The translations under genes were made by a program, and so were the position numbers. From a virus, in IMG/VR virus record IMGVR_UViG_3300027734_000231, positions 1-30,300 of that record: 30,300 bases of DNA; one strand, given 5' to 3'. This document shows positions 1-30,300 of this stretch, one piece after another (position 1 is the first letter of the stretch; the number at the start of each line of letters is the position of its first letter). The notes beneath the pieces were generated by a model, which was not told the origin of the DNA, did not search any database, and saw only the letters and a program-made list of their open reading frames with translations.

Positions 1-96
1 GTAAAAGAGTTACAATCCTCACCAAGACCGAAACTTGGTCGCCCTCCAAAGGATGCACATGGAAACGAACGACTTGAAGTCGATACTGCAAGCTGA
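1..96 (+). CDS. C-terminal fragment, probable large terminase
   Basis: An open frame enters from the left edge and ends at a TGA inside the portal gene. The 31 visible residues are polar and basic, with an RPKLGRPPK stretch, and show no catalytic motif. The large terminase (packaging ATPase/nuclease) normally lies just before the portal, and the small terminase begins at the other end of this window. The position therefore suggests this is the large-terminase tail overlapping the portal start. That is inference from gene order; the fragment is too short to identify by itself. Confidence 0.4.
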   Translation, partial: VKELQSSPRPKLGRPPKDAHGNERLEVDTAS

Positions 97-2191
97 GATT
101 GATGACTCTATCGGCTACATTGAGAGCGAGACTGTTGAGCAAAGAAAACAGGCTTTAGAAGCATATCTCCGTCAGCCCTACGGAAATGAAGTAGAGGGTA
201 AATCTCAAATCGTTACAGGTGAAGTTGCAGAGGCCATTGATGGTGCTTTGCCTTCACTTGTTCGCATTTTCACAGGCTCAGATAATATCGTAGTATTTGA
301 GCCACAAGGCCCAAGGGACGAAGCCTCTGCCAAGCAAGCTACTGACTACTGTAATTGGGTTTTCTCACGAGACAACGAAGGCGTAGCTATCCTGCATGAT
401 TGGTTTAAGGATGCCTTGCTACAGAAGAACGGTATTGTTAAGGCTTTCTGGGAAGATAAAGAAGACGTAATAAAAGAGCGTTACTTTGACTTGTCTAACG
501 ATGAGTTAGCTATGCTGATGAGCGATGAGAGTATGGAAATTGTCGAGCAAGATACGACAGAATTTCCTATCTTTGACCCCAATGGTCAGCCAGTAATTGA
601 CCCAATGGGTATGCCAGTTATGGGTTCTACTCATAACGTAGTTGTACAGAAGAAAAAGAAATCAGGCAAAGTTACGATTGAGAATGTTCCTCCAGAGGAG
701 TTCTTGATTAGCAAGAAGGCTAGAACTATTGCTGATAGTCCATTCGTGGCTCACAGGCAGATGTTGACTCGTAGCACACTGGTTGCTATGGGTTTCAATA
801 AGAAGCAAGTAGAGAGCCTACAGATGGGTGATGCTTTGGCTTATACGCCAGAGCGTGTGGCTCGTTATCCTGCTGGTGAGCAACCCTACCAAGTTCAGAC
901 TGATGACCCTTCAATGCAAGAGATTGAAGTCTTTGAGTGCTATGTCAAAACTGATATAGACGGCAAAGGTATCTGTAGCTTGGTTCAGACTTTTTACGCA
1001 AGTAATGAAATTCTGCAAGATGAAAAAGGTAATGAGATTATTGAGGAAACAGACTATGTTCCTTTCCACTCAATCTGTCCTATTCCAATTCCGCACAAGT
1101 TCTTTGGTAATTCACTAGCTGATAGAACTACAGACATTCAGCTAATCAAAACGACTATTACTCGTCAGATGTTGGATAACTTATATCTGACCAATAACGC
1201 CAGAGTAGTTGCCGTAGAGGGTCAAGTAAATTTAGACGATTTATTGACTTCTACTGCGGGTGGTGTCATTCGTGCAAAGTCACCTAATGCTGTACAACAG
1301 TTAGTTGTTCAGAACGTAGCATCTCAGGCTTTCCCAATGCTTCAGTATCTGGATACAGTTCAGTCTAAGCGTACAGGTGTTAGCGATGCCTCACAGGGTT
1401 TAGACCCTTCTATCTTGCAGAATGTCACGGCAGCAGCAGTAGCCTCTATGCAACAAGCTGGCGCAGGTAAGATTGAACTTATCGCTCGAATCTTTGCTGA
1501 GACAGGCGTTAAGTCATTGTTCAAGGGTATCCTGCATTTGCTCTGTAAGTACCAAGACAAGGCTCGTTTGGTTCGTATGCGTGGTGAGTTCGTAGAATTT
1601 GACCCTCGTACATGGGCAAACCAATACGATGTGTCTATCAACGTAGGTTTGGGCGCAGGGAATCGTCAAGAGCAGATGGCTATGTTGTCTATGGTTCTTG
1701 CTAAACAAGAGCAGTTGATTGGTCAGTATGGCCCTGCTAATCCTTACGTTTCACCTGCTCAGTATCGTGGAACTTTGGGACGCATGGTAGAAATTGCTGG
1801 CTTTAAAGATAGTGCTGAGTTCTACAAGGCTATTACACCAGAGCAAGACCAAGCGTTGAGCAATCCTCCTCCACAGCAACAACAGATGCCTCCAGAAGTG
1901 CAAGCATTGATGGCTAGAACTCAAGCTGAGATACAAGCTAATCAAGCTAAAGCACAAGCTGATATGCAGATGCAACAACAACAACAACAAATTGATATGC
2001 AAATGGCTCAGCAGAAAGCTGGTCTTGAAATGCAATTGTTGCGTGAGAAGGAAGGTGCTAAATTGCAACTTGAGCGTGAGAAACAACAGGCTTACTTTGC
2101 ACTGAAACAACAAGAGTTTGAAGCAGAAGCACAATTGAAAGCAATGAAGATTGGTGCTGGCATTACATCCAACGTAGAGATTAAAGGTTAA
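59..2191 (+). CDS. Portal protein (P22/SU10-type)
   Basis: Portal: the dodecameric ring at the capsid vertex through which DNA is packaged and ejected. The protein is 710 residues, the usual size of large podovirus portals. The N-terminal half carries the family pattern around EVEGKSQIV, VAEAIDGALPSLVRIF and an FKDALLQKNGIVKAFWE stretch. The last ~110 residues are a Gln/Lys/Glu-rich helix, as in portals with a long C-terminal barrel or crown. The frame could open at a TTG at 35 or an ATG at 53, but the ATG at 59 has AAAGG six bases upstream and gives a natural N-terminus. The gene overlaps the preceding fragment and is followed after 2 nt by the next structural gene, so it belongs to the packaging/head operon. 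Confidence 0.92.
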   Translation: METNDLKSILQAEIDDSIGYIESETVEQRKQALEAYLRQPYGNEVEGKSQIVTGEVAEAIDGALPSLVRIFTGSDNIVVFEPQGPRDEASAKQATDYCNWVFSRDNEGVAILHDWFKDALLQKNGIVKAFWEDKEDVIKERYFDLSNDELAMLMSDESMEIVEQDTTEFPIFDPNGQPVIDPMGMPVMGSTHNVVVQKKKKSGKVTIENVPPEEFLISKKARTIADSPFVAHRQMLTRSTLVAMGFNKKQVESLQMGDALAYTPERVARYPAGEQPYQVQTDDPSMQEIEVFECYVKTDIDGKGICSLVQTFYASNEILQDEKGNEIIEETDYVPFHSICPIPIPHKFFGNSLADRTTDIQLIKTTITRQMLDNLYLTNNARVVAVEGQVNLDDLLTSTAGGVIRAKSPNAVQQLVVQNVASQAFPMLQYLDTVQSKRTGVSDASQGLDPSILQNVTAAAVASMQQAGAGKIELIARIFAETGVKSLFKGILHLLCKYQDKARLVRMRGEFVEFDPRTWANQYDVSINVGLGAGNRQEQMAMLSMVLAKQEQLIGQYGPANPYVSPAQYRGTLGRMVEIAGFKDSAEFYKAITPEQDQALSNPPPQQQQMPPEVQALMARTQAEIQANQAKAQADMQMQQQQQQIDMQMAQQKAGLEMQLLREKEGAKLQLEREKQQAYFALKQQEFEAEAQLKAMKIGAGITSNVEIKG

Positions 2192-2193
2192 TC

Positions 2194-4461
2194 ATGGCTA
2201 TATCTGATGCAATGCGCTACAGGATGAGTACAGGTGGTTCTGCTGAAGACCTTTACGCAACAATCCGTGATTTCTTAGCTACAAATCCTAATGCAGCCGC
2301 AACTCAATCAGCTATGGCTCAGTATGGTATTTCTGGTGAAGACGTAGCTAATGCAACTGGTGGAAAATCTGGTGGTTTGCTAAGTGGCAATATTCTCTCA
2401 GGTGCTAGTTGGAATAGCCTTAATACTGCATTGCCAGAACAACTAACACAAGCAACTGGACAGGCCACTACAAATGTGGCTGTAGGCGGTGCAACTACTG
2501 CTGACACTCTTAATCAATTAAATACTTACTTGGCAGGTGGTGGTCAGTTTGACCCTAACGCTACTGTATTCTTACAAACAGGTGGAGTTGATTTTCTACA
2601 GGGAGTTGATAAAGGAACTATCAAAGACAACATAAGCCAGATTGTTAAAACTTTGGGTGACCAAGGTGTTAATGTTGTCCTTACTGGTTCTCCTTATGCT
2701 GCGTCTATCAATGATGTGGTAACAAACAACTTTGACCCTAAAGTTGACCCATTGTTTAACGAGATTGCAAAAGAAAATAAGAATGTTGCTTTGGTAGGTA
2801 CTCAGGGTGAGATTCTACAAAACAAGAAGTTGTTAGTGGATGCTTTGCATACTAACGCTGAAGGCACTGCAATCTACAATCAATCAGTTATTGATGCTTT
2901 GTCTCAGTTTAAGAATGATGTCCCATCTAGTACACCAAATGCAATTAAACAAGTACAAACATCTAACGTAGTTGCGACTACACCTGCACAGATTACACAG
3001 ATAGCACAAACTGGACAGACTATGCCTGTAATACCAACTGCTAGAGGTAGAGTTATCGAAGGCGATAACATCGAACAACAAATTGCTGGTGTTCCCCAAG
3101 TTGTTTATGAAACACGAGTTGACCCAAACAACAAGGCTAATTGGCAGACAGTTAATCCTAAAACTGGCGAAGTAATTGATTCTGGTACTTTTGCAGGTGG
3201 TGGTGACCAAGGCTTGTTAGCCGCATCTCGTCCTGTTCTGGCTTTGGCTGCTAGTGTTCTTGGTGCGCCTTATTTAAGCAATCTAATTGCAGGTTCTACT
3301 GGTTTAACAGGTTCTGCTTTGGCTGGTGCTACAGGCGCAACCATTGCGGGTGGTTCTACTGCTTTAACAGGTGGTAGCGCAGAAGACACGCTAAAAGCCG
3401 CATTGCTTGGTGGTGGTGGTGCGTATGCAGGTAGTGCATTGAATAATTATATTAACTCATTGGACGTTCCTGTTGACTTTACCAACATGACACCAGCGCA
3501 GATTGCTGATGCAACTGAGACAAACTTTATCAATGACTTGAAAAAAGCAGGTTTGTCAAATGCTCAGATTGATGACTTTATTACCAATTCTGGTGGTACT
3601 GCTCTTGCGACACCAGTTGCGGTTTCAACACCAGTTACGGATGGTGGTACTGTTGCAATTACAGGCTCTGCACCACCATCATTAAGTAGTGTATTAAACA
3701 CAATAGCCACAATACCAGATGCAGGAACTGTTAAGGTGGAAGCACCAAAACAAGTTGACCAACAAACATTAAATGCTATAAATAACGCATTGATTACAAA
3801 TGCACCAGAAACTGTAAAAATTACTGGTGATAGACCACTTACAGCAGACCAAGTAGTGAATTTATTGGCAACAACTCCTGTTTCATCTACTGTTTCTCCT
3901 GCCGTAACACAACCAATTCCACAGCAAACTATTATTGCTGAAAGACCATCAAGCATTACAGATGCGGTAACTGCTGCAACAATTCCGTTAATTCAGCCAA
4001 CGACACCATTAGAAGCACCAAAAATAACTGCTGAAAAACCAAAAGAGACTGACCCAATTAAGATTGCTCAGTTGGCTTTGTCTGCTGCTGGTTTGCTTGG
4101 TGCAGGTGCTGCTTTGTCTAATACAGGAACATCAACTGGTTTTGACATTGTGCCTATTCCAGAGGATTGGACAACTCCTCCAAAACCAACTGCTGCACCA
4201 TTTACTGCATTGCCTCTAATTAACTTTGGTGACAGAAACTTACTTATTGGTACTCAATGGGAGAAGTTCCTAGACCCCAACTATGGCAAAGTACCAGAGC
4301 CAGTTAAGTATTCACAACCATCAAACATGAGTTACAACGACTTGATGAGCATTTTGGGTAGCAAGCAAGGTATGCCATCTAGGTCTAGTTTGAGTATCAA
4401 TGACATTATTTCTGGAATACAAAACCAATATGGACAAGCACCTGTTAGCACAATGGGCTAA
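2194..4461 (+). CDS. Large virion-associated protein with degenerate SGNH-hydrolase-like domain
   Basis: The protein is 755 residues and sits between portal and scaffold. Residues ~62-235 follow the SGNH/GDSL hydrolase layout. GNILSG (65-70) falls where block I GDSLS belongs, GGATTADTL (98-106) resembles block II, TGGVD (129-133) takes the place of GGND, and DALH (216-219) matches the Asp-x-x-His of block V. The nucleophilic Ser and the oxyanion Asn are thus replaced while Asp216 and His219 remain. Residues ~330-415 form a Gly/Ala-rich hydrophobic region, typical of membrane-active ejection proteins. Residues ~440-640 are Thr/Pro/Ala-rich with repeated 'KITAEKPK/VKITGDRP' units. The last 110 residues are a compact, probably folded tail. 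Role is inferred: structural or ejection protein, with the SGNH-like part binding or processing a surface glycan ester, or serving only as scaffold. Confidence 0.6.
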   Translation: MAISDAMRYRMSTGGSAEDLYATIRDFLATNPNAAATQSAMAQYGISGEDVANATGGKSGGLLSGNILSGASWNSLNTALPEQLTQATGQATTNVAVGGATTADTLNQLNTYLAGGGQFDPNATVFLQTGGVDFLQGVDKGTIKDNISQIVKTLGDQGVNVVLTGSPYAASINDVVTNNFDPKVDPLFNEIAKENKNVALVGTQGEILQNKKLLVDALHTNAEGTAIYNQSVIDALSQFKNDVPSSTPNAIKQVQTSNVVATTPAQITQIAQTGQTMPVIPTARGRVIEGDNIEQQIAGVPQVVYETRVDPNNKANWQTVNPKTGEVIDSGTFAGGGDQGLLAASRPVLALAASVLGAPYLSNLIAGSTGLTGSALAGATGATIAGGSTALTGGSAEDTLKAALLGGGGAYAGSALNNYINSLDVPVDFTNMTPAQIADATETNFINDLKKAGLSNAQIDDFITNSGGTALATPVAVSTPVTDGGTVAITGSAPPSLSSVLNTIATIPDAGTVKVEAPKQVDQQTLNAINNALITNAPETVKITGDRPLTADQVVNLLATTPVSSTVSPAVTQPIPQQTIIAERPSSITDAVTAATIPLIQPTTPLEAPKITAEKPKETDPIKIAQLALSAAGLLGAGAALSNTGTSTGFDIVPIPEDWTTPPKPTAAPFTALPLINFGDRNLLIGTQWEKFLDPNYGKVPEPVKYSQPSNMSYNDLMSILGSKQGMPSRSSLSINDIISGIQNQYGQAPVSTMG

Positions 4462-4669
4462 AAACCTGTTAAATGATGACTTTTTCAAAGAAGTATTAAA
4501 TAATTTGAAAAATCAGCAGATTAGTGTAATAATTAACACAAGTGCAGAAGAATCTGATAGGCGAGAAACTGCTTATCAGCACATAAAGACATTAGAACTA
4601 ATTACAGGACACCTAGAAGGCTTGGCCTCGGAAACTGTGATTAGGGATAAGAAGTGGAAAATTCTGTAG
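4430..4669 (+). CDS. Small conserved head-region protein
   Basis: A 79-residue helical protein (MDKHLLAQWAK... to ...REKKW-like end KKWKIL) between the SGNH-like structural protein and the scaffold. No motif of known function is visible. The frame opens at an ATG at 4400, but the one at 4430 gives the more natural start MDKHLLAQWAK; neither has a strong ribosome binding site. Both overlap the preceding gene, so it is probably translated by coupling. Small helical proteins at this position are common in podoviruses of this kind and may be minor head proteins, but the function is unknown. Confidence 0.6.
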   Translation: MDKHLLAQWAKNLLNDDFFKEVLNNLKNQQISVIINTSAEESDRRETAYQHIKTLELITGHLEGLASETVIRDKKWKIL

Positions 4670-4688
4670 CCTAAAAGCTACCCTCCGT

Positions 4689-4703
4689 CCAGAAGGTTTC
4701 TGG
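4689..4703 (+). other. Short hairpin upstream of scaffold gene
   Basis: CCAGAA-ggt-TTCTGG is a perfect 6-bp inverted repeat with a 3-nt loop in the short leader before the scaffold ATG at 4722. No T-run follows, so it is not a terminator. It could be an RNA processing or stability element. Confidence 0.3.
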
Positions 4704-4721
4704 TGATTATTGAGATGACAA

Positions 4722-5645
4722 ATGGAAAACACCAACCCACAAGGGAGTGAAAGCCTAAATGTAAACCAAGCCGCAACAGCGTTTGAAGGTTTAATGGGTG
4801 ATTCTGACGAAGCCGAACAAGGCCAAACTGAAGAACAACTAGAAGAACTTGAAGCGTCTGATGAAGTTGAGTATTCTGAAGAAGAAGAACAACCCAAGCA
4901 GAGATATAAAGTCAAAGCATCTGGTGAGGAAGTCGAAGTAGAACTAGACGAACTTATCAAGGGTTATCAACAAGGTACGGATTACACTAAAAAGTCTCAG
5001 GCTCTAGCTGAACAACGTAAGGCAATTGAAGCTGAACGTGGTCATTTAGAGCAAGTTAAACAAGAGCGAATGGCATACGCTCAGAAGTTGCAAGCCTTGG
5101 ATAGCTTCCTTACGCAGCAACATCAGAGTGTGGATTTAGAAGTTTTAAAGGAAACAGACCCTATCGGTTATGCGGTAGCGGTAGCTGAACAGAGCCAACG
5201 TGAGAAACAGTTAGCAGTAGTCAGGAATGAACAGCAACGCATTGCCCAACAGCAACAAGCCGAGCAACAAGCCTCTCTGCAAAATCATCTCCGTCAAGAA
5301 TCTGAGAAGTTAGTTAGTCTGATTCCTGAGTTAGCGACACCACAGGGTGATGCGGTACGGAAACAAATCCGTGACTATGCGAAGTCTGTAGGTTGGTCTG
5401 ACCAAGAACTCAGTTCCGTGTATGACAGTCGTGCTGTGCATACCTTGTATAAGGCAATGAAGTATGAGCAACTTCAAAAGAGCAAACCAGAGTTGAATAA
5501 AAAACTTCAGTCTGCTCCTAAGATGATGCGCTCTGGTACTTCAGTTCCTGCTACTAGGTCTTCACAAGATAAACAGGTTATGCAAAGGTTGCGTGAAACT
5601 GGAAAAGTTACTGACGCAGCAAAAGCATTTGAACGATTCTTTTAA
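4722..5645 (+). CDS. Capsid scaffolding protein
   Basis: A 307-residue protein immediately before the major capsid gene, the classic scaffold position. The first ~65 residues are strongly acidic (runs of Glu/Asp). A short folded segment (RYKVKASGEEVEVELDELI, 65-83) and 'GYQQGTDYTKKSQALAEQR' follow, a pattern seen in many phage scaffolds. Residues ~90-190 are Gln/Glu/Lys-rich and predicted coiled coil. The C-terminus is basic, as expected for docking to capsid protein. Scaffolds assemble inside the procapsid and leave before packaging. No Ser protease signature is visible, so removal by exit rather than self-cleavage is likelier. The gene is 17 nt from the capsid gene. Confidence 0.85.
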   Translation: MENTNPQGSESLNVNQAATAFEGLMGDSDEAEQGQTEEQLEELEASDEVEYSEEEEQPKQRYKVKASGEEVEVELDELIKGYQQGTDYTKKSQALAEQRKAIEAERGHLEQVKQERMAYAQKLQALDSFLTQQHQSVDLEVLKETDPIGYAVAVAEQSQREKQLAVVRNEQQRIAQQQQAEQQASLQNHLRQESEKLVSLIPELATPQGDAVRKQIRDYAKSVGWSDQELSSVYDSRAVHTLYKAMKYEQLQKSKPELNKKLQSAPKMMRSGTSVPATRSSQDKQVMQRLRETGKVTDAAKAFERFF

Positions 5646-5662
5646 ATTTGGAGTATTAAATT

Positions 5663-6607
5663 ATGGCTACCTATCAAACATATACCGCAATCGGTATGCG
5701 TGAAGACCTCTCTGACGTTATCTATAACATCAGCCCTACAGACACACCTTTCATGTCTACCATTGGTAAGACAAAGGCTACTGCTGTTTATCACGAGTGG
5801 CAGACAGACTCTTTGGCTGCTGCTGGCTTGAATGTGGCAGTTGAGGGTGCTACTGCATCTGACGCTACTATGTCTCCTACAACTCGTGTTGGCAATCGTT
5901 GCCAGATTTCACAGAAGACAATCAAGATTTCAAACACCTTGAACGCTGTGGACAAAGCTGGACGTAAGTCTGAAAAGGCTTATCAGTTGGCTAAAGCATC
6001 TGCTGAAATCAAGCGGGATATGGAATTGACATTGCTGAGCAACCAAGTTGCTACCAATGGTAACTCCTCTACTGCTCGTGCTTTGGGTGGTTTGCAAGCA
6101 TGGTTGTCTACTACTTACTCTGGCGGCACTTCTGGTGTTGCTGGTTCTGGTGGTACTACTGCTCGTACAAACGGCACAAACCGCACTTTCACAGAGGCTT
6201 TCTTGCAGACTGCTGTCCGTGGTGTTTACACCGCAGGTGGCAATCCTAAAATCTTGATGGTTACACCTGCTCACAAGCAAACAGTATCTGCTTTTGCTGG
6301 TATTGCTGCTCAGCGTTACATGGCCCCATCAAATGCCCCTACTACCATCATTGGCGCAGCTGATGTATACCTGAGTGACTTCGGAACTTTGTCCGTGGTA
6401 CCCTCAAGATATATGAACAGCACTAACTCTGCTGATGATGTTGCATTTGTGCTTGACCCTGACATGGCTGCCGTAGCTTATCTGCGTCCCTTCCAGACCA
6501 ATGAGTTGGCTGTTACTGGTGATGCTGAATCTACACAACTGTTGGCTGAGTTCACATTGGAAGTTAAGAACGAAGCTGCACACGGCATCATTGCTGACTT
6601 GACCTAA
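5663..6607 (+). CDS. Major capsid protein (DUF5309/SU10 family, HK97 fold)
   Basis: Forms the icosahedral shell. The 314 residues match the DUF5309 (SU10-type) family along their length. The N-terminus MATYQTYTAIGMREDLSDVI is followed by ISPTDTPFMSTIGK, and a central AHKQTVSAFAGIAAQR segment precedes 'LDPDMAAVAYLRPFQT'. The C-terminal FTLEVKNEAAHG matches the family too. A Gly/Ser/Thr-rich insertion at ~155-175 is probably a surface loop. GGAG lies 8 nt before the ATG. A strong terminator directly follows, so this is the last gene of the head operon, as expected for the most abundant virion protein. Confidence 0.95.
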   Translation: MATYQTYTAIGMREDLSDVIYNISPTDTPFMSTIGKTKATAVYHEWQTDSLAAAGLNVAVEGATASDATMSPTTRVGNRCQISQKTIKISNTLNAVDKAGRKSEKAYQLAKASAEIKRDMELTLLSNQVATNGNSSTARALGGLQAWLSTTYSGGTSGVAGSGGTTARTNGTNRTFTEAFLQTAVRGVYTAGGNPKILMVTPAHKQTVSAFAGIAAQRYMAPSNAPTTIIGAADVYLSDFGTLSVVPSRYMNSTNSADDVAFVLDPDMAAVAYLRPFQTNELAVTGDAESTQLLAEFTLEVKNEAAHGIIADLT

Positions 6608-6624
6608 TATTTAGGTGACTCCGA

Positions 6625-6661
6625 AAATGCCTCAGACTAACCATCTGGGGCATTTCTTTTT
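6625..6661 (+). terminator. Rho-independent terminator after the capsid gene
   Basis: AAATGCCTCAGA and TCTGGGGCATTT form a 12-bp stem with one G-U pair around the 7-nt loop CTAACCA, followed by CTTTTT. It lies 17 nt past the major capsid stop and separates head genes from neck/tail genes. Confidence 0.9.
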
Positions 6662-6680
6662 CTAGCAAAACTGATAGAAT
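6652..6680 (+). promoter_or_regulatory. Possible promoter before the neck/tail operon
   Basis: TAGAAT at 6675-6680 is a good -10 box. The region 16-17 nt upstream (ATTTCT/TTTCTT, inside the terminator tail) is a poor -35 box. Some restart of transcription is expected here because a strong terminator lies just upstream. The -10 box ends 6 nt before the ATG at 6687, so transcription would begin at or next to the start codon. Confidence 0.3.
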
Positions 6681-6686
6681 TAGTGT

Positions 6687-7001
6687 ATGCAAAACCCTGT
6701 TAAATTTAGAGATTCTGTAGTCCATGCTGATGGCGATGGCGGTATTGTTATTGAAACTACACAAGACATTACAGACATTATTGAGCAGAACAAAAAGGAA
6801 TATAACTCCTTTGATGAACGTGCTAAATGGTCTGATGATTTGTTTGGTAACAAAATAGCTTCTATTCCATTTACAGTCATTGACGAACTAAATAAGCAGG
6901 GAGTTATGCGTGGCTTTGATGTGATTGATGAAAAACGATTCAAGGCATGGCTAAACGAGCGTGATAACAGAGTTTTTAGAACTCGGACAGGAGTTGTATG
7001 A
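6687..7001 (+). CDS. Conserved hypothetical protein, neck region
   Basis: A 104-residue, charged, soluble protein between the capsid gene and the head-tail adaptor. It contains ITDIIEQNKKEY and a C-terminal FKAWLNERDNRVFRTRTG segment and shows no recognised domain. There is no Shine-Dalgarno sequence before the ATG, and an apparent -10 box ends 6 nt upstream, so the message may be leaderless. The stop codon overlaps the adaptor start (ATGA), so the two are co-translated. Genes in this slot are often minor head or neck proteins; the function here is unknown. Confidence 0.7.
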   Translation: MQNPVKFRDSVVHADGDGGIVIETTQDITDIIEQNKKEYNSFDERAKWSDDLFGNKIASIPFTVIDELNKQGVMRGFDVIDEKRFKAWLNERDNRVFRTRTGVV

Positions 7002-7618
7002 GTTTTGCTACCTACTCTGACTTACAGACCTCAATAGGAAACTATTTGGCTAGGTCTGACTTAACTTCTCAGATTCCAGACTTTATTACATTTGCTGAAA
7101 ACCGACTCCGTAGAGAGTTGCGTATTCGCCAGATGTTGAAATCTGTAACGACTGCGACTGTCAAGGATGATGCTACTGTTGAATTGCCTAGTGACTTCTT
7201 ACAGGTGCGTGATTTTGTAGTGGTAACTAATCCACTCACGCCATTAAGTTACTCAAGCCCTTCAGCATTGTCTAATGACCCAAGGGCACTGTGGGTAGGT
7301 GTTCCTAGGTCTTATACAATCTTGGCTAATGACTTTCAATTGTCTCCTATCCCTGATGCAGTCTACACAGTAAAAATGTTGTACTTTGCTGCACCAGCAT
7401 ATTTGTCTAGCAGTAACACAACAAACGTATTTTTAACTTCAGCACCAGATGCTTTGCTCTATGCTTCTTTGATTGAAGCTGAGCCTTATCTAATGAACGA
7501 TGCTCGAATCAATACATGGGGAACTATGTACGATAGAGCAATTGGTTCTCTCACCAAGTCTGACGAAGAAGGTCAGTATTCTGGTGTTCCTTTAGCAATG
7601 AAACTAACTCCAAGGTGA
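6998..7618 (+). CDS. Head-to-tail adaptor (SU10/podovirus type)
   Basis: A 206-residue protein with the adaptor pattern. The N-terminus MSFATYSDLQTSIGNYLAR is followed by DFITFAENRLRRELRIRQM and a mid-region VELPSDFLQVRDF. The C-terminal helix LLYASLIEAEPYLMND ends in a WGTMYDRAIGSL segment. Such proteins form the ring under the portal that connects to the tail. The gene overlaps the previous one by 4 nt (ATGA) and follows capsid genes in the expected order. The assignment is by family resemblance; the exact subfamily is not certain. Confidence 0.78.
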   Translation: MSFATYSDLQTSIGNYLARSDLTSQIPDFITFAENRLRRELRIRQMLKSVTTATVKDDATVELPSDFLQVRDFVVVTNPLTPLSYSSPSALSNDPRALWVGVPRSYTILANDFQLSPIPDAVYTVKMLYFAAPAYLSSSNTTNVFLTSAPDALLYASLIEAEPYLMNDARINTWGTMYDRAIGSLTKSDEEGQYSGVPLAMKLTPR

Positions 7619-7622
7619 AACT

Positions 7623-8009
7623 ATGGCTGAAATGTCGAACTATCTTGAGAACGCTTTAATTAACGTAACTCTACGAGCAACCGCTTACACAGCACCAACT
7701 ACTGTGTATCTTGCTTTATACACAACTGACCCTACAGACGCTGACACTGGAACTGAATGTTCTGGTACTAGCTATGCTCGTCAGTCTGTAACTTTTGGTG
7801 CGCCTAGTAATGGTGCTTCTACAAACTCTGCTGCTATTGAGTTTCCTCAAGCTGGTGGTGCATGGGGAACAATTACCCATGTAGGTATCCGTGATGCTTT
7901 GACTACAGGTAACTTGTTGTATCACACACCATTAGACGCATCTAAGACGATTGCAACTGGTGATGTGTTTCGCATTGCCTCTGGTTCATTGAGCGTTACT
8001 TTAGCGTGA
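7623..8009 (+). CDS. Small tail/virion structural protein
   Basis: A 128-residue beta-rich protein starting MSNYLENALINVTLRATAY after three or four residues. It contains PTTVYLALYTTDP and a C-terminal GIRDALTTGNLLYHTPLDASKT with GDVFRIASGSLSVTL. This pattern recurs in phage virion proteins encoded near fibers and hubs. The ATG at 7623 has AAGG upstream; the in-frame ATG at 7632 is an alternative start. It probably decorates the neck or tail. The specific role is unknown. Confidence 0.65.
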   Translation: MAEMSNYLENALINVTLRATAYTAPTTVYLALYTTDPTDADTGTECSGTSYARQSVTFGAPSNGASTNSAAIEFPQAGGAWGTITHVGIRDALTTGNLLYHTPLDASKTIATGDVFRIASGSLSVTLA

Positions 8010-8010
8010 G

Positions 8011-8901
8011 ATGGCTGACTTACTGCCTCCGTGGACAATTGACTCGCTAGACAATTTAAAGTCTAGCATTGATGACTTAACACTCACACTCGATAGTCCA
8101 CTTTACGAAACCTCAGTAACCCTATGGGATGCCTATGGGTCTGTAACTGCGTCTGCAAGCGTTATAGCCAATGGCACGAGGGTTCAGAGTGGTAGTGGGG
8201 CAGTAGATGGTTCAGCAACTGTTACGGCAGATGCAGTAAGAGTTCAGTTAGCTAGTGCAAGCATTACGGCTAATGCCAGTGCTTCATGTGAAGGCACAAG
8301 AGTACAGAACGCAACAGTAGGAATAAATGCAGTAGCTTTTGTTGTCTGCGATGCTATTCGTGTCCAGTTTGCTAGTGGTAGTATCACTGGTAGTACCACT
8401 GTAAATGCTGTTGGCGGTATTGTTAAGGATGGCGTAGCCTCCGTTACTTGCGTAGCTTTAGTTGTCGCAAATGGCGGTATTGTTGCTGAAGGTGTAGCAA
8501 GTATTACTGGTAATGCAACAGTAAGCGCATCTGCAATCCGTCAGCAAAATGCTTCTGCTAGTGTTACCACAACATCTACAGTAGTTGCTTCTGCAATTAG
8601 GGTTAGAGACTCTGTAGCAAGCGTAAATGCTACTGCTCAAATATCTGCACAAGCTAACGCTACCTATGGTGGCCCTGTTGCGTTTACTGCAACTGCTACG
8701 ATTGTTGCGGATGGTCATATTCTTGGTGATAACTGGAATCCTGTTGTCGAAAATGACAACACTTGGACACCAGTAAGCAGAGACTCAAACACTTGGACAA
8801 CAGTTTCAAGAGATTCAAATACATGGACACCAGTTGCTGCTAACGACAACGATTGGGAAATTCAGTCTCAAGGAAGTAACACATGGCTACGAAAAAATTA
8901 A
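8011..8901 (+). CDS. Repeat-built fiber-like protein (20-residue and 10-residue repeats)
   Basis: A 296-residue protein almost wholly made of repeats. After a 43-residue N-terminal part (MADLLPPWTIDSLDNLKSSI...), residues 44-243 divide cleanly into ten tandem 20-residue units. Their loose consensus is S-V/I-T-x-x-A-x-V-x-A-x-A-I-R-V-Q-x-A-S-A. Residues 242-296 then have Trp every 10 residues (242, 252, 262, 272, 282, 292) in units like WTPVSRDSNT. Strict periodicity with alternating small and beta-branched residues suggests a beta-solenoid or stacked beta rod. A thin fiber or decoration is likely. The gene lies 1 nt after the previous stop and overlaps the hub gene by 19 nt. Function is inferred from form and place only. 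Confidence 0.7.
   Translation: MADLLPPWTIDSLDNLKSSIDDLTLTLDSPLYETSVTLWDAYGSVTASASVIANGTRVQSGSGAVDGSATVTADAVRVQLASASITANASASCEGTRVQNATVGINAVAFVVCDAIRVQFASGSITGSTTVNAVGGIVKDGVASVTCVALVVANGGIVAEGVASITGNATVSASAIRQQNASASVTTTSTVVASAIRVRDSVASVNATAQISAQANATYGGPVAFTATATIVADGHILGDNWNPVVENDNTWTPVSRDSNTWTTVSRDSNTWTPVAANDNDWEIQSQGSNTWLRKN
8140..8739 (+). repeat. Ten tandem 60-bp coding repeats
   Basis: Ten in-frame 60-bp units encode the 20-residue repeat. DNA similarity is modest but the protein period is exact, with no indels over 200 residues. Recurring cores are the 'RVQ' and 'GTRVQ/AIRVQ' codons and the SVT/SIT starts. Confidence 0.75.
8734..8898 (+). repeat. Tandem 30-bp coding repeats with Trp every 10 residues
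   Basis: Five full units and a partial one encode Trp-x-P-V-x-x-x-S/D-N-T. DNA identity between the central copies is high (aacacttggacacc-type cores), which suggests recent duplication compared with the older 60-bp array beside it. Confidence 0.75.
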
Positions 8902-10322
8902 CTTTTGGTGAGTGGATGCCTGACCAACCTAGCGTGTCAGGTGCGTTAACTGATGCTAAAAACGTGGTTTCTCAGGCTATCGGTTATGGCCCATTTCCTG
9001 CGCCAGTAACTTTTTCAACCAGTAATGCTGCTGAGAATTTAACTTCACTTTACGCTGCTAAGCAACCTAATGGTGATACTGCCTTGTTTGCTGCTGGCTC
9101 ATCTAAGATTTATACAGTAAGTGGTGTTGGTGCTATTACTCAGGTTAAAACTGGGATGACAACTGGCACTAACGACAGGGTTCGTTTTACTCAGTTTGGT
9201 AAGACTGTAATCTCTACAAACAATGCCGAAAAACTCCAAGCATGGACGCTAGGAACTTCTACATCGTTTGCTGACTTATCGGCTACTGCACCTATTGCTA
9301 AGTTCATTACAGTTGTCCGTGATTTTGTAGTTGTTGCAAATACGTTAGAAACGACACAACAACAGTATCGTGTTCGTTGGTCAGCCATCAATGATGAAAC
9401 AGATTGGACAGAGAACGTAAACACGCAGTCTGATTATCAGGACATTCCTGATGGTGGACAGATTGTAGGAATCCGTGGTGGTGAGTTTGGTCTTGTTCTT
9501 TTAGAGAGAGCAATTCACCGCATGAGTTATGTAGGTACTCCGTTTATTTTCCAGTTTGACAATATCTCTCGTGGTAAGGGTTGCATGGTAGCTGGCTCAA
9601 TTGCTCAGTACCAAGGTGTTACTTTCTTCCTGTCTGATGATGGCTTTTATTTGTGTGATGGGCAAAACGTAACACCTATTGGCGCAGAAAAAGTAGATAG
9701 ATTCTTTTTGCAAGATGCCTCAGATTCTGACTATGGAACTATGTCTGCTGCCGTTGACCCTATCCGTAAACTTGTAATCTGGAATTACAAATCTGTTAAT
9801 GGAAATAGAAACGTACTGATTTACAACTTTAAGACCCAAAAGTGGACTTATGGTGATGCGGGTACAGACTACTTGTCTGAAGCCTCTACATCGTCTGTAA
9901 CACTTGAGCAACTAGATAGTATTTCAACATCTATTGATGCTTTGACTACTTCTTTGGACTCACGTTTATATGTTGGCGGTAAATACTTCCTTGGTGGTAC
10001 TTTAGCCACTCGTGTGATGAGTTTTACAGGTGCTAACCAAACAGCCGTAATTTCTACGGGTGACTTAGACATTGGTGCTAACTCAGTAGTAACTTTAGCT
10101 AGACCTATTGTTGACAATGGCTCTGCAACTGTGGCTATTGCTTCTCGTACCCTGTTAAACCAAGGTGTAAGTTTTAATACTGCCGTAGCTGCTAGTTCAG
10201 AGAATCGTGTGCCACTTAGAAGCGCAGGTAGGTATCACAGGCTGAAAGTCACTCCTACTGGTGCTAACTGGAATAACGCTATCTCTGTGGATGTGGATGT
10301 GACTCCACAAGGGGTTCGCTGA
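8883..10322 (+). CDS. Tail hub / head-completion protein (P22 gp10 / T7 gp12-like)
   Basis: A 479-residue beta-rich protein. The pattern of short strands separated by polar turns is that of the beta-propeller tail hub that closes the portal channel and carries fibers. Characteristic parts are GEWMPDQPSVSGALTDAKNV near the start, then FVVVANTLETTQQQYRVRWS, INDETDWTENVNTQSDYQDI, a central GGEFGLVLLERAIHRMSYVG and FFLSDDGFYLCDG. A Val/Thr-rich C-terminal domain follows, ending in TPQGVR. The order portal, capsid, adaptor, hub matches podovirus gene order. It overlaps the repeat protein by 19 nt and touches the next gene by 1 nt. Confidence 0.75.
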   Translation: MATKKLTFGEWMPDQPSVSGALTDAKNVVSQAIGYGPFPAPVTFSTSNAAENLTSLYAAKQPNGDTALFAAGSSKIYTVSGVGAITQVKTGMTTGTNDRVRFTQFGKTVISTNNAEKLQAWTLGTSTSFADLSATAPIAKFITVVRDFVVVANTLETTQQQYRVRWSAINDETDWTENVNTQSDYQDIPDGGQIVGIRGGEFGLVLLERAIHRMSYVGTPFIFQFDNISRGKGCMVAGSIAQYQGVTFFLSDDGFYLCDGQNVTPIGAEKVDRFFLQDASDSDYGTMSAAVDPIRKLVIWNYKSVNGNRNVLIYNFKTQKWTYGDAGTDYLSEASTSSVTLEQLDSISTSIDALTTSLDSRLYVGGKYFLGGTLATRVMSFTGANQTAVISTGDLDIGANSVVTLARPIVDNGSATVAIASRTLLNQGVSFNTAVAASSENRVPLRSAGRYHRLKVTPTGANWNNAISVDVDVTPQGVR

Positions 10323-11104
10323 TGTTTAGAAGCCTACCCGCATTTGGTGGTGACCAGAGGGCTGTGGCTGAAGTAGTCCGTGGCATCATGGACGGAAAGA
10401 CCAATAACACAGGGACTTTGACGCTGGCAACTGGTGGAGCTTTAACTACCACTTTGACAGATAGAAGGATAGGCCCAGACAGCGTAATTGTCTTTGTCCC
10501 TGCTTCTGCTGCTGCTTTTGCTGATTCTGCGCCTTATGGTGCTTTTCAAGACGGAACAGACCAGACTGTAGCTAATACAACGACTGCCTATCCCATTACT
10601 TTTGACACAACAGACTTCTCCAATGGGGTTACTTTATCAAATAGTTCTAGGTTGAATGTAAAAGCAGCAGGGTTGTATAACATACAGTTTTCTATCCAAC
10701 TGAAAAACACAACAAACGACTCGCAAGATGCTGATATTTGGTTCAGAAAGAACGGAACAGATATAGCTGCTTCTAACAGTAGGTTTGGTTTAGCCCAGAG
10801 AAAATCATCTGGTGACCCATATCACTTAATTGGGGCAATGAACTTTTATGTAAATTTGGCAGCTAATGACTATATCCAGTTGATGTGGAGAGCATCAGAT
10901 GTTGGTGTGGTAATTGAGCATTATGTGGCTGGAACAAGCCCTACAAGACCATCTACGCCATCCGTGATAGCGACTGTTAACTTAGTGTCACTCGCTGCCT
11001 CGACAAACATATACGCTAGTTCCCAAGGACAGGGTACGGCTACGATTACCCACTTTGCCAATTCAACTGCAAATAAGACGTATAGATATGCAATTATTGG
11101 TTGA
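10322..11104 (+). CDS. Tail fiber protein with inserted C1q/TNF-like domain
   Basis: A 260-residue protein. Residues 1-25 (FGGDQRAVAEVVRGIMDGK) look like a virion anchor. Residues 26-71 (NTGTLTLATGGALTTTLTD, then RRIGPDSVIVFVP) and 225-260 (ASSQGQGTATITHFANS, ending TYRYAIIG) together form a small beta domain common in phage fibers. Between them, residues ~72-222 carry a jelly-roll-type segment: YPITFDTTDFSNG, LNVKAAGLYNIQFSIQLKN, DADIWFRKNGTDI and NFYVNLAANDYIQLMWRAS. This matches the strand pattern of C1q/TNF-like domains, trimeric binding modules in fibers. The function proposed is host-surface binding. Its ATG overlaps the last codons of the hub gene. Confidence 0.62.
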   Translation: MFRSLPAFGGDQRAVAEVVRGIMDGKTNNTGTLTLATGGALTTTLTDRRIGPDSVIVFVPASAAAFADSAPYGAFQDGTDQTVANTTTAYPITFDTTDFSNGVTLSNSSRLNVKAAGLYNIQFSIQLKNTTNDSQDADIWFRKNGTDIAASNSRFGLAQRKSSGDPYHLIGAMNFYVNLAANDYIQLMWRASDVGVVIEHYVAGTSPTRPSTPSVIATVNLVSLAASTNIYASSQGQGTATITHFANSTANKTYRYAIIG

Positions 11105-11125
11105 TTTTGATTATTTATGTATAAT
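11097..11125 (+). promoter_or_regulatory. Candidate sigma70-type promoter before internal virion genes
   Basis: A perfect TATAAT lies at 11120-11125. TTGGTT at 11097-11102 gives 17-nt spacing. Transcription would begin near 11132 and the message would start within the hairpin that follows. The perfect -10 in the only sizeable gap of the tail region argues for a real promoter. Confidence 0.5.
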
Positions 11126-11155
11126 GGATTCCGTGGATGACCCATCTTGGAATCC
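11126..11155 (+). promoter_or_regulatory. Leader hairpin before internal virion gene
   Basis: GGATTCC...GGAATCC forms a 7-bp outer stem, and inside it GATG-acc-CATC forms a 4-bp inner stem. The element lies between the TATAAT and the AGGAG of the next gene. It has no T-run, so it is more likely an mRNA stability, processing or attenuation element than a terminator. Confidence 0.45.
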
Positions 11156-11173
11156 GAAACTCTAGGAGTAAAG

Positions 11174-12055
11174 ATGGCTACGACTACCACATCTCAAATT
11201 GACCCAACAATCCAACCCTATCTGGGTTACGGATTACAGCAAGCACAACAACTGTATCAGGGCGGTGGCCCTCAATACTATGGTGGCCCAACATATGTTT
11301 CGCCTTCCACTACCACTCAGACAGGTTTACAGGCTTTAGAGGCTCGTGCTTCATTGGGTAACCCACTACTACAGTCTGCACAGAATCAGTTGCAAAACAC
11401 AGTTTCTGGTGGCTTCTTGGGTGGAAATCCATTCTTTCAAGGTGCTTTTCAACCTGCTGCACAAGCGGCTGAAATGCAATACAAACAGACTTTAGGCGAC
11501 ATTGCATCTAAATCAAGCATGGCAGGACGTTATGGCTCTGGTGCTATGGGTTCTTTACAAGACAGAGCTACTGGTCAGTTTGGTCAACAATTGGCTAACA
11601 CAGCAGGTCAGTTGGCTTATCAGAACTATGAGGCAGAACGAGCAAGGCAACAAGCCGCTACGATGGCTGCGCCTCAGATGGCTGGTGCTGATTACCAAGA
11701 TATTCAAGCCTTGTTACAAGCAGGTCAGGCTCGTGAAGGTTATACAGGCGCACAAACGCAAGCAGACATTGCTAAGTTTAATTTCCTGCAAAACCAACCA
11801 CAGCAGAACTTGCAGAACTATCTATCATTAGTATATGGAAACCCATTAGGACGAGTGGGTCAATCTACACAAACTGGCACTACAGACACATCTACATTGC
11901 AAAATGTTCTCGGTTTGGCTGCTGTTGGTGGTGGTTTGTATAAAAATCTAGGTGGCTCTACTGGCATTAGTAATTTGTGGAATAGTGGTTCTAATTGGTT
12001 AACTGGAAATACTAATGCTGATGCTGTAATCAATCCTTACTTTCAAGTAGGCTAA
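11174..12055 (+). CDS. Internal virion / DNA-ejection protein, Gln-Gly-rich
   Basis: A 293-residue protein. The frame opens at a TTG at 11147, but the ATG at 11174 has AGGAG 4 nt upstream and is the clear start. The composition is rich in Gln, Gly, Ala and Tyr with helical stretches (GYGLQQAQQLYQGG, FQPAAQAAEMQYKQTL, GQLAYQNYEAERARQQ). The end is glycine-rich and weakly hydrophobic (VLGLAAVGGGLYKNLGG). First of three consecutive genes of this type, it resembles the internal core or ejection proteins of podoviruses, released into the cell envelope with the DNA. No enzymatic motif is seen. Confidence 0.62.
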   Translation: MATTTTSQIDPTIQPYLGYGLQQAQQLYQGGGPQYYGGPTYVSPSTTTQTGLQALEARASLGNPLLQSAQNQLQNTVSGGFLGGNPFFQGAFQPAAQAAEMQYKQTLGDIASKSSMAGRYGSGAMGSLQDRATGQFGQQLANTAGQLAYQNYEAERARQQAATMAAPQMAGADYQDIQALLQAGQAREGYTGAQTQADIAKFNFLQNQPQQNLQNYLSLVYGNPLGRVGQSTQTGTTDTSTLQNVLGLAAVGGGLYKNLGGSTGISNLWNSGSNWLTGNTNADAVINPYFQVG

Positions 12056-12057
12056 TC

Positions 12058-13398
12058 ATGGCTGGACTATTAGATATTTTTGGTACTGGTGGCTCAAGCA
12101 CTATGGGTCTTTTGGGTATGTCTCCAGAGGACATTGCTCGTAATCGTGACGATGCACAAGCACAAGCCTTGTATGCTCTAGCGGGACGCTTATTTCAAGG
12201 TGGCAATACTGGTGCATCTATTGCACAGGGCTTACAACAAGGTCAGCAAGCCTATAAAGGAACAATGCAAGCTGGTTTGCAAGAACAACTGCAAAACTTC
12301 CAATTGCAAGATATGTTGAAAAAGCGTCAGCAAGAACAACAACTTCTTGAGCAACAACAACAAGCACAACAGATTTTAGCTAAAGCATATCGTCCTGAGA
12401 CATTTGCCGAAACACCATTGACTAACATATCAGGTCAAGAGATTGCGGGGCCAAATATGCCACAAGCCGCAGGTAAGGGTGTTTCTTCTGCAATGAATCA
12501 GTTAATTGGTCTTGGCCCTGCTGGATGGCAAGCACTACAAACTGCTGCTGGAATTGAAAAGTCAATGCGTCCAGAAACACTCACTATTAAAAAGGGTGAG
12601 AATCTTTTACAAAGAACACCAGAAGGCGAGTTTAAGCCTGTAAAACTTGAAGGATTGCCTTCAATGCAAAAAGGTGATAACCCATTTGAGCCTTTAATTA
12701 TTGGTGGTGCTGTTCATTCTAGTGTACTTCCGTATGCTAAGCAGCTTAGCCAAGGATTTGGTCGCATGGACGCAGAAGATGCAGATAAAAGCATGAGAAG
12801 TCTTGTCGAGATGAATAATCTTGCTACTCAACGTGATTTAACTCGTGAAGATTCACAGGCTAATAAAGCATTGACTGCTCAATTAGTTGCATTGCGTATT
12901 GATGAAGCAAAACGACAAGCAGAACAAGCAAAAGATGGTAAACCATTACCAACTAATATTTTGACTGACTTAGCAAAGCGTTCTGATAATGTTGTTCAAC
13001 TTGCTGGAATGAAAGAAACATTTAAGCCTGAATATGGTGGATATGTTACGGATGCAGCAGGACGTCTAGCAATTACTGTTGCTCTTAAATCTAGTGACCC
13101 TAAATCTAAAGAGTTTGGTCAATGGTGGCAAAACTATGATTTATATGCAAACCAAGTAAGAAATGATTTATTTGGTGCTGCATTATCTAAACAAGAAGCC
13201 GCTATGTTTGATAGAGCAACTGTTACAGCAGGTATGTCTGGAGCGCAGATTGCAGAAAATTTAAAACGTCAACAAGAAATCGCACAACGTGGATATGACA
13301 GATTAAGCAATGCAATGATGACTCAAGGTTATTCTAAGAGTGGTTTAAACGCATTGAAGCCTGTTTTGATGCCATCACTATCTAGCTTTGATAAGTAA
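12058..13398 (+). CDS. Internal virion protein, Gln-rich coiled coil
   Basis: A 446-residue protein. The N-terminus is MAGLLDIFGTGGSSTMGLLG with 'SPEDIARNRDDAQAQALYALAGRLFQGGN'-type helices. Residues ~75-115 are a dense Gln/Glu coiled coil and the rest is mostly helical. The C-terminal part includes LSKQEAAMFDRATVTAGMS and NLKRQQEIAQRGYDRLSNAM, a tail common to phage ejection proteins. It begins 2 nt after its upstream partner and runs into the next gene. A likely role is a part of the internal core that forms a channel for DNA entry; this is inferred from composition and order. Confidence 0.6.
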   Translation: MAGLLDIFGTGGSSTMGLLGMSPEDIARNRDDAQAQALYALAGRLFQGGNTGASIAQGLQQGQQAYKGTMQAGLQEQLQNFQLQDMLKKRQQEQQLLEQQQQAQQILAKAYRPETFAETPLTNISGQEIAGPNMPQAAGKGVSSAMNQLIGLGPAGWQALQTAAGIEKSMRPETLTIKKGENLLQRTPEGEFKPVKLEGLPSMQKGDNPFEPLIIGGAVHSSVLPYAKQLSQGFGRMDAEDADKSMRSLVEMNNLATQRDLTREDSQANKALTAQLVALRIDEAKRQAEQAKDGKPLPTNILTDLAKRSDNVVQLAGMKETFKPEYGGYVTDAAGRLAITVALKSSDPKSKEFGQWWQNYDLYANQVRNDLFGAALSKQEAAMFDRATVTAGMSGAQIAENLKRQQEIAQRGYDRLSNAMMTQGYSKSGLNALKPVLMPSLSSFDK

Positions 13399-13408
13399 GG
13401 AGAATACG

Positions 13409-15067
13409 ATGGCATTTGATTACGAAGGTGCAAAAGCTGCTGGTTATACAGATGACCAAATTAAGGCATACATTGATAGCCAAAAATCTGAAACTAAGCA
13501 ATCCGAAAAACAAACATTAAGTGCTGGTGAAGTTGCTTTAGGTGCTATTACAAGTTTTCCTTCTTCTGTTAAAAAAGTTGCAACTGAGGCTGTTGAAGCA
13601 TTGACAAGCCCAATTCAAACAACTAAAGCTGTTTTAGATTTAGGTGCTGGAATACTTCAAAATGTATTACCAGAAAAACTTGTTCAAACAATTGGCGAAG
13701 ATAAAACTAGTCGTGAATTAGCAAACAAAGTTGGTCAGTTCTATGCTGAAAAGTATGGAAGCGTTGAATCTGCAAAAAGAGCAATTGCAACTGACCCTGC
13801 TAGTGTTATGGCTGACCTATCTACAGTATTAACTGGTGGGTCAATGTTACCTACAAGAGCAGCACCAGCATTAGCTACTATGGCTCGTACTGTTGACCCA
13901 TTATTGGCAACATTAAAAGCTACTGGTGCTGTAGGAGAACTAGTAACAAATGCACCTAAACAAATTTTAGGAAAAACTGGTGGAATTGGAACTGAGCCAA
14001 TTACACAAGCCTATCAAGCAGGTCTTACTGGTGGTGAACAACTATCAACTTTAAAGCAAAATGTACGAGGCCAAGTAGCTAATACTGATGTACTTGATTT
14101 AGCAAAAGAAAACTTGCGCCAGATGAACATTGAGAAACAGAAAGAATATCGTTCTGGGATGATTGATGTTAAAAAAGATGCAACAATTTTAAAGTTTGAC
14201 AACATTGATAAGTCATTACAAGATGCTGCTCAGATGGTAACTTATGAAGGTAAGATTAAAGATGCAGATGCAGCTAAATATTTATCTGAAGTTGCAGGTT
14301 TTGTAAATGATTACAAATCATCAGACCCTACTAAATTTCATACTGCAATTGGATTAGATGCTTTAAAACAAACAATTGGTAATGTTCTTAACAAGATACC
14401 TCCAAATGAAAAAACAGCATATTCATCTGTTAAGTCAATTTATGATTCTGTAAAAAATGAAATTACTGCACAAGCACCTACTTATGCGGAAACAATGAAG
14501 GCATATACACAATCTTCAGATTTAATTATGGAGATTGAACGTGCGCTATCATTAGGTCAAAAGAAGTCAGCAGATACCGCTATGCGTAAACTGCAATCAG
14601 TAATGCGTAATAACGTAAATACTAATTATGGTCAACGACTAGATTTAGTTAAACAATTAGAAGCTGGTGGAAATAATCAATTGATGGCGGCATTAGCTGG
14701 TCAATCAATGGCTGATTGGATGCCTAGAGGTATGCAGGGCGCATTGTCTGGAACAAATACCTTACTTGCATCTAGTTTAGGTGGATTACCTGCTGCTGCG
14801 CTTATGGGTGCTGCATCATCTCCAAGATTGATTGGTGAAGGTGCTATGTTAGCTGGTCAAACTGTTCGTGGTGTAAAAAATATTCCATCAGTAGTTGGTC
14901 AATATGCACCACAACAAGCACGAGATTTATCAAATGCTGCTGTTCGTGGATTACTTGATGTTCAAAGCAAAATGCCAAACATAGACTATCCAACAATGTT
15001 TAATCTGCTTTATCAAGCAAACCAACCAAGAAAAATTGATTTAACTGGAATGGCTAACCCCGAATAA
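13409..15067 (+). CDS. Internal virion / DNA-ejection protein with N-terminal helical motif
   Basis: A 552-residue protein. The frame could open at TTG 13388, but the ATG at 13409 has AAGGAG 6 nt upstream. Residues 1-22 (FDYEGAKAAGYTDDQIKAYI) match a short helix-turn-helix-like motif found at the front of many phage ejection proteins. The middle is alpha-helical and Lys-rich. Residues ~430-490 are Ala/Gly/Leu-rich and could interact with membrane (LLASSLGGLPAAALMGAASS). Last and largest of the three-gene internal protein block, it precedes the tail fiber. No lytic transglycosylase signature is visible, so wall degradation during entry is not explained by these three proteins. Confidence 0.6.
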   Translation: MAFDYEGAKAAGYTDDQIKAYIDSQKSETKQSEKQTLSAGEVALGAITSFPSSVKKVATEAVEALTSPIQTTKAVLDLGAGILQNVLPEKLVQTIGEDKTSRELANKVGQFYAEKYGSVESAKRAIATDPASVMADLSTVLTGGSMLPTRAAPALATMARTVDPLLATLKATGAVGELVTNAPKQILGKTGGIGTEPITQAYQAGLTGGEQLSTLKQNVRGQVANTDVLDLAKENLRQMNIEKQKEYRSGMIDVKKDATILKFDNIDKSLQDAAQMVTYEGKIKDADAAKYLSEVAGFVNDYKSSDPTKFHTAIGLDALKQTIGNVLNKIPPNEKTAYSSVKSIYDSVKNEITAQAPTYAETMKAYTQSSDLIMEIERALSLGQKKSADTAMRKLQSVMRNNVNTNYGQRLDLVKQLEAGGNNQLMAALAGQSMADWMPRGMQGALSGTNTLLASSLGGLPAAALMGAASSPRLIGEGAMLAGQTVRGVKNIPSVVGQYAPQQARDLSNAAVRGLLDVQSKMPNIDYPTMFNLLYQANQPRKIDLTGMANPE

Positions 15068-15075
15068 GGACTGAT

Positions 15076-17499
15076 ATGGCAAAGACAAAGATTAGTGAAT
15101 TTAGCGCAACCCCTGCTAATAACACAGACATAGATTCTATTAACATTGCTGAAGGGTGTGCGCCTTCTGGCATTAACGATGCTATCCGTGAGTTGATGAG
15201 CCAACTGAAGGACTTTCAGACAGGCGCACAAGGTGACTCGTTTAACGGCCCTATCGGTTCATCTACGGCTGCTGCTGGTGCGTTTACCACTCTGTCAGCA
15301 TCCTCAACAGTATCGGGTACAGGCTTTTCTACTTACCTAGCAAGCCCTCCTGCTATTGGTGGAACTGCACCTGCTGCTGGTGCTTTCACTACTCTAAGTG
15401 CATCTAGCACTTTAGGCGTTACTGGTGTGGCGACATTAGGCGCAGGTGCTATCTTGAATACACCCGCATCTGTGACGCTAACAAACGCTACAGGTCTTCC
15501 TATTGCTACAGGTGTATCAGGTCTAGGAACTGGTGTAGCAACCTTTCTAGCCACTCCTAATTCAGCTAATCTACGTTCTGCTTTAACTGATGAAACAGGA
15601 ACAGGCTCTGCTGTCTTTGCGACTTCTCCGACATTGGTAACACCAGTATTGGGAACTCCAACAAGCGCAACATTGACTAATGCAACTGGTTTGCCTTTGA
15701 CAACTGGTGTGACAGGAACTTTACCTATTGCCAATGGCGGTACAAACCTAACATCATTCACATCAGGCGGTGTGGTTTACGCATCTAGTTCTAGTGCATT
15801 GGCTACTGGCTCTGGGTTGACTTATGACGGAAGTAACTTGAGTGTAGGTAGAAAAATCAATCTTAATGTTGATGGAGTTGCTACTTCTGGTTTTTACAAT
15901 GGTGTGGCTATTAGTGGGTACGATGCTTTGGGTTGGAGTGGTTCTAGCACTTTGGCTTTGGGTGGCTATCGAGCATCACAATGGACTCAACTTGATTTTT
16001 ACACGGCAGGTTCACTAAGAGCCACCATTAGTTCCGCAGGTGATGTAGGTATTGGTACAAGTTCGCCTATATCAAAGTTGACTGTATTAGGTGCTGGAAC
16101 TATCAATGCGCCTGAAACCACTACAACAGGCAGTAACATCCAAACCGCAAGTTATGGAATTACTACAAGAACAGGCAATTTGGAGCTTGGTGCAACTGAT
16201 GCCTTAGCCGCAAACATTGGTGGGTCACTTACTTTTTCTGCTAGATATTCAGGCACAAATGCCAGTTGGGTTACAGGAAAAATTGGTGCATATAGAGATA
16301 CAGCAACAAGTGGAGTGGCTTCTTCTTATCTTGCGTTTGCGACTACAACAGGTGCAGGCGACTTAACAGAGCGTTTAAGGCTAGATACCTCAGGCAATCT
16401 AGGCTTGGGAGTTACTCCGACAGGCACAAGTGGTTTGGGGTCAAACAGAACTCTTGAAATAGGTGGCACAAGCGTTCCGTCTTTAGTGCTTAGACCATCT
16501 GGCTCAACTAGCGAACACACAATTGGTGGCGCAGGGGATGGTATGTTAATAAATTCGGCTGGTGCTGCTACTGCGTCTAATAACACCATACGTTTCTTTA
16601 CTTCAAATACTAATTCATCTACTACAGCAATAGCCGAACGAGCCAGAATAACGTCAGCGGGTGACTTGCTTGTGGGGACAACTGCAAGCGGTTACGGCAA
16701 ATTAACAGTAGTAAATCCTACAGGTGTTAGCGCATTTTTCTCTAATTCTACTTATCTTGACCAATATTTAAAGTTTACAGAAGGTACTGGTTACACCATT
16801 GAAGCAAACTATGGTTTAAATTTTAATGTAAACACTTTAAATGCCGCATACCCAATGAAGTTTTCAATGGGTGGCACAGAACGAGCCAGAATAACCTCTG
16901 GTGGTTACTTTAAAGCAAGCAATGGTGGTAGTTATTTTGATAGTGCTGCAAATTATCATGAGTTGCGTGTAACATCAAATACAGGCGATTGGGCTACAGT
17001 TATTTCTCATGCAGGTGCAACTGCAAGTGCTCAATATGGATTAAGAATTGATTTGGCAGGCGACCCCAATGGAACTTCTCCCGAAATGTTGTATTGCTCT
17101 GGTGCAAGCAATTTAAGAATGAATGTTAGGTCAAATGGTGGCATTGCAAACTACTCGGCAAACAATGTAAATCTTTCTGACCGCAGAGAGAAAACAAACT
17201 TTGCACCTGCTACTTCTTATCTTGACAAAATTTGTGCAATTCCTGTTCAGACCTTTAACTACATTGACCAAAACATCGAACAAGATGGCGGTCTTACTTT
17301 AGGTGTCATTGCACAAGATGTTCAAGCCGTTGCACCTGAGTTAGTTATGGAAAGCAACTGGGCAAGCAAAGACGAAGAACCCAAGATGCGTTTGTCAATC
17401 TATCAGACCGACTTGCAATATGCGCTGATGAAGTGCATTCAAGAACAACAAGCAATCATTGACTCACTCAAGGCACGACTTGATGCCGCTAATCTTTGA
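15076..17499 (+). CDS. Tail fiber with C-terminal S74 intramolecular chaperone
   Basis: An 807-residue receptor-binding fiber. Residues 1-52 (KISEFSATPANNTDIDSINI, NDAIRELMSQLKDFQTGA) are a widespread fiber anchor. Residues ~55-240 are Ala/Thr/Ser/Gly-rich beta repeats (TSPTLVTPVLGTPTSATLTN, GLPLTTGVTG, LPIANGGT). The central part has recurring beta modules such as RATISSAGDVGIGTSSP, LRLDTSGNLGLGVTP and ERARITSAGDLLVG. The last 107 residues form a peptidase S74 domain: LSDRREK supplies Ser701 and Lys706, the spacing of the known Ser-Lys dyad, and LGVIAQDVQAVAPELV and QTDLQYALMKCIQEQQAI follow. This domain trimerises the fiber and then cuts itself off before Ser701/Asp702. The mature fiber would be ~700 residues. 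Confidence 0.9.
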   Translation: MAKTKISEFSATPANNTDIDSINIAEGCAPSGINDAIRELMSQLKDFQTGAQGDSFNGPIGSSTAAAGAFTTLSASSTVSGTGFSTYLASPPAIGGTAPAAGAFTTLSASSTLGVTGVATLGAGAILNTPASVTLTNATGLPIATGVSGLGTGVATFLATPNSANLRSALTDETGTGSAVFATSPTLVTPVLGTPTSATLTNATGLPLTTGVTGTLPIANGGTNLTSFTSGGVVYASSSSALATGSGLTYDGSNLSVGRKINLNVDGVATSGFYNGVAISGYDALGWSGSSTLALGGYRASQWTQLDFYTAGSLRATISSAGDVGIGTSSPISKLTVLGAGTINAPETTTTGSNIQTASYGITTRTGNLELGATDALAANIGGSLTFSARYSGTNASWVTGKIGAYRDTATSGVASSYLAFATTTGAGDLTERLRLDTSGNLGLGVTPTGTSGLGSNRTLEIGGTSVPSLVLRPSGSTSEHTIGGAGDGMLINSAGAATASNNTIRFFTSNTNSSTTAIAERARITSAGDLLVGTTASGYGKLTVVNPTGVSAFFSNSTYLDQYLKFTEGTGYTIEANYGLNFNVNTLNAAYPMKFSMGGTERARITSGGYFKASNGGSYFDSAANYHELRVTSNTGDWATVISHAGATASAQYGLRIDLAGDPNGTSPEMLYCSGASNLRMNVRSNGGIANYSANNVNLSDRREKTNFAPATSYLDKICAIPVQTFNYIDQNIEQDGGLTLGVIAQDVQAVAPELVMESNWASKDEEPKMRLSIYQTDLQYALMKCIQEQQAIIDSLKARLDAANL

Positions 17500-17509
17500 A
17501 AGGTAAATT

Positions 17510-17815
17510 ATGACTACGACAACAACTTGGCAGGTAACCCAGACCGACTATTTGGTTTCTGATGGCTTCATCACCACAGCCCACTGGACTGCAACAGCCG
17601 TAGATGGAGACTACACAGCCTCTATCTATTCAACTTGCTCATGGGCTGATGGCACACCAACGATTCCCTATGCAGACCTGACACAAGAAACTGTGCTTGG
17701 ATGGGTGTGGGCTAATGGTGTTGACAAACAAGCCACTGAAGATGCTCTGGCGGCTAATATTGCTTTGCAGAAGAACCCTGTTACTGCTACTGGCACACCT
17801 TGGAGTCAAGCATGA
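17510..17815 (+). CDS. Small conserved protein after the fiber gene
   Basis: A 101-residue protein (TWQVTQTDYLVSDGF, AVDGDYTASIYSTCSW, TQETVLGWVWANGVDKQATEDALAANI). This pattern is found next to tail-fiber genes in many phages; its role is not established, perhaps in fiber assembly or as a minor tail part. AAAGG lies 7 nt upstream of the ATG. Its stop overlaps the next start (ATGA), linking it to the following 48-residue gene. Confidence 0.65.
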   Translation: MTTTTTWQVTQTDYLVSDGFITTAHWTATAVDGDYTASIYSTCSWADGTPTIPYADLTQETVLGWVWANGVDKQATEDALAANIALQKNPVTATGTPWSQA

Positions 17816-17958
17816 AATTAGAGTTAGACGTTAACGAGATTAACTTTGTATTGCAGACCCTTGGTGAATTGCCAAGCAAATCTGGTGTATGGCCTCTGAT
17901 TCTTAAAATCAAAGAGCAAGCAGAAACTCAGTTACCTAAAGACGCACCAACGGAGTGA
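17812..17958 (+). CDS. Very small conserved protein (48 aa)
   Basis: MKLELDVNEINFVLQTLGEL...PLILKIKEQAETQLPK... is an amphipathic helical protein. It overlaps the upstream gene by ATGA, uses ordinary codons and leaves its GGAG for the next gene inside its own end. Proteins with the L-E-L-D-V/I-N-E-x-N-x-V-L-x-x-L-G pattern are frequent next to phage fiber genes. The function is unknown. The tight coupling on both sides and the sequence character make it a real gene. Confidence 0.65.
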   Translation: MKLELDVNEINFVLQTLGELPSKSGVWPLILKIKEQAETQLPKDAPTE

Positions 17959-17961
17959 GTA

Positions 17962-18183
17962 ATGGAAGTCACCCACAAGCAAATCTACGACAGGCTCGTT
18001 GAAGTAGAGACTAAGGTAGATAGCATAGACAAGAACACTAAAGGGCTTGTAGAGGCTTTTGATGCCTTGCAGGGTGCTTTTAAAGTCTTGGGATGGATAG
18101 CCTCTGCTGCCAAGCCTATTCTATGGGTGGCTGGTCTAATCATGGCGGCTGGTGCTGTTTGGCAGACTTGGATTAAAAAATGA
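17962..18183 (+). CDS. Holin-like membrane protein (XhlA-type)
   Basis: A 73-residue protein. Residues 1-45 form a polar coiled coil (IYDRLVEVETKVDSIDKNTK) and residues ~46-70 are one transmembrane segment (WIASAAKPILWVAGLIMAAGA) with a short basic tail. A coiled coil plus one C-terminal membrane helix is the form of XhlA-type hemolysin/holin accessory proteins. GGAG lies 6 nt upstream. First of a run of membrane genes leading to a lysozyme, it is likely part of the lysis cassette. Confidence 0.6.
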   Translation: MEVTHKQIYDRLVEVETKVDSIDKNTKGLVEAFDALQGAFKVLGWIASAAKPILWVAGLIMAAGAVWQTWIKK

Positions 18184-18272
18184 TGGATTGGCTAGAAGCT
18201 ATTGTGGCTCTAGCCTTTTTGTTTTGCTTTGTCATGTTCTGTAGTCATGTCATTCTTTGGGCAATGCCGTGA
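18180..18272 (+). CDS. 30-residue single-pass membrane peptide
   Basis: The frame begins MMDWLEAIVALAFLFCFVMF and ends ...ILWAMP. Most of it is a single transmembrane segment with two Cys. It starts in the stop of the previous gene (ATGA) and ends overlapping the GTG of the next (GTGA), so it lies in an unbroken coupled chain. Such micro-membrane proteins are common in lysis regions, as holin or antiholin parts. No homolog is recognised, and the function is open. Confidence 0.5.
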   Translation: MMDWLEAIVALAFLFCFVMFCSHVILWAMP

Positions 18273-18556
18273 GATGGCTACTAGCACTTGTTTTAACTCT
18301 AGCACTTCACTCCACAGGAAAAGACTTGTGCAGTGTCAGGGAGTTTTGGTCAATTGCTTATACCATTCACAACCCTTCAGAAAGACATCAGCAACTCTCA
18401 ATGTGGCTGACAAACAATGCTAGGTTTTGTAGAAGTCAAGATTTCGTGGTGATTTGGAACAACCTACCAGTATGGGCTGGAACAGCAGATTCAGCAGAAA
18501 TAAGAAGCAAAGTTATTCATGGATACAAAGAAGCAATTGAGCGTGAGAAGAAATGA
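18269..18556 (+). CDS. Small exported protein of the lysis region
   Basis: A 95-residue protein when read from the GTG at 18269, which overlaps the upstream stop (GTGA). A TTG at 18257 is a less likely start. Residues 1-15 (MRWLLALVLTLALHS) form a signal peptide or membrane anchor. The rest is a soluble domain with Cys21 and Cys54, perhaps disulfide-bonded in the periplasm, and Trp-rich segments (VREFWSIAYTIHNPSERHQQ, FVVIWNNLPVWAG). There is no lipobox, so this is not a plain Rz1. It may be a spanin-like or envelope protein; that is a guess from place and signal sequence. Confidence 0.55.
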   Translation: MRWLLALVLTLALHSTGKDLCSVREFWSIAYTIHNPSERHQQLSMWLTNNARFCRSQDFVVIWNNLPVWAGTADSAEIRSKVIHGYKEAIEREKK

Positions 18557-18786
18557 TTATCCCAAGCAAGTGGTATCCGATGGTTCAGCCAAGATACGAT
18601 TTTCAGACTGTTGTTTTTGATAAAGCTGCTGAGAAAGTAGATGATGACTACAGACTAGCAATGAAGGCTCACAAGATTGAGTTAGTAATAGCAGAATTAG
18701 AAGTGGAACTGTATAACAAGAAGGCTTGGGTCAACCAGTTAGAGTTGGCAATGTTTAAAACTCGCAGATTAGACTTGTACGCATAA
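18553..18786 (+). CDS. Hypothetical protein
   Basis: A 77-residue soluble helical protein (QTVVFDKAAEKVDDDYRLAM, LVIAELEVELYNKKAWVNQL) that overlaps the preceding gene by ATGA. The predicted helical C-terminal half could be a coiled coil. No domain is recognised. It lies inside the lysis cassette but has no membrane segment. Confidence 0.55.
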   Translation: MIIPSKWYPMVQPRYDFQTVVFDKAAEKVDDDYRLAMKAHKIELVIAELEVELYNKKAWVNQLELAMFKTRRLDLYA

Positions 18787-18794
18787 GGATAAAA

Positions 18795-19055
18795 ATGGAA
18801 CATAACCAAGATGTCGTGGGTAAATTAACCTATTCTGTAACCTTAATGGTTGCTTCAACTCTTTGTTTATCAGTGCTTGGCATGGTTGCGGCTTTCCTAC
18901 TTGGCTTATGGGCTAAGGAAGTTGACAATGGCGAAATCTTTTCCATGCTTCACCCTGCTTTCCAAACCATCATTGGTGGCTTTATTGGCCTCTTGGCGGG
19001 TGTCAAACTTTCTCATGGTGATAGTCACCATAAATGCAAACATTGTGAGGACTAA
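18795..19055 (+). CDS. Two-TM holin-like protein with His/Cys-rich tail
   Basis: An 86-residue protein with two transmembrane segments (about residues 13-39 and 52-71) and short polar ends, the class II holin form. The tail HGDSHHKCKHCED carries His74, His78, His79, Cys81, His83 and Cys84, a possible metal- or redox-sensitive element. AAGGA precedes the ATG by 5 nt. It lies 2 nt before a second holin candidate. It may be the holin, an antiholin or a small inner-membrane protein. Confidence 0.6.
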   Translation: MEHNQDVVGKLTYSVTLMVASTLCLSVLGMVAAFLLGLWAKEVDNGEIFSMLHPAFQTIIGGFIGLLAGVKLSHGDSHHKCKHCED

Positions 19056-19057
19056 TC

Positions 19058-19552
19058 ATGCTTGATATTCTTTCTGGTGGACTACTAGGCTCTATCTTTG
19101 GTGGCATCTTTAGGATGGCCCCAGAAGTCTTAAAGTGGTTGGATAAGAAAAATGAACGCCAACATGAACTCAATATGTTCAAGTTCCAATGCGACTTGGA
19201 GGCTCAACGTGGTCAGCAGAAGTTAGCTGAGATTGGCGCACAAAGAGAAGCTGCTATTGACGTAGGTGTGATGGATGCTTTCAACAACGCCATTACACAG
19301 CAAGCAGAGATGGTTAAAGCCGCTGGTGGATGGGTAGCCTCACTTTCTGCTTCTGTACGTCCTGTGGTCACCTATTGGGTTTTGTTTGTTTGGTCATTTA
19401 TCCATGTTTGGTTTGCATGGAACGCTTGGTTAGCGGGTGCGCCAGCTACTGAAGTTTTCAAAACAATGATGACTCCAGACTTTTCTGCTTTGCTCTCAGG
19501 AACTATTAACTATTGGTTTCTTGATAGAACTCTGTCTAAGCGTGGCATATGA
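19058..19552 (+). CDS. Holin, GTA_holin_3TM-like
   Basis: A 164-residue protein. The N-terminal hydrophobic part is SGGLLGSIFGGIFRMAPEVL. A charged coiled coil (KKNERQHELNMFKFQCDLEA...) spans residues ~30-75. Two membrane segments follow: SVRPVVTYWVLFVWSFIHVW and, near the end, SALLSGTINYWFLDRTLSKR. The 'RPVVTYW ... GTINYWFLDRTL' pattern matches the 3-TM holins first described in gene transfer agents. It should open the inner membrane for the lysozyme encoded next door, whose ATG overlaps its stop. Confidence 0.75.
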   Translation: MLDILSGGLLGSIFGGIFRMAPEVLKWLDKKNERQHELNMFKFQCDLEAQRGQQKLAEIGAQREAAIDVGVMDAFNNAITQQAEMVKAAGGWVASLSASVRPVVTYWVLFVWSFIHVWFAWNAWLAGAPATEVFKTMMTPDFSALLSGTINYWFLDRTLSKRGI

Positions 19553-19992
19553 ACTTAGAACTGGCTGCATCTTTATGTAAGCAGTTTGAGGGGTTTAGAA
19601 GTAAACCCTACCTTTGCCCTGCTAACGTAGCTACGATTGGTTATGGCTCTACCTACTATGCTGATGGGCGTAAAGTTACCCTTCAAGATAGTCCCATAGG
19701 TGAAGACGTAGCCAATGCTTTGCTTATGCACGAGTTAGAACATACATACTTACAGGGTGTTCTAAGGAACTGCCCTATCCTTATGACAGATGAAAAGAAG
19801 TGCAATGCTATTGTGGACTTTTGCTATAACTTAGGTATTGGCAGACTCCAGACCTCTACTCTCAAGCGGAAAATCAATGCCCAAGATTGGGAAGGCGCAA
19901 AAGAACAACTGATGCTGTGGAATAAAGGCGGTGGTAAAGTTCTAGCAGGTCTGACAAAGCGCAGAGTTGCTGAGTGTGCCTTGTTAAATTAA
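19549..19992 (+). CDS. Endolysin, GH24 lysozyme
   Basis: A 147-residue peptidoglycan muramidase. The catalytic set Glu14-(8)-Cys23-(5)-Thr29 is exact for the 'E-8aa-D/C-5aa-T' lysozyme family, with the block QFEGFRSKPYLCPANVATIG and YGST after it. DFCYNLGIGRLQTSTL and LAGLTKRRVAECALL are the usual downstream family parts. There is no signal or SAR helix, so it stays in the cytoplasm until the holin fires. The start overlaps the holin stop (ATGA). Confidence 0.93.
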   Translation: MNLELAASLCKQFEGFRSKPYLCPANVATIGYGSTYYADGRKVTLQDSPIGEDVANALLMHELEHTYLQGVLRNCPILMTDEKKCNAIVDFCYNLGIGRLQTSTLKRKINAQDWEGAKEQLMLWNKGGGKVLAGLTKRRVAECALLN

Positions 19993-20022
19993 ATTGTCAT
20001 AAATCTTGTATAAGGTGTTGTA

Positions 20023-20391
20023 ATGCCTAACATTCCTACACCAGAAGATGCCATACACTTCGCACAAAGTGTAAAAAAATGGCAGCAAGTGCTAAGTCTT
20101 GGTGATTGGAGAATTGAGAAGGGCATGAAGCCAGCTAAAGCGGCTATGGCATCTGTTGAGTTTACCCCTGCTGCAAGGCTTGCTGTTTATCGACTTGGAG
20201 ACTTTGGTGCTGAAAAAATAACACCTGATTCGTTAGACAGAACTGCTTTACATGAGTTGCTTCACATTTTTCTGCATGACTTGATGTGTGTAGCTACAGA
20301 CCCTAAGTCTTCTGATGAGGAAAAAGAGATGCAAGAGCATAGAGTTATCAATCTGCTAGAAAACTTACTCTCTAAGGATTCCAATGGGTAG
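20023..20391 (+). CDS. HExxH metallopeptidase-like protein
   Basis: A 122-residue protein with DRTALHELLHIFLHDLM (HELLH at 77-81), a zinc-binding HExxH with the catalytic Glu between the histidines. Glu105-His106 in MQEHRVINLLENLL could be the third ligand. The small size and YRLGDFGAE segment resemble SprT-like/phage-encoded minimal zincins. No signal peptide is present, so it acts in the cytoplasm or virion if active. Its end overlaps the phosphoesterase start by 8 nt, implying joint translation. The substrate is unknown. Confidence 0.68.
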   Translation: MPNIPTPEDAIHFAQSVKKWQQVLSLGDWRIEKGMKPAKAAMASVEFTPAARLAVYRLGDFGAEKITPDSLDRTALHELLHIFLHDLMCVATDPKSSDEEKEMQEHRVINLLENLLSKDSNG

Positions 20392-21370
20392 TCATAACGA
20401 AACGTGTAGCGATACCGAGTTTATCCAACTATGGGGTCAACTTCAGTCTGCACAAAAAATAGCTGAGCATCTTGGTATAGCAAATAGAGCAGTTCATTTA
20501 CGCAGAAGGTATATTGAGAAAACATACAATATGGCACTTCATGCAAGTGACCATCGGGGTGTTAAATACGATAAAAACAAACCAAAGTCATTTAGTCCAC
20601 TCAAGCAAATAGAACTTGGCATATTAGACGGAACAGTTATTGTGTTCTCAGATGCTCACTTCATTCCTGCACAGCGTACAACAGCCTTTAAAGGGCTTCT
20701 ATGGGCTATCCAAGAGTTCAAACCCAAGGCGGTGATATGTAACGGAGATGCGTTTGATGGTGCGTCTATAAGCCGACATGACGTAACTGAACAACCAGCG
20801 ACTACTGTTATCCAAGAGTTAAAAGCCTGTCAGGGCGCATTGGGTGAGATTGAGGAAGCCGCTAAAGCAGCGAGGCACAATGTAAAGCTACTGTGGACAT
20901 GGGGCAATCACGATGTTAGGTTTGGCAATCGACTTGCTCAACACGCACCACAGTACAAAGAAGTATTAGGCTTTAAGCTGACAGACCATTTCCTTGATTG
21001 GGATTTCTGTTGGGCGGTATGGCCTACCGAGGATGTGATTATCAAACATCGTTACAAGAATGGAATTCATGCCACTCATACGTCAACCCTCAATGCGGGA
21101 GTTTCAACTGTCTGTGGGCATCTACACGCCTTAAAAGTCACGCCATTCGCAGATTTACGAGGAAATCGTTTTGGGGTCGATTGCGGAACATTGGCTGAAA
21201 TTGATGGCCCTCAATTTACTTATGCTGAACTAAACCCAAGCAATCATAGGTCAGGCTTTGCGGTGCTAAACTTCTTTAATGGCAGACTATTGTGGCCTGA
21301 GTTGGTTCACAAGTTTGACGAAGACCACATAGAGTTCCGTGGAGAAGTCATTGATGTAGGTGCGTTTTGA
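20384..21370 (+). CDS. Calcineurin-like metallophosphoesterase with N-terminal HTH
   Basis: A 328-residue protein. Residues ~10-48 (QLWGQLQSAQKIAEHLGIAN... then RAVHLRRRYIEK) read as a helix-turn-helix. The catalytic domain has all the metallophosphoesterase signatures: FSDAHF (Asp90, His92), ICNGDAFD (Asp122), WTWGNHDVR (Asn175-His176-Asp177), and CGHLHALK (His246, His248). Such enzymes cut phosphodiesters, commonly DNA ends. DNA processing is likely because of the HTH. It follows the metallopeptidase-like gene, with AAGGA 5 nt upstream of the ATG. The position among late genes, away from the replication block, is unusual. Confidence 0.8.
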   Translation: MGSHNETCSDTEFIQLWGQLQSAQKIAEHLGIANRAVHLRRRYIEKTYNMALHASDHRGVKYDKNKPKSFSPLKQIELGILDGTVIVFSDAHFIPAQRTTAFKGLLWAIQEFKPKAVICNGDAFDGASISRHDVTEQPATTVIQELKACQGALGEIEEAAKAARHNVKLLWTWGNHDVRFGNRLAQHAPQYKEVLGFKLTDHFLDWDFCWAVWPTEDVIIKHRYKNGIHATHTSTLNAGVSTVCGHLHALKVTPFADLRGNRFGVDCGTLAEIDGPQFTYAELNPSNHRSGFAVLNFFNGRLLWPELVHKFDEDHIEFRGEVIDVGAF

Positions 21371-21510
21371 GTGCTTGGCTAATCATCTTAACTGGTGCTA
21401 TCTACGCCTATATTGCTGGTGAACAGCTATGGAAAGATAACCCACACATGGCTATCGTGTACGCAGGGTACGCCTTTAGCAATGTGGGGCTTTATCTGTT
21501 GGCAAAGTAG
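21367..21510 (+). CDS. Small conserved membrane protein (47 aa)
   Basis: A TTG start overlaps the previous stop (TTGA) and begins MSAWLIILTGAIYAYIAGEQ. A central polar loop and a second hydrophobic part (AYAGYAFSNVGLYLLAK-like) follow. Two short membrane segments are likely. Small proteins with this WLI-LTG-IY-Y-A-EQ pattern recur in phages with similar late genes. The function is unknown. It is the last + strand gene before convergent genes begin 2 nt later, with no visible terminator between. Confidence 0.6.
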   Translation: MSAWLIILTGAIYAYIAGEQLWKDNPHMAIVYAGYAFSNVGLYLLAK

Positions 21511-21511
21511 C

Positions 21512-21727
21512 TTATTCGCTATCGTCTAGACCAGCAGCAATTACTTCTTCTGCTGCGTCTTCTTCAAACTCATCCTCAAGTTCGTCAATTGCTTCATAGT
21601 CAACCGCCCAACCATGTTCTTCTTGGAACTCGATAAATTCTTGAATGATTTGAATCTTCTCAAAGTCATGGGTTTCAACAACAATTTTCTCACTTCCAAT
21701 CCAACCAAATTCCATTTCGAATTTCAT
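21512..21727 (-). CDS. Small acidic protein
   Basis: A 71-residue protein, last gene of the leftward operon. It begins MKFEMEFGWIGSEKIVVETH and ends in a strongly acidic stretch (DELEDEFEEDAAEEVI...). CTAGGAG lies upstream of its ATG. DNA-mimic proteins that block host nucleases or polymerases are acidic and small like this, but that is only a possibility here. A 67-nt gap with its own weak promoter and operator-like site precedes it, so it may be controlled separately. Confidence 0.6.
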   Translation of the reverse strand: MKFEMEFGWIGSEKIVVETHDFEKIQIIQEFIEFQEEHGWAVDYEAIDELEDEFEEDAAEEVIAAGLDDSE

Positions 21728-21741
21728 AATGTTCTCCTAGC

Positions 21742-21756
21742 GCAACCGATTGTTGC
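21742..21756 (-). promoter_or_regulatory. Weak copy of the TCAACAnnnTGTTGA operator
   Basis: GCAACCGATTGTTGC matches 9 of the 12 fixed positions of the palindrome seen at 24098 and 26986. It lies at or just after the expected transcription start of the acidic-protein gene. It is less sure than the two full copies. Confidence 0.3.
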
Positions 21757-21762
21757 AACCAA

Positions 21763-21791
21763 ATCGTAGAACATCTTTATGTCAAAAACAA
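21763..21791 (-). promoter_or_regulatory. Possible promoter for the acidic-protein gene
   Basis: On the - strand, TTGTTT, a 17-nt spacer and TACGAT could form a promoter. A perfect TTGACA also occurs at 21783-21778 but has no matching -10 box at normal spacing. The evidence is weak. Confidence 0.25.
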
Positions 21792-21794
21792 GAC

Positions 21795-22100
21795 TCAGGG
21801 TTCTTTTTGGAAGACTCCGTTAGGCAATAGTATGCCCTTGCGATTTTTAATCTGGTCATACGCAATTTCCATACATTGTACTAAGTTTATGTCTTGCAGC
21901 ACACAGTAGTTAATAAGGCAGACCATGACATCACCAACAGAATCCACAATAGCATCCTCGTCATGTTTAATCGTGGCATCTGCTAGTTCTCCCATCTCTG
22001 ACATTGCTTTTAGAAGCTGAACTTCTGGTGTGCTGTTAGGAATAATCTTTCTGGCTTCTGACCATTGAATTATTTTCATCTCTATATTTGCGTATGACAT
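21795..22100 (-). CDS. MazG-like nucleotide pyrophosphohydrolase
   Basis: A 101-residue protein when started at MSYANIEMKIIQWSEARKII, with AAAGG upstream; an in-frame earlier start would add 11 residues and overlap the upstream gene. Residues ~32-65 carry the all-alpha NTP-PPase signature: a SEMGELADA helix for the metal-binding Glu residues, and AIVDSVGDVMVCLINYC for the D/E-x-x-D-type helix. The family removes pyrophosphate from NTPs or alarmones; phage copies are thought to alter host nucleotide pools. It lies at the distal end of the recombination operon. Confidence 0.75.
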   Translation of the reverse strand: MSYANIEMKIIQWSEARKIIPNSTPEVQLLKAMSEMGELADATIKHDEDAIVDSVGDVMVCLINYCVLQDINLVQCMEIAYDQIKNRKGILLPNGVFQKEP

Positions 22101-22102
22101 AA

Positions 22103-22483
22103 CTATCCTTTCTGATTTGCAAATTCGTACCACATAACATAAAAGTCTTTTAAGTAATCAAGACCTTCACCTATCCTTACACACTTACCTAGAACAACTT
22201 GAAAAACATCTCCAACTTCAGTTTGTTCGTTGTCTGTGTTACCAATAATGACTAACACAGTAAATTTAGGAACTTGAGCAAAAGCCTTGAGTAGCAATTG
22301 CTGACCAGTAGCCATTTTCTCGTTAGGTTTCTTCCACTCACCGATTAGGAAGTGTCCCTTTCTTTCGCAAATCATGTCTATATTGCTAGGCAAGAAATGC
22401 GTATTTTCGGGAATCAAACCTTGGAAATCACGGAAGTCAGTATGGGTTGCATACTGATTTCTCATTGTGGTGAGGATACTCAT
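22103..22483 (-). CDS. Predicted PD-(D/E)XK nuclease
   Basis: A 126-residue protein with a nuclease-like core: Asp36 in LPSNIDMICERKGHFLIG, then Glu49-Trp-Lys51 (GEWKKP) and a following helix with GQQLLLKAF. The spacing D-(12)-E-x-K is that of the PD-(D/E)XK fold, used by recombination exonucleases and resolvases. Its start overlaps a tiny upstream frame (ATGA) just after the SSB-tip mini-protein and ERF. This context supports the partner-nuclease role in an annealase system. The exact cleavage type is unknown. Confidence 0.6.
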   Translation of the reverse strand: MSILTTMRNQYATHTDFRDFQGLIPENTHFLPSNIDMICERKGHFLIGEWKKPNEKMATGQQLLLKAFAQVPKFTVLVIIGNTDNEQTEVGDVFQVVLGKCVRIGEGLDYLKDFYVMWYEFANQKG

Positions 22484-22548
22484 TGCTCGTCCGCAAGCTG
22501 AAAAAGCCTTTGCACAACTTTCTCCTCGTAATCAGAATGGTACATCAT
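22480..22548 (-). CDS. Possible 22-residue coupled ORF
   Basis: The frame MMYHSDYEEKVVQRLFQLAD (then EQ and stop) overlaps the end of the SSB-tip gene and ends in ATGA with the nuclease start. It could be a real microprotein or a reinitiation device carrying ribosomes to the nuclease gene (GAGGAG lies inside it). Too short to prove. Confidence 0.35.
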   Translation of the reverse strand: MMYHSDYEEKVVQRLFQLADEQ

Positions 22549-22774
22549 CCTCGTGAACAATGGTTTTCTTGGGTTTATTCAAAGAAGCATCAGCGTTCTT
22601 ATTCTTGATAGACAAGGACATGAACTTCTGACCATCCTTGCTTACCTTTATCCAAGCAGATAGCCAGAACTCCACACCATCTACATTGAGTGACCCTTTG
22701 TAGTCAGGAAACTTGGCATCGTCTTTCCTGTCGTTCTTGAACAAAGAACCCCTATTATTGTTGTCGTATTCCAT
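22532..22774 (-). CDS. Mini ssDNA-binding-like protein with SSB-type acidic tip
   Basis: An 80-residue protein. Residues ~23-58 (PDYKGSLNVDGVEFWLSAWI, SKDGQKFMSLSIKN) look like a short beta barrel region. The last six residues, EDDVPF, copy the acidic tip of bacterial SSB (DDDIPF in E. coli), which docks repair and replication proteins. The N-terminus is Asn-rich (YDNNNRGSLFKND). Directly downstream of ERF and upstream of the nuclease, it probably coats ssDNA or recruits host SSB partners. It is much shorter than a full SSB, so its binding to ssDNA is inference. Confidence 0.62.
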   Translation of the reverse strand: MEYDNNNRGSLFKNDRKDDAKFPDYKGSLNVDGVEFWLSAWIKVSKDGQKFMSLSIKNKNADASLNKPKKTIVHEDDVPF

Positions 22775-22776
22775 GA

Positions 22777-23379
22777 TTAACCTTTTGCTTTCTTAATAGC
22801 TGACCTTACATTACTTGGCATCAAGCCCCACAAAGCAACCTTCTGGTCAGCCTCTAGGTTCTCTTGTTCCAACCTTACCCAAGCTGCCTTGGGGTCTTTC
22901 TCACAAGTAGCAATCAATTCAACTGCTAACTCGTCAAGATACTTTAGTATTTCAATAGGTAACTCATCTCGGATACCTTGTGCTGGCGTAATAATTACGG
23001 CTTCCTTGATAGGCGCAGAGGAATCCAGAGCGTCATGCTCAACGATTTCCATAGCCGTAACCCACAGATAGCGTCTGGTGTACGTTTCTACTGCACCAAG
23101 GTTCTGAATGGGATGGCAACCTTTAAGGTTAGCTTCTGCCATTGGGCTAGTAATGACAAGGCTAGTGCCATCGTCTGTGTCTGTAATAGTCAGGCTTGCT
23201 ATCTCAGAATCGTAGGAGACTACGCCACACAAACCGATGTTATAAAAAATCTCGGTAATCGTGGGAATAAAGTCACCAAGTTCAAAGTAGCTGTAACCAG
23301 CAAACTTGTTGTGACCAGACTTTTTGAGGGGTGCGTTTTGCAACATGATTCGTGCTGCCATTAACTTCTTGTGTACCAT
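22777..23379 (-). CDS. erf: ERF-family single-strand annealing recombinase
   Basis: A 200-residue protein. The ERF core spans residues ~5-120: SGHNKFAGYSYFELGDFIPT (21-40), EANLKGCHPIQNLGAVETY (82-100) and TRRYLWVTAMEIVEHDALD. These are the usual family landmarks. ERF proteins form rings that anneal complementary single strands, used for circularisation and recombination by phages such as P22. AGGA lies just upstream of the start. The operon supplies the matching parts: an SSB-like protein and a nuclease. The C-terminal ~60 residues are less conserved and helical. Confidence 0.85.
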   Translation of the reverse strand: MVHKKLMAARIMLQNAPLKKSGHNKFAGYSYFELGDFIPTITEIFYNIGLCGVVSYDSEIASLTITDTDDGTSLVITSPMAEANLKGCHPIQNLGAVETYTRRYLWVTAMEIVEHDALDSSAPIKEAVIITPAQGIRDELPIEILKYLDELAVELIATCEKDPKAAWVRLEQENLEADQKVALWGLMPSNVRSAIKKAKG

Positions 23380-23380
23380 T

Positions 23381-23557
23381 TTATTTTCCTTTACTTAAAT
23401 ATTCTTCAATCATTGCTTCTTTGTCATCATCGTATAAATCCTCGAAAGGTACGAAGTGGTTTTCTCCACAGCATGAGCCAGATGTTTTAGGCTCAGTACA
23501 GTAACAGCAGTAGTCACCATGCGATAAATCCTTGATTGCGTCTTGTCTTGTAATCAT
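23381..23557 (-). CDS. Small Cys-rich, probably zinc-binding protein
   Basis: A 58-residue protein from an ATG overlapping the upstream stop (ATGA) at 23557; a longer in-frame start is less likely because of this coupling. The centre has Cys17, Cys18, Cys20, Cys29, Cys30 and His34 (CCYCTEPKTSGSCCGENHFV), suggesting a metal-binding knuckle, followed by an acidic PFEDLYDDDKEAMIEEYL. This pattern recurs in small phage proteins but has no known function. Confidence 0.6.
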   Translation of the reverse strand: MITRQDAIKDLSHGDYCCYCTEPKTSGSCCGENHFVPFEDLYDDDKEAMIEEYLSKGK

Positions 23558-23709
23558 TGGATTCTTTCGATAGGCTTTGCTACAAGCCACTTGTCACCCA
23601 ACTGGCGTACTGACTTCACCCATTGTTTTTGATAGCTTCTAATGACCTCTGGAGGGGCATCGTAGGTGCTGAATATCTTACGGACATGGATTAGGTAGTG
23701 TGTGTTCAT
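23554..23709 (-). CDS. Small hypothetical protein (51 aa)
   Basis: The frame MNTHYLIHVRKIFSTYDAPP continues EVIRSYQKQWVKSVRQLGDK and ends WLVAKPIERIQ. It overlaps the preceding gene (ATGA) and the following gene (ATGA) on the leftward message and has AGGA upstream. It is basic with three aromatic clusters. No domain is recognised. The coupling on both sides supports it. Confidence 0.5.
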   Translation of the reverse strand: MNTHYLIHVRKIFSTYDAPPEVIRSYQKQWVKSVRQLGDKWLVAKPIERIQ

Positions 23710-23900
23710 TCCTCATCTCCGTCATCAGGATATTCTTCTTTATTATTTTTTTCTGCTTCAGTTTCAATTGCTACATGAGTTTTATCCCACTCACGCATTT
23801 TTATAGTATTTAAAACTAAAGTAAATTCTTGCTCTGCTGTTTTAGTTGGATTCTTAAAACCATCAGGATTTTCACTTTCTAATTCGCCTAGTGTTTTCAT
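23706..23900 (-). CDS. Small acidic hypothetical protein
   Basis: A 64-residue protein from the ATG at 23900, which has GGAGG 9 nt upstream. The frame stays open for a further 21 codons, but that would overlap the membrane gene ahead. It begins MKTLGELESENPDGFKNPTK and ends in an acidic tail (KEEYPDDGDEE). It has no recognisable domain. It shares its end with the next small gene. Confidence 0.5.
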   Translation of the reverse strand: MKTLGELESENPDGFKNPTKTAEQEFTLVLNTIKMREWDKTHVAIETEAEKNNKEEYPDDGDEE

Positions 23901-23902
23901 GT

Positions 23903-23992
23903 TCAACCCCTCCATGCCAAGAGGATACCAATGCCGCCAAAGATAACGATGGCTAACAACCACTCTGCAATTATTTCTAACTTTTCTTTCAT
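23903..23992 (-). CDS. 29-residue membrane peptide, first gene of the leftward operon
   Basis: MKEKLEIIAEWLLAIVIFGG, then IGILLAWRG: one transmembrane segment with a charged N-terminus. AAGGAG sits 7 nt before its ATG, a strong ribosome binding site, and the next start comes 2 nt after its stop. First genes of phage early operons are often tiny; superinfection exclusion or membrane-targeted host takeover is possible, but nothing in the sequence decides it. Confidence 0.5.
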   Translation of the reverse strand: MKEKLEIIAEWLLAIVIFGGIGILLAWRG

Positions 23993-24041
23993 TTGAAACT
24001 CCTTAAAAATACCCACTTACGTTTTGTTGTGGGCTGATGCA

Positions 24042-24069
24042 AGTATAGCAAACTAAACAAGCAGGTCAA
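24042..24069 (-). promoter_or_regulatory. Leftward early promoter
   Basis: On the - strand TTGACC (5/6), a 16-nt spacer and TATACT (5/6) form a strong sigma70-type promoter. Transcription should begin ~40 nt before the membrane-peptide gene. A TGTTGA half-site of the operator overlaps its -35 box, so the same repressor may act here too. Its -10 context, TTTGCTATACT, is identical over 11 bases to that of the rightward promoter. Confidence 0.7.
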
Positions 24070-24095
24070 CAACTATTTTCTAGGTACTTTCCCTA

Positions 24096-24124
24096 AGTCA
24101 ACATTTTGTTGATTTTGCTATACT
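24096..24124 (+). promoter_or_regulatory. Rightward early promoter with palindromic operator
   Basis: TCAACATTTTGTTGA (24098-24112) is a 15-bp palindrome with a 3-base centre, 6 nt before TATACT (24119-24124). The palindrome covers the expected spacer and overlaps a weak -35 (AGTCAA), so a bound dimer would block polymerase. It lies directly before the Cro-like gene, the natural autoregulatory arrangement. Transcription would begin at about the ATG. Confidence 0.7.
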
Positions 24125-24130
24125 GGAAGG

Positions 24131-24283
24131 ATGGACAAACAAACTGCTATCACACTTGCTGGCTCACAGAGTGAGCTTGCTAGAATACTCGGCATAAAAA
24201 GGGCTGCGGTCTGGCATTGGAAAGCCATCCCCCCATTACGCATTTATCAACTAAAAGAACTCAGACCAGAGTGGTTCAAATGA
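24131..24283 (+). CDS. Cro-like HTH repressor
   Basis: A 50-residue DNA-binding protein. The HTH occupies residues ~12-32 (SQSELARILGIKRAAVWHWK) and is followed by AIPPLRIYQLKEL, the form of Cro/YdaS-type mini-repressors. It begins at ATG 24131; the -10 box ends 6 nt upstream, so the message may be leaderless. It starts the rightward operon, and its stop overlaps the next start (ATGA). Cro-type repressors lower early transcription; the palindromes at 24098 and 26986 are likely targets. No partner CI is seen nearby. Confidence 0.75.
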   Translation: MDKQTAITLAGSQSELARILGIKRAAVWHWKAIPPLRIYQLKELRPEWFK

Positions 24284-24648
24284 CACAAGAAGCAGTTATC
24301 AGAGCATTACAAAACGGCCCACTTACATCCTACCAACTAGAGGATTTAACAGGCATACCAAGGCTGTCCATTGCAGCTTGTTGCACCAAGATGAGTTACA
24401 AGAAGAAATTAAAAATTGGAAAAGTTAAGATGGGACGTTCTTGGGTTTCTCAGTACACCCTAGAGCCACATATGATTGAAGCCACAAAAGCCGCCAATGA
24501 TGAGCCTTTAAACAAGCTAAATCCATTCGACATTCGCAATGCCAAGGGTATCTTTTCCAAGGCTGAATATGCAGTAATGAACGCACAAGCTGTTAGATTG
24601 CTTGGCAGACCAGTTGCAAACGAAATTACAAACAATCAATTTATCTGA
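24280..24648 (+). CDS. Winged-helix DNA-binding protein
   Basis: A 122-residue protein from the ATG overlapping the Cro stop at 24280; the frame stays open upstream but only inside the Cro gene. Residues 1-60 (EAVIRALQNGPLTSYQLEDL, GIPRLSIAACCTKM, KIGKVKMGRSWVSQYTL) have the winged HTH layout: a helix, an HTH, then a beta wing. The rest (PFDIRNAKGIFSKAEYAVMN) is a separate helical part. It could be a regulator of early genes or an accessory replication factor. Confidence 0.62.
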   Translation: MTQEAVIRALQNGPLTSYQLEDLTGIPRLSIAACCTKMSYKKKLKIGKVKMGRSWVSQYTLEPHMIEATKAANDEPLNKLNPFDIRNAKGIFSKAEYAVMNAQAVRLLGRPVANEITNNQFI

Positions 24649-24759
24649 TATAGTGTTTTGAAGCATGGATAGATACGAAGTCATGAGCGTATCGAAAAGA
24701 GAGCCTCCCCTCCTTCCATTGTTTCTTTTTGTTAGTGGGGGGACAGAGCGAGGAATATT

Positions 24760-25479
24760 ATGCTTTTACAGCCAAAGAATTGGGCAGTCTTTCAACATTA
24801 CAAAGACAGATGCCCTCCGTGGATAAAACTACATCGTGACCTGTTAAACGATAGGTCTTATATGCGCTTGCCTATTGCTAGCAAAGCACTAGCACCTATG
24901 CTCTGGTTGCTTGCAAGCGAATCAAAAGATGGCGTTTTTGATGGCTCACTAGATGAGCTAGTCTTTCGTCTGCACATTACCGAGAAAGATTACCAAGCTG
25001 GTGTAAAGCCATTGATTGATAACAACTTTTTTACAGTTGTTAGCGGAGTGCTAGCAGAACGCTTGCAGACTGCTATCCCAGAGACAGAGAGAGAGACAGA
25101 GACAGAGACAAAGAAAGAGAAGAAGACACTCGGCAAACGCCTCGCTTCTGATTTTAGTTTTCCAAAAGAATGGGAAGAATTCTGCCAAACAGAACGCCCA
25201 GAACTTAGCCCTGTTAAAACCTTTGACCAGTTCAAGGATTATTGGATAGCCCAAGCAGGTCAAAAGGGTGTGAAGCTGGATTGGTTTGCTACTTGGCGTA
25301 ATTGGGTGAGAAGCACTAACGCACCGAAAGTTAATCCTGCCGACAGAGTGAGGCTCACAGTTGCGCCATCAAATGAGCCTGACCCTACATTGTTAAAAAT
25401 TAAAGAAGATGATTTAAAGGCATCTCGTCCATCGTTAGAAACTTTGGCGAAGATGGCTGAAATAAGGAGAAAAGCATGA
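24760..25479 (+). CDS. Replication initiator, O/DnaT-like
   Basis: A 239-residue protein. Residues ~15-105 (PPWIKLHRDLLNDRSYMRLP, ASKALAPMLWLLASESKDGV) form the winged-helix region of phage replication initiators. A charged linker (ETERETETETKKEKK, 110-124) comes from a purine-only DNA run at 25081-25130. Residues ~150-195 (FDQFKDYWIAQAGQKGVKLD, WFATWRNWVRS) match the DnaT-type DNA-binding module seen at the end of such proteins. It should bind the origin and load the helicase. GAGGAA is upstream of the start; the methyltransferase overlaps its stop. Confidence 0.78.
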   Translation: MLLQPKNWAVFQHYKDRCPPWIKLHRDLLNDRSYMRLPIASKALAPMLWLLASESKDGVFDGSLDELVFRLHITEKDYQAGVKPLIDNNFFTVVSGVLAERLQTAIPETERETETETKKEKKTLGKRLASDFSFPKEWEEFCQTERPELSPVKTFDQFKDYWIAQAGQKGVKLDWFATWRNWVRSTNAPKVNPADRVRLTVAPSNEPDPTLLKIKEDDLKASRPSLETLAKMAEIRRKA

Positions 25480-26153
25480 AAGTAGAAATTGGAAACGCAA
25501 CACTTTATTTTGGTGATTGTGCGGAAGTTTTATCAATGATTGACAAAGTGGATGCTGTAATTACTGACCCTCCTTATGGAATCAATGAAAACAGTAAAAA
25601 AGTTGCAAGTCGTGGAAATATGGCTGCGCCTAAAGACTATGGACATTTTGATTGGGATAAGTCACCACCACCTGATGAACTAATTGAATTGATTAGAACT
25701 AAAGGAAAATATCAGGCTTTTTTTGGTGGAAACTATTTCACACTACCGCCAACATCTTGCTGGCTAGTTTGGGACAAACTTAATGGTGACAATGATTTTG
25801 CTGATTGTGAGTTAGCTTGGACAAATTGGCATAAAGCAGTTAGACGTTTGCAATGGCGATGGAATGGCATGATTCGTCAAGGCAATGAGGAACGATACCA
25901 TCCAACACAAAAGCCATTAGAGGTAATGAAATGGGTAATTGAACTTTGCCCTAAGTCAGACACAATTCTTGACCCATTTATGGGTAGTGGTACTACTGGT
26001 GTAGCTGCAATACAACTTGGTAAAAAATTTATAGGTATTGAGCGTGAGCAAAAGTATTTTGATATAGCTTGCAAGCGCATAGAGCAAGCTGTTGCTCAAC
26101 CACAATTGTTTGCACATGAACAACCTAAACAAATTCAAGAGGCTATGTTTTGA
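25476..26153 (+). CDS. DNA methyltransferase (N6-adenine/N4-cytosine, beta class)
   Basis: A 225-residue protein with the beta-class order. DPPY (31-34) is the catalytic motif, a variable target-recognition part follows, then HPTQKPLEVMKWVI (142-155) and the AdoMet-binding DPFMGSGTTG (166-175). No restriction partner is encoded nearby, so it is an orphan phage enzyme, probably for protection from host restriction or marking of replicated DNA. It overlaps the initiator by 4 nt (ATGA). The recognition site cannot be read from sequence. Confidence 0.88.
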   Translation: MKVEIGNATLYFGDCAEVLSMIDKVDAVITDPPYGINENSKKVASRGNMAAPKDYGHFDWDKSPPPDELIELIRTKGKYQAFFGGNYFTLPPTSCWLVWDKLNGDNDFADCELAWTNWHKAVRRLQWRWNGMIRQGNEERYHPTQKPLEVMKWVIELCPKSDTILDPFMGSGTTGVAAIQLGKKFIGIEREQKYFDIACKRIEQAVAQPQLFAHEQPKQIQEAMF

Positions 26154-26174
26154 ATCACTTTCAATGGCCTACAA

Positions 26175-26390
26175 ATGACTCCAGCAGAATTAAACCACTT
26201 CAAGGACTGCGAAGCAAAAGAGTGGATACGCAGATTCAACCAAAAGAAATTGACGATTGGCTCAAGCAAAGCGTTGCTCTGGTGGCAGGGTGTGTGCGTG
26301 GACTTGGAACGAATCAGAGGAAAGTCAGATACTTTGCTTTTGAGGGACAGAATGACGAGGCTACGAAATGAGACGAGCAGCAAGAGTTGA
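26175..26390 (+). CDS. Small conserved protein between methyltransferase and nuclease
   Basis: A 71-residue protein beginning MTPAELNHFKDCEAKEWIRR with KALLWWQGVCVDLERIRGK downstream. This pattern (an N-terminal helix, a conserved double Trp, then an Arg-rich helix) is found in many phage early regions next to VRR-NUC genes; the function is unknown. An overlapping frame from 26150 has a start coupled to the methyltransferase but an unfamiliar product, so I prefer this one. It overlaps the nuclease gene by 23 nt. Confidence 0.6.
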   Translation: MTPAELNHFKDCEAKEWIRRFNQKKLTIGSSKALLWWQGVCVDLERIRGKSDTLLLRDRMTRLRNETSSKS

Positions 26391-26634
26391 TGCAACACAA
26401 GAAGCCATTGTTAGCGCATTACGAGCAGCAGGCGCATATGTGTGGGTCATTGGTCTACCAGTTGACCTTTTGGTTGGCTACAAGGGGCATACCTTCTGCG
26501 TGGAGGTTAAATCAGGGCCTAGCAAGCGTTTAACGAAGCTACAAGCCGACTTTTTCGAGAATTGGTCTGGAAGTACCTTGGCAAGAATAGATTGCCCAGA
26601 GGCAGCACTAAGAATGATTGGAGTAGTTAAGTGA
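26368..26634 (+). CDS. VRR-NUC-type nuclease
   Basis: An 88-residue PD-(D/E)XK enzyme. Asp33 (GLPVDLLVG) and Glu46-Val-Lys48 (CVEVKSG) are the metal-binding residues. RLTKLQADFFENW and a terminal ARIDCPEAALRMIG complete the VRR-NUC fold. Family members cut branched or flap DNA, as resolvases or structure-specific nucleases. It resembles stand-alone phage VRR-NUC proteins in length. It shares its stop with the next gene (GTGA) and is the second nuclease of the genome beside that at 22103. Confidence 0.78.
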   Translation: MRRAARVDATQEAIVSALRAAGAYVWVIGLPVDLLVGYKGHTFCVEVKSGPSKRLTKLQADFFENWSGSTLARIDCPEAALRMIGVVK

Positions 26635-26963
26635 AAGCACCTTACAAAGCCATCGAATACATCATGGAAAATTCATGCAAATATGCGGAAGCTAAAGCAC
26701 AAAGAATCTACCTTGAGGAGTTCCGCAAAACAAAGAAGGCTCTGCTGATGAAGGAAGCTTTGGAGTTGGGGTTTGAAAGTGCAGTTGCTCAAGAGAGAGA
26801 AGCCTATGCCAGCGTTGACTACCAATTACTTTTAAAGGGTTTGCAGGTAGCAATCGAGAAGGAAGAAACCCTAAAATGGATGCTGGTGGCTGCTCAAATG
26901 AAAGCAGACATATGGCGTTCTGAGCAAGCCAGTGAAAGACTTGGCGTAAAAACAACAGAGTAG
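26631..26963 (+). CDS. Conserved helical protein next to the VRR-NUC nuclease
   Basis: A 110-residue all-helical protein with GTG start overlapping the previous stop (GTGA), GGAG upstream. RIYLEEFRKTKKALLMKEAL and EKEETLKWMLVAAQMKADIW form two charged helices. This family commonly follows a VRR-NUC gene in phages; it may be its partner, but no function is proved. Last gene before the second operator. Confidence 0.62.
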   Translation: MKAPYKAIEYIMENSCKYAEAKAQRIYLEEFRKTKKALLMKEALELGFESAVAQEREAYASVDYQLLLKGLQVAIEKEETLKWMLVAAQMKADIWRSEQASERLGVKTTE

Positions 26964-26983
26964 GGAAAATACTTAGATATATT

Positions 26984-27012
26984 TTTCAACAAAGTGTTGA
27001 GAAAACTATACA
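26984..27012 (+). promoter_or_regulatory. Second palindromic operator with promoter
   Basis: TCAACAAAGTGTTGA (26986-27000) has the same half-sites and the same 3-base centre as the site at 24098. It too stands 6 nt before a -10 box (TATACA, 27007-27012). The -35 region (TTTCAA) is covered by the palindrome. It drives the small accessory genes from 27060. The repeated geometry makes chance unlikely. Confidence 0.72.
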
Positions 27013-27059
27013 ATCAAGTCAGCCCAAGCAATTCGCAAGGGTACTTTTAAGGATACAAA

Positions 27060-27308
27060 ATGAAATACGAATTTGACACAACTACTGGTGAAGGCTCTGT
27101 AATCGTTACTGTCGTGATGGAATACGAGCGTGACGAAGAAGGCACTTACAACGAGAACATTGATGAAGTCTGGTTTGAAGGACGTAACGTCATGGGCATT
27201 TTTACTGACCAGCAGTTTAAAGAGTTAGAGATTGAGGGCTGTATGCGTCTTTCTAAGCACATCTTGGAAGAAGCAGACGAAGCCAAAATAGCTGCTTACG
27301 AAGGTTAA
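27060..27308 (+). CDS. Acidic hypothetical protein
   Basis: An 82-residue soluble, acidic protein (VIVTVVMEYERDEEGTYNEN, CMRLSKHILEEADEAKIAAY). AAGGA precedes its ATG. First gene after the second operator/promoter. No domain is recognised. The low pI and early placement would fit an inhibitor or adaptor, but this is only a guess. Confidence 0.6.
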   Translation: MKYEFDTTTGEGSVIVTVVMEYERDEEGTYNENIDEVWFEGRNVMGIFTDQQFKELEIEGCMRLSKHILEEADEAKIAAYEG

Positions 27309-27309
27309 T

Positions 27310-27537
27310 ATGACTGAACTTTTAAAAGCGTTTGGCTGGCGCAAGCGTCAAGCTAACGAGATAGTTGGAAAAATCAGGAATGACACTCTTGAGGAAGTTG
27401 CTTTAGAGTTTGACAGGATGAAATCTTTTGGCGATACAGCACAGAGTTTTGCTTCCTTTGTGAGGGATATGAAGTCTTGTCCACCTTGTTTAAACACTTG
27501 CAATCAAGGTAGAGATTGCCCTGCGAGGTCTGTATGA
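27310..27537 (+). CDS. Small protein with C-terminal Cys cluster
   Basis: A 75-residue protein. Residues 1-50 form helices (TELLKAFGWRKRQANEIVGK, EVALEFDRMKSFGDTA). The tail CPPCLNTCNQGRDCP has four Cys in C-x2-C-x3-C-x5-C order, likely a small zinc site. AAGG is upstream of the start. Its stop overlaps the next gene (ATGA). The function is unknown. Confidence 0.6.
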   Translation: MTELLKAFGWRKRQANEIVGKIRNDTLEEVALEFDRMKSFGDTAQSFASFVRDMKSCPPCLNTCNQGRDCPARSV

Positions 27538-27737
27538 CACAAGATGAAATCATTGAGATGGCTAGACAGGCGCAAATGCCATTTTATTGGCGTACAGGTG
27601 AAATCACATACTTGGACAAACTTGAAGACTTTGCCAAGCTAGTCGCAGAGCATGAGCGTGAGGCGTGTGCAAAGATTGCTGAAAACACCAAAGCCCCTTT
27701 TACTGCCACAGCCATTCGAGCAAGGGGACAAGAATGA
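27534..27737 (+). CDS. Small modular accessory protein
   Basis: A 67-residue protein starting at the ATG that overlaps the previous stop; an earlier in-frame start would break this coupling. The pattern MTQDEIIEMARQA... FAKLVAEHEREACAKIAENT and final AIRARGQE is widespread in short phage early genes of gammaproteobacterial and betaproteobacterial phages. It looks like a helical module with no enzyme motif. It ends in ATGA with the next gene. Confidence 0.6.
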   Translation: MTQDEIIEMARQAQMPFYWRTGEITYLDKLEDFAKLVAEHEREACAKIAENTKAPFTATAIRARGQE

Positions 27738-28093
27738 CACAGACAGAAGCATTACGCCTTGCATTGGAGGCGTTGGAATATGCTGGGCCATCATGGATAG
27801 AAGCAAGACAACCCGCCATCACCGCCATAAAAGAAGCCTTAGCCAACGAAGCCCTCGACAAGATGGCAGAGAACGCCAGAGAGTTAGGGCTGGACTATGA
27901 GCCAGAGCAACCAAAGATAAGAACAGGCAATTGTTTGCGGGTAGGTGTTTGCGCTTCAGAGGGCCACAAGATTCAACCACAGCGCAAGCCGCTTACGGAT
28001 GAGGAGATTCAAGATGCTTTGCTTGGTTATCGGTTGGTAGATGCGATAGATATTGCCCGAGCCATTGAATCTGCACATGGAATTAAAGGGTAA
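27734..28093 (+). CDS. Modular accessory protein with LTDEE motif
   Basis: A 119-residue protein. The N-terminal helix block TEALRLALEALEYAGP, ITAIKEALANEAL is one module. A central Cys-containing part (NCLRVGVCASEGHKI) and a C-terminal KPLTDEEIQDALLGYRLVDA, DIARAIESAHGIK make another. The same 'LTDEE' helix reappears in the next gene, so these genes are built by exchange of small modules. It begins by ATGA overlap. Function unknown. Confidence 0.6.
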   Translation: MTQTEALRLALEALEYAGPSWIEARQPAITAIKEALANEALDKMAENARELGLDYEPEQPKIRTGNCLRVGVCASEGHKIQPQRKPLTDEEIQDALLGYRLVDAIDIARAIESAHGIKG

Positions 28094-28095
28094 GC

Positions 28096-28371
28096 ATGAC
28101 AGACGAGCAAAGATTGCAAATGATTACTGAACAATTACTTATTGTTAGGGACAACTTGTTTCGTGGCATGAGTAAGTCAATTCAAAAACTACAAGCCCGA
28201 AGTATCAACGAAGTGCTTGAATTAGAAAACTTCACACAATCACCACAGCGCACATGGGTTGGGCTGACAGATGAAGAAATGCAAAGCATTGCTTTTGAAT
28301 CAGCAGATGCGTTGTCGGCAGTTTTTGTTGCAGAAGCCAAACTAAGGAGTAAAAATGAAAGTAAGAATTAG
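28096..28371 (+). CDS. Modular accessory protein with LTDEE motif
   Basis: A 91-residue helical protein. It carries TWVGLTDEEMQSIAFESADA, related to the KPLTDEEIQDA segment of the upstream gene. The first half is a helix of unknown kind (LQMITEQLLIVRDNLFRGMS). Its end overlaps the start of the next gene by 17 nt. No function is recognised. Confidence 0.55.
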   Translation: MTDEQRLQMITEQLLIVRDNLFRGMSKSIQKLQARSINEVLELENFTQSPQRTWVGLTDEEMQSIAFESADALSAVFVAEAKLRSKNESKN

Positions 28372-28525
28372 AAAAGATGCTGATGGCGCATGGAGTGTCG
28401 AGACTAAAAAATGGTACGAGTTTGAATGGAGATACCAAAAATGTATGCTTGGTGATGACGCAGAAAAGAGAGCATTGGAATATGCTCGTCTATTGCTAAA
28501 CCCTGTAATCATAGAAGTCACATGA
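28355..28525 (+). CDS. Small hypothetical protein (56 aa)
   Basis: The frame MKVRIRKDADGAWSVETKKW continues YEFEWRYQKCMLGDDAEKRA and ends LEYARLLLNPVIIEVT. It has AAGGAG 5 nt upstream and a stop overlapping the nuclease start (ATGA), so it is well supported. The beta-strand start with Trp followed by helices resembles small DNA-binding or phage early proteins. No family is named. Confidence 0.55.
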   Translation: MKVRIRKDADGAWSVETKKWYEFEWRYQKCMLGDDAEKRALEYARLLLNPVIIEVT

Positions 28526-28779
28526 ACAATAGACCCAATAATAGGGAACGACTCCACTTGGCAAAGATTAAAGAAATGCCTTGTGGGGTCTGCAATGCTG
28601 CTGGCCCAAGCGATGCACATCATATTGTTCAGCATAATCAATACTTATGTATTCCTTTGTGCAAGGATTGCCATCAGGGTAGCTTCAACGGAATACACGG
28701 ACAGGCTAGGATTTGGAAGGTAGAGAAGCTAGATGAGATGGATGTTTTAAATCTAACGCTTGCAAAACTTTTCAGATAG
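28522..28779 (+). CDS. HNH/Ref-like recombination nuclease
   Basis: An 85-residue protein. Cys21-x2-Cys24 and Cys47-x2-Cys50 hold a zinc, and between and after them are the DAHHIVQHN (His33-His34) and CHQGSFNGIHG (His51, His59) parts of the HNH metal site. The LCIPLCKDCHQGSFNGIHG pattern is that of the RecA-dependent Ref nuclease and related phage nucleases. A recombination or repair role is inferred. Last gene of the accessory operon, it overlaps the previous gene by 4 nt and is followed by a terminator. Confidence 0.7.
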   Translation: MNNRPNNRERLHLAKIKEMPCGVCNAAGPSDAHHIVQHNQYLCIPLCKDCHQGSFNGIHGQARIWKVEKLDEMDVLNLTLAKLFR

Positions 28780-28815
28780 CGCACAATGGACGCACTCAGT
28801 TGCCATTGAGACTTT

Positions 28816-28842
28816 AGAGGGACTTGTTCCCTCTTTTTTTTT
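28816..28842 (+). terminator. Rho-independent terminator after the accessory operon
   Basis: AGAGGGA-cttgt-TCCCTCT gives a 7-bp perfect stem with a 5-nt loop, followed by a run of nine T. It ends the transcription unit begun at the operator at 26986. Confidence 0.92.
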
Positions 28843-28852
28843 ATGAGATAAT
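28824..28852 (+). promoter_or_regulatory. Possible promoter for the pre-terminase genes
   Basis: GATAAT at 28847-28852 with TTGTTC at 28824-28829 gives 17-nt spacing, partly inside the terminator. Transcription would begin just before the ATG at 28876. Weak -35; supported mainly by the need to restart after the terminator. Confidence 0.3.
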
Positions 28853-28875
28853 AAATAAACTCCATAGGGATAACC

Positions 28876-29361
28876 ATGTCTGGTTTACTTGAGCCTTCCG
28901 TAAAAATTGAGATTGAGATACAAAGCCAAGAGAAAAAAGGCGAAGCGTGTCCAGTTGCCACAGGTGACGTATCTGTCAATCTTGAGAACCGCCAAAAAGC
29001 CATCGACAAGGCTAACTATGGCCCAATGAATCCTAATGAGCCAAATGCTGGATACTGGCGTGAAGTCTCAAAAGTATGGCGAAACTCTCCAGACCAAGCC
29101 AAAAAGTCTCGTTGCGGAAACTGCGCTGCTTTCATTCAAACCACAAAAATGATGGATTGCATTGAATCAGGCTTGGCAACAGGCGACACAGAAACTGATG
29201 CTTGGGAAGTTATTGAAGCTGGTGACTTAGGTTACTGCGAGATTTGGGACTTTAAGTGTGCCGCTAAACGTACTTGTACAGCATGGGTAACTGGTGGCCC
29301 AATTACTGACGATTCTGAAATGGCTAACTCTGATATGGGAGAAGACAATGGGAACGACTAA
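28876..29361 (+). CDS. Cys-rich conserved phage protein (possible metal/Fe-S site)
   Basis: A 161-residue protein. Residues ~48-140 hold a conserved core: YGPMNPNEPNAGYWREVSKV, then Cys80-x2-Cys83-x11-Cys95, and DLGYCEIWDFKCAAKRTC with Cys121, Cys128 and Cys134, ending TAWVTGGP. Six cysteines in regular order are likely to bind a metal or an iron-sulfur cluster. This pattern is found in marine and freshwater phages upstream of terminases; a HiPIP-like fold has been suggested for related proteins. AGGGA is upstream. Acidic tail. Confidence 0.65.
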   Translation: MSGLLEPSVKIEIEIQSQEKKGEACPVATGDVSVNLENRQKAIDKANYGPMNPNEPNAGYWREVSKVWRNSPDQAKKSRCGNCAAFIQTTKMMDCIESGLATGDTETDAWEVIEAGDLGYCEIWDFKCAAKRTCTAWVTGGPITDDSEMANSDMGEDNGND

Positions 29362-29500
29362 TATGCAAGCGGCTGAGATGATGGGTTTATATCCAAGCAT
29401 GACTGCCAAAAAGAAACCTGCATCTAAGCCTATGCCAAAACCCATGCCTATGCGTGGTGAGCGTACAGCAAAGAACAAAGCAAAGAAGGCTAAAAAATGA
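29348..29500 (+). CDS. Small basic protein, Lys-rich tail (50 aa)
   Basis: Starts at 29348, GGAG 8 nt upstream and overlapping the previous gene's end; an ATG at 29363 is also possible. It begins MGTTNMQAAEMMGLYPS and ends in a Lys/Pro/Met-rich basic part (KKKPASKPMPKPMPMRGER). It could bind nucleic acid. Its stop overlaps the next start (ATGA). Confidence 0.55.
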   Translation: MGTTNMQAAEMMGLYPSMTAKKKPASKPMPKPMPMRGERTAKNKAKKAKK

Positions 29501-29655
29501 ACGGCTTGTATGCAAATATCGCTGCGAAGAAAAAACGTATAGAGGCTCAAAAGGCCGCAGGGAAAACCCCAGAACGTATGCGTAAGGTAGGCTCAAAAGG
29601 CGCACCTACTGCGGATGCGTTCAAGCAAGCAGCTAAGACTGCTAAAAAGAAATGA
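29497..29655 (+). CDS. Small basic protein (52 aa)
   Basis: Overlaps both neighbours by ATGA. It has a YANIAAKKKRIEAQKAAGK start, a central RMRKVGSKGAPTADAFKQAA and a lysine end. The RMRKxGxKGAPTAxAFKQ pattern is widespread in environmental phages upstream of terminase. The charge suggests DNA or RNA binding, for instance in packaging, but no function is established. Confidence 0.62.
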   Translation: MNGLYANIAAKKKRIEAQKAAGKTPERMRKVGSKGAPTADAFKQAAKTAKKK

Positions 29656-29903
29656 TTAAGCGTGGCTCTGAGCAGTTTTCTGGCTATAACAAGCCCAAAG
29701 CTACTCCTAGCCATCCAACCAAGTCACACGCTGTTTTGGCTAAGTCTGGTGAGGATGTAAAACTCATCCGTTTTGGTCAACAAGGCGTAAAAGGTTCTCC
29801 TGATGGCACGAAGCGTAACGAAGCGTTCAAGGCTCGTCACGCTGAAAACATTGCCAAGGGTAAGATGAGTGCAGCATACTGGTCAAACCGCGTGAAGTGG
29901 TAA
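29652..29903 (+). CDS. Small basic conserved protein (83 aa)
   Basis: Contains EQFSGYNKPKATPSHPTKSH, KLIRFGQQGVKGSPDG, and AFKARHAENIAKGKMSAAYW, which together are a recognisable conserved phage protein pattern. It is strongly basic. It starts by ATGA overlap with the previous gene. The function is unknown, though the steady position before terminase genes suggests a link with packaging or DNA condensation. Confidence 0.68.
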   Translation: MIKRGSEQFSGYNKPKATPSHPTKSHAVLAKSGEDVKLIRFGQQGVKGSPDGTKRNEAFKARHAENIAKGKMSAAYWSNRVKW

Positions 29904-29922
29904 GAAAACAACAGGTGAAACT

Positions 29923-30096
29923 ATGAAAACTCCTAAGATGAACAAAGTTGGTAAAGCCAAGATGGGTGCTGTGATGCACGAGTTTGGCAAAGGTGAACTG
30001 CACTCTGGTAAGGGCGGCAAAGTTGTTAAGAATCCCAAACAGGCGGTTGCGATTGCTATAAGTGAAGCTGCTCGTAAAATGGGTAGAATGAAGTGA
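29923..30096 (+). CDS. DUF6496-type small protein (57 aa)
   Basis: The frame begins MKTPKMNKVGKAKMGAVMHE and continues FGKGELHSGKGGKVVKNPKQ, then AVAIAISEAARKM. VMHEFGKGELHSGKG...NPKQAVAIAISEA is the DUF6496 signature. This family of small basic proteins is found in phages and bacterial genomes and has no known role. AGGTGAAA precedes the start. It is too short for a usual ORF cut-off but unmistakable in pattern. Confidence 0.75.
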   Translation: MKTPKMNKVGKAKMGAVMHEFGKGELHSGKGGKVVKNPKQAVAIAISEAARKMGRMK

Positions 30097-30104
30097 TATA
30101 TTAA

Positions 30105-30125
30105 ATCTACTCGTTGTGAGTAGAT
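30105..30125 (+). promoter_or_regulatory. Perfect hairpin before the small-terminase gene
   Basis: ATCTACTC-gttgt-GAGTAGAT is an 8-bp perfect stem, 34 nt before the small-terminase ATG. No T-run follows it. It may be a processing or stability element for the terminase message, or a recognition site for packaging; the last is speculation. Confidence 0.45.
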
Positions 30126-30159
30126 ACTAACTTGACCAACCCTAGAGGAGTCAAACAAA

Positions 30160-30300
30160 ATGGCACAAGTCGGAAGACCGATAAACAAACTTCATCAGGA
30201 AGATGTACGCAAAAAGATTCAAGTAAGTCAATTACTAAATGTTTTGCAAAATCATGCACTTGGTGAAACTGAGGAGTTAAGTCCTACAAGGATGAAGGCT
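30160..30300 (+). CDS. Small terminase, N-terminal part
   Basis: The first 47 residues are visible: MAQVGRPINKLHQEDVRKKI, then QVSQLLNVLQNHALGETEEL and SPTRMKA at the edge. The N-terminal helices (a DNA-binding HTH-like start, then SQLLNVLQNHALG) match small terminases of podoviruses of this type. It recognises the packaging site and feeds DNA to the large terminase. AGGAG lies 9 nt upstream. The gene is cut by the window edge. Confidence 0.7.
   Translation, partial: MAQVGRPINKLHQEDVRKKIQVSQLLNVLQNHALGETEELSPTRMKA

Follow-up and report, generated by a model that had tools for sequence, protein, structure and literature searches.

The window, as the whole stretch of DNA analysed here is called, is a fragment of 30,300 bases from a virus record whose completeness is not stated, and its longest listed ORF, of 807 aa, encodes a tail fibre. 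Two overlapping ORFs, both starting with ATG and encoding a small zincin-like protein (MP) and a calcineurin-like phosphoesterase with an N-terminal helix-turn-helix (MPE), were found on the plus strand at exactly the positions and with the 8-nt overlap claimed for them in an earlier sequence-only reading. The features of the locus are as follows.

18795..19055, plus strand: holin-like ORF (phrog_1527, E 0.00097)
19058..19552, plus strand: phrog_6637 protein of the lysis region, with no function assigned by PHROG
19549..19992, plus strand: phage lysozyme (PF00959, 3.9e-34), directly 5' of MP
20023..20391, plus strand: MP, small zincin-like protein of 122 aa, with HELLH at 77-81 and an invariant EHxxxNxxE at 105-113
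20374..20378, plus strand: AAGGA, Shine-Dalgarno-like, inside the MP gene and 5 nt 5' of the ATG of MPE
20384..20391, plus strand: overlap of the MP and MPE reading frames, 8 nt
20384..21370, plus strand: MPE, HTH-calcineurin-like phosphoesterase of 328 aa, with helices at 10-48 and the phosphoesterase domain at about 83-320
21367..21510, plus strand: ORF of 47 aa with two hydrophobic stretches, a TTG start and a 4-nt overlap with the stop of MPE

As MPE is preceded by an AAGGA of its own, translational coupling to MP by reinitiation may occur, but need not. The position of the pair behind a lysozyme was confirmed, with a PF00959 gene directly upstream and the holin-like ORF further up; a HELEH within this lysozyme (19549-19992) was discarded as a zincin candidate, being a mere motif match. 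The description of the site as far from the replication block was only partly right, as downstream of the pair the MazG and Erf genes start on the minus strand about 0.4 kb and 1.4 kb away, respectively, and the gene for the replication protein lies on the plus strand at about 3.4 kb. Therefore, with MazG and Erf close by, the pair is not far from genes of DNA metabolism. Strand and neighbouring genes suggest that MP and MPE would be expressed late. Elsewhere in the window, a 755-aa protein encoded at 2194-4461, adjoining the portal gene, was matched by the GDSL-lipase domain (PF00657, 1.3e-5) and, weakly, by PepSY.

When MP was compared with Pfam and the PHROGs, no family was matched. A model built with an alignment of 27 sequences (pLDDT 94.1) consists of one long helix, three strands, a helix at 68-92 in which the HELLH is placed, and a C-terminal helix at 98-120. 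In a Foldseek search of this model against the PDB the first five rows were four of selecase and one of SPRTN, the best selecase row having an E-value of 2.4e-3 and a probability of 0.99, and no row reached E 0.001. Among the rows listed by VIA-align, in which a Z below 8 is weak when taken alone, 14 had a Z of at least 5; five of them were of selecase (5.8-6.7), and the further listed rows comprised TTHA0227 (6.7), abylysin and jannalysin (5.8), a predicted zincin (5.6) and two of SPRTN (5.1-5.2), with Wss1 next at 4.4, together with three rows of an unrelated mycobacterial transcriptional regulator (5.1-5.3). The zincin fold was thus called from the motif and the run of zincin rows, not from Z alone.

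At the sequence level, weak matches were obtained to projannalysin (E 0.2 and 0.29), whereas rows such as L3MBTL and a ribosomal protein in the PDB sequence searches were taken as noise. None of the 10 families listed for 27 MP members was the SprT-like PF10263, and M78/IrrE-like matches (PF06114) were found for 6 of the 27 at E ≤1, weak in all cases (best 0.046). HExLH and EHxxxNxxE are kept in 186/186 and in 80/80 relatives, and E105 and E113, both invariant and located on the helix at 98-120, are candidates for the third zinc ligand. For the metallopeptidase proposed from the sequence alone, a zincin-like fold could therefore be modelled, and invariant glutamates are candidates for the third ligand. 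By its model, MP appears to be a mini-zincin of the selecase/SPRTN-like kind, and it would act as a protease.

MPE matched PF00149 with 30.1 bits (gathering score 21.5), a family also matched by all of the 49 members of the MPE family tested, the window protein included (E ≤0.1). It carries all five calcineurin motifs (DxH at 90-92, GD at 121-122, GNHD at 174-177, H222 and GHxH at 245-248), the metal ligands D90, H92, D122, N175, H222, H246 and H248 being kept in 82-83 of 83 alignment rows. In the model (pLDDT 89), N-terminal helices at 10-20, 23-30 and 34-48 are followed by a weak stretch at 57-70, which links them to the phosphoesterase domain and where pLDDT falls below 50 at 57-64 and 66-70. 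The three helices, a weak match to HTH_23 in 5/49 members (best 0.0063) and the conserved arginines R35, R40 and R41 (kept in 76, 78 and 80 of 83 rows) underlie the reading of this part as an HTH, through which MPE probably binds DNA. The match of MPE to phrog_221, a family of phage metallo-phosphoesterases (E 2e-25), begins at residue 66 and leaves the HTH outside.

The fold of the phosphoesterase domain was less informative regarding its substrate. The top Foldseek rows were Mre11-DNA and LpxH, with LpxH, YfcE and Rv0805 among the top structural matches, and the best row listed by VIA-align was PolD DP1 (Z 14.5 over 201 residues, 2.9 A). In fact, PolD DP1, LpxH, YfcE, Vps29 and Mre11 tie at Z values of about 13 to 14.5, within about 1.5 Z of each other. 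As the nuclease types (Mre11, PolD DP1 and the P. putida MPE) are not separated from LpxH, YfcE and Vps29, the fold gives no substrate for MPE.

How firmly the two genes are linked was assayed on loci fetched by similarity to MPE or its partners, the best 80 per scan; families beyond the similarity reach of these proteins fall outside this sample, and some contigs repeat, an effect limited by clustering at 70% identity. MPE was found in 413/417 collected records, and these 413 form 82 clusters at 70% identity; each of the other four has MP, with no more than about 0.25 kb of sequence after it. In a first round, with partly redundant records since some contigs were fetched twice, both genes were present in 157/161; the exceptions were three distant loci with MPE but without MP (L002-L004) and one that ends just behind MP (L159). 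The reading frames of the 157 overlapped by 8 nt in 141 cases, by 2 nt in 15 and by 14 nt in one. Taking MP as reference, MPE was present in 186/190 records, the remaining four having at most about 0.25 kb of sequence left after MP, and for divergent MP relatives (the best 80 of 176, representing 16 clusters at 80% identity) MPE lay directly downstream in 79/80 loci, the remaining one ending at MP itself. Cut contigs aside, MP without MPE beside lysis genes was not found in the fetched loci. Chance pairing or an artefact of overlapping ORFs was discarded, as relatives of the two proteins turned up in 377 and 420 stretches, and both genes are present in the loci retained. Thus, the pair is not rare, all the exceptions to the presence of MPE beside MP lie at contig ends, and the linkage is one-sided: the zincin is optional for MPE, whereas MP was seen without MPE only on cut contigs. 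A survey of 369 bacterial genomes of one class yielded a single match, the seed genome itself.

The MPE family was also found beside peptidases of other kinds. When any member of a cluster was counted, with a limit of 250 nt on the same strand, an adjacent zincin was detected in 30/82 MPE clusters: SprT-like in 20 (17 downstream, 3 upstream), MP in 7, always upstream, and M78-like in 3. Under a stricter rule, requiring a cluster majority and a limit of 100 nt, the number was 27. An HslV-like peptidase was near MPE in 5/82 clusters, in two of them beside SprT. The other 49 clusters showed none of the peptidase families sought, in a search made with three profiles and three HExxH cases that could miss other peptidases; in 6 of the 82 clusters every member has less than 450 nt on at least one side of MPE.

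As a control, the adjacency of HExxH ORFs of 70-260 aa (within 100 nt, same strand) to MPE was compared with their adjacency to other ORFs of at least 200 aa in the same loci, revealing 25 cases for the 82 best-flanked MPE representatives against 5 for 253 control ORFs, which are mechanical ORFs and not called genes (Fisher p 1.2e-12). Two of the five control matches are MPE-adjacent zincins viewed from the other side, and the other three look spurious. In the reverse test with the SprT-like partners, MPE was upstream in 78/80 loci (within 100 nt in 75), and the two loci that lack it begin no more than 200 nt from the end of a contig; this set, the best 80 of at least 331 relatives, leans towards the link, as it was seeded from neighbours of MPE and forms only 4 clusters at 70% identity. 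In 16 long contigs from clusters without an adjacent zincin, neither SprT nor MP was detected anywhere, one of them (L313) having an M78-like ORF 619 nt from MPE; among 12 positive control records, the same search recovered SprT in 6 and MP in 3, which were those expected.

Regarding the identity of these partners, 18 of 19 SprT-like members match PF10263 (E ≤0.1, best 5.8e-9), with H77, E78, H81 and H95 invariant, that is, HExxH plus a later His, and the HslV-like partners match the HslV peptidase phrog_1040 (2e-38 and 2e-27). The M78-like label is softer: the partner at locus L174, the only one of them scanned with profiles, matched M78 (PF06114) at E 0.012, below the cut-off, and those at L352 and L374 were assigned from HExxH, size and our own reading. 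Both the SprT-like and the M78-like partners fall in PHROGs without function or in none. In the deposited annotation of one distant record (L002, MW202674) a SprT-like gene at 6948-7292, with a 4-nt overlap with the MPE stop, is missing.

On a quick tree of MPE, in which many branches are weak, the presence or absence of a zincin requires at least 14 changes and the zincin type at least 17; the minimum number of changes that branches with strong support require is 6 for SprT downstream, 3 for SprT upstream and 2 each for MP and for M78-like upstream. Inside the SprT clade, in two places (L215 and L257), an HslV-like gene lies just behind MPE instead. HslV was nevertheless rejected as firm evidence, as its relatives occur in 119 phage records and the copy of Escherichia phage Sciku lies by holins, with no annotated MPE in 6.4 kb. 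We know of no role of HslV-like peptidases as DNA proteases.

The 47-aa ORF behind MPE is too short for the ORF lists, which start at 50 aa, and has no PHROG match. A homologue was found in 154/163 loci of the MPE cluster to which the window belongs, with the same -4 offset in 145, and it may represent a third cistron of the MP/MPE unit. All 19 clusters in which homologues of it were found have a peptidase. In SprT-type phages, however, the homologue usually lies far off and in the opposite orientation (33 cases, against 3 on the same strand), which counts against a zincin-specific third component and suggests that its restriction to peptidase clusters may reflect shared ancestry.

Lysis functions recur around MPE, as within 1.5 kb of it a lysozyme was found in 31 of the 82 clusters, M15 in 9, a family that we take to be GH108-like in 10 and phrog_6637-like genes in 33. 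A small Cys-rich family, which we name zinc-ribbon-like, lies just upstream of MPE in 9/82 clusters (L364, L375 and L389, for example), and a family that we name GNAT-like acetyltransferase adjoins it in 5/82.

Genes of the partner types were also located in named phages. In Methylophilaceae phage P19250A (4016-5160 of the locus), a gene for a distant SprT-like zincin directly precedes a holin gene of the GTA type and one for an M15 peptidase, and in ctXG6705 (MW202481, 3992-6029 of the locus) genes for a likewise distant SprT-like protein, a phrog_6637 protein, a lysozyme and a PolB/RNase H-type exonuclease are consecutive; an MPE of the window type was not found in either stretch, nor in either record at E 1e-5. 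The host strain of P19250A, which has no MPE beside its SprT-like gene, is named. In Sciku (3001-3438 of the locus), the HslV-like gene immediately precedes holin, antiholin and endolysin genes, and in Microcystis phage Mwe-JY26 (2941-3942 of the locus) a small zincin-like gene, related to the phrog_1233 partner found at L174, directly precedes that of the small terminase subunit. Such late settings of SprT-, HslV- and L174-type genes make a general late-operon home for small peptidases a live rival to a specific association with MPE. In a T4-like Vibrio phage, the SprT-like ORF200 and the metallophosphoesterase ORF212 are listed apart, by twelve ORF numbers (PMC13142089).

A second pair, apparently unrelated to the first, was observed in ct7QV12 (MW202713, 3968-5532 of the locus), where a SprT-like gene absent from the annotation overlaps by 22 nt the gene of a 412-aa protein annotated as 'archeal DNA polymerase II'. 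This protein matches the exonucleases phrog_284 (8e-49) and phrog_704 (1e-7) and, in our reading, has MPE-like motifs, with a weak HTH match; Pfam Metallophos was not among its matches, and in a profile comparison with the MPE family of the window only the HTH part was aligned, at 12% probability. The gene that follows is annotated as chitinase A and probably encodes an endolysin. As far as sequence matches go, this single case supports a nuclease reading of MPE. No gene annotated as a peptidase was found in the 7 kb inspected around Bacteroides phage and cyanophage relatives of the ct7QV12 MPE.

Several known systems resemble parts of the pair. MPE has in common with Mre11/SbcD and PolD DP1 the metallophosphoesterase core with all five motifs, at an identity of about 14-18% to Mre11 and DP1, but has an N-terminal HTH where they have their known extra domains. 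Gp54 of mycobacteriophage D29 and the MPE of locus L173 share 27.5% identity, and other mycobacteriophage MPEs are about 26-27% identical to that of the window; D29 gp54 adjoins primase and nucleotide genes, whereas the MPE of the window adjoins lysis genes. The best fold matches of MP are minigluzincins (selecase, abylysin and jannalysin), single-domain proteins of similar size that are archaeal enzymes, whereas MP is phage-encoded and tied to the MPE gene. With SPRTN (SprT-like) and Wss1 (WLM), both proteases of DNA-protein crosslinks, MP has the zincin fold in common, but differs in matching no SprT model, in having the EHxxxNxxE helix instead and in lacking an extra DNA-binding domain; the SprT-like partner of related phages does share with SPRTN the PF10263 domain with HExxH and a later invariant His. 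SPRTN is described as a DNA-dependent protease acting on DNA-protein crosslinks (PMC5127644).

The layout of a small peptidase next to an HTH-bearing protein is common to CapP/CapH, ImmA/ImmR and IrrE/DdrO. In the latter two systems the zincin cleaves its HTH partner. CapP is a peptidase activated by ssDNA that cleaves CapH (PMC13373217); the pair described here differs from CapP/CapH in that the HTH partner is an enzyme with a full phosphoesterase domain, located in a phage lysis region and not in the role of a defence or element regulator. The literature search, in which subscription papers were mostly outside the scope so that novelty is unproven, returned no description of the MP-MPE pair and no laboratory study of a relative carrying it; the accessible parts of PMC10196503, PMC5127644, PMC13373217, PMC13142089, PMC6115819, PMC10459684, PMC12542629 and PMC10783043 do not show it.

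The above results support a joint task for MP and MPE, as was proposed in the sequence-only reading, on the basis of the linkage and of the recurrent gain of small peptidases next to this one MPE family. Neither of the two results named in that reading as refuting it was obtained. The reading is partly supported as a whole, its specific proposals of DNA-end processing with protein removal or of host DNA breakdown being conjectural, and the linkage is stronger than could be known from one sequence. The interpretation that we tentatively prefer, and to which we give somewhat less than an even chance, is that MP and MPE form a conserved module, late by position, in which a DNA-bound nuclease works with a dedicated protease to clear protein-laden DNA. 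MPE, as a metal-dependent phosphodiesterase of the Mre11/PolD-DP1 sort, would sit on DNA through its HTH and cut it, the zincin would remove or degrade protein bound to the DNA being cut, and protein-laden DNA of the phage or of the host would thereby be cleared at the end of infection. This presumes DNA as the substrate, nuclease and protease activities, late expression and a target shared by both proteins, all of which we infer. In its favour, the commonest partner of MPE is SprT-like, which is the domain of SPRTN, and the structural neighbours of MP include SPRTN, Wss1 and minigluzincins; against it count a fold that does not tell the substrate, the 49/82 MPE clusters without the peptidases sought and the distant SprT-like genes found elsewhere without this MPE. 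A bolder version, which we regard as possible but doubtful, is a DNA-debulking machine built on a DNA-bound HTH phosphodiesterase, whose neighbouring peptidase can be exchanged (mini-zincin, SprT-like, M78-like, perhaps HslV-like), in an operon of the lysis stage.

The preferred reading has to be weighed against explanations in which the two proteins do not act together on DNA. The lysis region could simply be a landing place for small accessory genes, the zincin and MPE doing separate jobs within a late operon. The recurrence of lysozyme, M15, GH108-like and phrog_6637-like genes around MPE, that of GNAT-like (5), small Cys-rich (9) and HslV-like (5) genes, and the presence of SprT-like or HslV-like genes in the lysis cassettes of P19250A, ctXG6705 and Sciku without this MPE are what such cargo would produce; but no MP was found beside lysis genes without MPE, cut contigs aside, and zincins adjoin MPE far more often than they adjoin other large ORFs of the same loci, with three kinds of them and on either side. 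We consider the cargo explanation rather improbable. Yet more improbable, although far from negligible, would be an action of MPE on a small molecule, a lipid or a phosphoprotein (LpxH-, CpdA- or phosphatase-like), with the zincin acting on a host envelope or defence protein, to which we assign the lowest probability of all. The HTH arginines conserved across the MPE family speak against it, as does the lack of a PADLOC match for the five proteins tested, while the structural matches to LpxH, YfcE and Rv0805 and the position by lysis genes fit with it; phage calcineurin-like enzymes have also been filed under metabolism, as an auxiliary metabolic gene (PMC10196503) or, for the superfamily in virus contigs, as tied to phosphate metabolism (PMC12542629).

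By analogy, MP could instead control MPE as a protease-operated switch, the zincin cutting the linker between HTH and phosphoesterase, or an HTH-bound repressor, and thereby releasing or destroying the DNA-tethered enzyme. The equivalent layout of CapP/CapH (PMC13373217), the low-confidence stretch at the linker, the need of MP for MPE but not vice versa, and the weak M78/IrrE-like matches of MP are consistent with this. As a mark of cleavage, the length of the linker was rejected: its median was 40 in zincin-paired MPEs vs. 37 in the rest, significant when compared naively (p 2e-5), but the difference vanished on independent pairs of the tree. Moreover, unpaired MPEs also have the HTH and the linker, and MPE is an enzyme and not a plain repressor. 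We hold the switch to be unlikely, less so than the action on a small molecule or lipid but more so than the cargo explanation.

Returning to the nuclease and protease module, the link of such a protease with an HTH phosphoesterase, reciprocal and repeatedly formed, places the two proteins in a testable context, as a two-enzyme module with protein-bound DNA as its possible target. Proteases acting on DNA-protein crosslinks are, to our knowledge, little understood in prokaryotes. If the module does act in this way, it would provide a small phage model for such enzymes and would account for the retention of a nuclease-like gene next to those for lysis; and the debulking machine, if true, would be a viral counterpart of the division of labour between Mre11 and SPRTN.
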